Positions 1 to 64,000 of a stretch of 64,000 bases of DNA are shown piece by piece (positions within the stretch are counted from its first letter, which is position 1; each line of letters begins with the position of its first letter). Under the pieces are notes generated by a model. It was not told the origin of the DNA. It ran no database searches and worked only from the letters and a program-made list of their open reading frames with translations. This DNA is from Heliocybe sulcata. Lineage: Eukaryota > Basidiomycota > Agaricomycetes > Gloeophyllales > Gloeophyllaceae. The stretch spans positions 376,025 through 440,024 of the forward strand of contig ML213526.1 of NCBI GenBank assembly GCA_004369045.1. The letters are read 5' to 3'. The position numbers and the translations under genes are program-made.

Positions 1-164
1 ACGGTATTTCGGTCTCTGCGTACGGGCGCTAGTTCACCGCAATGATGTGGCTCGAGCGCTTGAGCATCCGCTGGGCCGTTCCATCCAACGACTATCACCG
101 TCGTTTTATCACCGCCCTCACGAGCATGTTTCTGTGAGTTCCATCCTAGTGCGAGCAGATTGAC

Positions 165-794
165 ATGACCATTCGCATCAGGAAACGTGAAAAACGCGTG
201 TCCGAGCCACCTGAAGACTCTATCGAAGAACATGAAGTTACTCTGCCGGCCTCCCTCGTGAGGGCTATGCGACTAGACAGTCGGTACTCTATCCACACTA
301 TGAGCAACTCGACTGCGTCTAGCTTACCTGGTGTGGGACGGACGATGGACAGAGTGATTGGGTATCTTGGTCGCGGTGTGGAGGCTGGGCTTGCGAGATT
401 GGGGGTGAGGTCTAAGCGGCAGACTTCGCGGGTTTCCAGCCCATGTCGTTCGGTGAGTTCTCTGGGAGGAGCGCCGCGCGTGCCTGTTCATCTGGAACAC
501 CTCCGTCCGGATCCATCGTGAGTTCTCGCCAACATATCTTCATTGCGGGCGTCTAATACCGAGAACTGTGCTAGATCGAGGTCTGGTGAGGTGATGCCTA
601 ATGGTCTGGAATCCCCGTATGATCATAGTTCCAGTCCCAAGAGCACGGGCACAGCTGTGTACGTCGCTATCAGTTCTGCGCTTCAGAGATGCACATTGTC
701 ATTCGACATACAGGAGCAGCCGCACCTCTTTGGTGACTGCCAGCTGCATCTCTTTCGTGACAAATCCAGATCCCGAGAACGATGGGAGATATGA
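165..794 (+). CDS. Uncharacterised protein, first copy of a duplicated gene
   Basis: I do not recognise the family. Two exons fit: 165-517 and 575-794, with GTGAGT..CTAG borders and matching phase. The first exon contains a conserved-looking block (EEHEVTLPASLVRAMRLDSR, then a stretch ending GYLGRGVEAGLARL) that recurs about 1.7 kb downstream at 1880-2070, so the two loci are diverged duplicates. The downstream copy continues into an MIT-like C-terminal domain; I see no equivalent after this copy, so it looks truncated or has lost its last exons. ATG at 165 is the only in-frame methionine upstream of the shared block. It could be a pseudogene. Confidence 0.4.
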
Positions 795-2009
795 GAAGAC
801 ATCGAGGGTCGAGGGCGTTGTCGGCGATGGCCGCGGGCTGAGCGCTAGGTAAGGTTGTTATCTTGTCATGACCAAGGATGTACCTGCTAGACGTATTTTC
901 AGTGCAGGTCCGAGGCCAGAGGATTACACATCTTGAATACGCTGCAGGCGTAGTATTTGCAGATAGCACCGTACATGTGGTCAGGCGGGAGGTTGCCCTT
1001 GCAATGCAGGTGTAATCGAGTCTCGTTGCCGCAAGCGAGTCGCAGGTAGCCGCGAGAGGCTGCCTTTAGCGCTACAACAGAAGAGTACGGCGGGTGCCTG
1101 GAGGCACTCTTGAGCATCTTGGATCGCAGGCGCTGGACTCATAGCTCACTTTACAGTCTTGCTGCACTCAACTTGTTGACGCTTTCGCATCCACAGCATT
1201 ACCAGTCGCGATGGTTAGGAAAATGGAAACCCCAGCGATGTTCATGCTGGGGCAAACTCTGCCTTGAATGAGGAACGTAAGAATAGTACAGAAGCCGTGC
1301 GTACCTGCGAGGGTCATGTACACCGTTACAGGGCTGCGGTAAAGCACTAATTTAGAGTGTAAACTTTTCCGTTCGAGCTCAGAGTAAAGTCGCGATCAAA
1401 AGCACTGGGTGGCTACGCGGAGTTTGGAACTGCTCGTCGTTCCGCCACCTTCCTCCATGAGTGTTTCTTTGCTTGGACAATCCAGGACGATGCACGTCCA
1501 ATAGGTTCTACAAGCTTGAGCTTCAAGACTTCCGGAGACGCGGACAGTGTGTATTATGTAAGTCGTAACGTCGATACCACTATTTAAAAAGGCTGTGTCT
1601 GGCGGGACAGGCGTGAGGTCCGCTGGTCTTCCACGCTGTGTATATTGTACCTTGCACACAATTTTGTCCTGCAAGCTCTGCCGTATCATTCCTACCCAAT
1701 CTTAGGCGTTCTTTTCCCCTTCTGTTCCCCGGACAGTATTGGAGTGGGATCATCGTTCTAGCATCGATCCCAGCAACGTGCACATGTAAGTTCAATTCCC
1801 GCAGGTCTGGCCAATATTCATTCCACTTCTCCGTTGCATTAGGGAGAGCAGACAGAGTCTCGATGACCTATCTCTATCTCAGTACTCTTTCGAAGAGCAT
1901 GAGGCCACGCTTCCGGCATCGCTTGTGGCCGCAATGCGACTGGATAGCCGATACTCTATCCAGACGATGAGCGACGACTGTTTCTAACATACCTAGAGTG
2001 GGGTGTACG
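795..2009. other. Intergenic stretch with a frameshifted 5' relic of the duplicated gene
   Basis: Positions 795-1830 hold only short ORFs on both strands and nothing I can support. From about 1870 to 1977 the + strand encodes EEHEATLPASLVAAMRLDSR and TMSDD, clearly homologous to the block at 220-310. The frame is then lost at about 1976-1982 and the homology resumes in another frame just before 2010. This is the damaged 5' end of the second gene copy. Confidence 0.5.
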
Positions 2010-2809
2010 ATGGACCAAGCTGTGGGCTACCTCGGTCGTGGTCTGGAAGCAGGGCTCGCAAGGCTTGCTTGGAGATATAGGCGCCTCCGGCAGAGGACTG
2101 CTTATTCTGCTTCGCGTCCCGAGCCGGGCCCTTTGGCGGCTGCATCACCGCACGACTTAGTGGAGGCTCCCGGATCATGGTGAGCGCGCATTGAACATCT
2201 GCGTTACTTAATGTCACGACCGAAGATCGGTAATCCTCCAGGGTCCCGCCTGACGAAGCTGACCGAGGAACCTTCGACATTTCAGAGGAGCCATCTACTA
2301 GTAGCAGCACCCCCCAGCTCCGATATCCATCCGGCACTGATGCCACCTCTGTCTTCCCGCTGCAGTCACAACCGACCTCTGACGTTCCTGTGCTCCTGAC
2401 ACCAAACCTCACTGTGCATGGTGTACTGGACGCATCGCATGATGGACCCACAGCCCTTATTAACAGGAAAACATCCTCGAAGCGGATACTTACCACAGCC
2501 CTTGACTTGGCCCTAGAGCCTGTGAAACTCGACGCGGCCGATGATCCTCGCGGAGCTATAGAAGCCTACCGGAAGAGCGTCGCCTTACTTCAGGTGATGC
2601 TGGACCGGATTATGCCGTACGGAGATGAGGAAGAGTCGCTCACGCGGAAAACTGGATCACGGAAAAGCGCGGCCAAGCTAGAGGGGGAAGTGCATCGATT
2701 GAAGGCTATCGTGAGTTGTTCAACTACGGTGTATATCTGGTTATTGTCAACTTTTGTATAGCTGGACAAGTATAAGAACAGGATGACCATCTTGAGCCTC
2801 ATCTTATGA
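2010..2809 (+). CDS. MIT-like domain protein, second copy of the duplicated gene, 5' end frameshifted
   Basis: Three exons join cleanly: 2010-2179, 2242-2710 and 2762-2809 (228 aa from the ATG at 2010). The first exon repeats the GYLGRGLEAGLARL block of the gene at 165. The last two exons encode a helical segment of the pattern LALEPVKLDAADDPRGAIEA, then VALLQVML, then RLKAI and KYKNRMTIL. This resembles the three-helix MIT (microtubule interacting and transport) domain of fungal proteins; I infer this from pattern, not from a search. Homology to the first copy extends upstream of 2010 in a different frame (1870-1977), so the original start was further 5' and a small indel near 1980 has separated it. 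Either a shortened protein starts at 2010 or the locus is decaying. Confidence 0.5.
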
Positions 2810-3562
2810 TCGATCCTGAACTATCGAACTTCAGGTTGATCACGACCCCTCATTACCTCCCAGATATCTACGACCTCATCCCTCGCTCTCCTGATGTTTT
2901 CCTCTGCCACTAACTACCGCAGTGCGAAATTATTATATCATCTGTCCCCGTTTTGTACATATATGAAGGCTCGCAGCGTCGCAACACACTGATATCCGGC
3001 AAAGTATAGGAAGGAGTGTCGCGAGGGCAGGTATAGGAAGGAGTGTCGCGAGGGCAGTCCCTACAGCCGAGCACTGCGGACGCTGCATACTCTCCCCATA
3101 GTTGTGTACTGCAGGGATATAAGATGGCTTCACTCCGTGTGTGTGCTACAGGTCACTGACAGCGAGAGTAGTGTAACTAATCCCGCCAGGGAGAGGCTGC
3201 GCTTCTGCTCATCGGCTTTTGCCGGTAAGCATGCGTGGTGGCTATGCGACACGCGTGCTCTTAGACATCATCTTCTACGTCTACGTCCCATCTTACTCTT
3301 GTATTGCAGGATATCTTATAGGGATGCATCTATCCTGCATCGTCTCAGTCATGCAAGCTACTCAGCTTCAGCTCTTATCAATGCGGCACATGGAGTAAGA
3401 GTATGGCAGGTGATTTTCACTGCCTCCTTTTGCGCAGATCAAGGCGGCGTTCAAACAGACAGACATTTTCTGGACTTGAGCGGTGTGTTTCTGAATACCA
3501 ATACAATATACTCGTACAGAACCTCAATTTCAATCTCTGCGCAACATCCGACCGCCGACCGC
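2810..3562. other. Intergenic, no gene seen apart from a short tandem duplication
   Basis: Only short overlapping ORFs. The one distinct structure is the 27-bp tandem duplication listed separately. The right end is the 3' flank of the minus-strand gene at 3563-4037. Confidence 0.5.
3004..3057 (+). repeat. 27-bp perfect tandem duplication
   Basis: The unit starts GTATAGGAAGGAG and ends GAGGGCAG. It occurs at 3004-3030 and again, identical, at 3031-3057. Two adjacent identical copies suggest a recent slippage or repair event; no function is implied. Confidence 0.95.
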
Positions 3563-4037
3563 CTACTGTACGTCCTGCTCGTCCAACCACTTGACGATGT
3601 CGTGCTCGAGACCCTCCAGCGCAGGCCCAAGGCGGTCCATCGTGTCCGTGGGGATGCGCACCCACTTGACTTGGTCAGCGCCCTCGCACGCCCTCATCCT
3701 CTCATACTCCTCATCGGTCATGCCGCCTCCCACAACCGCGGCCTTAGGCTTCCTCGGGTTAGCTAACACCGCTCTCGATCAGCAAACGCATATTGTATGA
3801 TATCTTGGATTTCGGTCGCTCACATGAGTTGGCGTTCGACCCGACCCCGCTCGACACGGCGAAGCTCTCCCCCTTCATCACCCTCGGGAACTCCTCCTCG
3901 AACGCCTCCGCGCTAAAGCAGAAGTGCGCGATCTCGTATTTGGGCTTCAGGCCGTTGAGGAGGCGTTTCGGGAGGTCCGGGTGCGCGACCAGCTGCGGCT
4001 TGCCGGTGATGATGACGGGGATGGGTTCCGTGGACAT
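3563..4037 (-). CDS. Small uncharacterised protein, 137 aa, two exons
   Basis: Exons 4037-3824 and 3762-3563 are joined by a 61-base intron (GTGAGC..TTAG, phase 1); the product is 137 aa. It starts MSTEPIPVIITGKPQLV and contains KAAVVGGGMTDEEYERM in exon 2. Short proteins of this layout, with an N-terminal beta-strand followed by GKP and a later VVxGG motif, recur in agaricomycetes as hypothetical proteins. The glycine motifs recall nucleotide-binding folds, but the protein is too short for a full Rossmann domain and I assign no function. The start is an ATG with no competing upstream methionine. Neighbours give no functional clue. Confidence 0.7.
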
Positions 4038-5018
4038 TGTTGCTGAGAGTGCGTTGGTGCTGAGTGTATTGGCGGTAGTTGTGTTAATTAGGTGCGTTTC
4101 GTGGGTTTGGTGGAGAAGAGTGGCAGGACCGCTGTCTTTATATTCGGTCCTGCTGCGAGATTTCCTCCCTACCAGCTGCGTCCCACATCTGCATCAGCTG
4201 AGGAGGCCTGAGGGGTGAGGACCATGACAGTCTCCGATCGCAATCCTAGATGACTATTCAGTGATAGTCCCGCATCCTGTAGATCGGAAATCCGCAGATA
4301 TCGCGGCAGACACGCAGTATCGCAGCATCCGCTGTAGGGTTCTTATCTCTACCGCCCGATCCGCGCAGCTGCTCATGCAAAAGCGTTACGTGTGCAAGCC
4401 ACTGCCGACGCGACGCGAGTCCTTTGAATGCCGGGTCTGCTGCGAGCTTTAAGCTTCCGTCGCCTGTTGACCCGACGGCCATGCCAAGCGGAGTTGGCGG
4501 GTCCTGGCCGCAGCAGCTAGTGTTGTTTTATTTCCGTCCTGATCGTGATCATGATGTTCGCCAGTCCCGCGTTTGATGTCCTTGCGAGACTAGTCATAGA
4601 ATGCTGAGTTCGTGAACTTCAATCTAGTTAAACCGTTGACCTGCAAACTCGGCCATTATAAGGGCGCGCAGATCATCCACAGCAGCAGGGACACCAGCTC
4701 CAAGCACCCAGGCACCGCTTCTATAAACCACCTGGTCTTGCGTTCTCAGAGTACGGCCCAATGCTGAAGAGAGAGACTGTCAAATGGTGGGGTTGGACGT
4801 ATGTTTTTATGACTCGGACAACGACGTTCCCTAAGTCACTAAGGCGATCGTAAAATTCCAAGATAACGATGATTTAAAATATACAAGCATGTCTGCTCTC
4901 TGCGTGAGGATCAGCGTTAGAGCCGTTAATTGAGAAGGGAGGGTAACACACGAACATGAGTACAAGTACGTCCAACGGGTCCTGCAAATGCGATCCCAGC
5001 TCTCCCGACGCCGACACG
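4038..5018. other. Intergenic, no gene seen
   Basis: About 1 kb between the 5' end of the small minus-strand gene and the 3' end of the phosducin-like gene. ORFs at 4258-4482 and 4831-5022 are short, lack family features and are probably chance. The left part should contain the promoter of the gene starting at 4037. Confidence 0.5.
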
Positions 5019-6189
5019 TCACAGTTCCTCATCACTCAGAAAATCATCCTCGTCATCGCTCGGCAGCCCACAATTCCCGTTACTCGACGTCGGCTGCGTG
5101 ATCACGCGGTGTCTGCAGCAAAGCAGCGTGTCAGCGCATCCATCCTCAGCACTCAAGAGAACCAAATAAATAATAGACGTACTTGAGCAACAGGTCCTCG
5201 ATGCCCCCTCTCCCCGCTTCCAAATCCACTCTGACCCAGTTAAAGACGAGATCGCCGGCCCGGTAGACTAGCATTGTCGGGAGCATGTCCACGTCGACAT
5301 TATCGTCGTCGTCGTCCTCCGCTTCCTCGCCCTCCTCCGCTTCGGCATCACCGTACGGGTCCTCTTCATCCTTGATGGTGGACAGCCCGCTAGGGCCTCT
5401 GCGTGTAGGTCGGGAGGAGGATGTGGAGGAGGAGGATGCGAAGCCAAGGGCGCCGGCGCGGCACCGGAGGAATTTGGTCCCGGGATGGCGGCGCGCGAGG
5501 TGTGCGAGGGAGTCGTCGAGGGCGTAACATCTGTCCACCGACTGCACGGGCTGCCTTAGCTCGAGTCCGTATGAGATCCGCGGCTCCGCGACTCACCGGC
5601 GCGTAAAGGTGCACCACCACCCACACGTCCCTATCCTCGCCCTCAATAGCCGGTAAGAACCCCTTCACCCCCACCTCCCTCAGATGCCCAAACCTCCCTG
5701 GTGCCTTGCCCCCCGCCCCGAAGAAATCCCGCGCCCCGCCCTCCAGCATCTGCTTCTCCCACATCCTCTCCTCCTCCTCCTCCCTATACGTCCGCGCACT
5801 CAGCGCCGCGCCCTCCATCCTCCTGCTCACCTCGTCCACCTCCCGCTTCTGCTTCTCGCGCGCATACCGGTCGGCCTCTTGTTTGTCGCGGATGACGCCC
5901 TTCACCCCCGTGCGGCCTGGGACGCCGACGCCGACGCTGTTGGAGGCTTGTTGTTTGGAGAGGATGTGGTCGATCTGTTTGGAGCGCTCTTTGTCGGAGT
6001 CGTAGTCTGCGCCGGCGTCGTCGTTGAGCTCGGGCCAGTCGGTGTTGTCGGGGGAGGGAGAGCGTTCTGGGGAGGAGGAACGCGGGTCGCCGGAGAAGAG
6101 TTTTCCGGAGAGGACGAGGGATTCGAGGTCTTCTGGCTGGGCGAAGATTAGGAGAGGGGTCACGTTGTGTGATATTCAGAACATACCAT
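5019..6189 (-). CDS. Phosducin-like protein (thioredoxin-fold co-chaperone), 331 aa
   Basis: Four exons on the minus strand: 6189-6187 (only the ATG), 6136-5597, 5541-5183 and 5112-5019. Phosducin-like proteins bind G-protein beta-gamma or the CCT chaperonin and help fold beta-propeller proteins, actin and tubulin. Family evidence: an acidic N-terminus (SLVLSGKLFSG), a charged coiled-coil segment, the VWVVVHLYAP strand, LAHLARRHPGTKFLRC, and DMLPTMLVYRAGDLVFNWV, the thioredoxin-like core. An acidic insert lies before that core. The C-terminus ends in an acidic run, DDEDDFLSDEEL. If the first intron (6186-6137) is not removed, a second in-frame ATG at 6163 gives an alternative N-terminus. Which PLP class it is cannot be settled by eye. 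Confidence 0.85.
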
Positions 6190-6775
6190 GGTGTTTCGAT
6201 GAGTCGAGGAAGAGCGTAGTTACAGAGGGTAATTACGAGTGATTGCCGCTCGCGTGACAGCCATGCGAGCCTTTTGTCAATGATTGGTCCATTTGCCTCC
6301 GTTTCGTTCTTCTTCCCCTGCATCTCACTATCACCCAAAAGCTAGCCAGTCTCTACCACGCTTTCTGATAGTATATCTCAATGACGTGGAAGACTTGCGG
6401 GAACGTTCGAAGGCGAGATGATCAGTCACCAGGTAGAACAAACTACCTATCATTTGTGTGCTTTCTGGCGGGTCTTCCCTATGACCTGTAAGTCCTCTAT
6501 ACTATACAATCTCTTTCCTTTACTCCAGCATTTCACGCGGAACTTCATGTCCATCCTCGTGGCACAGGCAAACGATTGTGACTCAGACTGACATGTCAGG
6601 TTCAGACAAGCACAGCGGACAACCCACCATGTCAGCCAATTGGCCGGTACTCACTACGTCCGGAGCTAGCAGGCCTTAAAATCGACATCTGCCTGTCCTA
6701 TCTTCCGTGTCCTTCTGTGCTCTGCCTCTTGCTTTCCATAGTAGCTTTCGGCACTTTGCAAGACTCCAGCCACTC
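6190..6775. other. Divergent intergenic region between the phosducin-like and BTB genes
   Basis: The two flanking genes are transcribed away from each other, so this stretch of about 590 bases should hold both promoters. I see no convincing TATA box near either start and no coding signal. Confidence 0.45.
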
Positions 6776-7861
6776 ATGTCTGCCTTTACTCGCACCGACC
6801 TCTGGCTCTCTGACGGCAACATCATGCTTATCGCCGGGTCTACTCGCTTCAAGGTGCATCGGAGCCAGCTCGAACGCCACTCTGAAGTCTTTCGGGACAT
6901 GTTCGCGCTTCCACAACCCTCTTGCCAGGAAACCGTCGACGGCTGTCTTCCTGTAGTTCTCTACGACTCGCCTGCTGATCTCTTCTTCCTCCTCCGCGCT
7001 TTATACGACGGACTGTACGTACCACATCCTTGCCCAATTGCACAACCCGCTCACCTCAGCACTTCCAGATACTTCATGAAAGCTATCGCCAACAACTTCC
7101 AAGCCATCTCGGCCGTCCTCCGTCTCTCCACAAAATACTTCATCGACCACCTCCGCCAGCACTGCATCTCTCTCCTCGAAGCCGACTGGCCCTGCACCCT
7201 CGCCGGCTGGGACCACCGCGAGAAGCTCGCCACCGACCCAAACTCCGGCCGCTACACCCCGCGCGACCTCTACCCGCACCCCATCCTCGTCATCACCCTC
7301 TGCACCCAGCTCGGCCTCGACCACCTCCTCCCCGCAGCCTACTACGATCTATCCCGCTACGGCCCCAGCAAGATCGCCTCAGGCATACCCGCCTCCAACC
7401 AGCTCCCTCCAACCCCTCTAAGCGAAGCCGTCGAAGCCACACCTCTCTTGTTATCCAGGCAAGACCTCGTAGCCACCTTCCTCGGCCGCGAAGCCGGCCA
7501 GGCATACATCACAACCTTCATCCGCGACCACCTCACCCACCGCCCGCCCGCGCCCGACTGCGCCTCCGGCCCCGTCTCCTCCTCGCACCCCTGCCTCGAG
7601 TCCTTCTACTTCATCCAGCTCAACATCCTCCGGTCCGTAGGAGGCATCGCGGCCGGCCGCGACGGCGACCCGCTGTTCACGCTCGCCCAGGCGGCGGAGA
7701 TGCTCTCGCGCACGGATTTCTCGGACGGCGTGAGCCAGTGCGGGCTGAGGATATGTAATGCCTGTCGCGCGGAGTTTGTAGTGGACGTGGAGAAGTGCAG
7801 GCAGAGGGCGTGGAGGGAGGTGCCGGGGTGGTTTGGGTTGGCGGCGGAGAAGTCGCAGTGA
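6776..7861 (+). CDS. BTB/POZ domain protein, 343 aa
   Basis: Exons 6776-7014 and 7069-7861. The 54-base intron (GTACGT..TTCCAG) is a multiple of three and lacks a stop, so an unspliced read is also open, but splicing restores the usual BTB run LRALYDGLYFMKAIANNF. The N-terminal BTB fold is recognisable: DLWLSDGNIMLIAGSTRFKV, HRSQLERHSEVFRDMF, then the LLRALYDG helix pair. The rest is a helical C-terminal extension typical of the large agaricomycete BTB family; no kelch, MATH or zinc finger follows. Such proteins dimerise and often act as adaptors for cullin-3, but the partner here is unknown. The ATG at 6776 was chosen because upstream in-frame codons lack a methionine. Confidence 0.85.
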   Translation: MSAFTRTDLWLSDGNIMLIAGSTRFKVHRSQLERHSEVFRDMFALPQPSCQETVDGCLPVVLYDSPADLFFLLRALYDGLYVPHPCPIAQPAHLSTSRYFMKAIANNFQAISAVLRLSTKYFIDHLRQHCISLLEADWPCTLAGWDHREKLATDPNSGRYTPRDLYPHPILVITLCTQLGLDHLLPAAYYDLSRYGPSKIASGIPASNQLPPTPLSEAVEATPLLLSRQDLVATFLGREAGQAYITTFIRDHLTHRPPAPDCASGPVSSSHPCLESFYFIQLNILRSVGGIAAGRDGDPLFTLAQAAEMLSRTDFSDGVSQCGLRICNACRAEFVVDVEKCRQRAWREVPGWFGLAAEKSQ

Positions 7862-9110
7862 TGCAACCGTCTTGTTGATTTGTGTCATCCAGAGCGTGAG
7901 GGGACAGTTGTCTCGTATCCTTGCTCTGTATGATGGTCGCGATATGCACGAATCATATGGTAATTACGCCAAACATTAGCTCTGGCGAACAAGCGTCGAT
8001 ATGCATTTGATTCCACGCAAGTAGGGCGACAGCCGCGCTGTCTACCTAATGACAAATGACCGACGAGATCCATCGATCCTTCGCGAGAAGTCATTCATCA
8101 CTGTTAGACACCGTCGAGCTTCCTTGCAATCTGTCCACGGCACGCTCTCCTGCCCGACCGGGCCCAAGTCGCACCTGTTGAGTGTTGACGTTGAGCCTCC
8201 AGGTCTGACGCGCCAGGCTTCCCAACATCCGACTGAGCGACGTGAGTTCTTCTGGCTCAGGGTTCTGGCAACAGTAAGGCCGCAACGATGTCCCCGGAAG
8301 CATCGCACCTGATAGGAGACATAGAAGAAAAGTTGAGAGGGCAGCGGCAGAAGAGCGACGGGAACAGTAGTAAGCAGTTGCAATCAGGAGGGACATTCAT
8401 ACCTTGCATAGCTCATAGGGCAGTGCCCTAGTCCTAACTAAGCCACGCGTGGAACAGCCACAACCCGACGATTTATGCGGGGTGCTAGAACCCCTCCGAA
8501 AGAAGGGATACCACACCGCGCACTCATTTCGCGTGCAAATTCTTCGCAGTCACGGCTCAAGCTCCAAGGCATAGCCAGGAGGCACTGAGGTTGTGCTCCG
8601 CGAGAATTCCAGTAAGACAAGACACCGATCCAGTAGCTGTCACCGAGGGACATGACGCCGAGCAGAGTCCAGCCGACTTAGACGCGAGGGCGGCGGAGGA
8701 ATGTCGCAAATCAAACTGCCTCAGAAAGCCGGAGCATGGGATTCCAAAGCAGTATGAAAGGGCGATGGACTGGAATAATGAAACAACAACAAAAAGAACA
8801 GGGAATGCGAACACGAGAGCGGAGATACCAAGAAAATAACAGCGCAAGATAAAACACTAATGAAGTCGTCCGTCAGCGAGTTAGTCCGTAATGTGCATAG
8901 AAGGGATAGCATGAACGCATAGGAGATATAACAAGAACGTATATATGCATCGAGAGGTTATAACGTGAAGCCCAAGAAATACAAGCCGAGCAAAGGTATC
9001 CATGGCATCGGGTATCCTGTGTCGTGGACGAGCCACTCGCCCTTAAAGACGAGCAACCCCGTCGTAGTCGTAAAGGTCGTTATACTTCGCTGAACCAGCC
9101 CGTCCATCCA
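7862..9110. other. Intergenic between two convergent genes, no gene seen
   Basis: About 1.25 kb between the 3' ends of the BTB and C2H2 genes. Several ORFs of 60-110 codons overlap on both strands without recognisable motifs. It presumably includes the 3' untranslated regions of both genes. Confidence 0.5.
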
Positions 9111-10456
9111 TTACTTCTTGCCAGAACGACGGACTCTGTCGTGAGTGGGCATGTGTCGCTTCAGATCATTTTCCCTGGCGAACGCGCTCGAGCACCCCAC
9201 AACCATACACGTATACGGCCGCTCGCCGGTGTGCGACCGTATATGCCCATGCAGATTGTTCGCGCGCGTGAACCCGCTCCCGCAGCCGGGGTAAGTGCAG
9301 TGGAACTTTGCCGGCTTCTTTCGGCGTTTCAAAGACGCAGCGCGGATGGCGTCCGTGGTGACCGTGCTCTTGAGCTTCGAATAGTGAAGCACCGGGGAAG
9401 CGCTAGGGGTGGGCGGAAACTCGCTGTACATCGACGGACCTGGCGATGAGGCGAGAGATAGCTCGTTGAGGGGGAGGGGGAGATCATAGCTCGGCGCTGG
9501 GCTGACTGACGCACTCGAGAAGGGCGTGGCACTATAACTCGACCTGGACACGGTGCGGGGCTCTTGTGGACGTTCTGCGCCAATGGGAAAGGGTGACCTT
9601 GGGGTTGGCACATGGAGGAGGGGACCATACTGGGACGACGCGGGTGTGGAACAGGGAGGGGAGATATGAGTCTGTCCAATGGTACTCGCCCTCGGGCGAC
9701 CTTGAACAGGCGGTAGGGGAATTGGAGCAAAGGCGACGGTGTGGATGGTGGGCACTGTGGGCACGGACAGGTATTGGCTCTGTACGAGCGACGGATTGAT
9801 ACCAGGCTGCGGCACATCCCGACCCCCGGCCCGAGGATCCGAGCAGCTGCGCCGTCTCCCTTGCCCATGCACAGTGACGGGAGGCTGGAGATGGTAGGAC
9901 AGTGCTGGTAATAGGTGGCTCGCCGGAGAGGACGTGCTGAGCGACTCCGAGGTAGTCGACCACGGCGACTGGTCTCCGGAGCCAAAGGGATCGGAGGGCT
10001 CCCGGTACTGCGCGAAGGAATCAAAACCCATCATCGGGGCTATGCCCTGGTTGGAGTTGGACGACGGGTCTGGGATCCGATGGTGAGTACGCGCATGCCA
10101 TCCCTGGGAAGTCGCATCTCACAGTTCATACTCGGCGGTCCAAACGCCTGCACATCGATGCCGAGGCCTGGCAACGAATCGATATCGCCAGCAGGGGCGA
10201 CGATCTGTGGGACGCTTGGGCTGAGGGGCAGCAGACCCAGTTGGTCTATCGGCTTATCCCCTTGATCCGCCAGCCATTGGCGGACACTACCGAGTGAAAA
10301 GCGCGTCAACCAGCTTGCAGGGTTCAGCATAACATAAACGTACCCGCTTAACTGCTGACTCCCATTGCTGTGGCCGCGGTCCGTGTTGTCCACGAACAAC
10401 ATGCCGACGTCAAAGCCGTCTGCGGGCGAGGCCGGCTGTGACCAGTTGGATTGCAT
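9111..10456 (-). CDS. C2H2 zinc-finger transcription factor, two C-terminal fingers, 411 aa
   Basis: Three exons: 10456-10344, 10286-10123 and 10069-9111, with introns of 57 and 53 bases and agreeing phases. About 340 residues of Ser/Pro-rich, probably disordered sequence precede two adjacent C2H2 fingers at residues about 350-402: C-x4-C..H-x3-H, linker TGERPY, second C-x4-C..H-x3-H, then a basic tail (DRVRRSGKK). The canonical TGERPY linker supports DNA binding. Two terminal fingers after a long disordered region is a common layout for fungal regulators, but I cannot name an orthologue. The start ATG at 10456 is the first in-frame methionine; the frame stays open upstream without another ATG. 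A TATAAAG lies about 155 bases upstream. Confidence 0.85.
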
Positions 10457-10611
10457 TGCGATGTTCGGCCACAGTATAGGCGAGGGTTCAAAGCAAATGG
10501 GCACCGGACTCGGAGGGACAATGGGTGTGGCGAGGTCCGACGCGAGTGGATGGTGGGAGGAGCGAGAGTCAGTGGGAGTTAAAGCAGCAAACCAGTCACG
10601 GCCCCGGCTCC

Positions 10612-10618
10612 CTTTATA
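10612..10618 (-). promoter_or_regulatory. Possible TATA box of the C2H2 gene
   Basis: TATAAAG on the minus strand, about 155 bases upstream of the ATG at 10456. Position and orientation fit a core promoter with a leader of about 120 bases; there is no independent support. Confidence 0.3.
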
Positions 10619-12268
10619 CGAGTCACCGCCCGAAGCTTACGGAATGCAGTACAGCCGACCGTACACGGCCAGTCATTGCAGTACACCGAAAATTCTCTGC
10701 AGAACGCGACATCTGCCGAGGAGAATCGTCCAGGACTAAGCAAAAGTGAGGCATTTTGTCTGCCGAGCATCTGTTGCCAAGAACCAACGCGATTTCTCTG
10801 TTTGCGCCGATTTCGCGCCCGGGAATAATAGACGGGCGACGCGTGCCTTTGTCCGGTTCGGGACTTTGAGCGCTTATCAGGCGCTTAATGGGCGCTCGGG
10901 CATGCCGGACGGAGAGGATTCAAGGACACGGGGCAGAACGCATGTAAAAGAGCAGGCAATCCATCAATATCAACCCCATATCGTATATCATGATCAAGGC
11001 ATACAATTGAGCGAGCACGCAGAGACAGCAGGAGACACAAGGCAGACTAAGGGCCAGCAAGTCAGATTTTGCGTGATAAGAGCGTCTACCGCGAGCATCA
11101 GGTGAGACCCAGGTATATTTTCACATAGAGACCTAAGCACCATTTCAAGCCTAGAAGAAAGCCAGTGAGATATCCAGCAGCAGCCAGTACTCGAGGAGGA
11201 ATACGAAGAAAGTGCCAGCGTAGCGCAACGGAAGCAAATATTGCACCAAGTCCGGTTTCCCACGACCTGGGCTGTGCACCGAGTCCTCGCAATTGGCTCT
11301 ACGTACTTAGAAATAAAACAACGTTATCAATGTTGCTTTCTTCCTCTCTTCTGTACGAGGTCCGGACAAGCCTACATTTGGGTCAATGGGATATACAGGC
11401 TCCCAAGAAGCGACGACTGCACTCCTCCATACGGGTACCGAGTATTGCGCATAGATTGCTACGGGTGCGTCCGACACTTTCTGCCGAGTACATTAATGCA
11501 AATGCTGTGAATATTAGGGTCTCTGTATGGCGGTCCACTTTGTTGTGCGGTAATTTGTGTATCGGCCGCATGACTCTCGGACAAGTACGGCTCGTGCGGA
11601 CTCGGGATTGGCACTGCGATATATTCCGTAGTATCCAATAGCAGCGCTCGCAGGTAAATCACGCATCGGAATTTCATTAACTGCCCCGAGACAGGTGGTT
11701 GTCAATGCAGTGCTCTATACACTTGTCATCCTGTCGGACTCTCAGACTCGGCGCGCTCACGAATCAGGATGTTGCCCATTTATAGAGCCTACTGCACAGA
11801 TCCTGCCAATGCCGTACGGCCACTTGTCAAGATGACGGGGCATTCAGTGCCAAGGCACAAGCGTGTAATTTGCCCTTCGCTGGACTGATCTTATGATGTT
11901 GGAGCCGAAGAGTGTTGGCGGTGGACGCCCTGAGAGCCGACGGGATAGGCCCGTCCACTGACCCGATTTTGCGGATGCCCGACTCCCGCAGCCAAAATAT
12001 CTCGCTCGATTGATCCTACTTGATCCCCTGGTGGTGAGCGGCATTCTGTATCTGCGAGTCATGCGGACATCATCAACGCTCAGAGAAGCGCCCACCCTGC
12101 GCGTTTGTTGCGTAGGTTGTATGATACAGCAATCACGTAGATGCAAATAGCGGATACGACAGTACTTCAAGAGCTAAAGCGAGTTCGTGGCCTACATGAC
12201 TTGGAGACGTGAGCTGAATACAGAAGGATTCAAGAGAAGAGTCTGTACGTGCTTAACGGCGAACACTG
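10619..12268. other. Intergenic, no gene seen
   Basis: 1.65 kb with only short ORFs and no recognisable motif on either strand. It contains the upstream region of the C2H2 gene and the 3' flank of the F-box gene. Confidence 0.5.
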
Positions 12269-13397
12269 TTACAGTTGGCGACTTTTCATTCGGTTTCGCA
12301 TCTGCTTCAAGACGTCCGAAACGTTACGAATAGGCGCCCTGGGCGCTTCCTCATATTGGCCACCACGACAGGGACGTGTTCCACTGTCCGGAGTCCACTC
12401 GAACAACGAGTCGAGCTTGCCAGACTGGATCAACACCCATTGCTCTCGCCACTCCTCCGCCGGCTTGTGATCATGACACCATCCCGTCTGGTGCATCCTA
12501 GCGGGAAGGATAACGAGTCTCGTTCCGCCGCGTTCCTCATTCTCTTTCCGCACCTCCTCCAGCTGGTCGCATATCCTCTGTTCTTCTCCGGACGTCTGGA
12601 ATATTTTTGGTGGATAGCAGGGTTCGATGATGTAGGTTCGTACGCTATTCGGTATTGTGTGTAGCCTTGGGTGACAAGATATGGGGTGCCTACTCTGCAG
12701 TGCGAGGACCGCTCGCAGGATGGTCATGTCCGAGTCTAGACTCGATCCTTTCCCGGTGAACGCTACCACCGAGGCTCGCAGGTGCGCGAGCTTGGACCCG
12801 GCTCTCAAGACGAATGCGGACAGGCTGCCGTGTGCAGCAAATATGCTACAGGGCGTGGTGTGGTATACGTGCAGGGCACGTAACTCTGGGTAGATGATAC
12901 GGGCATCCGCATCCGGATCGGGCCGGAGAATAAGATAGTTTCCGACGCGAGGGTGGCGCAGTGTGAGATGATGAAGGCGAGGAAAGCAGGTCGAGAGAAG
13001 GAGGGTATACAGACTGTCGTCAAAGACTTCCTCGAGAAGACAAGTGAGTGTTTCGAGTCCGGAAGATGCATCGCGGAGTATATTTCCCACTAATCGATAC
13101 GTAAATCAGTGCGAATGAGCCCGTAGTACACGACGTACCTGCTTCGCCGATACCCATCCCAGCTAAGTCGTACACTGCAATGAATAGGTGCCGGACATTT
13201 GCTGGCGATTCGTTCAAGGCGTCGCGGAATGATAAGATCTGTTCCTCGCTCGTGATAGATACGGTGTGAAATCTAAAGATTCCGCTTAAGTCGTAGAAGC
13301 TCCTCGAGACGCATCTGAGAGAGCAAGCTGTTCTACCCCCGTCGCAGCATGCGAATAAGCAGATCCGTTCGACCAGTTCGACTGGCAGATAATCCAT
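12269..13397 (-). CDS. F-box protein, 359 aa
   Basis: Exons 13397-13139 and 13089-12269, with a 49-base intron in phase 1. The N-terminus is an F-box: DYLPVELVERICLFACCDGG followed by TACSLRCVSRSFYDL. F-box proteins recruit substrates to SCF ubiquitin ligases through Skp1. The remainder has the LxxLxLRHPRVG pattern (FPRLHHLTLRHPRVGNYL) seen in its relatives in this window and a conserved C-terminal block ending GGTRLVILPA. The intron sits at the same place and phase as in the F-box genes at 48005 and 52873, showing common descent. The substrate is unknown. ATG at 13397 is immediately before the F-box. Confidence 0.85.
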
Positions 13398-14801
13398 TGT
13401 TGGGTGGCCTGCGCGGTGACGGCGACGAAGAGAGGGGTGGAGGCTCGAAGGACGTCGTTCGTGCATGTGCCATAGTTCTGCGCGGCCGAGATGCTATACC
13501 CAGGATGCACAGTGCCGAGTAGGTATTGTGAGATATTCTTAGAAGCCTACTAGCATCATCGCCAGAGCGGGAAACAGAAGTCTCTAATTTGGCCGGATCA
13601 ACATTGTCTGAACATGTACCAGTGGATAGCGTCGCATGACCCAAAACACAATATTCTCATTAGCGCAGAAGTGGTGAGCAGCGAGTAAGTTGCCTGAGCC
13701 GCGTTGTTTCAGACGATGAAGTATCTCGAGTAAGCAATGGTAGCGCTAACGTCGATCACAAAATACCAGAAGTTTGGCGGCATGGCTCGGTTTCCTCAGT
13801 AGCAAAGCTTCTTGCCTGCTGTGCGAACAGTTCCGGCCAGATACGAAGCAGCCAAGGCATAGAAGGCAAAGACTAACAAGAGAGAGCACAAAATGCGCAC
13901 TCTTGAGTGAACTTCGATTGTTAAGAGGCGCGGTAACGGCTCCGGCAACATCCGGATCCGAAGGCTTCGTCGGCCCCGACTCTGCAGAGGTCGGGAGCTT
14001 GGTTTCAAGCATGTAAACCGTTATACCGACCTGGTACGGACGTACGACTGACCAACCGATGACTACTCTCTTCTCGGTATCTACACTGGAACCGATACTC
14101 TTGTCTCGCAAGTACGGTAGAGGAAGTCTTCCGCAGCTTTCTCTGGCGAACTTTCGCTCACCCATGGATGCACAAGCCAGAGAATATGCTGCAATAAACT
14201 CTAGGATGGTCACCGTGTGCGAACACACGCTCGCGACGACTCGGCGACGATTTTGTACTCGGGATATACGCCTAGATGCCACAAGCGTACTCTGAAGCGC
14301 CTCCGTTCCTACGCTCCGGGCTAGTCGCCGTCGTGAAAACTGCGGTCTATCCGACCTGAAGCTCCTTTGATAGACAGCGCTAGCTCCGTTCTGGTCTCCG
14401 TGCCTGAGTCTGTGTCGACCAGTGGGGACGATACTCTAGATCTCTACAGGCTTCTGAGTGCACTATGGCTGCGAAGATACTAAAGGTGCACATTGCTCAC
14501 TTGCTTCAACACATCCAAAAATTCCTCCACGTCCGGAGATGACGGGGATAACTTCATGGTTCTCTTATTACGCAGACTCAGTTGAATGCCGGCATGTACG
14601 CACCTTGTTTCAAACCTCATCACAACTCTAAATACTCGCTAATGGGTCATCTGGATCACCGGCGAACCGTCGACGCTAAAGCACCGCCGCCCGATTACAT
14701 ATAAATTTCCTTACTGCACGACTCTGACGGCCATCTACCGCGTTCTACCCCCGCTTGGACAGGTACTGTTCTTCTTGTTCTTCCTCTTGTCTTTGATCGC
14801 T
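13398..14801. other. Divergent intergenic region between two F-box genes
   Basis: 1.4 kb between divergently transcribed F-box genes. ORFs of 60-178 codons on the minus strand (for example 13746-14282) have no family features. A TATAAA at 14700-14705 is the only promoter-like element I can place. Confidence 0.45.
14700..14705 (+). promoter_or_regulatory. Possible TATA box of the F-box gene at 14802
   Basis: TATAAA within CATATAAATTT, about 97 bases upstream of the ATG at 14802, on the coding strand. It is plausible by position only. Confidence 0.35.
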
Positions 14802-15761
14802 ATGGATAAATTGCCTCTGGAACTGCTTGAACGCATCTTTTCCGAGGCCTGCGACGATGCTGGACAAACAGCGTGCGCCCTACGGCTGCTGTGCAAGTCA
14901 GCCTGCGCGCTAGTCGAACCCTTCAGATTCCGCTCTGTCGCGGTATCAAGCTATGGACAAATGAATGAATTTTGGCATGAATATACGGCAGCGACGTCTC
15001 GCGCAACACCGCGGGGTTGTATCTTCCACCTCTTCATGGTTACCAAAGGTGCAGACGGCGACAAGAGTGGAAGTAAGATCGGTAACGCACCTTTTCTCTT
15101 CTGGTTAATCACTCCGGCTAACATGTGTAACTGACGTAGCTGCCAATATTATTCGCGCTGCAGCCCCGACGTTGAGGTCGTTCACATGCCTCCTCCACAA
15201 TGGAAAGAACTCACTAATCTACGAGTGTGTTCTGACCACGCCATTTCCTCGCCTCACCCACCTAACCTTCGGCCATCCCGAGAGACCGACATACCCACTG
15301 GTCCCCGAATGGCTGCCGTCATGCTCGCCTTGCCTATATCCCGATTACGTTACCTCCACGTCTCGTTCGCATGGGGTCCCCTACTCACCACAGCGCAGCA
15401 AGGTGTGACTCTGTTCATGAACCGCGCCTCCAGAACGCTCCTCACCCACGTTAACGTGTCCGGAGCGAGCTTGGAAGGCGGGAGAGGCTTCGCAGCGTTG
15501 CGGGTTATATTGGGACTCAGTCCGCCAGGGTCGTACGACGGTCGGGACGATGTCCGCCCGCTTCCGTCGAGCGTCGTGCAGTATACGTTAAGCATAAACG
15601 CCAAGGCGTTGAACGTGATGCCGCTGATGGCCGAGAAAGTGATGAAGGAGGCGCAGAAGATGAGGGCGGAGGCTGCGGAGAGAGGGTCCACTAAGTTTGT
15701 GCTGATGCCATATAAGAGGCCTGGGGTCTTCGAGGAGGCAAGAACGGGTTCGGCGATATGA
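14802..15761 (+). pseudogene. F-box protein gene with a frameshift
   Basis: Exon 1 is 14802-15072 and begins with a good F-box (DKLPLELLERIFSEACDDAG, then TACALRLLCKSACALVEPF). A 67-base phase-1 intron leads to exon 2 from 15140. Exon 2 reads through FPRLTHLTFGHPER in one frame, but from about 15300 the conserved continuation (ISRLRYLHVSFAWG, then the C-terminal block ending STKFVLMP at 15700) lies in a different frame to the stop at 15761. No GT..AG intron of normal size bridges the change, so a one- or two-base indel near 15295-15315, next to a CCCC run, is the simplest explanation. It may be a real inactivation or an assembly error. Confidence 0.7.
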
Positions 15762-16505
15762 CAATGGCAGGGTTGTGTGGCGGATGTGGTAGCGCGATAC
15801 GAGGTATGCCAGGTCGGGGGCGCACTGTATGCGGCTTGACAGATCGAGGCATGACTGCCGTCCCTTCATCTATAGCGAAGAAACCGAAACTAACCGAGCC
15901 CGACATTTTGAAAATAAGCGGAACTAGCGAAAGCTAGCGTTCACTGCTCATATGCCCAATACAATGTAGCGCGTCTGTCGTGAAGTAATCTCTGAAAGTC
16001 AGTTGCAAACACAGTACAGTACATAGTGGTACAGGATTGCGAGGCAGTGCTCAGATGAGGACTCGCATGACAGGCAGTTCATAGACAAAGACTTCGTGCC
16101 AAGATAGCCTAGAAATACCGCAGCTCGGAAGTCGTGTCGTTGACCGCATGTTCCGGATACTTCGTTCACAACTTCACCAACTCCTCAGAGCAAGAAGATA
16201 GGAAAGCCACTTGCGGGTCGCCCTTCTACAGTTGGAAAGACCAGACTAGAAAGTACATTAATATTCTCGCGGAGGATCAAGAGACTAGTATCAAAAGGCC
16301 AGCAGAGCAGTAGACTTGAGCGCTGAGCGCTTGAGCGACGAAGGTGCGTCGCGGGACTTCGTGGAATCATTAATCAGGCGCGCGCGCGCGTCACTGTCAC
16401 GGCTATACAGTAACGTTACGCCACCGAAATCCTATTTTCTCACACCCCCATCGTCGTCCACCACATCCTCAAGGTCGCCAACCCCGTCCTACTCAATCCA
16501 AAAGC
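15762..16505. other. Intergenic, upstream region of the ribosomal protein gene
   Basis: No coding signal. Contains a (GC)n run at about 16378-16389 and pyrimidine-rich sequence before the start of RPL10A, as is common for ribosomal protein promoters. Confidence 0.45.
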
Positions 16506-17394
16506 ATGAGGTCTGCACCCCTGCTACCGGTCTCCCCGTCTGGCCCTTCTGATGTAATCCCACAGCGGAAGTAAGCTCTCAGTGTCAGGCGTGCGGGGCT
16601 CCGTCCGCGACCTCCTCACCGAGGCCACCGGCGAGAAGAAGCGCAACTTCGTCGAGACCATCGAGCTCCAGATTGGTTTGAAGAACTACGACCCCCAGCG
16701 CGACAAGCGGTTCTCGGGCACCGTCAAGCTCCCCACCGTTCCCCGCCCGCGCATGTCCATCTGCATCCTCGCGGACGCGGCCGATATCGACCGCGCGAAG
16801 CAGATCGATTTGGAGTATATGAGCGTTGAGGACTTGAAAAAGTGCGTATATGCGTGGGGTTTGGTGTTAGGTGGAGGAATTGATGAGATGTGTAGGCTCA
16901 ACAAGAACAAGAAGCTGGTTAAGAAGCTCGCGAAGAAGTACGATGCTTTCTTGGCCTCTGAGACGCTCATCAAGCAGATTCCTCGTCTGCTTGGGCCCGG
17001 TTTGTCCAAGGGTGCGTCTCATCTCATATCCCTGCCTTCGGGTTATGATACTTATTTCCCCTACCCGTTACAGCTGGCAAGTTCCCCACTCCCGTCTCAC
17101 ACGCCGAAGACCTCGCCAACAAGCTCACCGAGGTCCGCTCCACGATCAAGTTCCAGCTCAAGAAGGTCCTGTGTCTCGGTGTCGCTGTTGGGCATATCGA
17201 AATGACCGAGGACCAGGTGCTCGGCAATGTCATGCTGAGTGCGTACTTTCCGCTCTCCTCTCTTTTGTCGTCGACTAATCCGTGCTTGCTATATAGGCAT
17301 CAACTTCCTCGTCTCCCTCCTCAAGAAGAACTGGCAGAACGTCAAGTCTCTGCACATCAAGAGCACGATGGGCAAGCCCATCCGGCTTTACTGA
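16506..17394 (+). CDS. RPL10A: Large-subunit ribosomal protein uL1 (RPL10A), 217 aa
   Basis: Five exons: 16506-16510, 16572-16841, 16896-17011, 17074-17238 and 17297-17394. The product is 217 aa, exactly the length of yeast Rpl1. It carries the family sequence almost throughout: [126 protein letters not shown] and a terminal MGKPIRLY. uL1 forms the L1 stalk of the 60S subunit and controls release of tRNA from the E site. The first exon is only five bases (ATGAG); it was chosen because it alone yields [10 protein letters not shown] with correct phase, using a GTCTGC donor and a GGAAG acceptor. Confidence 0.95.
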
Positions 17395-20300
17395 TTGGCT
17401 CGACTCTTTTCTTTCCTCTTTCCGTAGGACGGATACAGGCAGGACTTGAGCCGTAATGCACAACATGAAGCCCCGCACGCTTGGACCAACGGCTTTCGGG
17501 GGGTGGGAGTCGATTGGGAGCTGATGCGGTTTTCGTTCTGTCTTTCGTACTACGCCTGGGGTTGGGTCACGATCTCGCTCATGCTTGTATGTATTATGCA
17601 TAATGCGATACAGTGTATGCTGCTACGGCTGGGCCGGGTTGTTGAGTGATCCGTCAGGTCAGGAAAGTGTAGCCAGTGGTCGCTGTGGCGGAGGGTGTGG
17701 TATTTTAGGATGCGATGCATAACTTCGTTGTGCAAATGCTATCAGCGTGATGAGAAAACAAACCGTACATAGATGAGATATTGGAGTACGGCTCTATTCT
17801 GAAGATGAGTTCTCCAGCCAGTCACGAGCGGCTTGCGGTTGCAAGCCGTAGCTGTCGATTTTGATCGCGACCACAAGCTGTCCAGCACTCGATTCCTTGC
17901 TTACCTTGGATTGAATATGTAGAACCGAGATCTAGCATCTTGCATCTTCGGCCTGCCACTATTGGGAGGTCTTAGGTGGCAGATGATAGGTCTGGCGAGT
18001 CTTGTCCGCCTCGTCTCTAACAGGGCCTCTTCAGTCTGTTCGACGGATACCCGCGGGCTACTCAGGCTACGATCCACGTCAATGGTGCAGGCCGCTGTTT
18101 CCTATCGATGAGCATTCTCAAGACCCGTCTCTGGGACCTCGGTTGACCTCGGTATACGTTCGTAGCCATCTCTCCAACCCGCCAGTACGCGAGCTCAGTT
18201 CCTTCTCGCTGGAGCAAGGTAGTTCTCGGATTGTTGTTGATCGCCAGGTAGATCCAGGTTCCGGTGCGCTCAAGGCGATTTCCATGTTCATGAATCCTCG
18301 TGACAGGTAGGGCAACTTGAGGGGATTCAGGGTATCGTATCCACCCAACCAGAGCGGTTGCACTGCGTAGACGATAGACATTCAGCGCTCAGCCATCGCT
18401 GCCGCACTACATAAGTGCTCGCTATCCTGGCAAAGAGTCTTCTACCGTCGGTACGCCATCGCGCTGCCTCAATGCTTGCTGAATGACTGACCTTGGGTAT
18501 AGAAATGCTCCCCCCACCCCATGCGCGGCAGGAGGTCAGTCAAAAGAAGAGTCGCATTAATCGCGTTGGGAGCATGTGATTCAAACACTGTCTGTCCCCT
18601 GCTTCTGTGAAGTATGCGTCCTCTTCTGTCTTTTCTTGCTGTAGCGCTGAGTCTTGTCGGAGCGGAGATAGATTCACGACTACAACACGTTGCACGGCTA
18701 GACGGGTCCCGTTCGCTTGCAGCAGATGTCTTAGCGGTCCGCAATTCGAAGTGTCCCAAGCCGCGTTGATTAATCAGATCCCTTACGTCCTAAAGTCAAA
18801 CGTTCATCAATGCTATGCGATGGCTTCTCTTCTTCCTCTTCTTGAGGAGCCTTCGCGGGTGCTGCAGCCGGTACGCGTGCTGAATCTTTGAGGACGTCAT
18901 CCGACGCGTCGCACCGGATTCCTGGTCTGTGACGAAATCCCGAACATCAGCCGTTAGCGTTTAGATGCGGCAGTACGGATGTCGACGGACGCATTTTACG
19001 GAGGAGCAGGTATACGTGTGTGTGCAGACGCGTACGGTCTTCACAGCCTGACTGAATCTTAGATCTATGCAGGTGGGAACTGGACCGTGAGCCATGCGGC
19101 GGGCTAAGCAGTGTCCCAGTAGGCTTGCCAGCTGAATCCCATCGAATACAGCTAGGTCTACAGATCAGATCGGTTCGCATCTCGTTCCGCAGGCCGCTGA
19201 TGTTCGCTTCCAACGGACGTCCCATCTACTCTTTCCCCAATACAGATAAGTACACTTTTAAGCTTACATCTTCTATTATTTATCAGATCCCCATCGCGAA
19301 GCATAGCAGCTATCCTTGAGCAGATATTCGTCCGTCCGCAGCTTCCATATCCCCGGGATTGACGTTCAACCACCGTGGCCGCGTTTCTCGTCCGAAGCGC
19401 CAGCGCAAAGAAGCGCGGCGGTCTATCCTAAGGTGGCGTAGGCTCTATTCCGCTCAATAACTTTGTCTGTCCTTCAAAAGACTTCTTACCTCCCCAGCGA
19501 ATAGCCGTGATACCACAACGCACAGAAGAACTTATATCGCCGTCAACGTGTATCACGAAAGTAACTAGGCGACTCCAGACGACAGCGTCTCGAGAATAAT
19601 ATAGCCGAGGCACTGTTGTCCGGCGTGGATCTCCGTCACTGACAAACATCCGGTGTTTGCAGAACAGGTACATGCTCTTTATGAATTCACTATATTGTCT
19701 CTTGGGGATCCTAGCGTCCGTAACGTGGGACTGTCGTTTGCATCTATCACGCTCAAGTAGGCCGCACCTTTCCACCGCGTGAGACGGCGTATGGGGGCCT
19801 ATGTCGAAGGTGGGCGCGGACCTGTTCAAATATGCATCGGATTAACAGCTGCTTCTCAGATCCATTCTCGGTTCCGAGGTACGGACAAGGCTAAAGGCGA
19901 ACAACAGCCCGATCCCTGAAAGTGTTCCCTTCCTGAGCAAACACGAGGCAACTGCATGGGCGTTCTGAAGGAAGCAGCGACTGCCTCCTGACCATAGCAT
20001 CTTCCAAATTCCCTGCTTCTTCATGCTAATCAACATTTGTATGAAGGCAATCAGCGTCATCCTCAATCGATGGCAATGTTAAACGTTAATCATGGCCGTA
20101 ACTGGCGGTGCTATCTGTGTGTGACGGAAGGTACGGCGCGACGTATCGTTTGTCGGATGCCCACTGGCACGCCCCAAGCCTCACGGAACTTCTGGTACGC
20201 GGAGCACCGTCGTTTATTGTTTTCACCTCCTTCCAGCTCACGCTGTGTCGTTATCGGTTAACCATCTCTCCTGCTATCGCTTAGCATGTCAATCTCTGCT

Positions 20301-23300
20301 TTGTTGTAAACTCTCAAAACGCCGTGGGCTTATACGTTCTGCCGACAGGCAGAGTCTTGTTCGGCTTGGCTCGGGCTCGGGCAGTGCTTCGGTGCTCCGA
20401 GTTCCTGACTGACAGGCGTCCTTGTTCACTGGAAGCCCCTTGCCAGCACGCCATGTGACGGCTCTCTCAACCCTGGTACGCTGCTAGCCCGACAGTGAGT
20501 GTCTCCCTTGAATAAGATGTCAAATCCCCGTGTGGACCGTTGCTACTAGGCTCAAGCTCTGGCGTACCGATGCATGCAGCACCTACCCATAAACATCGTC
20601 CGGAGAGAGCGGACCTCTATCGCTTTCTACCGAGCTTGCTAATAGGAGGCTCCTCGCATTAATATGGCCTCTGTGTAAAAGCATTCCTCGCCGTTGTATC
20701 TTCCGTACTGTTCGTCTAACCTGTATGTATTCCTGTCTATGCCCCATTCCTCTACAGCGTCTGTGATACGGCGACAGGTGGGGACGGCCTTCTCTGTCTC
20801 TGCGTAGTATGGATCATATCAATGTTCAGAGCGGATGGGTTGCGGTTATATTATCTACTTCTTTGAGCGAGGTCTTTATTTCGTCGGCGTATCAATGGAT
20901 AGTCTTCAGAACGAAGTACGGCGTCTCTGGCTCTAGGAACGTTCGGTCGAGCTTTCTCTCTGCTATTCACATGCCCAAGGCACCTTCCGTTGGTATAGCC
21001 AAGCAGAAAGATCGTCATGACTCTTGCGGTACTCTAGAAGGGTGACGTTTTCTTTACGTTGGGAGTGCCCATTTCGTCGCTCTGTTTCCGTGCGGACTTA
21101 CACCGTCACATTTCACTTTCCGCTCGAGAACTTGGCGTATAATCCGCAACCAGCTCTTCGTCTCTTTTCATGTGCAATGAATTCATGGGCGTCGTATCAA
21201 ATGGTAAATTATGATGTTCTACCTGGACTATACTGCGCCCGTACTCTGCAACGAGAAATTGGCTCCGCGATCCTTCGTAGCCGAAGATCTCTGCGCGATC
21301 CGTTTACCTCACCGCTTCTCCACCGCTTCCGCTTCCACAAGGCTAACAAGCTCGTGGCCCTCGGCAAAGCACAAAAGATCGGTAAGATAGCTGGCCATGG
21401 AGCAGTACTTTTCGCATGTATGGACGACTACTGATCCACGACGTTGCGTGCAGAAAGTCGGGCCTTGGGCTTGCTGCCGGGCGCATTCTCTATCGTATGT
21501 TACCAAAGAAATACTAGTATTCATTGGACAAATGAATCCAGAACAGAGCTCCGTTCCCGACGTTCACAGAATAGATGTTAACACTGGAGCTATGCAGTGG
21601 CGGGCAATGGCCAGAAGGTAGGCTACTACATTCATGATACGATCCGCGGCGCGTTCAGATCGGCACTGAATCCAGCGAATTCCGATTCTTCCCGTCATTC
21701 CTTATCCTATCGTGACATTCCGGACAGTCATCTTTCGAAGTGTGGCGGCCGACTGAATGAATGGATGAATGTCAAGGCGCAACTGCATACACTCCAGTTC
21801 ATACAACCAGTAGACGTGTTTGCGAAGACGGGGACCTGGAAGATGTGTGTTGCGCTGTACGTCCTGCTTCTATCACCGCCCGCTGGTCTGACACCTTCTT
21901 AGGCATGTACCTCGACGGCCTCGACGCCATCAGTCTCGGATCGTAATTGTCAGGAAATGTGTTACTGTTCGTAGGCGACTCTCGACGAAACATCTGCGCC
22001 GACCGCTAGAGCGCACGCTTGTATCCTGAGCGGAGGTCCATTAGCGACACCATGGCCGCAGCGGCTAGCCACACACGAAGCGCAAGAACCGCAGTCGTTG
22101 CCAAGGGGAGACCTTCCTGAAATATGCGCCAAACCATGTGCAATATTACGCTACCGAGGTATCGGTATTCCGTTAACGACCAATCTGGCTCTACATGGAT
22201 CTGTCGACGGTCTGCTTTTGAACTCTCACCTTCCGAGATGTAGGTCCGCCTGCCCCACTCTGGGCCGACGAGGACTGGATCTGCCGGCGGCTCTCACTGG
22301 TCTAGTGGTTCGTTGGTCGAGGCTCCTTTACGTGTGTCATTGTCGTTTCTACGACAACTTCGCATCGAAGGTCATCGACATTCGATGGGTGTTCCTTGCT
22401 CGGCATTGAATTGAACCAGATTATTTACTTTGCTTACTCTTTGCATCTGGCGAGTTCTAGGCTTCAAGCTACTGTATTAAATCCCAAGCTCCGACCCGCT
22501 AAATCCAGATGATCTTGCGCCAATGTTTGCTGCGTTGTCATTACCTACGTCACTGACCGTTGATATTTCCAATCTTTCTCTTTGTATAGAAACACATTTC
22601 ATGGTTGCACGATTCTCGTACAGCAACAATACATTGTATGGCGCCTTCGGTGAGCATGGGACCACCCTAATTCTTGACAGTACCTGATGGCCTTCTTTCG
22701 CGAATACTCTCTACTATTGATGCTGACGAATGTCCGCTGAGATTCTACGGAATATCGTCAGCTTGCGGCCACAAGAAATAACCATCCCGTGCCCTTTGAG
22801 ACCGTCATGTCTCGGTGCAACAGCTTATATTGGTGAAGATGCACTCGAGGCGCGGCATCGATGTTGCTCCAATGGATGAGTCGATTCCCCCCAGCGCCCA
22901 AGATTCGCAGATCCGGTTCCACGCTGATTGTTTCAATTCTATCTTATGAATTGTGAAATGAATGGTATAATATCGATTGAGTAAGTCGATGTCCTCCGAC
23001 TTCAAGTTCGTCCAGCTCAGCTGCTATCCTTGGAGACGCGATTCCAGAACCGGGCTGCTGTAGTCATCAACCGAAAAGTAAGTCGCGCGTTTTTGGACTA
23101 GCTGCAGGTGCGATGCCCAAAAGGTCTTGACGGTGCGCCGATTACGCCAGCCGTACCATACCCGCTTCGAGAACTTGAAGGAAGTCCCTCGAAGTCACTG
23201 CATCAATGCCAACGGGCGTAGTGCGACGGCGCTTTGATTGGCTGTACTCTACGGTACGGTACGCTTCGTACCTTTGCCTGTGTTACAAGGTCTGTTCCCT

Positions 23301-26290
23301 TCCTTTTCAGTAAACACCTCGAAGACCTCTCGCATCAACGCCAGACAAAAGGTGTCCCGTATCCTGGTGTGCGACCATCCCAGCGGTTCGTCACCATGCG
23401 ATCCTGTGAGTCTGATTTGGATTCTACCCGTTTTCCGTGATTCAGAGAATTTATAGAAAACCCTGCGTGGGTTTGGGAGATCAGGTAGGAGACTCGTGAT
23501 TCTGGCGATGATAACGGATTTGCTGGTTCTGATCGTGACTTTTTTTCCAGTCTTGCCGGATGATGTGCTGAACCGTGAACGGTATAGGCTCCTGCTGACA
23601 TCTGCGGCTTCCGGCCATCACCAGGTAGGTACGCCTGGTCGGCTCACATGACGGTACGATGAGCTCCACGCATCTGCTCACCAACTTGTCCGACTACCCT
23701 TAGGTAGTTAATATCAGCGGTACTCTGTCGAGATGTGGGTGCTTCGGAAGGTCCTGATGCTGTTCTAGTTCGTGGATATACTTGCAACACTGGGAGACAC
23801 GGCACGATTCTGGTAATACAAGCGCTGGCCGGAGTGGCATTCCGCCCGGTACAACACATATATCGTAGGCATTTTTCAGTGCTTTCCGCGCTATGCAGAT
23901 GCCAGGTATTGAACCTCGATATTGGTGAAGACCTGGAGAATGCAGGCTGAAATTCTGCGGCTCCAGGGCGCATTGCTTATAGCATCTGAAAGTTTCCGGG
24001 AGCAACAAAAAGCTATAACATACTACTGCCACCGAAATTCTCCACGCCGTTCATAATGATCGCTGTAAAACAAGACGCCGGTGTCTGCACCTGGGAAAAA
24101 GGATATTGCGCTTACTGGTATGTTCATCAACGTAGCAGTCTCCGTCTATCACGGCGATGGCTCATAGCTGCGCTCTGAAGGTCTGGCTGTTGCCGCGTAC
24201 CCGACTAAGGCGTTCCCCGCCGTGCTTGGGATACTGTGAAGGCGCTTCTTCGTAAGAGGAGTCTTGCTGCTCGTCTCTACGTTCCCCTAGCTCAAGTACG
24301 CGGTCCCAGCTACCGACAAAGGGACCGCTACTGCCGCCGTTTGTGGATCTGGTCCTTTGGTCTGCAATAGGTGTATGGTTTCGAAGCCGAGAAGAACCAC
24401 CACTGTTGCGGAATAGCTGCCAAAATTATCATGATCGTTATCCTAAGAGCTCACCGTAGCCTCTATCACGGAGGCTAAGCACGTACTGCGTCGGTCAACG
24501 TGGTGTGAACCCGCGCGATGGCAACAGGCCGTGTCGTCACTCCCGCTCCTGTGCCTTCGTCCCGGCAGGCTCTTGTGCCAATTTGCATGCACAGAACGGT
24601 GGTTTTACCACGTCTGCTGTTGTAATGACCCGACCTGCATGGAGGATCTTATCTTGCCATTGATCGAGAAGGATAGTATTTTTACTTGGGACTGGCTTTG
24701 GCGTGGCTTTGTCCACGGCTTGTCAGCTGGGGCAGATCGTGCTGGGTGATTGATGCGGTGCGCCTTGCTGTCGGGTCCGGGCGTTTACTGCTATCGGTTG
24801 TCATGTTACATGCTATGGTACAGACGATATTGAACGGACTAGCCACACAGCAGCGAAGAGGCTTATACCTAATTAATAATGCCGAAGTCTCTATTTCTTC
24901 GACAGTCAATAGTCGTATTGAGCAAGCTCCGCTTTCCATAGATTGCAGGGAGTGAATAGCGAGGTATGGAGATCGATGGAAGTGTTCATTGGATGGTTTC
25001 GGTTGGACGGCATAAGGCTGACCTAGGTTGGCCTTCCTCGAGCTTCCCCTCGACCATGATCGCCGTGACCGCCTACCTCCTGGCCTCCGGGACCTTTAAT
25101 TATAGTAAAGTCTGAAGTTCATCGATTGTGATTTAGCGCCTCCAATGGGAGATTAACGTGAGATTTACATGAAGTGCTAGCGGTAGCATGGCGAGCATAT
25201 GTGGGTCGGCAAGCTCTTCCGCGAAGGAGCGTAGCGTTGGTGCTAGACTCGGAGGGTGATCCGAATTATCTACGCGATGAGTTGTCCGCGAAACATGCCC
25301 TCAACGCAGATGACTGCGGTGTGCGACACGTGCGAGCGAGTACGGGGTTCGGGACCCACTAGCCGGGAGGCTTCTCTCTGGCTTGTTTCTGTCTCATCAA
25401 TGTGCCTTCCCCTTATCGAAACGTACGTAAAAGTGCTCCAGTGGTCATGGAGCCCGAATACACTCCACGATACAGCCTGCGTTGAAGAGGCCGCTTGGTG
25501 CGATCGAGGCTGGCTGGTCACGAGATGAGATGGTTCTTGCTCGGATTTGAGATGAATAGGCCGTGCGGCGGAAAGAGGGACCGGTCGCCGCGAGACAATG
25601 TTTCGCAACGCTAACGGCCATGTTGCTGGAAGCGGCACGACAAGGCTTAGGCGTGAGGCCTGGAGAAGAGAAAAGCTCGGGGCCAATGCGGTGCCGCGGG
25701 TGGTATACTGGGCTGAAGTAATTGACGCTTCGATCACGGACGTACCGGGAAGGTGGTGGGAGGTTCTGAGGAGGATTGCTGAGCACCCTTGTTTGCAGAG
25801 GAGATCTCGATTCGGGGGTGCTTCATGCACGCGAAGGTTGAGTTGAGGATGCTGTAAATGACGTGGTAAGCCCAGACTCGAGGTGCCTGGGGCAACCGGG
25901 CGCGGTCAAGTCTCAGCCAGGACGGGGGCTGCGGCCGGGAGTGGATTGTCAGTAAATTGAGAATTGAAAAATTGAAGAGACAACAAACATGCATCCACTT
26001 GTCGAGAATGGAAAGTCGGTGCCCATCACGAGGAAGCCGACAACCGAAAGTCGTGGCCGGATAAGGCTCTCTTTCGCAGAGCGCAAACGGGCTTCGGAGG
26101 CTCTTGATCGGCCTATCGGAACCAAAAACCACAGCCTGTGACCATCAAAGTAATTATGGCTTCGCGACCCGACACTCTGGAATACAGGAAAAGTCTATCC
26201 AACCCCGTCTCTTTATCTACCATCCAGCCACTTCATAAACGGCGCTCATCTCTTTCCTTCGTTCTCCTTCTCGCTTTACCTTGCTCTCGA
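17395..26290. other. Nearly 9 kb without a supportable gene
   Basis: All ORFs here are 60-190 codons, overlap on both strands and show no recognisable domain, no consistent intron-joined extension and no repeat ends that I could find by eye. The first few hundred bases are the 3' flank of RPL10A. Base composition appears more even than in the flanking genes. The stretch may be an old, decayed insertion or simply long intergenic DNA. A translated search and a repeat library would be needed to decide. Confidence 0.5.
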
Positions 26291-28205
26291 ATGCCTCGTG
26301 ACGCCATCTCTAGACAAAACACCGTGTCTCACTATGACGACGACTACTTGGACGGCGCACCTGAGGTTTACGCTCGGTCTCACTCTGATACGAGCTCCTC
26401 CCCGCCCTCCCCAGTTCAAGCAATGAATTCCAAGAAGAAACACTACTGCGCGACTTGTGGCCGCTCCTTCACCACCAGCGGCCATCTGGCTCGCCACAGC
26501 CGCGTCCACACCGGCGAGCGCAACCACAAGTGCCCCTTCCCAGGTTGTCAGACTCGATGCTCCCGCCAGGACAACCTACAGCAACAGTAAGTGTTTGCAA
26601 ACTCGGTTGCCAGTGCACGCCAGCGCGGCCGAGTTGGGCCGCAGAATGCTGAGCGGTAAGCGAGGGCATTGCCTGAAACGGCATGCCCCCGCTTACCACC
26701 CCCTGCTTGCCCGTTCCTAACCTCCCTCTCCATTCTCGCTTAATGACATTATCCACAGTTACAGGATCCATCTCTCGCCTGGGTCTCGCAGGGGTTCATC
26801 TGCCAGTGCTCGGGCCGCGTTGAAGAAGATGGCAGTTGAAACGGCAGAGGGCATTCCAGACGGCCACCCTCGGTCTCGTTCGGTATATCGAAGAAGCAAT
26901 CCCTTTCCTCCTCTCTCCGCTCCTCCTTCTGCTTTGCCGCCCACGACTTTCGGCGCGGAGATCTACGAAGGGTCTCGGCCGCCGTCGCTCAGCCCGCCGC
27001 CTGATACGCCGCCTCCCCTCCTTCCCGCTCGACCTCAGCCTCACATCCTGACCGCCTCATACGCCACGTCGAGTTGCTCGTCAGCGTCTCCGTCCCCTCA
27101 CTCCGATATTGGCTCTCATTCGATTCACTCGGGCATCGTGGATCCCCTGCCTGTTCTCATGCATAGCCCTCAAGAACCTTCATCTCCGACGTATGTGATC
27201 CCCCGGAGCGGTGCTATCTCCTACGAGGAACAAGCAAAGGTCGTGGTCCCTCCCATTTCGAGTTACATCGACTCGTCGCGGCAATTGATCAGTTCAGCGG
27301 GCGGACAAGCGGCCCTGGACAATCAGCGGTACAATTACACAGGATCTGGCTACACGACCACGCCATCCCCCGTATCCCCCATCCGCCCCAGTACATCTCA
27401 TTCTGTGTACCATGTTCAGGCGCCGCCCGTTGAGCCGGTTCCCTATCACCCTCGCAGCTACGAATCTAACCAAAACGCAACCCAGTCCCCGCAGGCGATG
27501 CGGGCAGCTGACCCGCAAAATCAGTCGCCTGTTGATATATACGCTCGGTTTCCATCCCAGTCCACCCCGCGCCACTCGCACTCGCACTCGCACGTCTCCC
27601 ATTCGCAGCCCGCGCCCGCATACGGCAACGCCCAGGCATCCTCGTCCACAACAGCCCCGCAAGCCATCCCCCCGCTGACGTCGGAGCGAGCGCACCAGGT
27701 GTCCGGCGCTAGGCCGCCAACTATAGACCCGGGTTCTTTCTCCGCGAACGATGGATCTTTCCACGGCGTCTACGCTTCGCAGGGGGAGAGCAGCGGCCTT
27801 GCGGGGGCTGTGGGGCCCGAGTACGAGTATGAAGCTTATCGGCGGGAGGATGGGGAGCAGCGCGGGGGGCCGTACCAGCCCGAGAATGCCTATCAGCTCC
27901 AGCCTGCTTCGGCGGCTTCCAGTCGCTACCCGTCGCCGCCCCCGTTGCTGCCTCCGCCGCAACTAAGAAGAGAGCTGCAGGGCCATGGGGACGCACGGCC
28001 CAGCGCGTCCAGCCAGTATCGGACGACGCAGACGCCGTCCTCTGTGCCCAGCTATCCGGTGTATTCGCAACATTACGGCGCGTCGGAGATCATGCCGTAC
28101 TTGCATCAGCCACAGCCGGTGGTCCCAGTGCCGCACCCCGCGCCTGAGATGGCCCCCGAATGGGGCCGGGCGTCTTTCCGGATGCGAGTACGGCACGCGG
28201 TCTAA
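26291..28205 (+). CDS. Nrg1-like C2H2 zinc-finger transcription factor, 580 aa
   Basis: Exons 26291-26586 and 26759-28205, joined by a 172-base intron (GTAAGT..CCACAG) that falls inside the second finger. Two N-terminal C2H2 fingers lie at residues about 52-103: HYCATCGRSFTTSGHLARH, linker TGERNHK, then CPFPGCQTRCSRQDNLQQH with YRIH from exon 2. This two-finger block closely matches the yeast repressors Nrg1/Nrg2 (glucose and stress repression), which also use TSGHLARH and RQDN. The remaining ~470 residues are Pro/Ser/Gln-rich and look disordered. An upstream in-frame ATG at 26156 exists, but the sequence between is pyrimidine-rich and leader-like, so 26291 is preferred. Function by analogy: sequence-specific repressor. 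Confidence 0.85.
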
Positions 28206-28683
28206 CAGGGAGCTAGCTCGTGCAAGGTATATATACATACTTTCATTGGGTTTTCTGTGCGTCGCATCCTTGCATTTTTTTTGGTCCATTCCTCTCTCTC
28301 TTGTGGTTCTCCTCGATGTCTCTATAGTCCAGCTTGCTGTCGGTCTTACTAGCACGGACGCTATTTCGGACTTGGGGTGCCATCTGTAGTATTCTCTCTC
28401 CTCTGTCTCGGACACTACATCCATTTTTACAGTATATCACGCAACCAATATTGTATTATAGCATAGCATAGACAAGACGAGTAACGTTTGTACGATACTC
28501 TGTCGAATACGCTGTCAATCAAGATCTTGTGCAGAACCGCGTAGTGATGCGCCCATTATAGCGATTGAGCGTCCTTTCTCTTGCTTTCCGCGGTCACCGT
28601 CGGCATCCACGAGCTCGAGTTTGCAGCGCTTGTTGAATCCTGCTTTCTGAATACACAGCCTAGGCTCAACGCTGCGGAAGGGG
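28206..28683. other. Intergenic between C2H2 and PP4 genes
   Basis: Tandem orientation; holds the 3' region of the zinc-finger gene and the promoter of the phosphatase gene. No coding signal seen. Confidence 0.45.
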
Positions 28684-30067
28684 ATGCCAAGCGACCTCGA
28701 CAGGTCAGTCCGACCTCGTGCATGATGCTCTCAGTTCTTCACGCTCTCTTCCCCGCCCCGCTTTGTCATATCACTATCCCCGCACTCGACGCCCTCTTTT
28801 GCCCCTAAACAACAGACAAATCGAGCAACTGGCACGCTGTGAACCTATCTCAGAGGAGCAGGTGAAGATTCTATGTCTCAAGGCCCGTGAGATCCTCGTC
28901 GAGGAAGGCAATGTTCAAGTCATCGACTCGCCAGTGACGGTGCGTACATACCGCCTCCTACTCTTTGGAACCATGGCATCGACAGGGATCAGATATGCGG
29001 CGACATCCACGGGCAGTTTTTCGATCTCATGGAGCTGTTTAGAGTGGGGGGATCATGTCCGCAGACGAACTATCTTTTCATGGGTATGCCTTGCCCTCGA
29101 GTACGCAGATCGCCGCGTAACGCAGCTCCTCCCAGGCGACTTTGTGGATCGCGGTTTCTATAGCGTGGAGACCCTCCTCCTTCTGCTGGCCCTCAAAGTC
29201 CGCTACCCCGAGCGCATCACGTTAATTCGAGGAAACCACGAGTCGCGGCAGATCACGCAAGTCTATGGGTTCTATGACGAGTGCCAGCGCAAGTATGGAA
29301 GTAGTAACGTCTGGAGATGGTGCTGCGAAGTGTTTGACTATCTCGCGTTGGGCGCCATCGTGGACGGGCGGGTGTTCTGTGTACACGGTGGTCTGAGTCC
29401 TAATTTATCCTCTATCGACCAGGTACGCGGCGTCTGGATTTATATTCTTACTTCTAATACCGCAACTGTTCATTCCAAAGATCCGAGCAATAGATAGGAA
29501 ACAAGAGGTCCCGCACGACGGCCCTATGTGCGACCTGCTATGGTCCGACCCGGACGGTGAGTACAGTTTGCGCCAATGATAACGGGGCATACTAAACGCG
29601 CCTTACGTTGTCAAGACATCCAAGGCTGGGGCCTATCACCGCGCGGCGCGGGCTTCCTCTTCGGCGCAGACCCCGCCCAAAAGTTCGCCCACCACAACTC
29701 CATCGACCTCATCGCTCGCGCGCACCAGCTCGCCATGGAGGGCTATAAACTCATGTTCGACCGGACAATCGTTACGGTCTGGAGCGCACCGAACTATTGC
29801 TACCGGTACGCCGCCGCTTGTCTCAGCCAAATTCGAGGTCCTGTTGAATGTCGTAACACTTTATCTCTGTTTCCAGCTGTGGCAACGTCGCTTCTATTCT
29901 CGAACTGGATGAGCACCTCGCGCAGGAGTACAAAGTCTTCCAGGCTGCTCCATCCGTATGTATATCCACTTATCTGCGTTCTCCGTCCTTCGCGGGCCTA
30001 ACCATTGTATTCGTAGGACGTGCGATCTATACCCACAAAACGGCCTCCCGCCGATTACTTCTTGTAG
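28684..30067 (+). CDS. PPH3: Serine/threonine protein phosphatase PP4 catalytic subunit, 305 aa
   Basis: Eight exons: 28684-28703, 28816-28939, 28993-29083, 29136-29422, 29481-29556, 29616-29805, 29877-29955 and 30017-30067. The product is 305 aa, close to the 307 aa of animal PP4C. All PPP-family metal and phosphate motifs are present: [39 protein letters not shown], and [19 protein letters not shown]. The C-terminal tail PPADYFL is the carboxymethylated tail of PP2A-like enzymes; the [20 protein letters not shown] stretch before it matches PP4 rather than PP2A or PP6. PP4 dephosphorylates DNA-damage substrates such as phospho-H2A and acts in checkpoint recovery and centrosome function. The start MPSDLDRQIEQL spans the first intron. 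Confidence 0.93.
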
Positions 30068-30394
30068 CCCCAGCCGTACGGCTTTCTGCGTGATTTACTT
30101 TGTAATTGCCCCATGCCTGTAGCCTTAGTAATTAAAACCCGAGTCGACCATCGTTCCCTGATCGTAACAAGATCGCTCATCCTGTATCACCGGAACAATG
30201 AGATGCCAATTCCAGGGATAGCATAGGATTCGAGAAACAACTGATGATTACACGTCTAACAATAGATGTCGCTACAGCATTGTCATGAATCATGATGAGG
30301 ATGAAAGAATGAGAATGTTGATGCTGATACAAAATTTTGCCCGGAACGGAGGCTGGACACGGAGCATGCAATGTACGGATATAGTCGCGCGTAT
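30068..30394. other. Short convergent 3' region
   Basis: The PP4 and ARB1 genes end towards each other here. Only 3' untranslated sequence is expected and nothing else is visible. Confidence 0.5.
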
Positions 30395-32637
30395 CTATGT
30401 CTTGCCCTTCGACGTCGTCTTGCTGATCAGCTTCGCCTTCTCGATCGCAGCTTGACCTGCATCACGGGGGCGCGGTCAGAACCAGGCACGAGAACGCAGA
30501 AGCACGGCGGTACTCACTGTGCTTCATGAGCGACTTCTTGTACTCCACGATCGATATGTCCTCCTTCGTGAGATTCTTGATCGTCTTGTCCTTGACTTCC
30601 CATAATTCCTCAGCGACCTGTGAGATGAGACCTAACGGACGGATCGATGTCAACGCCCTGGGGGTGGATCAGGAAGTAACAGAACACTCACGGAAGTCGT
30701 GAGACACGATGACCACGCCTCCCTCGAACTCCTTGATGGCGCGCGCAAGCGCGTCGATGGAACCCATATCCAAGTGGTTAGTCGGCTCATCTGCAAGGCG
30801 ACATGAGCATCCGACCATCCAAGGAGGGATCACAACCTACCGAGCAAAAGGATATGCGGATGCTCCATCGCTAACTGCGCAAACACCACTCGATTCCTCA
30901 GACCATCGGAGAGGTGCGAGATCGGCGCCGTCTGGTGTGCACCCGACAGACCGAACCGACCAAGCTGCTGCCGCCACGCCTGTATGTCCTTCTCCGGGTA
31001 CTTCTCTCGGAAGAGCGCCTGGAAGTACTCGATGGGCGACTTGTCGTACGGAAGCTGGTCGGCGGAGTGCTGCGAGTACTTGGCCAGCTTGAGCGAGGAG
31101 TGGCGGGAGACGGAGCCTTCGCACGGCTGGAGCGCGCCCGTGATAAGGTGGAGGAGCGTAGACTTGCCGGCACCGTTGGCGCCGAGGATAGCGACGCGAG
31201 AGTCCATGCTGCGGAGACGTCAGCGCTCGAACAAGCGAAGCAATGAGCAGCGCACTCACTCGATACCAAACGATAGATGTTCATACAGGTAGTCCTCCTT
31301 CTTGCCCGAGTATGAGAAGGCGACGTCGCTGAAAGCGATGATGGGCGGCGGGAGTTTGCGAATGTCCTCAAAGTGGAAGTTGAGCGGACGGGGCACCTCG
31401 ATCTTCTCGACCAGGCCGGCTGCCTCCATCTTGTCGATGATCTTCTGCTTCGACTTGGCCTGCTTGACGAGGTTCGCGTACGTGCCCGCCGAGGCGATGA
31501 ACTTCTTGATGTGCGCGATCTCCTCTTGCTGCTTGTTGTACGCCTTCATCTGGTTCACCTCGTTCTCGGCCTTGGTCCGCACGTACGTCGAATAGTTACC
31601 GCCGTAGTACACGAGCTTCTTCTTGATCGTCAGGTCCATGATGTTCGTGCACACGCTGTCCATAAAATCCTGCGAGTGAGAGGTGATGACGAGGATGTGG
31701 TTGTACGTCGAGAGGTACGCCTCGAGCCAGACGACGGCGCCGAGGTCGAGGTGATTCGTCGGCTCGTCCAGGAGCAGGACGTGCGGCTTGACGAACAGCG
31801 CGCGCGCGAGCGCAACACGCATCCTCCACCCACCGGACATGTCTTTTGTCGGCTTTCTCATCATCTCCTGGCTGAAGCCGAGACCGTGGAGGATGCTGCC
31901 CGCCTTGGCTTCGAAGGTGTTCGGGTCCATCTCCTCCAGCTCCTCGTACAGCTGCTCCAGCCCGAGTTCGTCGATCTCGTCGGCGCCGGAGAGCTCCTCG
32001 ATGCGGGCTTCGAGCTTCGCCACCTTTTCTTTTGCGGATGAGACGATAAAGTCGAGCGCATTGACCTCCGAGGGCTCGGCTTCTCCCCGGACCAGGTAAA
32101 TGTCGATATGCTCAGGAAGGGAGATGTCTTGCTCGGCGATCGATTGGAGGAATGTGGACTGTGATGGATCATTAAGATAGTGACTTGTCAAACAACTGGA
32201 TACTTACCTTGCCAGAGCCGTTCTCACCCAGCAGGCCGTACCGCTGACCGTAGTTTAGCGAGATTTCGGCGCCCTCAATAAGGAGACGACCGTGAAACGA
32301 TAAAGTATACTGGTCGATCTTGATATCGCGACCTTTTGGATCAGAAACGAGCACACCGGAAGCACTCCTGCAGTGATATAGAAATGATTAATGTCAGACG
32401 AGCGTATACCGTTTATACCACGCACCTGTCGGTTGCGATCTTCAGCTTCGCCATCGATGTGAGATCCTCCTGGCTTGTAGACGCCGACAGGCTCGTCAAC
32501 GGCGTGCTCGCTGTGCTCCCGTTCACAGATCCACTCGCACTGCCTGTCGCCGTCGAGTCGTCGCCATTCTTCACTTTTGCAGCCTGTTTCGCAGCCTTTT
32601 CCGCCAGACGCTTTTGCTTCGACGCAGAAGGGGCCAT
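30395..32637 (-). CDS. ARB1: ABCF-family ATPase ARB1/ABCF2, ribosome biogenesis, 637 aa
   Basis: Seven exons: 32637-32426, 32367-32208, 32158-31260, 31208-30841, 30790-30692, 30631-30518 and 30456-30395; 637 aa, slightly longer than yeast Arb1. A Lys/Ala- and Ser-rich N-terminus precedes two ABC domains with no membrane segments. Domain 1: Walker A GENGSGKS (across an intron), signature SGGWRMR, Walker [12 protein letters not shown], switch ITSHSQDF. Domain 2: Walker A GANGAGKS, signature-like LSDGLRNRV, Walker [12 protein letters not shown] (across an intron), switch VSHDFR. Between them lies the helical ABCF linker ([16 protein letters not shown]). The protein shuttles between nucleus and cytoplasm and is needed for 40S and 60S maturation. 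The KDZ transposon begins only about 200 bases upstream of its start codon. Confidence 0.95.
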
Positions 32638-32833
32638 TTTAGAGCGATTCTAGTATAAAATCTAGGCGGAAAGAAGGAAAAGGGTATGCACAAGCGTCTC
32701 CGGACAAGTGACTTACAGATTTCTTGGGCACGCCGGAAGAAAATCTCACGCCACAAGGGGTATATAGGTTCAAATCAAATCAATCTCAGAGGCATGGCCT
32801 GACGATTTTCGGGAGGTTTCCCACAGCCAAAAT
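32638..32833. other. Compressed promoter region between ARB1 and the KDZ element
   Basis: About 200 bases separate the ARB1 ATG (minus strand) from the left end of the transposon. No coding signal. Any ARB1 promoter elements further upstream would have been displaced by the insertion. Confidence 0.4.
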
Positions 32834-32835
32834 AA

Positions 32836-32875
32836 GACGCGCCGCCACCTCCAAAATTGGAGGTGCTGTCGCGTC
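32836..32875. repeat. Palindromic left end of the KDZ element
   Basis: GACGCGCCGCCACCTCC, a CAAAATTG centre, then GGAGGTGCTGTCGCGTC: two arms of about 17 bases pair with two or three mismatches. One arm recurs, inverted, at 37947-37965 near the other end of the element, so it is most likely a terminal inverted repeat. Confidence 0.7.
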
Positions 32876-33059
32876 CTTTCTGTTTGCGAGTTTACGTCTA
32901 TATACTTCAACTACCTCTCGTACCATGTTGCCTTCGTACCCTTTGCGTTCATGCTGTAACCTCGGACGTCGCCACCGCCCTTTGTCTGAGCGTCGCTAGT
33001 TCTGTCGTCCAAGTTCTAGTCTGGCCTGTAGCTGGGCAGGACGGCGGCCTGTACTCGAC

Positions 33060-34852
33060 ATGGCCACGACTGGACAGGTAACTTACACGTCTTCGGACAA
33101 GGCGTGTCTCTCGCTAATGACATATATCTTCCCAGCCGCGTAGGCCCCAGCACTGCAAGCGGTGCACTCAAGTCGAAGGCAGGCCGGTTCTCCGTAGGGG
33201 ACACCAGTGTCCGTATCGCACCAGCACTCGCGCGCACAGTACCACATCCGCTGTGCCTTTATCTCACATCCCACCTGTCATTACCGATCTCGACGTATCA
33301 ACTCTACCATGCCCTGCAGGTCCGACCTTATCCGAGCAGGTCATCGCGTTCCCGAACCCGACACCAGCTGTCGATGAGGACTTCTATGGCTGGATGTCAG
33401 ATGGCGGTGACATGGGCCAACTTGCTGACAATGTGGGCTACAGTGGTTTGAATGGGGTTGACTTTGCGGAGGGTGGGTTTTCGCTCGGACTCGATACCCC
33501 CGATATATCAGATATGATGTCGTTTGGGAGCTCGGATGGCTGCGACACCGGTGGTATCGTAGGATGGGATATGAGTGGTGGGCAGGCACCTGGTGATATT
33601 GACATAGCCCTGCAGGATTTGGTTGAGCAGGCAGGGGCGGGAATAGAGATGGGCTCTGGTACTGAAGTAACTACGGCACCGGATGACCCCTTCCGTGGTC
33701 TCATTCGTAAGTCTTGATGTATCCTCATCTAGGATAGGGCTGAATGCTTCAAATACCTCAGCCTTAAGTCTCGATGAAGAGCCGTGTCCGTCCCTGGATG
33801 AGCAGAGTCTATTGGCTCTTGTGGATGTGGTGCTCACAGCTGGGCATGGGGAGGATAGTGCTTCGCAGTCGTTACAGCCACCTACGCTCACGGAAGATGT
33901 GGAAGGTTCCGGAGCTGATCGGTTTCTGGAGTTTGCCTTACCCGATCCTTTGATTGAGTCAGATGAGGTTCGCGACTCGGCGGGACTGGCAGATACATCG
34001 TCTAGTGCAGATGGTACTAGCGTAAGCTCTCGTGCTCTGGCTGCTTCTGCTCGGGGTAGGAGACTATCCGGCGACCAGGAGAACTGTGCGCCCGCTGTAA
34101 CTATGCCAGAGCATGATGCAGATGCAACGCAGCGTCTCCATTCCTCGGCGACGGTCATTGATGCTAATACAAAATCTGCTGCCGATCTGATTACGAGTCC
34201 TTCCCATGACAATGCTATTATCTCGCCTCTTGCGGATGCTATGAATGTGCCCCGAGCGGCCAATACTGGTCCACAAAGAGTCCGACGAGGTACGAGGGAC
34301 ATAATTAATACAGATCTATAAATGATGCTCACCATCAATGTTCACCTCTTGGTAGCCCGAGTTCCAGGAGTCCAGCCCTACATCGGCGACGCCAAGGCTA
34401 GGACTGATCACTATTCAAAGGTCACGAATACCGTAAAGAAGAAAATGAGTATTTGCGGAGTGTATATCGCGATCACCATTCATCTTGCTGCAGTGCAAAG
34501 AATTGTATGAAACTACGAGAGCGTTTATTCTCGTACTATGCGCACGGTAAGTACTGCAAGCTCCTCCTCTTAAATGTGCTAACATGTTTGTTTCAGACCG
34601 GAGTCGATAGCCAAGGGCAACAGCAAACTATACATATCACCAAATCTACTCATCGATCCTGAATATCAGTCAGAGCTCCAACGCCATCTTACGGAAATCT
34701 CGGCAATCTACAAGCAGGCATACGAAGGCGACCGGACAGGCTTTCTCGAACGGCTGTCGGAGCAAAGACAAAAGGCCGCCGTGGCTGAAAAGGAGAGGAA
34801 TGACGCTGTGGCAGCTTTGGAAGCCTGCAACAGCAGAACGCCGCTCTCATGA
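33060..34852 (+). CDS. Uncharacterised KDZ-element accessory protein with a Cys/His cluster, ~494 aa
   Basis: Proposed exons: 33060-33077, 33136-33706, 33762-34289, 34421-34546 and 34611-34852. The phases agree, but the fourth and fifth exons are the least certain. I recognise no family. Exon 2 begins with a compact possible zinc-binding cluster, HCKRC followed about 16 residues later by GHQCPYR, next to basic residues. A long acidic, Ser/Gly-rich segment follows (FYGWMSDGGDMGQLADN and similar), and the C-terminus is helical and charged (ERLSEQRQKAAVAEKERNDA), suggesting a coiled coil. It lies inside the KDZ element and converges on the transposase. A role as a DNA-binding partner of the transposase is inference only. 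Confidence 0.5.
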
Positions 34853-34947
34853 GCGAGATGGTACTCTTACGGGTGTCGGATAGCTCTAGCATGGGAGCAC
34901 AATGGTAAATACATTATGGCTAGGTTTATCATCTAAGACTACTACTC

Positions 34948-37779
34948 CTACTTACTCGTCATGTTAATGTACCGGCTACAGTTAGTAATGTCCATGTATA
35001 CCTTTGTATAATGAATAGCATGTCGTTGTGTCATATAACTCACACTTTTCCGTATCTTGCCCACACCTGAGTTTCCTATCTCGGCCGCGCTCGTGTTGAC
35101 CACCTGAAGATTTGGATCGTATTGCATGGCGAACGTAGCAGACGACGCTCTACTGCACTTTGTATGGCCAGATGCATGAAACTGATCCACCACGAACCGG
35201 GTTTCGCGGAAGAACTGGGCTTCACGTACCCAGGCGTATGGCGCGAGCTGACAGCCGAAGTCATATACGACGAGTTTCGGCGCCACTGGCCAGTGAGTGT
35301 ACAGTGCAGCGAAGACATCATTCCGCCCTTCACTTGTTGGGATTGTATGGAAACTGAGGCAGATCAAATGGCAACACCAGAGAACCATAATGCCACCTGT
35401 AAGACCGAGTTTCTTGTAGGTCGTATAGTACTTGCCGCATTCAGACTCGTCCTTCTCCAATTTATCTTCAGTCAGCCTGTCTCCTACTAGATTGGGGTAA
35501 TGAGGCCTCAAACGGATGGGAGGCGTTCCGTAGCATACGCCTGTGTCACGCCAATGACCGTGCGGCAAGTTGTAGTCTATTTGAGCAGGTTCATGCTGCG
35601 ATAACGAGTTGAAGACCTGCAGGCTGCGTGCAGCAAGCCACCATGCTACTGCCTTCAATCTTGGGATGTATGTCGACCCCTCAGCATCATGTAAGGAATG
35701 CAAGACATTCCCAATTGCAGGTATCCATAGCTGGAGGTGCGGCAGTATGTTAGGAGATGTTGCAAAGCGGCTAAGTAGACTAATTGCAGGATATGGGACG
35801 AGTAGCAGGACGATGTCATCGGCAGCAATCTGCATCGACAATATATGTGAGATAGAGCGACTGCGCAACCACGCTCGCAGCCATCAGTTACTCACCTGCC
35901 GGATCAGCTCCCTCAGACAAGCTCTTACTGTAGTAGATGTACAACCGAGGTATGCATCAGCTAATGAAGCAAGTGCGGGCAGATTGCGCCGCATCTCGAG
36001 CGATACTGAGCAGTTGATAGGGGGTAGTTTCACATTGGTCATCAGCCGCAACTCAGTACGCAAGTCCTTCCATTCAACAGCGGCCTTCGATCGACCTGAC
36101 GATGCACAGACAGCTATATTTCTGGGACTGCTGTCATAGACCAATGTCGGGGGCTGTAAGCCTTGCACGAACTTCGCTGATGAGTACCCGATGCTAACAC
36201 CGTCAGCGATGACGATGTCAGGGTGCTTGCCGCATATTGTACACTCCATACCCGAATCGAGTGGCTGGAGAGCAGTGAATGCGAACCAAGCACCTGTGAA
36301 CATCTTGATAGTACAGAAGGGAGCTGGAGACCGGGATGCAATGTATAACCGTCGGGTTGCAGTGACAAATGAAGCGAAAGGTGTTGACGAAGTTGTAAAG
36401 ACATTTGTATACTGATTTAAGAGCTCATGGGTGAATCTGAAACTGTTGTTCCAGTTGAAGACACCGACGTCGCAGCAATCAGGCCCATACTGACGGAAAC
36501 GATGACGGCAGGATGAGCAGTCCGCAACCTCGATAGCACAGAGATGGGCTGTTCAGAGACCAAAGACCGTAAAAGACCGGGTGGAAACATTTACGCGTTC
36601 GCGCCCAGGAAATCCCTCACCGCAGCAGCACCGAGAGCCTATATCGAGGCGGATTTCATCAGGCAGAGAGTCCTGCAGCTCTGTGGCATAGTCAACCGTA
36701 TCGCGCGGCAGCCGACACGATAGCGGGACGGGGACTGCGCAGTGAGAGATAGGCTGCCGAGGCTCAGCGGTATCTCGAGCAGCAGAGTCAAGGCATAGCT
36801 CCTCGAACTCGTTATCAACATACATTAGTAACCCTTGGTCGTCAATGATCTCAGCATCTCTTGCATACTCCACAGCAAAATCCTTGTGGTGGCATGTGCG
36901 CGTTGAGGAACACGATCGGCAGCGCCACTGGCCGTTCCGCAGCAGGCTGACCGTTGTACGCTTGCCCCCGAAGCTCTCAGCCTGAGATGAGCCTCGCACA
37001 CTGAAGATAAAGTGCTCTTGCTGATCAGTCTCAGCCAGTAGGAAGGCACGGGGATACAACTCAGAAGAGAGCGGTTCCATGGTGACGATCTTGGCTATTA
37101 CTGTCATCAACAGTCTAATATGGATACAGGGAGACGCCGCGGGGCAGTCGCAGGTGAAGGATGAATTGGTGTCACTAATGGGGAGGTATCGAACGTGGAC
37201 AAAGCGCGACGGCTACAGGCATCCATGATCAGTGTTGCTATCAGACTGCAAGGACAAACTTACTTTCAACGACAACAACTGCTGATTCCAATCCTGTACC
37301 ACAAAGGTCGTGGAATCCAACCTAAGTATTCCCGCATCCGCGCAGCAACAGTCCCAGTATTCCGCAAGCTCGCTACCTACTACGTCACTCTTCATCAGTT
37401 GCCCCGCGGTCGCATCCACCAAGACCTCTCCATGGGCGTCCTGAGTGAGCGGCCGCTCCCAACATCTCGAACGGCCTACTCGGACAGGCACAGGGAGCGG
37501 AGCGAGAGACTGTCCGGTGCTGGTAGGCCCTGCAGAACTTCCTCTTCCTCTTCCGGTTCCAGCGCCTGAGCCCCGTGCACGAGATAAGTCAAATAAGGGA
37601 CGAGCAACTTGCGTAGACGAGGGCGACATAGCTTGAGGAAGCTGAAACAGTACATGCGGTGACGACAATGCATGCCTGGAGGTCGACGCAGAACTAGCTG
37701 AACCAGCACTAACGGCAAGATCGTCGACGACGTCGGGCAACTGGAACAAGGAGTGAGGAGGTGACCGAGAGCGAGGCAT
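34948..37779 (-). pseudogene. KDZ transposase with SWIM-like finger, one in-frame stop
   Basis: Exons 37779-37264, 37212-35896 and 35829-34948 join in frame to about 904 codons. After a low-complexity N-terminus comes a SWIM-like CxC..CxH motif (FTCDCPAASPCIH, near 37150). It is followed by a Cys-rich block with SSCRHRFRQYGPDC and NWNNSFRFTHELLN, the ECTICGKHPDIVIADGV segment, and the KDZ catalytic region: LVVYDFGCQ near 35260, VDQFHASGHTKCSRA near 35180, and the NTSAAEIGNSGVGKIRKS block. This order is that of basidiomycete Kyakuja-Dileera-Zisupton transposases. One TGA (36555-36553) interrupts an otherwise continuous, alignable exon between TVFGL and TAHLCAIEV. A CGA-to-TGA change would explain it. 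The gene is therefore probably inactive, unless this is a sequencing error. Confidence 0.82.
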
Positions 37780-37946
37780 GACCAGCTATTATATGGGGGA
37801 CGAAGGCGAGAATAGAACGCGTGTCTTTGGCAGAGATGCAGAACGTCGCCAGACGTGAGGAAAGCACGCGGCAAAGAGCAGCCAGAACGTCCCAAGTCCG
37901 GTTCTGCTAGAGAGTACGGTACTTGCCGGACAAATCGCAGCCAAAA

Positions 37947-37965
37947 CTGGAGGTGCTGGTGCGTC
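37947..37965. repeat. Right terminal repeat of the KDZ element
   Basis: TGGAGGTGCTGGTGCGTC on the plus strand is the inverted counterpart of the left arm at 32836-32853, with about four mismatches. It lies about 170 bases upstream of the transposase start codon and about 30 bases from the left end of the Plavaka element. Confidence 0.55.
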
Positions 37966-37997
37966 TAAATTTGTGTGCGGTAAACCTCTACTTTTAC

Positions 37998-38010
37998 TGT
38001 CGGAAAAATC
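37998..38010 (+). repeat. Left terminal inverted repeat of the Plavaka element
   Basis: TGTCGGAAAAATC, identical as reverse complement to 44739-44751. Followed inward by a 100-base block with several TCAGGCCTGATCAGG-like and GTCTGACAAGGG motifs. Confidence 0.85.
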
Positions 38011-41000
38011 CAAAAACCCATGTCAGGCCTGAGGAAGCCTGACGACCCCATCAGGCCTGATCAGGCTCGGTTTCTCTCCTGATCAGGCGGTTATCAGGTG
38101 TCGCCAGGTCTGACAAGGGTATACCTCTTACAAAGCTACATATGCATTAGTTACGGGTAGCTTGCAGCCATATAATGTTACTCTACAGCTCGTAAGAACA
38201 TGTCAGGGTCTGTAGTGTCTACGAGGCAATGTATGCTCTTCTTTCCCTGGCCAAAAATGGGAGAAAGTAAAGCTCCTCTAGCAATATAATCCATCATGAC
38301 GAACGTTGTTTCTCGCAACTCCTCGTAGATACGACATCCATCCCAAAGGGTATTCGGCTTCCACGCACTTCGCGTAAACATGCGGACAACTGCTATATCG
38401 ACACATTTACCCGAGGTGACACGGCAGCGCAAGAGTGCGCACAACCGACCGAAAGCAAGTTCCGGAGAGTCCATATTGATAAGCACGGAATCATAGCGAG
38501 ATCGGTTGTGGAACAGCGGATTGCATCGGACAATATCGCGTGCTGCTGTCCAGTCTTCTCTGGACTGATAATTAAGGTACGCGCACTTAAATGATCGGAC
38601 CTGGATACTTCAGCTTCACAGATGCCATGAACGTGCAGGTAAATGTTTCTCACCTGGATCGGGGCCTCGCATGGCAAAGGTTCATCTGGAAGGGCACTTG
38701 CGAGGAAGGTCCTCAATCGTGAATCAAATGAGCGGAACTGGTCATGATCGGATGCCCGCTCTTCCCAAAGACGTGAATTCGTCCATCCACCTGCTGGCGC
38801 GCCGAAAGACCAATGACAGAGATTGCCGTTAGGACTGCCTTCGTCCACCATGCCTTCACCGTTGGCGGGAGCATCGTCCTCAAGCTCATCATCATCCTCA
38901 GCCATTCTTCGGGATTGTACTTCATCAGCCTTGTCAACTGCCATTCGTATCCTGGCAATGGCTTCCTGTGTTTCGTCAATGGCGGACATCTAGTGCGCAT
39001 ATTAGTACAAGCATTAGCATAGCCAGGATACGCGGACCTGATGTTCAGCTTCTTTGCCATTGGTCTGTGCATAAGCCTCCGCTGCCTCTTGTTGAAAGCC
39101 TTCGCCCGGGCGTGTGGAGTAGTTGTCGGTTGTTCCCTTCTGCCGTATGTCAGTGGGAGCATGGCTAGTTGCGTGTTGCTTCGGAAAGTTGAAGTTCTTC
39201 CCGTGTTGCAGTGTGACTCGCTAGAACCAAATGCTCATAAGCTATATGGAGTTGGCTGTCATTCAACCGGCGCACCTCGCAGCTCCTTTCATAGTCAGAA
39301 ACATATTCCTTCAACTTCTTCAAGAACTTCTTCAAGCGGCTCTCAGGCATGCATCGCATCCCCACCATGAGCCGGTACTTTATGTAACTCCGGATGCACC
39401 AGATGAGCGGTGCATTGGCAGGGAAGAGCTGGACAATGCACGGGAGAATACACTAGGAGTAGTGAGATCATCAATAAATTTTGCCTCATGTTTCAAACCA
39501 GTAGCTAGTCGAAGCCTGAGGATTATACCTTCAAAATGTCAAGGAAGCTATTACCATCGGTGTACTGTTCAGTGGTGACATCATCAAAATGCTTCAGATC
39601 TGGCCATCGAGGGAACTCCGACATGCTGGGGGACAGACCAGACATTCAGATATCCAAATCCATGGCAATCACAGAGTGGACGTACTGAGCTGTTAAGCGA
39701 CCCTTTCTGCCCATCTCCTCGAGGACCTGGAGGAGCAAGTCCCATAGGTGGTGTTGCCACTTACCAAGGTCATCCGAATGTAATGTATCATAGGATATTG
39801 CTTTGTATGGCTCCCCGAAGCGAAACCACCAGAGAAAATGCTGTGAACCATCACGATTCAGTTGTGTGGTGGATAGAATACCTAGTGCCGCCCGACTTAC
39901 ATTGATGTCGTGAAGTCCATGACCCATCAAGATCTTCTCTTTTGCGTGGTTTGAGGATGCTGCTCGAGCCTTGTGGATTACATTGGTCATCGAAGCGGAG
40001 GTACGAGGCTCAAATGAACCAGAAAGTCGGTGCAAATGAGCCTTGTCGACGAGACATTTGGGACAAGGATAGTTGGCAAGCGTGGCTCGGCAGGCACAAA
40101 AGTTTGCCGCCTCCTCACCATCAAGAGATAAAATCAGCATGTCCGGGTACAGCGTCCGAATTTGCGAGTCACCACACTTCAGGGTTTCCCCAAGCCACGA
40201 TCGGCGTCGGAGAGACTTGAATACATGAGCTAAGACTTTCTGATAGACCGTCCTTCGGAATTGTTGGAACTCGACTGTCTCCCGGTGGTTCCGGCCAGTC
40301 GGATCTTCTGGGTCTTTTATCTAGTATTTTGATTAAATTTCTTATTGCATTACATATGCATGATAGATCTGCTTACGATTGGCATATATCCAACTAGGAC
40401 ACCGCCGCCATTGCCTGACGCATTCCGGATTTGCCTAGGCAGCCATGCTGCTCGTAGTATCATCGGGAACTTCTTCACTCTCCGCGTCACAAGACCCTTA
40501 TCAAGCCAGAAATGCAGCGGCAGGTAGCAGTGCGGGTATGGACAGGCGGTCGGAGGCAATTCGTCCTGAATAGCATGGATATAAATATATTCGTCAGAGG
40601 AGAGGGCGGCCCACCTACATCGATACTCCACCATGTATCTGCGGTCCAGGGCTCATCAATGAGCTGTTCAGTAACTCCGGTTCCGCTGTTGCAGTAGTAT
40701 TTACGCATGGAGTGCCAGACACTGACAGAAGCTAGCGATGGATCTGTAACCAAGCTCGTGATCCATTCCCAGGGGTCGCGATACTCATATTCAAATGAAT
40801 ATTTCATGCCCTTGTATTCTGTTGACACTGTGCCGCACTCAAACTGACATGATTATCGATAAGTCTAATTGATGTCTATCAGGAAATGTGTCATCGTACC
40901 TGAACGACGTATTTCCTGGCAGCACTCAAGGACTGTTTCAGGTCCTCGTAGTTCTTCATAGTTAATTTGCTTGATCCCGACGATGTGATCCATTGTGAAT

Positions 41001-41375
41001 TCACCCCATTCAATAACCTATTGACTCCCCGCTTCGACAGTTGCTCCGTAACTGTCACAGTTTTGCGCCACATGTCACCATGTCACAGTCACAAGTCACA
41101 TGCACGTGACATTCACATGGCATCACATGATGTGGCACAGTGACTGTGTCTGATCACATCAATGACATCTTTAGGGTTTAGCCTAAAAACTTCTACAAGC
41201 TTCTATCAGAGTTCCATCAGTGATGTGCTTCTATCTTTGATATATCACCGTTGCATGCTTCTATTTCATATAGAAGCACCATTTGATATATTACCTTTGC
41301 ATCATATTGCACCATCATCATGTCATATCGCATCATCTCCACCTCATCTCCTGATTAGTGATGATCACATGGGAT

Positions 41376-41445
41376 NNNNNNNNNNNNNNNNNNNNNNNNN
41401 NNNNNNNNNNNNNNNNNNNNNNNNNNNNNNNNNNNNNNNNNNNNN
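41376..41445. other. Assembly gap (70 Ns)
   Basis: A run of 70 N inside the solo LTR. The true length of the missing sequence is unknown, so the LTR could be longer than 723 bases. Confidence 0.99.
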
Positions 41446-41543
41446 TGGACCATTTGATATTATAGATAGTTAGTCAGCTATGACTCATTATTACTCATCA
41501 TTGCTCAGCCATGTCATTTCCATTTAGTCATCATTCTATTGTG

Positions 41544-41550
41544 TATATAA
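41544..41550 (+). promoter_or_regulatory. TATA box of the solo LTR
   Basis: TATATAA in GTGTATATAAGAC, roughly 230 bases before the end of the LTR and followed by C/T-rich leader-like sequence. It could still drive transcription to the right, antisense to the Plavaka transposase and towards the accessory gene. Confidence 0.5.
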
Positions 41551-42661
41551 GACTTGTAGATATTTCCTTGAGACCCCAGACTTAGCCTCCTTGTCGATAC
41601 CTAGTAGCCTAACAGCACTACATCTCTACATCTGCAATCTATAACTCTGATCTATCCTCACCCTCTGTGTCCCTTGTCTATCTCAAGACCCTCCTCACCT
41701 TTGCTTATCTGGTTAAGAATCAGTAAGCCTGTTTGTTATTGTTTGGGTCTGGTGGCACAGCTAGTCACTGTGACAGTAACTGCAAGTTCAGCAACCTCGA
41801 AGTCGGTGCGAGTACGGAATGGAGCCCAAGGATTTCCATCAGATGCTGTCGAGAAATCTGCAGATGTACTAGGAGCAGTATGCGAGTTACCGGACAGTGG
41901 AACAATGGACGGCAACTCGCCAAAATTGCGAGCATGTGGATGTGGTATGGTCAGGATATATTCCAAGGGTAAAATGGGACTGTAAGGGATCAGACTGTGC
42001 GAGTCAGGCTGTGTCACAATGTCGCCAGCATCGCCGTAAACCGAGTGGCCAACTGCGGGTTCGTCTACACTTCCCTGCTGACACTAAACATCAGTATTAC
42101 TACTGTCTCAAGATTAACCACATTGGCTGCATACACACCTCGAACTGTATAGACCCCTGTGCCGCATCATGGCCTGCACCGTCTCTGGGGTTGGTCCGCT
42201 GATGCTTCGCATTCCGATCACTCTCTAATTTCTCCTTGGCACGTCGCTTCCTCTCATGGGCAATTGAATGATCTCTTTGGCAGGCTTTGAGATGCAGGTC
42301 AAAGCGATGTGGGTCGCGAGTCTGTTGGCAGTACTTGCAGAAAGGCCAGGCAGCATCGTCCTTCTGAATAATCCTACAAGCACCTCTACGGGGCCGCTTA
42401 GCCATCGCAGACTGAGATAGAAGAGTTTTGAGGCTATAGTGACTGCTCCAGGACAGACAGTGGCACGCACATATGCAGTGACGCAGTCACGGGATCGGGA
42501 TGTTGACGCATCGACGCGCGTCCACTTCGAGAAGTCTCGAGTCATTGTAACGCTCAGTCTTTCACCGGTACGACAACCCCCGCTTCTGACCCACTTGAGC
42601 TCCTGCATCACACGAGGTTCACTGGCTCACTGCTAAATCTCTTTCACATCAACGCGTACCA

Positions 42662-44179
42662 ATGCCTAACCGCGACCACAGGGCTATGTCTCGGGGAACT
42701 CGCCGACCCCGCGTAAATTCCATCTCGTCATCCTCAGATGACGACGACACTGTTCTGGACGAGAAAACCAGCCCATGCAAATTGTTGGAGGTGAGTTGCA
42801 TTGACTCCGAGATACTTCCCAAATAATGGAAGCACTTACTTCTGAGAACAGCTTGCACGGAAATTACAAGAGAAGCGCACTACGGCGGAGGAAGAAGCTC
42901 GAAGTCTTCGCCGTGAGCTTGCCGATGTAACCAACAAGGCAGTTGCCGGTCATCGCACAGGTAGCCGGAGGAAGAGAGCACGCGTCGCATCTAGTTCAGG
43001 TCCAGAGTCGGAGCCAGATAGTGATTCGAGTAATGTATCTGATGACGAAAATGATGTCAAGCAGGCTGGGCGCTACTTTACGATGATGCACGGCCTCTGG
43101 CTTCGAGAGAAGCAGCACACATTCAAGCTAGATGTTGACAAGAGTGTTGAGGAGAAGTGCCGGTTTGACAAGGAGGACAACAAATCCCGAGCGCAGCTGC
43201 TTGAGATTCGCATGCTGCTACCACCTAAGCTCCACTCATCTCTCAAAGACACCTGGTTAAGAACTAAGGTGCGGGCCGCACTCCATATTGCTGCTATTGA
43301 TGCTCACCATATGTTAGTTCATGCAAGCGATGGGGGAACAGCACTCCAATACTTCGACCCGCCTCCGCAGACATATTGTTGATGTCTTTGATGCAGGGCT
43401 ACCAGGTGTGGTTGTCAAGGCCGTCGACCTTGTATCGTCAGGTGGAAGGCAGGAGAAGTTCCGTCATCTGATAGGCTGGGTTGTCGGCAGCGAGGGTCAG
43501 GGCTCGTATGCCAACCTGGATGTTGCTGTTCTGCACAAGGATTACAAGGGAAAGTTTGACACCAACACGGTCTTCCTCAACCCGCTTCTCATGCATGTAC
43601 GTCCATTCACACGACATGGCTATGAATGGCGGGGTGTATACTTAGATTTTCATTGCTAGGTGTTTGCAGCAATAATACGTGGCCCAACTGCAGCTTTAGC
43701 GATGGCCCAACCTGCAAAAGCAGTTGCACCGCCGACTGACACCATGGAGCTACGCCATGGCATCAAGAACATCACGCCAGGTGCCATTGCAGCTAGCGCG
43801 GTATTAGTGAATATTCATCTTTAGGTCTCTCGCTAGCTACGTTCGCTGATTTCTATCTCTGTAGACTCACTGGGCACTATCCGCAGATGATCAACTACAG
43901 GCATCCGGAGCAGTAACTGGAATCGACTATGCCGCAGCCTTTGAACAGTACCTGCAGTATTTGATGAAGGGGCTGTGGGACAGGAAGCCTAGTGTCGAGA
44001 AGATAATACGGGAATGGGATGCCGTTCTATTCCCACATACTGGGAGCAGTCTGGTGCGTTCACAGGGTGATCAGACAGGTGACGAGTTTCGCAGCGCAAT
44101 GGAGCAATTGAGCGCTGAGGAAGCGATACCGAGCGACGATGAGCACGCCGAAGAAGACTGCGAGGCTGACAATGCTTGA
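42662..44179 (+). CDS. Plavaka-element accessory protein, conserved but uncharacterised, 428 aa
   Basis: Five exons: 42662-42790, 42852-43268, 43318-43596, 43660-43806 and 43865-44179. All are multiples of three with GT..AG borders. A Ser/Asp-rich N-terminus and a charged helix (LARKLQEKRTTAEEEARSL) precede a basic KRARV patch that may be a nuclear signal. The conserved core contains FTMMHGLWLREKQHTFKLD, EQHSNTSTRLRRHI, TVFLNPLLMH, AAIIRGPTAALAM, TPGAIAASAVL, THWALSADDQL, GIDYAAAFEQYLQYLMKGL and EWDAVLFP, with an acidic C-terminus. I remember proteins with this motif order as an abundant family of hypothetical proteins in agaricomycetes, without an assigned function. It lies inside the Plavaka terminal repeats, is divergent from the transposase across about 250 bases, and appears intact. 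Confidence 0.75.
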
Positions 44180-44327
44180 AATTAATACTGTATTATCTTG
44201 ACCTGTACTGCTTCGGCTTTAACAGAATTGACATGTCTTGCTCACTCAGAATAGCCTTGTGAGGGTAACGATTTTGACTACATATAATGCATTAAATTAT
44301 ATAAAATGGAATGGATATATGTCGTAG

Positions 44328-44384
44328 TGGTTATCGCACGCGGGCCTTTAGTACGAGTTCTCTAGTGCTGCCGGTTCGAATCCT
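44328..44384 (+). other. tRNA-like A-box/B-box sequence inside the Plavaka element
   Basis: TAGTGGTTATC resembles a pol III A box, and 40-45 bases later GGTTCGAATCC is a perfect B box. A full cloverleaf does not fold: the T-stem and acceptor stem do not pair well. It may be a decayed tRNA or the head of a tRNA-derived SINE. Confidence 0.25.
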
Positions 44385-44738
44385 TCTAATGTCATAGTGA
44401 GTGCGTCTTCAACAGCTCGGTAGCTTAATAAATCGATAAGTTGTCGTTATTTCATGAACGGAAGTTGGTAGTGTACGGTGACTGAGAAATCATACACCAA
44501 TAAGAAACCATCAATGAATATAATTTTCTGTTATTTACTGCTTCCCCTCCCGAAACGCTGATCAGGCGTCATAAGGGCCTTAAGGCCTACCCAGCGGTGA
44601 TCAGTCTGACAAGGGTACTTCAGGCTGGCCAGGCCTGATCAGCCATGATTCGGGTTTTTCGAAGCTGATATGGGTATCGAGTACCTGATGGCCTTGTCAG
44701 ACCTGATATTGTCTGGTCACCCCTCACACGGGTATTTC

Positions 44739-44751
44739 GATTTTTCCGACA
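44739..44751 (-). repeat. Right terminal inverted repeat of the Plavaka element
   Basis: Reads TGTCGGAAAAATC on the minus strand, identical to 37998-38010. Subterminal motifs GTCTGACAAGG and TGATCAGGC recur between 44565 and 44705. Confidence 0.85.
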
Positions 44752-44789
44752 ACATCGGACGATACCTGCAATCTCAGGCATGCATGGTG

Positions 44790-44846
44790 GTAATTGCTAC
44801 GGCGAACGTCCTGTAGAAGCCGGTTCGAGCCCGCTATAACCACTTT
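44790..44846 (+). other. tRNA-like sequence just outside the Plavaka element
   Basis: A GGTGGTA..TATAACC pair could form most of an acceptor-like stem, and GGTTCGAGCCC is a B box. The whole span is only about 57 bases, too short for a normal tRNA, so it is at best a truncated or derived copy. Confidence 0.2.
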
Positions 44847-45217
44847 CTGTTTTGTCTTGAATCAGGTGTGTTGCTCGCTAATTTTGCCTACACATCTATT
44901 TTCCTCCTGCTCGATGATTTGGTTGGGGTTCCGGGGCAGGATGTGATTACAATTTCATCCACAACGTGTACTCATTCCCTACATATCGTAGCAGGGAAAA
45001 CAGCATGGATTCGTAGATAAACCAAGCAGTGCTGTACGGAGGCATAGGGATTAGGTGAGTGAAAGAGATCATAGCGTGTACTCAGATACTGTTTCCGCCG
45101 TATGTCATTACAAATGCTTGCGATGGACCGCAAAGAAAATGCTACGGTGGCGCTCTGCAAGGTGCCACGCAAAGAACTTCAGCAAGGACCCCAGCATCAC
45201 CCAAGCATCACCAGCCC

Positions 45218-46082
45218 TTACCATTTATTCAAGGGAAGGAGCTTAGACTCAACACCAGCCCTCTCCCTCGCCGCCCTCACAAGCCTCGCCGGCCTTTCCT
45301 CAATAAATCGCACTGCCTCTGGTCCTACCGCCTCAAGACTCCTCCTAGTCCTCCCTGTATCCGCGTCGACAACGAACCTCCTCAGACCCTCCGTCAGCGG
45401 CGGCCACTGCCCATACGCCTCAAGATACACCTCTCGCAGCCGGAAGGTATGCGCAACCCTGGGCCAATCCCCCGGGCGCAGCTTCGCGAAATCGATGCAG
45501 ACGCCGTGCAGTGCCACAGAGGTCAGACACGCGGGCGAGGAGAGGGCAAGTAAGAAGAGCGTGGTCATCCACGCTTCATTGAATGAGTTCTCTGGGAGAT
45601 GGAGACGCTGGGACTGTAACACCGGGAGCGTACCAGACTCAGCTCTGTGAGCCGCGGAAACTCGGCTGTGAGGTAACCAGATGGTCAAACGACGAGTTGG
45701 ATTCGTCACACTCAATCTCTTTCAAGGACTGTCGCGATTGTAGCCAACACTTGCCGTTCGCTCTCCGGCGCTTGCAAAAGCAATCAGTCAACGGAAGTAA
45801 GGCGTATGAGCTCGGGACGGCTCACGAGGACCGGCTGGCCATAGGCGAAGGTGCCGTATTCCTTGCTGGGCTACGGGAGACGCAGCTGCGTATCGCCGGA
45901 CGAACTGTTGCATGCCCTCGGGTCTTCGGATCCAGACAAGGTAGAACTGGATGGGTTCCACTAGCGCACAAACCGCCTGGGACACTCTGCGAAGCCTGGA
46001 TTCCGTGCGTCCGTCGTTGCAGGTGCTTAGAGCGAATATCGAAGACGATCCGTTCAACCAATTCCACCGGGAGCCTCTGCAT
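45218..46082 (-). pseudogene. F-box gene relic
   Basis: The minus strand starts MQRLPVELVERIVFDI, a clear F-box beginning with an ATG at 46082. The continuation CNDGRTESRLRRVSQAVCALVEPIQF then lies in another frame, showing an indel near 46035. That frame stops at 45788, and a further open stretch (45715-45218) ends in RRFVVDADTGRTRRSLEA and RAARERAG. The first part is closest to the F-box gene at 14802 (shared SxACALVEPxxF). I cannot rule out that 45715-45218 belongs to a spliced, expressed gene, but with the broken F-box the locus is best called a pseudogene. Confidence 0.65.
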
Positions 46083-46465
46083 CTCATGCTCACTGGGTCT
46101 ACAATGCGATGAAGCAGTAAATCAGTCGAACTTATGGATTAATCCGAGGGGAGTTGCCGATATCATCAAACACGTGACCAGGTAACGCGTCGACTTACCT
46201 GACACGGAGTAGCATTATCTCGTTTACTTTTTACTTCTAGTGACATAGCCAAGGGTTAATGATTGCTACCACAACAAATGTGCGGGTTCGTATGACACAG
46301 CTGACCTTGCAGTTTGAAGGAATCGGTTCCGCGTTACCCAGTCACAGGGGGTACCATCGGTGCCGGAGTACTTGCATGCAGTGCGATTCACTGCCGGTCA
46401 TCATCGCCTCTCTTGTTGTATCTACGCTCGAAGCGTCTTGCATCCCACTCGAGTAAAAGCCCATT
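46083..46465. other. Intergenic, promoter side of the PRISE-like gene
   Basis: Divergent flanks of the F-box relic and the reductase gene; no coding signal. Confidence 0.4.
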
Positions 46466-47786
46466 ATGTCCGACAACAACCATCACGCTCTTGTCCTCGG
46501 TGCCTCCGGTCTCGCAGGATGGGCCGTCGTCGATGAGCTGCTCTCGAACTACCCAAGCGAAGGGACCTTTGCCAAGGTCACAGCCCTCGTCAACCGGCCC
46601 CTGAAAGCTGAAGATACGTACTGGCCACTGCCATCCGCTGACCGACCGAAGCTGCAGCTAGTCGACGGCGTCGATCTCACACGGGAAACACCAGAAGAGT
46701 TTGCAAAGGTCCTGCTCGGCAAGGGCGTAGATATGGGGAGCGTAACACACGTCTACTATTTTGGTGAGGATATCGACTTTGCCATAACGCAGTACTTGCT
46801 CATATCATGCGTAGCCTACAGACAAGACGACGATCATCAACTCGAAATAAAGACGAACTGCGGGATGCTGGAACGGTTGGTCGATACTCTAAACCTCGTC
46901 TCAACAAAGTTCAAGTTCCTCGCGTGGCCTAGTGGGACTATGGCGAGCCCATCTATTACACTTTCAGAAACAGAGCTGACTAGCTTGCAGGGATATGGCA
47001 TCTACCACAAAGGCGGATTGCTGAAGGCACCGTTAGTGGAGACCATGGATCCTCTACCCGAGCCATACCGTAGCGGGACGTGGTACTACACATTCCAGCA
47101 GATCCTTAAGACGAAGAGCGAGGGCAAGAGTTGGACATGGTGCCAGGTCAGACCCGATGCCATCGTAAGCAGCGATACTCGTCTCTGTCCCCCTGGTGCT
47201 TATTTTCCATACGTGGTGTTTCAATTAGGTCGGCTTCGCGCCCAGCGGGAGCACCTACAGCCTTGCCGCACATTGGGCTGTGTACCTCTCTCTCTACGCG
47301 CTCGTCGAAGGCAAAGGCGCCAAGGTCCCTTTCCCAGGCAACGAGGCTGCGTGGCACGCACTTTGGACCGACGCGTCCTCGTCCATCATTGCCCGTGCAG
47401 CTATTTGGGCGTCTCTTCATCCTGAGAAGACCGCAGGCGAGCTCTTCAACGTCGCAGACGAAGCTCGCCCGGTGACCAACAAGGAGCGCTGGCCTGCTCT
47501 AGCTGCGTATTTCGGACTCGAAGGTACTAGTCCAGCGGGCGACGACTCCTCTATTCTCAAGCCTAGCGAGTATGTGACGAAGCATGCACACATACTCGCA
47601 GCAAAGGGATTGAAAGTGCAGGTTTGGCAGGGCGGGCATCTCGATCTCGTGGGGTACAACTTCGACTTCGACAAGCAGCTGAGTCTGGATAAGATCAGGA
47701 GCGCAGGGTTCACGGAGGAGCGGGACAGCATCAAGTCCTGGCTAAAGACGTTCGACAAGTTCAAGGCGGCAGGAATGATCTTGTGA
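46466..47786 (+). CDS. PRISE-like NAD(P)-dependent reductase (SDR superfamily), 385 aa
   Basis: Four exons: 46466-46763, 46815-46942, 46991-47164 and 47229-47786. The N-terminal Rossmann motif is HALVLGASGLAGWAVVDEL (GxxGxxG). HVYYF, then NCGMLERLVDTL and KFKFLAWPSGT, lead to GYGIYHKGG, which corresponds to the YGxH/Y region of PRISE enzymes (progesterone 5-beta-reductase/iridoid synthase-like). RPDAIVGFAPSGSTYSLA and GELFNVAD follow. These enzymes reduce activated C=C bonds of enals and enones; in fungi many sit in or near secondary-metabolism loci. The substrate here is unknown. The second intron appears to use a GC donor (GCGAGC..TTGCAG); the first two introns are multiples of three with no stop, so unspliced reads stay open. 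A relic of the same gene lies at 61556. Confidence 0.85.
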
Positions 47787-48004
47787 TATCGTAATATGAT
47801 TCGTTGTATCGAGACATGTCGCCATGGTTATCAGATTCATGACAGACGTACTTACTCTTTAGACGTACTTACTCTTATGAGTACATGAAGAAGTCCCTGC
47901 CACATTGCAAATAGAGGCAAACAGTTGATGCCACAACTTACGGTCTCTCTTCCTCGCTCAGGTCTCTCTTCCTCGCTGTTCACTGTTCACATACCTTGTA
48001 CTGA
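47787..48004. repeat. Intergenic with two short tandem duplications
   Basis: AGACGTACTTACTCTT occurs twice in a row at 47844-47876, and GGTCTCTCTTCCTCGCT occurs twice around 47942-47977. These lie just upstream of the F-box gene. They look like slippage products. Confidence 0.7.
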
Positions 48005-49009
48005 ATGGCTTCTATCCATCTACCGAACGAAATCCTACAGACAATCTTCTTGCTCGCATGTCGTGATTCAGGCCAGACTTCCTGCTCTATCAGGGGAGCC
48101 TGCAGATTGTTCCGGGAGGCGATGGAAAGATATCGATTCCGCTGTGTTGCGCTCTCATCCTACAAGCAGATAACACTGTTCTATGACACTTTCACGGCAC
48201 AGAGTACCTCTGACACTGCCAGAGTGAGTGTCAGACACCTATTCCTCATCAATAATACCAACTATCCCAGGAATTCGATGGGTGAGTTGCTCTTTGCCAC
48301 ATCGAGCCTCCTCACTGATCGGCAATGTGCAGTTGAAAGTATCGTCTCCTCCGTATCTGCCACCCTCGAGACATTTTACTGTATCATCGTATCCAGCAAT
48401 CGACTCACTGTTGCTAGTTGCCCGCTTTCCAAGACCATATTGACGACACACTTTCCGCGGCTCACGCATCTCACGTTCCATCTGCGTGCGTTTATAACTA
48501 GCTCGCTCACCCTCGCTGATCTTCCTCCGGACATGGCTATGGAGGAAGCTCCATTTATGACCTTCCCCGCGTTGACTCACCTCCATCTCAGTTTCAAATG
48601 CCAGGCACCCCTTCAAGCCGCTCACGTAAGGCTGCAAACCTTTATCCGGCGAGCATCTGCATCCTTGCGCCATGTCCATATCTCTGGTATTGTTTACAAT
48701 AGGCATAACGGGATACCACTGGGAGCTGGTGTCGACCTTCTCCCTCTTCAATCTGGATTCCGTCTACCCTCCATAACCCCGCCCAATGAGCTCCTCACCC
48801 TGGTGGAATCAGAAGGACTTGCGGACATAATTGCTAAGGATGGGCTCCCGGTCATGATGCCATTTTCGGAGCTGGCGGTTATTGAACGATTTGTCGAGCG
48901 GTTCGAGCAGCAATATGATCGTCTGGATCTCCTTTTACTGCGTCCTTTCACTGCCGGCTCCGATGAGTACTGGAGGGACGACTGGCTGGCGTTTTTGGCA
49001 TTCTTATAG
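48005..49009 (+). CDS. F-box protein, 317 aa
   Basis: Exons 48005-48281 and 48333-49009. The 51-base intron (GTGAGT..GTGCAG) is a multiple of three without a stop, but it sits at the same position and phase as in the F-box genes at 13397 and 52873, and splicing gives the matching SATLETFYC block. The F-box is IHLPNEILQTIFLLACRDSG with SCSIRGACRLFREAM. The family blocks HFPRLTHLTFHLR and FPALTHLHLSF follow. The C-terminus is shorter than in the paralogues and lacks the GGxRLVLLP ending. Presumed SCF substrate adaptor; substrate unknown. Reading frame intact. Confidence 0.82.
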   Translation: MASIHLPNEILQTIFLLACRDSGQTSCSIRGACRLFREAMERYRFRCVALSSYKQITLFYDTFTAQSTSDTARVSVRHLFLINNTNYPRNSMGELLFATSSLLTDRQCAVESIVSSVSATLETFYCIIVSSNRLTVASCPLSKTILTTHFPRLTHLTFHLRAFITSSLTLADLPPDMAMEEAPFMTFPALTHLHLSFKCQAPLQAAHVRLQTFIRRASASLRHVHISGIVYNRHNGIPLGAGVDLLPLQSGFRLPSITPPNELLTLVESEGLADIIAKDGLPVMMPFSELAVIERFVERFEQQYDRLDLLLLRPFTAGSDEYWRDDWLAFLAFL

Positions 49010-50457
49010 AACCTCGACTTGGCCGTTTGTACTTCCCTTGCTCTACTTTTCCTCACACCACTTTGTCGCCATGTGTCGCTCTTTACAGATGCCGGACGTG
49101 TCTGGAACATTATCTGATATGATGCGATAGTCGATCCCACATTCTCTTACCGACTCCTTTCACACCGGCGACAGCGCTGCGGAGCCCCCTACACTCGTTT
49201 GACTCCTTGACTATCCCTAGACATGATAACTCTGATGCTCTTCCACTTCCCGTTGGAACCCCTAGACAACGTCTTCCCGTTGGCGTGGGCAACTTGTCTT
49301 CAGGCGAAACGACCGGAAATTATATTGAACTGGATCAGATTTTTCAAGAGGTCCACGAGCGCCATCCTGGACTGGACTTCGTCATGGACACTCCGGAGTA
49401 GATCAAGTCGCCTGCCCTGCGGAAGGAAGCTTGGCTGGTGTCAGTACGAACTGGCCTGTCGTTGAGCTTCTGCATGCCTCCGATGCTCGACGCAAATTAC
49501 CAGTGCTGCCCGCGGTAATGTATTCAAATTGCCGACTACTTTGGTCCCTTACACTCCAACGCAATGCTTCAACATCGAGTGGAAATTCATGTGTTGCTCA
49601 AACTGTTATCGCTCGGTCTATTGCATATGGTCCCGCTCCAGGCGATACCACGTCTGTCGAGTAACTGAGCAAACGCACTCCAAGCTGACTTGCTGCAACT
49701 GACGAACGCCTTCGTCTCAAACAGTCGGTCAACAAGATGTTGGCGTTCCCTGTTTCGACCTCTTACTTCGCGCTTCGAGGCATACGACTTCAGATCTCTC
49801 TTCAAGATGCGTCGCGGCACCAATAACGCCCTCAACAAATTCTCCGTCATTTCTCCGCAACGCCGAGGATAGAGATTTACCTCTCTCTTTGATCTTTGGC
49901 CACACCGAAGGCAAATGGTTTCCTCGACGGCACGGTCTCGCAGTTCTGCCCATTTGGACGACTTCCCACCTGACTGCTCTGCTGTGGTTCATCGCTCCGC
50001 AGCAGCCCGGTAGCAACTGGAAGGAAGAGAGAATCGTCGGAGCGTTGACTATGGAATGAATGGGCTGGAGACTATGCTATCTTGGTACGGGCTTCGAGGC
50101 TCTTCTCGCTATGTGTTCAGTATTCAGTCATCGCGACTGGTCTATGCGGCCATCGTTCATACGTTTGTGAAATTTCATAGTCACGCCTTTCTCTAGAAAA
50201 CATCTTACTCTCGAGTCGTGCTCTTCGCCGCACCTGTCACTAGTGGTCTCTAATGAGGGCGACATAGTTCATATCATTTTACAGAACAAGTCGCGGAAGG
50301 CTCGGCTCGAGGCTGCCGAAAATAGCATATGTCCAATGACGTCGCAGATTTGGCGATATCTCCTCAAACCATGGGATTTCGAGACCGTTACATCATACCC
50401 AGGTGCTTCATATAAGCTTGACTGGAGTGCGTCGTCTCAGCCTCCCATCACGCTATC
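49010..50457. other. Intergenic, at most a weak F-box-like relic
   Basis: Short ORFs only. At about 49223-49320 the plus strand encodes HFPLEPLDNVFPLAW, faintly F-box-like, but nothing downstream supports it. The last 100 bases are the leader of the TIM-barrel gene. Confidence 0.35.
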
Positions 50458-51519
50458 ATGTCGAAGCTCACCACTATCAAAGGACCCTCTATCCACTTAA
50501 TTCAATATCTCCGCGACACGCCGCCCTACGATACGCTCGATGGCCTGGCAGGCTGGGCCGCTTCCATCGGCATCAAAGCTCTGCAAGTCCCGGTTGATCC
50601 GCGACTCATTGATATCCACCGGGCCGCGTCCGACCAGGCGTACTGTGATGCCCTCAAGGCCACAGTCGCAAAGCACGGTGTCGAGATCTCTGAGCTCTCC
50701 AGTCATCTTGCGGGACAGTTGATCGCTGTACACCCGGCCTATGATACGTTATTTGATGGTTTTGCGCCGAAGGAGTATCAGGGCAACCCAAAGGCGAAGG
50801 AGGAGTGGGCGAGGAGGGTGTTGTTTGATTCCGCGAAAGCGTCGAAACGGCTTGGGCTGAAGGCGCACGCGACTTTCTCGGGCGCTTTGGCATGGCCGTA
50901 CTTTTACCCGTGGCCTCAGCGTCCAGCGGGGTTGGTGGATACTGCTTTCAAAGAGCTTGCGAAGCGGTGGCTGCCTATCCTGGACGCATTCGACGAGGCG
51001 GGCGTCGATGTGTGCTACGAGATCCATCCTGGGGAGGATCTGCACGATGGAGTCTCCTTCGAGCGGTTCTTGAAATACGTCAACAACCACCGTCGCGCGA
51101 ATATACTCTATGACCCGTCCCATTTCGTCCTGCAACAGCTCGACTACCTCTCGTTTATCGATATCTACCATGAACGGATCAAGATATTCCATGTGAAGGA
51201 CGCGGAGTTCCTTCCTGATGGACGACAAGGCGTATACGGCGGGTTTACGGAGTGGACGGATAGAGCTGGCCATTTTAGGGCGTTGGGGGATGGACAGGTC
51301 GACTTCAAGGGTATCTTCACGAGGTTGACCAAGTATGGCTACGATGGATGGGCGGTGCTGGAGACGGAGTGCGCGTTCAAGAATCCGGAAGTGTGTGCGG
51401 TTGAGGGTGCGGAGTTTATTAAGAGACATATTATACCGGTCGCGAGTGGTCAGTTTGACGACTTTGCTGGGAGTGGCGTTAGTAAGGATGGTATACGACG
51501 TGTGCTTGGCTTGGATTGA
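50458..51519 (+). CDS. Xylose-isomerase-like TIM-barrel protein (sugar phosphate isomerase/epimerase), 353 aa
   Basis: A single uninterrupted exon, unusual here, encodes 353 aa from ATG 50458. Blocks fit the AP-endonuclease-2/xylose-isomerase-like TIM barrel (PF01261): GIKALQVPVDPRLIDIHRA, VEISELSSHLAGQLIAVHP, LGLKAHATFSGALAWP, the metal-site strand VDVCYEIHPGEDLHDG, ANILYDPSHFVLQQLDY, IKIFHVKDAEFLPDG and GWAVLETECAF. Glu (YEIHP), Asp/His (YDPSHF), His/Asp (HVKDAEF) and the last Glu (LETECAF) are the expected metal ligands and catalytic residues. Related fungal and bacterial proteins act in inositol or uncommon-sugar catabolism; the substrate here is not predictable. The lack of introns among intron-rich neighbours allows horizontal or retro-copy origin, which is speculative. 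Confidence 0.88.
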   Translation: MSKLTTIKGPSIHLIQYLRDTPPYDTLDGLAGWAASIGIKALQVPVDPRLIDIHRAASDQAYCDALKATVAKHGVEISELSSHLAGQLIAVHPAYDTLFDGFAPKEYQGNPKAKEEWARRVLFDSAKASKRLGLKAHATFSGALAWPYFYPWPQRPAGLVDTAFKELAKRWLPILDAFDEAGVDVCYEIHPGEDLHDGVSFERFLKYVNNHRRANILYDPSHFVLQQLDYLSFIDIYHERIKIFHVKDAEFLPDGRQGVYGGFTEWTDRAGHFRALGDGQVDFKGIFTRLTKYGYDGWAVLETECAFKNPEVCAVEGAEFIKRHIIPVASGQFDDFAGSGVSKDGIRRVLGLD

Positions 51520-51886
51520 ATTATGGGAAAGTAGTACCAATTAACCATGTATAATATCGCGATGTACTTGTAGCCTCTGCGATGCTCGAGCATCAAACGT
51601 CAAATCGAGCGGTACCTCGACGACTACGTGCGGATGCTCCTCATGAAATGCGATCCGTAAGTCCTGAGGGCGATAGCGTGGGCATTGACACGTTCATACT
51701 CGCCTGCTATTCCTCTCGCCTCGAGGAAGCTCAAAAGGGGTCGACCTGACAGCCCAACGATAAGTTGTGAACCGCGTACAGTTCTAATAATATGCTTTTT
51801 CATAATTACGGCAACTTAAGATGATTATCTTGTCGAGTCACGTACGATACCCTAGTCCAGCATCCTCCACGCAATGGTACGGCAAC
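51520..51886. other. Convergent 3' region, nothing seen
   Basis: 3' flanks of the TIM-barrel gene and the minus-strand F-box gene. Confidence 0.45.
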
Positions 51887-52873
51887 TCAAGCCTCACACC
51901 CTTGGGACTCGAGCCACTCCGCCGTCCAGTCCTTCACGCTCTTGTCGTCCGCCCAGTGAGCCTCGTGGACCACCGGAGGGAGGAGAACAAGGCGGATACC
52001 CCCACTGTCCTCGTTCTCCCTGATAACCTCGTCCAGAGTCTCCCGGATATCCGCCTCCTCCCACGAAGCCATGAACATCCGCGGCGTATAGTGCGGCTCG
52101 ATCACATACGACCGCACGGAGGGCGGCGTCGCGGGGAGGTGCCGTACCGAGTCGAGTCCTAGCATCACTCGTAGGACGGGAACGACGGGGTTGTCGAGTG
52201 CGCCTGTGCTCGTGCCGCGGATCGCGATGCCGGATAGGCGGATGTTGGTGAGGCTGCTTCCGCTGCGGGAGGTGATGGCGGAGGTGACCATGTGCGCGGT
52301 TAGCGTGCTGACGGGGCATGCGTATGCGACGTGGAGGTAGCGCAGCTTCGGGAAGCGGATCGCCATACCCGGGTGAATGAGGGGTTTGGAGTAGGTGAGG
52401 AGATGGGGGTGGCGGAACGTGAGGTGGGTGAGGCGGGGGAATGAGGTTGTGGATAGTATTGGATAATACATGGGGTAGGTCGAGGGTACGGACTCCACGA
52501 CGCATGTGAGGGTTTCCAGCGTAGGCGCTGCGAGAGCTACTATGTCCTTCGCTAGCATTCGGTTAATACAAGCGTTTATGAGAGACGCGTAGCTGCACAA
52601 ACCTGCGTGGGTGACGCCGCCGTCCACTTGCTCGTTGACGGTTATGAAAAGGTGTCGAACAGCCGCTCGGCCGGACGCAAGAGCGTCACGGAGGGTGTCG
52701 TGGAACAAGAGTGTTTGGCGAGAGCTGGTAATGGCCACAGTGTGGAATTTGTGTCGCTCGGTGACTGCGTGGAGCATCCGAGACGCGGACCTTAGGGAGG
52801 AAGCTGTAGGACCACCATCGCAGCAAGCAAAGGCAGAAATTCTGTCAATAATTTCGACTGGGAGGACGTCCAT
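51887..52873 (-). CDS. F-box protein, 311 aa
   Basis: Exons 52873-52603 and 52551-51887; the intron is 51 bases (GTTTGT..GCTAG, phase 1) and also open if unspliced. The F-box is DVLPVEIIDRISAFACCDGG with ASSLRSASRMLHAV. Downstream blocks are APTLETLTCVVES, FPRLTHLTFRHPHLLTY, FPKLRYLHVAYACPV, VPVLRVMLGLDS, SVRSYVIEPHYTPRMF and GGIRLVLLPPVVHEAHW. It is most similar to the protein encoded at 12269-13397, including the YVIEPxYxP..F segment. Probable SCF adaptor. Intact reading frame; the ATG directly precedes the F-box. Confidence 0.85.
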   Translation of the reverse strand: MDVLPVEIIDRISAFACCDGGPTASSLRSASRMLHAVTERHKFHTVAITSSRQTLLFHDTLRDALASGRAAVRHLFITVNEQVDGGVTHAGLCSYASLINACINRMLAKDIVALAAPTLETLTCVVESVPSTYPMYYPILSTTSFPRLTHLTFRHPHLLTYSKPLIHPGMAIRFPKLRYLHVAYACPVSTLTAHMVTSAITSRSGSSLTNIRLSGIAIRGTSTGALDNPVVPVLRVMLGLDSVRHLPATPPSVRSYVIEPHYTPRMFMASWEEADIRETLDEVIRENEDSGGIRLVLLPPVVHEAHWADDKSVKDWTAEWLESQGCEA

Positions 52874-53898
52874 CGTGAGCTGTGAGTGGAAGGGACCTCA
52901 TGTCGGCCTTTATGGGGCATTTATATGAGAGGACGGAGCCGAACAGGTAATGACGGACATAGCCCTTTATGTATTCGTATCTATGTAAGAGCCAAGCGAG
53001 GGAGATTGACATCGTTGGATTAAGTGCGCGCGGGAAAATCGGAAGCAAATCTACGGCAGGAGCATGCTGATAGTGGTATAGTCACGGAGCAGCCCAAAGC
53101 CAGTCGCCGCAGAGGGTATATGAGACACCTTTGTTGCGCAACGTTCAAGACCAGCAGATATAGCAAGGTTGGCGGAACGATCCAAGTCAGTAAGACAAGA
53201 ACTTCCATCAGACGCATTCTCAGAGTCGGGACTGGCGCTGGAGAGACTAGCTCGAGGGGCAATATCGGACGCTGAAACAAGCACGGAGACATGAGCCCGG
53301 AGTCTGTTCAGCTGGGCGGCAGCAGTTACGAGGGACTAGACTCTAAGATCTAAGGCTCCGACCAATAGACGTCGTCAACAGCAGTGCATAGAGAGTGCCT
53401 TCTGCAACCAGCATGAGGTTGCGCTGGCATGCGGTTGGGAGGATGGTAGCCAGTGCTATTAGGCTCGGCGGCAGCACGATGTTTGTCTTTGTTTCAACTT
53501 GTATACCTCAGGCCACTTTGCCGTAAACAACGTTTCATGTGGTCACCATAGTTAACGTAGCAGGGTAGGCATGTCCTCATCGGCCCAGCATTCGTCTAGC
53601 AACTTTAAACTGTTACGAAATGCGCCCGAATCAATCTTGAATATTCCCTGCACCCTGCAACCGGTATTATGTCTCAAAGACATTCTGACGGAACTAGCCT
53701 TGCAAGTTATCTCTGCCATCTCGGGTTTAATTTTGCTCTGTCGCTCTTGAGACTCCCGATCAGATGTCCAGCTCCCTCCGATCTTGCGACGCTCATACGG
53801 AGTCCACAAAAACTCCCGCAGGCGTTAGGCCGCGGTCAAAGATCATGCATCATGAAAGAGGTGAGCCTCTGCCACGCCGATGGAACGTCTTCTCTGTA
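52874..53898. other. Intergenic, no gene seen
   Basis: Upstream region of the F-box gene followed by short ORFs on both strands, none with family features. Confidence 0.45.
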
Positions 53899-53923
53899 CT
53901 GTGGCGGACCGGGTACTCGGACA
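53897..53923 (+). repeat. Left terminal repeat with TA target of the 1.1-kb element
   Basis: TA followed by a 25-base terminal repeat that is inverted at 54971-54995 with two mismatches; the outer TA is repeated at 54996-54997. Confidence 0.7.
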
Positions 53924-54995
53924 GACCGCCTACTCGGACACCTGGCATTTATAGACTCACTTGCTCAACCTTCCGCTACAAACAGAGTACCATTGTATAC
54001 CTATATACTACACCACTGCACATGCAAATTTGCAGAGCGATGCGATATGTAGCGAACAAGATATCAGTCTCAGAATCGCTGAATTTCTCCTTTGGGGGCA
54101 GTTTCTCGCGCTGCGCGCGCCCTTCGCTGACAGTGACGGCCATCTCGCCGACCTCTAGCTGCATCACCTGTCTCGTAACTTGCTTTGTTCAGACCATCAG
54201 CTTCTTGGCTATCAGATCACACCATTCTTGTGGGATATGGAGATGTTTATGGACTACTATCTGGTCAACAAAATGGTCTTCTTTGTTTCTGACCACTCAG
54301 GCATGTTCGTGTTGTCCAGCCCCCAGCTCTATGTCTACTCTCAAGAGATCTGGCATAGCATATCATCTACACCTGATTATGCTACCATCATTACTCTGGG
54401 AATTTTTTTGATGCAGTGGACCATCATGGATGCAGGTTGGGGTTAGATGGGGTTGCAGCAGGGTGCTCGAAGAGCAAAAGGAGGATTATGGGCATGGGTG
54501 CAGGAATGGATGAAACTCTTGTAAGAATATCTTCTAATGACTATATGACATTGTTTGGAGACAAAATATCCTGTATTGAGTGTGCTGTCCGAGCATATCA
54601 GGCTGGTCATGTCCGAGCAGGCCTGGAAACCGGGTATAGGCTTCCCTACGGTCATCCTGATTCAACTGATTCACCATGTTCACTGGGGTTTTCTGTGTAT
54701 AGTATTGCTACAACAGTCTAGGGTGATCTATATACCAAGTTTTTTTGCCAATATACCGAGCATAATCTGTCGCTACTAGGACTGTCCGAGTACATGGTCC
54801 TCAGCCACATGCAGTTCTGCCAGAATAAAATATTCCTACAGCACTCCACTCAGCTCATAAAATCTTATAATTGGGGTCATACTGTAAAGAGGAATTGTGC
54901 CGACATTTCTGTAAATATTTGGTGTGGAAAGGACGATGTGCGCGCACAGGAGCGAGTAAATACCGTAGGGTGTCCGAGTACGCGGCCCGCCACAG
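53899..54995. mobile_element. TIR element of about 1.1 kb at a TA target
   Basis: The left end reads CTGTGGCGGACCGGGTACTC (continuing GGACA to 53923). The right end, as reverse complement from 54995, reads CTGTGGCGGGCCGCGTACTC (continuing GGACA to 54971). That is 25 bases with two mismatches, and TA flanks both sides (53897-53898 and 54996-54997). TACTCGGACA-type motifs repeat just inside each end (53931-53942 and, inverted, near 54781-54791). No transposase is recognisable; the interior is AT-richer and has only short ORFs. This is a non-autonomous, Tc1/mariner-like (TA-target) element by structure. Confidence 0.7.
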
Positions 54996-54997
54996 TA
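54971..54997 (-). repeat. Right terminal repeat with TA target of the 1.1-kb element
   Basis: Reverse-complement partner of 53897-53923. Confidence 0.7.
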
Positions 54998-55328
54998 GGC
55001 TCATGTCCGCTTCGAAGATTACTCGGGACGGCTCTGTACGTTTTCAGTACGCAGCATGCCACTTTCAGTACCTATCTCCTCTCTGTCGATTCGATGCCTT
55101 CTCTGGTTTGCCAGCCGCAGGTAACCTCATCTAACATACGTCTTACTTTGCGTTGTATTCAAGTCGCGGTTCCGCGTCCGATGGGCGAAAGACTGCGTAC
55201 TTCGCAGTCTGCAATCCTTACGCATCCGTGTCAGGCTCCGCGACGCTCTGGCTCAGCTTCTGCCTTGCGTTTCTCGTATGCAGCATGCCCGAACCGCGTC
55301 AGGAGCATTAAACTCGTAGAAATCACCG

Positions 55329-55786
55329 ATGGTGAATCCATTTGGTCATCCGATACGCCGCTCACCCTCGTTTGTTCTCTGCGTATTTTATTGGGACTTG
55401 ACCCAAGGTCACCGCACGGCTATGAAACCAACCCGCTTCCTTCCTCACCATCCGCCAAGGAGGACTCTTTACATGCCGATGTTTGGGATTTATACCCGAT
55501 TGAACGAAACCTCGCTATTGCGCTGGATCATATCTCAGAACAGATCGAAAAGGTTGGCGGCCTCGACTGCCAATACGTGACTCCACGAAATGCCAGGCCA
55601 CGTGAGACGGAGATTTGGTGCGTGAGCAGGGAAGTATGGAATCTGAAACGGGCTCGAGATGGTCTATATAGCATCAATGCAAGATCCCACTCGTATGTAT
55701 ACCGTCCTTTCCTGAGTTCTTCTTGCTCGACTCGTGTGCTTCAACCTTTCACTACTCCCCCTTGCACGGTTCACATCGTGACCTGA
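55329..55786 (+). pseudogene. C-terminal relic of an F-box family gene
   Basis: The plus strand encodes SLRILLGLDPRSPHGYETN and PLPSSP, matching the ALRVILGLSPPGSYDGRDD and PLPSS block of the F-box gene at 14802 and the VLRVMLGLDS block at 51887. A helical segment of similar character follows. No F-box precedes it: the frame runs back into unrelated sequence and the right end of the TIR element at 54995. It is a fragment. The ORF nominally starts at 54794, inside the element. Confidence 0.45.
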
Positions 55787-56385
55787 TTGACGATACGAAA
55801 GTAATCATATTCGCACCTCTTAGATCTTGTGAATAGCATATCGTCTGCTTAACAACTATATCCAAATACTTTCATGAATGCCTAGTAGTATAAACGCTCA
55901 TTTTTGTAGTCCTTACGCTTGCAGGCCAACGCACCGCCGAAAAGGGGGTGAGCGCAAGTTCTGGACCAAATATCGCCTTTCAGCCGGAGTTTGAAAGTCG
56001 AGAATAATCGGACGTCTCTAACCAGTGCCTTGTGGCGAAATTGACAGTAATTGGGGGGGGTGTATGCACTCTCGACGCTCTGCTGTACGAGGTATATATG
56101 GCGTGCTAGATGGTGCAAACTTCTGACATCCTACGTTCCACGATACCGCAGGGCATTCTGAGTACTCTGGGCCCAAAGGTTTGTATACTAAATGCTGCTA
56201 AATATCCACGGAAGTTGTTCCTCGAGTAAGGGATGAGAGCCACGGTAATCTTTGAGCCACTCGCATCGACTGAATTTGGAAGCAGTCACTCCGTATGCGG
56301 ACTGCTTTATTTGTGCTTATTTGTCTTGGTATATCCTCCAATTTCGCGTCTCTGGCAGCTTGAACTGCAGCGGGAGACACTCAGC
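55787..56385. other. Intergenic, no gene seen
   Basis: 3' flank of the F-box relic and promoter side of the Mtf2-like gene; includes a G8 run at 56051-56059. Confidence 0.4.
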
Positions 56386-57804
56386 ATGCTTTCCAGCAAA
56401 CTTGCAAAGGCAGGCCCAAGCTTCACTAGGTCTGTCTCCTCTGCCGGTACGCCTGATATCATCCGTGTTAATGATCTTTCCTTGAACACGGTCTACAGTG
56501 CCCCCAGCTGCAGTTCCGGCACTGTTTGTTACGGCAAAGTCCAAGAGGAAGGCTGCTGAAATCCCAGAAACACCAGTCATCGAGAAGGAAGATCCATGGT
56601 CGTCGCTCTTTGACACGGTGTCCGCGAAGGCACCAGCCAACACGCTGTATCCGACGATATGGAACAAGAGGGGACGCCTACCGTCGAATTTCTTCACTTC
56701 TGGGATGGGCAAGAGGAAGTACTCTACGCGAGCTGGCGAGGGATACCCTTCTAGGTACGTCTGGCAAGACTTCGTGGATATTCTATGCGTCTCACATCCG
56801 GCAGACCATCACCCACGACAGAATCCTCAACCTGGGACCACATCTTCGATACCGTCTCCCCCACACCTCCACAAAACACGAACTCCCACCGCGGACGCCC
56901 TCTAGGCCCTCCCCCCGCCAAAGTATCCCAAGCCCTCGCGAATCGCAGCAAAATGTCCAAATCCGAGCTCGACGCCTTCAACGACATGTTCAACATGATC
57001 TTCGACGCTCTCGGCGACAAGTCCACCACCCCGGCCCCCCCGGCCACCTCTGCGGGCATCGGCGGGACCCTCTCGCGCATGCGCGGCCACGCGCTCAGGC
57101 GCACTGCGGATCTGACCCTCGACGGGAATAAGGACAAGGCGCAGATGGAGCTGGACAAGGATATCGAGGAGATCGAGCTCTGCGAGAGTGACTACGAGGT
57201 CATGCAGTGGACACTGCGCAGGCTGCTAAACAACGCCGACCTGCCCCACCCCATTCGTGGTCCCGGGTGCCTTCGCCACATCATCCGCCTCCTCAACACC
57301 AAGTTCCAGAACCCTCACCTCGCTCTCGCGCTCTTCCAATACGCACGCGAAGCCAACACCGCCGCCTACGTCGTCCTCTGCACTGCACCCGTGTACGGCG
57401 AGCTCATCCATATCCAGTGGAGCGCATTCCGTGACCTGGGTGCCGTGCGCGCGACGCTTGAGGAGATGATAGCAAACGCCGTCGACCCTGACGGCTTCGT
57501 CACCCGTAGTATACTCGCGATCGGTCGAGAGCTGGCAGAGCGGGACGGTACAGCTGGGGTCATCGTCGACGGCCGGATGTGCGGGACTGGTATCGACGAG
57601 AGGGAAGTTTGGGCTACTGTCGAGCGATGCGAGGCGATAGTACGCTCCACACAAGACGGACGGAAGGAGCCCGGCAACTGGCGGAAGGAGGTGCAAAAAT
57701 TGGAGTGGGATTTGAAGGGCGAGGATGAGACCCGCCACTTTAGGGACATGGTGCGACCCGCTGATGAGGAGCCCATCTCCTATCCCAACCCTGGGTTTAC
57801 ATGA
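56386..57804 (+). CDS. Mtf2-like mitochondrial expression factor, 438 aa
   Basis: Exons 56386-56446, 56499-56754 and 56805-57804, phases consistent. The N-terminus MLSSKLAKAGPSFTRSVSSA is basic, Ser-rich and free of acids, as in a mitochondrial presequence. The body has two WxxxFDTVS repeats (DPWSSLFDTVS, then STWDHIFDTVS), followed by LDAFNDMFNMIFDALG. That block is characteristic of the C-terminal domain of Mtf2/Nam1, which in yeast couples mitochondrial transcription with mRNA processing and translation. The remainder is helical and may form a repeat-like array (GCLRHIIRLLNTKFQNPHLALALFQYAR). Assignment rests on this motif; overall similarity to yeast Mtf2 is expected to be low. Confidence 0.7.
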
Positions 57805-58030
57805 TCCAGTGATATATATATTATTGACATATTAACCTAAGCCCGCTCGCAAGCTATGGTATACGCGAGGACGGGGGAGGAGTGTACAATAGTTCAACAA
57901 GGACCAGCATTTGTCCTTCCAAGCAAGTAGAGTAATGGCAATGAAGGTAAGCGCTACAAAAGACCAAAGATACAAGATCCCAATTAGATTTTGAAGGAAC
58001 GGCGGGCGTCGTAGCAACAAGCGAGGCTCG
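57805..58030. other. Convergent 3' region
   Basis: 3' flanks of the Mtf2-like and RhoGAP genes, nothing else seen. Confidence 0.45.
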
Positions 58031-61000
58031 CTATGAGCGGCGACTGCGAGTCTTGGTCATACGGGGCGGCGGCGGCGGGGTCGATATCGCTCCGAGGCCA
58101 TGTTGCGGGACATAGTCAGGATCAATAGTATCGCACTTGAGATGCAGCAGCAAATTATGCACGAAATGCTGCTCGTACCTGCGCATTCATGACTTAGCAC
58201 AATGCACCACCTCAACACGGCTGCCCACTTACTGCGCATTCGTGAACACGACCGCCATACTCTCCGAGCTGCACCGCAGCAAATTCGGCGCCATCACCAG
58301 CGACAGATTCGGGCTCGTCATCTTCGTCACCCCCACCACCCTCTCCTCCAAAAACAGCTGCAAAAAGCTGACCACAAACAACACCACCCTCCGGTTGATC
58401 GTCGGGAGCCTCTTCACAATCCCCACACACGCCGCCGCATCCTTGGCGTTCGTGATGCACTCGTTGTACATCTCGTCCGGGACCAGCGGGTCCAGCAGCT
58501 CCCGGAGCCACAGCTTCAGCAGGCTCGCGAGCACGTGCGGGTCGTCGACGCCCTCCAGGGTGTAGTACCCCTGGTCGAGTCGCAGCTTCAACTCAGCGAC
58601 AGAGTCGCCGTCGCCGGGCACGCGGAAGATGCCCTCTGCCTTGGTCCCGCCGAGCGCGAGGATGCCGTCCGCGAGGAAGGGGAGGATAATGGGCACCTTG
58701 GCGTGCGGATACGTGCGTTCCTGGAGGCGGAAGATGATGTCGAGCGACTCGCCAAAGATTGATGGGTTGAACGCCGCGTCCTACCCGAAAGCCACGCATC
58801 AGCGGACGGTCGGAAACTACCAGAGCGTAAATGCGGACGCGCACCGACGCAACCTCAATCTCCACCGTGCTCGGCGGCTTTCCTCTCGGACCCTTCTTCG
58901 AAATGTACGCCAGCCGCCTCAAGCAGTACTTGGCCATCACATCCACCCGCCCCTCCGCCTGCCCGGTGCGCTGGTGTATAAACGACTGCAGATACGTTTC
59001 AAAATTCTTCGACGGCGGAAACGTGATCAGTAGCACGCAGAGCAGCTGCCAGCCTTTGAACACGCTTTCCCTGTCGCGCATCAATCAATTCCACGCCCAC
59101 ACGTTGAAAAGGAGAATAGAGAGAAGAAACGCGACGCACGGACTCGGGTTCCCATTCAGCTGCTTCATCACCTGACAGTATATCTCGTCCCTCAGCTCCC
59201 CATGCAATAGCCCTTCGCCCAGCAGCCACCGCTCCTCCTCCAACAGCCCGCCCTTCTCCCTCTCGCTCATCTGCCCCTGCGCATTCAACGACGCGGCACT
59301 CGACGCGTGCGCGTCTGCCGTCCGGACGCCTACCGGCCGGTCGCGCTCGCGCTCGCCCATGATCCGCTGCACGACCTTGAACATCTTCACCGCGTCCTTG
59401 TGCAGCTCGCGGTTGACGATGAGCAGCGGGGACGTAAGCGGTGGCTGCCTGACACATCAATTCCGCGGATATGAGCATTAAATGGGATCACACCTTTTGC
59501 CAGGCCATCATCTGCGCCACTGGGACTTTGCGTTTGAAGATGAACCCCGTGCGGTGCGTGGAGAAATACTGCTTCGCGAACTCGCTCTCGATGAATTGCT
59601 GGATGTCGGAAGCGAGATCGTGCGGCAGCAGTGGGTAGGACCTGGTGGCACTGTCAACGCTGTTTTCGATGCAATCCACGGATCGAACGACGTACCCCCG
59701 CGTAGCAGTGCTCGCCCGTGGCTCGACAGGGATCGGCAGCCCCGCGCTTCGATTCTGGATAGGGGAGAGGTTGCGCGTCGCCTCTACAAAACATATCAGA
59801 ATAACCGCAAACCTATGCCGGCCTCCCTAGGTCAAGAAAAAAATCGCTCACCATAGTCCAGTACCGGCCCACTGATTCCCTTGCTCGCCACCTTCGGCGC
59901 AGGTACCGGTCTCCGCCCCTTCCCCTCCCTCTCCCTTGTCGGCGTGGACGGCGCCGTCAGCGGCACCCTCTCCCTGGGCCCCGGCGTCTCCTTCCCCTTC
60001 TCCCTCCCATGCGGCGTTGGCGGCGCGCTCCCGCTGAGGTTGTCCACAAACGTCGGTGTCAGCGACGTCTTCACGCGCAGGTCGAACGAGTGCGGGGAGG
60101 GAGAGGGGGAGGCGCTGATGAGCTGGATCGCGGCGTCGAGGTTTTGCGGGTGCGTGGGGCGGCGGTACATTTTCGCCTGTGCCTTGGGTTTGTTTGGACT
60201 GTCCCCGTCGCCGTCGGCTTTTGCAGTGCTGTCGATCTGCGTGCTCTTGATAGAGGAGGCGTCGGTCGAGTATGGAGATGCGGGGATGGGCGGGAGCTTC
60301 GGGTCGCCATTGTAGAGTCCTTGGTATTGGTCGCTGGAGAGGGAGCGCCGGACGACGTGCTTTCGTCCTGATGCCTTGCCAGATGCAGAAGGGGACGCTC
60401 GGGCAGCGGAGGGCTTCCCGCTGGATGTGTGTGGGCGGTCGATGGTGGTCGAGGACCTGGAGCGACGGTTGATCGGCCGAGAGGAGGGACCGTTGTAGGA
60501 CGAGGGGGGCGTAGAGGTAGTGGCGGGGTTGAAGTTGGTGTCGTAGGACTTTGAGTTGCGGAAGGAGGTAGAGAGGCGTCGACCGAGGGTTGTGTTCTGA
60601 TACCGTGTGCGAAGGGCCGAGGATAGCAGGTCAGGTGGAGGTAGTTAGGGGTGCACTTGAGCAATACGCCGAGATTTGAGGACGTAATCACGCACCTGCA
60701 GCACTCCAAGAGGAATAACAAACGCATCTGGCCTCTCCCAGACAGTCTCCCCGCTCTTTGTATGGTAATAATACGGCAAATTTCTCGTGTCGTCCAGAAG
60801 CTCCCACCACTCGCCCTCGTCGCTCGGCGGCAAGCTGGTAACACTTAGTACGTAACGGGGGAGATAGAGGAAGTACATACACGAAATTACCAACGGGCGG
60901 GTCCCAGCTGACTTCACCCGTCGCGGGGCACGCGTAGAACGAAGCTTGCGTCTGCCAATTGGGAGGCGTCAGGGTGCCGGCGGATTCGCAGATCGAGGAG

Positions 61001-61211
61001 GACTATATACCTGCGGATCGACGAGCGTCACCCAGAAGTTCGATCCCCAGACCGCACCCTGGGTGTTCAAGCTGCCGTCGTTCCGAGCATGCGATGGGCC
61101 AGCAGACGTTGTTCCGTCAAAGACATCGAGAGGTCGTGTCGAGGGCGTTTTGCTTAGGGTCGGTTCTGAGTGGGTTATGGAGATTTGCGGCGGCGCGACG
61201 GTCGTCGACAT
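58031..61211 (-). CDS. WW-MyTH4-RhoGAP protein (ARHGAP39/Vilse-like), 890 aa
   Basis: Nine exons: 61211-61011, 60951-60881, 60834-60696, 60596-59852, 59783-59494, 59444-59140, 59070-58845, 58780-58233 and 58178-58031. Domains in order: a degenerate WW (ASFYACPATGEVSWDPPVG, about residue 70), a full WW (GEWWELLDDTRNLPYYYHT, then ETVWERP, about 95-125), and a long Ser/Pro-rich linker. MyTH4 follows at about 440-655 (FIFKRKVPVAQMMAWQK, LRDEIYCQVMKQLNGNPSPE, FKGWQLLCVLL). RhoGAP spans about 660-860, with arginine finger in EGIFRVPGD, then LLKLWLRELLDPLVP and NLSLVMAPNLLRC. The last exon adds EQHFVHNLLLHLKCD and a basic tail. It should switch off Rho-family GTPases at sites set by WW-ligand and MyTH4 binding. 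The ATG at 61211 is the first in the frame of the shared protein. Confidence 0.92.
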
Positions 61212-61555
61212 CGGGGGAGCAGGGGATGGCGGTAGACAGGAAAGAAAGGAGCGTCGAGTAGGTAGGCAAGACGGTCGCGGTCGAACCCTCGCTGGGGACT
61301 GCCGCGCGAACTGTCTGCGTGACTTATCGTAACCACCTCCTAAGGTGTTGCTCTCGCCAAACAAATACTCGGACAAGGGAGGTGTAACCATCTTTCAATA
61401 TTGACAGATCCCGTACATCGCTCGGTTGCGCCATCAGGACGTTCATCATAAGTCGTCCTATCTGTCTTTGCTCTATCTGCGAGAGCTTCAAGCTTGTCTT
61501 CTAGGGTGCCGTGTCTACGACCGACCACACAGCAAGATCACAGGCAGCTGCGAGT
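61212..61555. other. Upstream region of the RhoGAP gene
   Basis: No coding signal beyond the open 5' extension of the first RhoGAP exon. Confidence 0.4.
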
Positions 61556-61681
61556 CAAAGATACCTACTTCCCACTGTCCGCTGACAGACTGGAGCTGCA
61601 TCTAGTCGATGGCGTCAAAGGCGAGTTGGTTCTGAGAAGGGCGTAGATGGGCAGTAACGGGGGTATTATTTCGGTGAGATT
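61556..61681 (+). pseudogene. Relic of the PRISE-like reductase gene
   Basis: The sequence encodes KDTYFPLSADRLELHLVDGV, parallel to EDTYWPLPSADRPKLQLVDGV of the gene at 46466 (near 46610-46670). After an internal deletion it continues GGGCGTAGATGGGCAGTAAC, matching the region just before the first intron, up to TTTCGGTGAG. The intron donor is kept, so the relic derives from genomic DNA rather than a processed transcript. Confidence 0.75.
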
Positions 61682-63957
61682 TCTTCCAATCGCCTCCCCT
61701 TGCCTTACTACCGTCCATGGCGCTCTCGTCTCGCCTGTTCACCCTGCCCCGCTCGCGGTCTCCTTCATCCGCACGCCTGTTGTCTCCATGTGCTCCCGTA
61801 TCCTCGCGATCGTGGCCTATGGTCTATTTCCTGCTTCCAACCCATCTCGACCTTTTGTACCGCTCACGACCTGCCATTATCGATCCTCCATCCCACCGCT
61901 TCTGTCCAGCGAGCGGGGCACGGCATCGTACATCGTCCGCCGATCGGGTGTTCGAGGTACGTCGAACCTTTGAACACTGCTGTGTTTGACACAGACAAAC
62001 CTGTTCGGCGATGCAAGTCATCCGAGGACGGCGCCCCTACCCGCAGTCTAGGGACGCTGTGTCCGACTGCCATCCCCATGCCGTTTCCTGTCTGTACATG
62101 CTCACCGATAGCTTCTTGCCTCGGCACGCTCCATGGTACTTCCTTGTCCCTTTCACGACTCTGTGTTATCTGCTAGTCCAGCTCTCTGCGGGAAGAATAT
62201 TGTCCCTCGTGCTACTTGCGCTCGCCAAGTGCAAGCGCGACCCTCGGGTACTCTGGCTCTTTCGTGCGGAGAGCACCTCCTGATTGTCAACTCTGTCGTC
62301 GGAGATTACAGTCATGATGTCCTTTCGTACCGAGAGCACGTCGGAATCGTCGGCAGGCAGAGAGGTCCCGGTTGATGTTACCGAACAACGAGAGGTAGGG
62401 ATGGGCGCGTGGAACATGAGGAGTAAGTGAGCCCCGCTGCGTCATCGGTATAGGTAAGGTCAGCGAGGAACACATCGGCGGAGCTGACCGTGTACAGCTC
62501 GAGGTTGGCCATGGTAAAGTTCGTTAGCCAGGATAGACTATATTGCCTGACGAACCTTACCATGGATAGCTGCGGGTTCTTAGGAGGGTACCCACCACTG
62601 CGCCAAATCCTGGATCACGCACTGAGGTAAATGGCGGGATGATGTGCGGATTTCGAACGAGATCATAACCAGGTCACGATATCTTGTAATATGTTGCGAA
62701 TGATAACATTCCGCAAGTATTATTGCGAAGTTGTCACTTTCAGCTTCGTCTGGCTTGAGGTTGGGTGGGCAACCGCATTTAGCGGGTTCATGGGCGGGTG
62801 GGCTTGCTTCGCGATCCGTTCACGAATGCAGGTCAAGTATATTAATGGCATGTATCTAGCCTATTTTACCACGATAATCCACTCAGGGTAGGAGGGATGA
62901 TTAACCAAAGTATAGTACGATTGCCCTAGGGTCCTGACCCGCTGCAAGAGGATGTGTAATGGCATCCATGCCCGCGCAGACGAGGGCACGGCAGGGAGGG
63001 AGACGAGGGAGACAGAGCAGCTCGTCAAGATGCACAGAGCGTGAGCGACTGCGTGTGTGAGTGGGGAGAGTATGAAAGGACACTTGCCTTCGGTACAGAG
63101 GGTGTCGTGGAAGGAAGAGCGGAGGGCAGCGAAGGCCATTCACGCTTAGCGTCTCTCATTCTCTGCTCATCCAGACATCAGGCAGCGTGGCCAGCCAAGA
63201 CATCGACGAGTTCTGTCAGAGTAAGCGCGCCATGATCCGAGAGCTCAGGTGTTTCTGCGTCATCGAAGCATCGCGCAAGTGTGGGGGAATTCAGAAGGCA
63301 TTGCCAATGCGCAGGCTTAGGGAATAGTCGCGGACGCCTAGGTCAAACAGTGTGGGGAGCTCGCGGTGAGTATCCATATGCTGTGAATAGAATTTCTGGA
63401 GGTCCACTGCGTAGATGGTGCGTGAGGTCGCTCCTGCTCGGCTTCTCGACCACTCGACCACTGCTCCATTCGCTTCACCTGGTCCTTGACAAGCTCAGGG
63501 TCATTATGTGGCTTGATATCGTACGAAAGGAAAGGGTGGAGCATATGAGAAATGGCATTGGGGTAAGATGATTCGGGGGCGCCGCTGGAGACTAGGATGG
63601 AGTGGCGAGAACGTCGCGTAAAGCAGACACAGATGGTGTCTCGTCGTCGTGTGTTAGGTTTAAGGGAAGGATGTGCGTCGCCGGCAAGGGAAGATCCTCC
63701 ACTAGCTCGCATGTAAGGCAGCGTCTTTCAGTCAAGGCACCTTCGTAGGGTGCGTCGCGACTAACCTTCTGGTATGGAGCTTCTCGCTCGTCATGTGTTG
63801 AATGCGCATCGTCGCATCAAGTTAACCATTTCGCACAGGACCTACAGTGGTATTGTAGAGAGTTCATGTCGAAACTCAACATTGTGCACAGAGCACTTAG
63901 GGCCTCTCAGAGATAGCCGCGCGTAAGCGCCCGTGAGCATGAAAGTATTCTGCAGCT
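61682..63957. other. Subtelomeric DNA without a recognisable gene
   Basis: ORFs of up to 158 codons overlap in several frames between 61690 and 62280 without domains. From 62400 to the end only short ORFs occur. No helicase, Y'-like or other known subtelomeric gene is visible. Confidence 0.5.
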
Positions 63958-64000
63958 GGGTTAGGTTAGGTTAGTTAGGTTAGGTTAGGGTTAGGTTAGG
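63958..64000 (+). repeat. Telomere-like terminal repeat tract
   Basis: The last 43 bases are built from GGTTA units: mostly the 5-mer TTAGG, one TTAG and one TTAGGG. The G-rich strand runs towards the window end, as expected at a right-hand chromosome terminus. Most basidiomycetes use TTAGGG; the 5-base majority here is either a variant or degenerate subtelomeric sequence. Confidence 0.7.

Follow-up and report, generated by a model that had tools for sequence, protein, structure and literature searches.

The stretch of Heliocybe sulcata DNA analysed here (the window, 64,000 nucleotides) contains, at positions 37998–44751, a genuine Plavaka-group transposon of the cut-and-paste type with two genes. 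Between its termini lie a Plavaka transposase (PF18759) and a five-exon gene whose 428-residue product belongs to the Pfam family DUF6698 (PF20414). The initial annotation had proposed that the second gene serves a two-gene Plavaka element, and this proposal is supported and extends to DUF6698 and DUF6532 (PF20149) loci genome-wide.

Termini and genes of the window element

The element begins with a perfect 13-bp terminal inverted repeat, TGTCGGAAAAATC (37998–38010, + strand), and ends with the 13-bp partner of this repeat (44739–44751, - strand). The dinucleotide AC, read from the sequence as the target-site duplication, stands outside each repeat at 37996–37997 and 44752–44753, so that the repeats and their flanks are as first described. 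In a shuffle test, none of 300 base-shuffled flanks matched the quality of the TGT repeat with its 2-bp duplication. The subterminal motifs said to be common to both ends are also borne out. The 250-bp ends have 26 8-mers in common, the inverted repeat counted in; interior control pairs average 2.05, and none of 275 equalled the number at the ends. CTGATCAG is present in four copies in the element, two near each end, and in six across the whole window. Motif and 8-mer counts place the left subterminal repeats, CCTGATCAGGC and CAGGTCTGACAAGG, at 38023–38121 and the right subterminal repeats at 44557–44705. Stretches resembling a tRNA B-box within the element and its relatives were set aside, as they gave no ARAGORN or Rfam match.

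Two types of termini have been described for Plavaka elements: TGT..ACA with 2-bp duplications for PlavakaA, and CATCA..TGATG with 2–3-bp duplications for PlavakaB (Kojima 2025, PMC12730594). The window element, with its PF18759 transposase, TGTCGG..CCGACA ends and 2-bp duplication AC, resembles PlavakaA and, judged from its termini, is of that type.

The transposase is encoded on the - strand. Its main matching exon (39646–40320; E 4.7e-16, 59.3 bits) and an upstream part of the domain (40487–40852; E 4.2e-7, 29.9 bits) both exceed the curated PF18759 cut-off of 26.3 bits. Open frames at 38178–39452 (approximate limits), without a family match, are probable C-terminal exons. The first coding exon, at about 42142–42404, was also placed from open frames, and it contains a CxxC...H...C finger-like motif that was spotted by eye and has no Pfam match. 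Frame reading places the second coding exon at about 41781–42083 and the continuation of its frame at about 40901–41052. Between these two segments lies a solo LTR of 723 bp (41053–41775), with TG..CA ends and the duplication GTAAC at 41048–41052 and 41776–41780, which was recognised from sequence and genome matches. It includes a run of 70 N (41376–41445), and its right-hand 330 bases have seven further matches in the genome, two of them full-length at 99% and one spanning just 55 bases. The LTR sits in the transposase coding frame, and the frame of the upstream exon meets a stop about 12 codons into it. The element is therefore neither complete, contrary to the initial annotation, nor autonomous, and any mobility of this copy would need transposase in trans.

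The partner gene is on the + strand and, like the transposase, lies within the termini. Its exons are at 42662–42790, 42852–43268, 43318–43596, 43660–43806 and 43865–44179, separated by GT..AG introns. The second exon encodes a coiled-coil-like and basic stretch, identified by eye, and the fifth an acidic tail and the stop codon. The protein has 428 residues when the second donor of intron 4 is used, the length given in the initial annotation, and 426 with the first donor. The motifs QHSNTSTRLR, TPGAIAASAVL and GIDYAAAF are all present. The family was thought to lack a name, but residues 266–378 match Pfam DUF6698 with an E-value of 7.5e-9 and 36 bits (curated cut-off 23.7). The match covers the C-terminal half of the protein and profile positions 100–204 of 206, leaving the first half of the profile unmatched. 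The same Pfam search lists no DUF6532, Myb/SANT, enzyme or chromatin domain, and a search for relatives of solved structure by sequence gave none at E up to 1. HEPN_AbiU2 (E 0.051), CPV_RdRP_N (0.21) and PHROG 9798 (0.054) were rejected as identities, all being below cut-off.

Partner loci across the genome

The pairing of partner genes with Plavaka transposases was surveyed in one genome of 31.6 Mb. For each of the five DUF6698 loci found, a Plavaka transposase is no more than 10 kb away. The other Plavaka lineage is accompanied by DUF6532, of whose 14 loci 7 are within 10 kb and 10 within 25 kb, with three of these 10 at a distance of 12–22 kb. Of the 19 loci of both families, 12 fall within 10 kb, where 1.3% is expected per locus, and 15 within 25 kb; in this genome the homologues thus do not lie mostly far from transposons, the distribution that the initial annotation had set against its proposal. 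As a control, KDZ transposases were found within 10 kb of 1 of the 19 partner loci, which is the window itself, and there the KDZ gene is outside the repeats of the element. The family scan missed the gene in the window and scored the C29 locus below cut-off, so that members distant from Plavaka may also have been missed. A DUF6698 profile of our own gave no match at C8:1178–1187k, C46 or C38, nor at C10, where the negative is uninformative because the contig begins some 2 kb from the transposase.

Divergent orientation, described as part of the arrangement, is present in the window but is not a fixed trait, as two of the five DUF6698 loci are divergent and three are tandem. Among the 10 DUF6532 loci that have a transposase no further than 25 kb away, nine are head-to-head. 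An accessory protein that limits transposition, either as a repressor at the common promoter region or as an inhibitor of the transposase, would be compatible with the common intergenic region of the window and these nine loci, and, from inspection by eye, with the acidic tail and a stretch resembling a coiled coil. This explanation seems quite doubtful, since it fits neither the tandem DUF6698 loci nor the position of the CTGATCAG repeats, which are at the element tips and not in the intergenic region.

Selection was measured on pairs of DUF6532 genes. For C5 and C41, dN/dS is 0.17 over 178 codons, and 0.14 over 156 codons (13 synonymous, 7 non-synonymous) when 22 intron-like codons are removed. 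For C46 and C30 it is 0.18; this pair has a common stop at the same codon, probably an intron. The transposases of C5 and C41 give 0.11. The DUF6532 partner copies are under purifying selection.

The transposases of the window and C29 pair in the own-genome transposase tree with a support of 99, and the deep nodes are weakly supported (38, 51). For this tree the C41 loci were split, two pieces at C8:1182–1186k were joined and the C20:196k fragment was dropped; the window row is a rough frame concatenation that includes a probable intron, which makes its branch length unreliable. The association with a partner gene recurs in deeply diverged transposase clades. Transposons capture host genes, and a captured passenger without element function could account for the four of 14 DUF6532 loci (C46, C32, C12 and C38) that are on contigs without a Plavaka match. 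No transposase remnant was found in the roughly 9.5–9.9 kb examined around C46 and C38; C46 nevertheless has a Plavaka-type end. The repeated association over deeply diverged clades, the 12 loci within 10 kb of Plavaka and a DUF6532 dN/dS near the transposase value had already put the passenger explanation out of favour, and we consider it very improbable.

DUF6532 is probably related to DUF6698, a kinship that rests on the C29 protein, which matches DUF6698 (3.2e-11) and, under the cut-off of 24, DUF6532 (0.0012, 19.2 bits). The accessory proteins of the window and C29 are 24% identical (alignment A1), with intron sites at matching alignment places by eye. A comparison of small-alignment profiles of the two families gave a weak hhalign probability of 31.9, and none of four DUF6532 proteins returned a reciprocal DUF6698 match.

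Ends and repeats at related loci

Ends were checked at 11 two-gene loci, and inverted repeats enclose both genes in seven. Duplications flank the elements of the window (AC), C5 (CA), C30 (TG), C8 (TC) and C6b (TT). The other enclosed loci are C29, with AT and a short repeat, and C13, where the duplication is ambiguous and the ends depart from the TGT..ACA pattern with its 2-bp duplication. Taken alone, the 8-bp repeat of C29 was matched in 19 of 300 shuffles. No inverted repeats were found within flanks of about 3 kb at C17 and C20, and C41 and C6a each have one CATCAGG-type end in the shorter flanks examined there. At C8, the 13-bp pair CACGTTAATCAAG was discarded as the terminus, as its left copy lies outside the CATCAGG pair that emerged when the flanks were lengthened. 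The four mapped DUF6532 elements resemble PlavakaB, with CATCA..TGATG ends and 2–3-bp duplications.

Ends were mapped for three DUF6698 elements, and each element has its own distinct subterminal repeat, which is present at both ends. Interior control pairs did not reach the copy number of the end repeats in any of them (0/275, 0/281 and 0/284). Non-autonomous copies of 658 bp, with ends and motif like those of DUF6698 elements, are found at C6 (TT) and C22 (AG) and are identical at 646 of 658 positions. Their retention of the ends and the motif suggests that the ends suffice in cis.

A predicted role in transposition

By analogy with TnpA, the DUF6698 and DUF6532 proteins may be transposon-encoded cofactors, kept by element-level selection, that assist the transposase at the subterminal repeats; this is our preferred reading, and we give it about an even chance. 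In CACTA elements, both TNPD, the transposase, and TNPA, which binds subterminal repeats, are required (PMC2613891). The DUF6698 cofactor would likewise join the transposase at the element ends and would probably recognise or organise the family-specific subterminal repeats, CCTGATCAGG in the window element. The two ends would in this way be paired and cut, the service that TnpA performs for the TnpD transposase of CACTA elements. As the two genes are divergent in the window, the cofactor may also regulate the promoters of its own element.

Like CACTA/En-Spm elements, Plavaka elements such as that of the window combine a transposase of the wider CMC/CMCT group with a further protein, have inverted repeats of 13 bp and carry subterminal repeats at both ends that are specific to the family, and their non-autonomous copies retain the ends (PMC2613891). 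The window element differs in having TGTCGG ends and a 2-bp AC duplication instead of CACTA and 3 bp, and in that its second protein, for which end binding is predicted, comes from a separate gene and not from splicing. Harbinger/Nuwa elements are also two-protein cut-and-paste transposons, with a Myb/SANT second protein (PMC12730594), whereas the DUF6698 protein of the window has no Myb/SANT match and its transposase is of another family. Several observations count against the cofactor reading: the Pfam search detected no DNA-binding domain in the DUF6698 protein, three of the four DUF6532 elements tested lack an end repeat of raised copy number, and the transposase, with its own finger-like motif, might bind the ends alone. 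The tandem DUF6698 loci, the two-gene loci without a full pair of ends and the four DUF6532 loci on contigs lacking a Plavaka match also weigh against it, as does the derivation of the selection values from DUF6532 pairs.

Alternatively, the accessory protein could be an anti-silencing factor that binds ends or promoters and prevents shutdown of the transposase by chromatin or DNA methylation. VANC of the plant VANDAL elements is a precedent for such a function. TET/JBP genes are carried by some fungal Plavaka families (PMC12730594), and the TNPA protein of Spm acts as a regulator of the element that encodes it as well (PMC2613891). A genome search for Tet_JBP gave three matches, all under the family cut-off, and each is flanked by a Plavaka transposase on one side and a DUF6532 gene on the other. 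In contrast, no TET match lies between the genes at 16 of the 19 Plavaka loci in an exon-by-exon scan that may miss some, and the DUF6698 protein lacks an enzyme or chromatin domain. No TET/JBP gene was found inside the window element, and none of the Tet_JBP matches is on contig C24. As DUF6532 adjoins Plavaka both with and without a TET match, it is no substitute for TET. We regard the anti-silencing explanation as unlikely, if less so than the limiter.

The cofactor reading may be carried further. DUF6698 and DUF6532 would then form one superfamily of transposition cofactors, an ancient basic component of both fungal Plavaka lineages; a third divergent gene, unmatched in Pfam, would fill that role in the C8/C9 clade, and Plavaka elements would be obligate two-component transposons. 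For this extension the balance appears to us equal on either side. If the cofactor reading is right, Plavaka would be a further two-protein transposon type besides CACTA and Harbinger, and its partner protein would be of a new kind. Their position inside mapped transposon ends and beside a transposase, together with purifying selection on DUF6532, gives the two Pfam DUF families a concrete, testable role, and annotators are cautioned not to count DUF6532 and DUF6698 as host genes.

In the Plavaka section of PMC12730594, TET/JBP is the sole second gene named for Plavaka; here, in contrast, DUF6698 or DUF6532 is often the second gene, and this includes the three loci whose TET match is weak. The open papers searched yielded no mention of the link between Plavaka and these families. 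In a Ganoderma study, PF18759 and PF20149 appear next to each other among extra protein domains (PMC8955403).

Structure and gene content of the window element

The Plavaka element of the window occupies positions 37998–44751 (6754 bp). A perfect 13-bp inverted repeat, TGTCGGAAAAATC, is present at both tips with AC directly outside each. Shuffling the flanking bases 300 times never produced an equally good TGT repeat with a 2-bp duplication. The element contains a Plavaka transposase gene on the minus strand (PF18759; two matches of 59.3 and 29.9 bits, cut-off 26.3) and a plus-strand gene modelled as five exons with GT..AG introns. The modelled product of the latter has 428 residues with splicing from the second donor of intron 4, and 426 with splicing from the first. 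These boundaries and this two-gene content agree with the initial annotation, which had placed the second protein in a family of unassigned function; the family does have a Pfam name, as the C-terminal half of the protein matches DUF6698 (PF20414) above cut-off (E 7.5e-9; 36 bits, cut-off 23.7; positions 100–204 of a 206-position profile). Directly to the left of the element, outside its repeats, lies a KDZ-type transposase gene (34948–37785, minus strand) with a PF18758 match at 35011–35397 (28.3 bits) and open frames that reach 37785.

The transposase gene is interrupted by a 723-bp insertion (41053–41775) that starts with TG, ends with CA and has the 5-bp duplication GTAAC on either side. 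Elsewhere in the genome its right 330 bases are matched seven times, twice at 99%, twice at 95–96%, twice at 82–83% and once over 55 bases only. We read the insertion as a solo LTR. Continued from the upstream transposase exon, the frame runs for about 12 codons of the insertion before it stops, and the two flanks form one open frame when the insertion is removed in an empty-site comparison. Because the solo LTR breaks the coding frame, the window copy should not yield an ordinary transposase, and the element, previously described as complete with the LTR overlooked, cannot be regarded as such.

Association of DUF6698 and DUF6532 genes with Plavaka

Associations were searched for in the window's own 31.6-Mb assembly, a single genome, and all counts are lower bounds. 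The assembly contains 19 Plavaka loci when exons are joined. A DUF6698 family scan gave four places, on contigs C13, C17, C20 and C29; it is not exhaustive, having missed the window's own gene, which was recovered by protein search. The C29 gene, below cut-off in the scan, reached 43.8 bits, above cut-off, after manual splicing. All five DUF6698 loci are situated less than 10 kb from a Plavaka transposase (1.8, 1.8, 2.0, 3.2 and 9.5 kb). Since the C29 gene also matched DUF6532 (PF20149) weakly (E 0.0012, below the DUF6532 cut-off), this probably related family was searched as well. It has 14 loci, 7 within 10 kb and 10 within 25 kb of Plavaka; the remaining four (C46, C32, C12 and C38) are on contigs with no Plavaka match.

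For the two families together, 12 of 19 loci fall within 10 kb of Plavaka, against 1.3% expected for each, so that the pattern which would have refuted the initial annotation's claim, homologues lying mostly away from transposons, was not found in this one genome. The binomial tail of 9e-19 disregards transposon clustering, and the count for KDZ transposases, a separate fungal transposase group with 11 loci, is the better control: only one of the 19 partner loci has one within 10 kb, namely that of the window, where the KDZ gene is outside the element's repeats.

A tree of 18 of the 19 Plavaka transposases unites the nine DUF6532-paired transposases with C41:72k, at a contig end (support 79). 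The window groups with C29 (support 99), and C13, C17 and C20 with C10 (support 100); the deepest nodes are poorly supported (38 and 51). Judged by eye, intron positions in the window and C29 partner genes coincide in the alignment. Ten DUF6532 genes lie up to 25 kb from a transposase; nine are divergent from it, and the tenth, C6:1292k, points to the C6:1294k transposase. An element end of its own separates it from that transposase, and it is therefore probably a remnant of another element. For DUF6698 the arrangement is divergent at two loci (the window and C20) and tandem at three (C13, C17 and C29). A further transposase clade, C8:1182k/C9:797k (support 100), has no DUF6698 or DUF6532 match. 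Upstream of its C8 member is a divergent, lysine/alanine-rich multi-exon gene (C8:1178000–1181300, minus strand; stretch L082) with no Pfam match, possibly a third partner family. At three places (C37:31.5–55k, C27:1.1–18.8k and C5:587.6–600.8k) a DUF6532 gene 12–22 kb from a Plavaka transposase is separated from it by a sub-cut-off Tet_JBP match, which suggests TET-carrying Plavaka elements that also keep a DUF6532 partner.

Element ends and non-autonomous copies

Ends were sought at 11 two-gene loci. All four DUF6532 loci with long flanks have CATCAGG-type inverted repeats and a 2-bp duplication around both genes: C5 339403–348325 (CA), C30 78377–84980 (TG), C8 1288297–1294638 (TC) and C6b 1232343–1240413 (TT), each equalled in 0 of 300 shuffles. 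The gene to the left of the C8 element (C8:1287259–1288290; stretch L067) reads by eye like an MBD4-type DNA glycosylase. In the shorter stretches of C41 and C6a, one CATCAGG-type end each was found. The C29 DUF6698 element (202319–215086) has the repeat TGTCGGAA and the duplication AT; this 8-bp repeat is weak alone, being reached by 19 of 300 shuffles, and its letters are the first eight of the window repeat. In C13 the repeats are alike at 25 of 27 bases (382469/390302), with an ambiguous duplication that is TA if the end is CTGTGG. No inverted repeats were obtained from the end search at C17 and C20. According to Kojima 2025, CATCAGG-type termini characterize PlavakaB, and TGT..ACA with 2 bp PlavakaA (PMC12730594, section 3.2.2); by their terminal sequences, the window and C29 elements fit PlavakaA.

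The shared subterminal motifs first noticed by the initial annotation are present: CTGATCAG occurs four times in the window element, at element positions 60, 82, 6561 and 6638, twice near each end and nowhere between. Ends were mapped for two further DUF6698 elements; each has a motif of its own, present at both tips: GATTGCAA for C29 and TACTCGGACA for C13. End-motif copy number was reached by no interior control pair in the window, C29 or C13 (0/275, 0/281 and 0/284), and shared 8-mers by 0, 6 and 2 controls, respectively. Among four DUF6532 elements, a raised-copy-number end repeat was found in C6b only; when shared 8-mers are counted, inverted repeat included, between 4 and 12 of some 280 controls do as well as the ends of the four.

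The left end of the window element matches five other genome places; for the right end no other match was listed, in a search that can miss common words. Two matches are 658-bp copies, C6:87615–88272 (duplication TT) and C22:111210–111867 (AG), identical at 646 of 658 bases (98%) and retaining a motif block similar to that of CTGATCAG. C4 has a copy of this type with about 1 kb inserted, C3 is alike over the first 69 bases only, and at C24:323438 the match is limited to a 121-bp stretch, about 9 kb of sequence there containing nothing else that matches the element. Because the 658-bp copies retain such ends and a similar block, the inverted repeat and subterminal block look like cis signals, and the close likeness of the copies suggests fairly recent mobilization in trans.

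Near the right end, tRNA-like stretches with a B-box-like GGTTCGAATCC were seen by eye inside (44319–44393) and outside (44782–44842) the element, and also in the C29 element and the 658-bp copies; one of these places is 730–855 of stretch L018. Run on the window and on six relatives, ARAGORN called no tRNA gene, and Rfam gave no match in the element.

Constraint and proposed role of the partner gene

Between C5 and C41, dN/dS for DUF6532 is 0.17 (178 codons), or 0.14 (156 codons; 13 synonymous and 7 non-synonymous differences) without an intron-like stretch, and 0.11 (156 codons) for the transposases. C46 and C30 give 0.18 for DUF6532 over 238 codons, part of which is probably intron. These are point estimates, and the partner values concern DUF6532 only, as no close DUF6698 pair was found in the assembly.

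We found no mention of DUF6698 in the open literature searched. A DUF6698 or DUF6532 second gene of Plavaka is unnamed in the accessible parts of that literature, including PMC12730594, PMC8290104, PMC9674265, PMC8955403, PMC2613891 and PMC12810828. In one of these, PF18759 and PF20149 stand next to each other in a list, with no link drawn between them in the part available (PMC8955403). An earlier mention is possible, for example in supplements or in Iyer et al. 2014, which these papers cite for Plavaka.

The repeated occurrence of two genes in one mobile unit and the constraint on DUF6532 partners support the proposal that the partner serves an element function, which is very probably correct in some form. 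That this function is anti-silencing is rather unlikely. There is about an even chance that the partner would be a transposition cofactor on the model of the CACTA pair TNPA and TNPD, the closest well-characterized precedent. In CACTA, TNPA binds subterminal repeats, TNPD is the transposase and both are needed, while TNPA-like proteins and subterminal repeats differ between families (PMC2613891). The DUF6698 elements have a comparable anatomy: their transposase belongs to the same wide group, the second protein changes fast, and the subterminal repeats are specific to each family.
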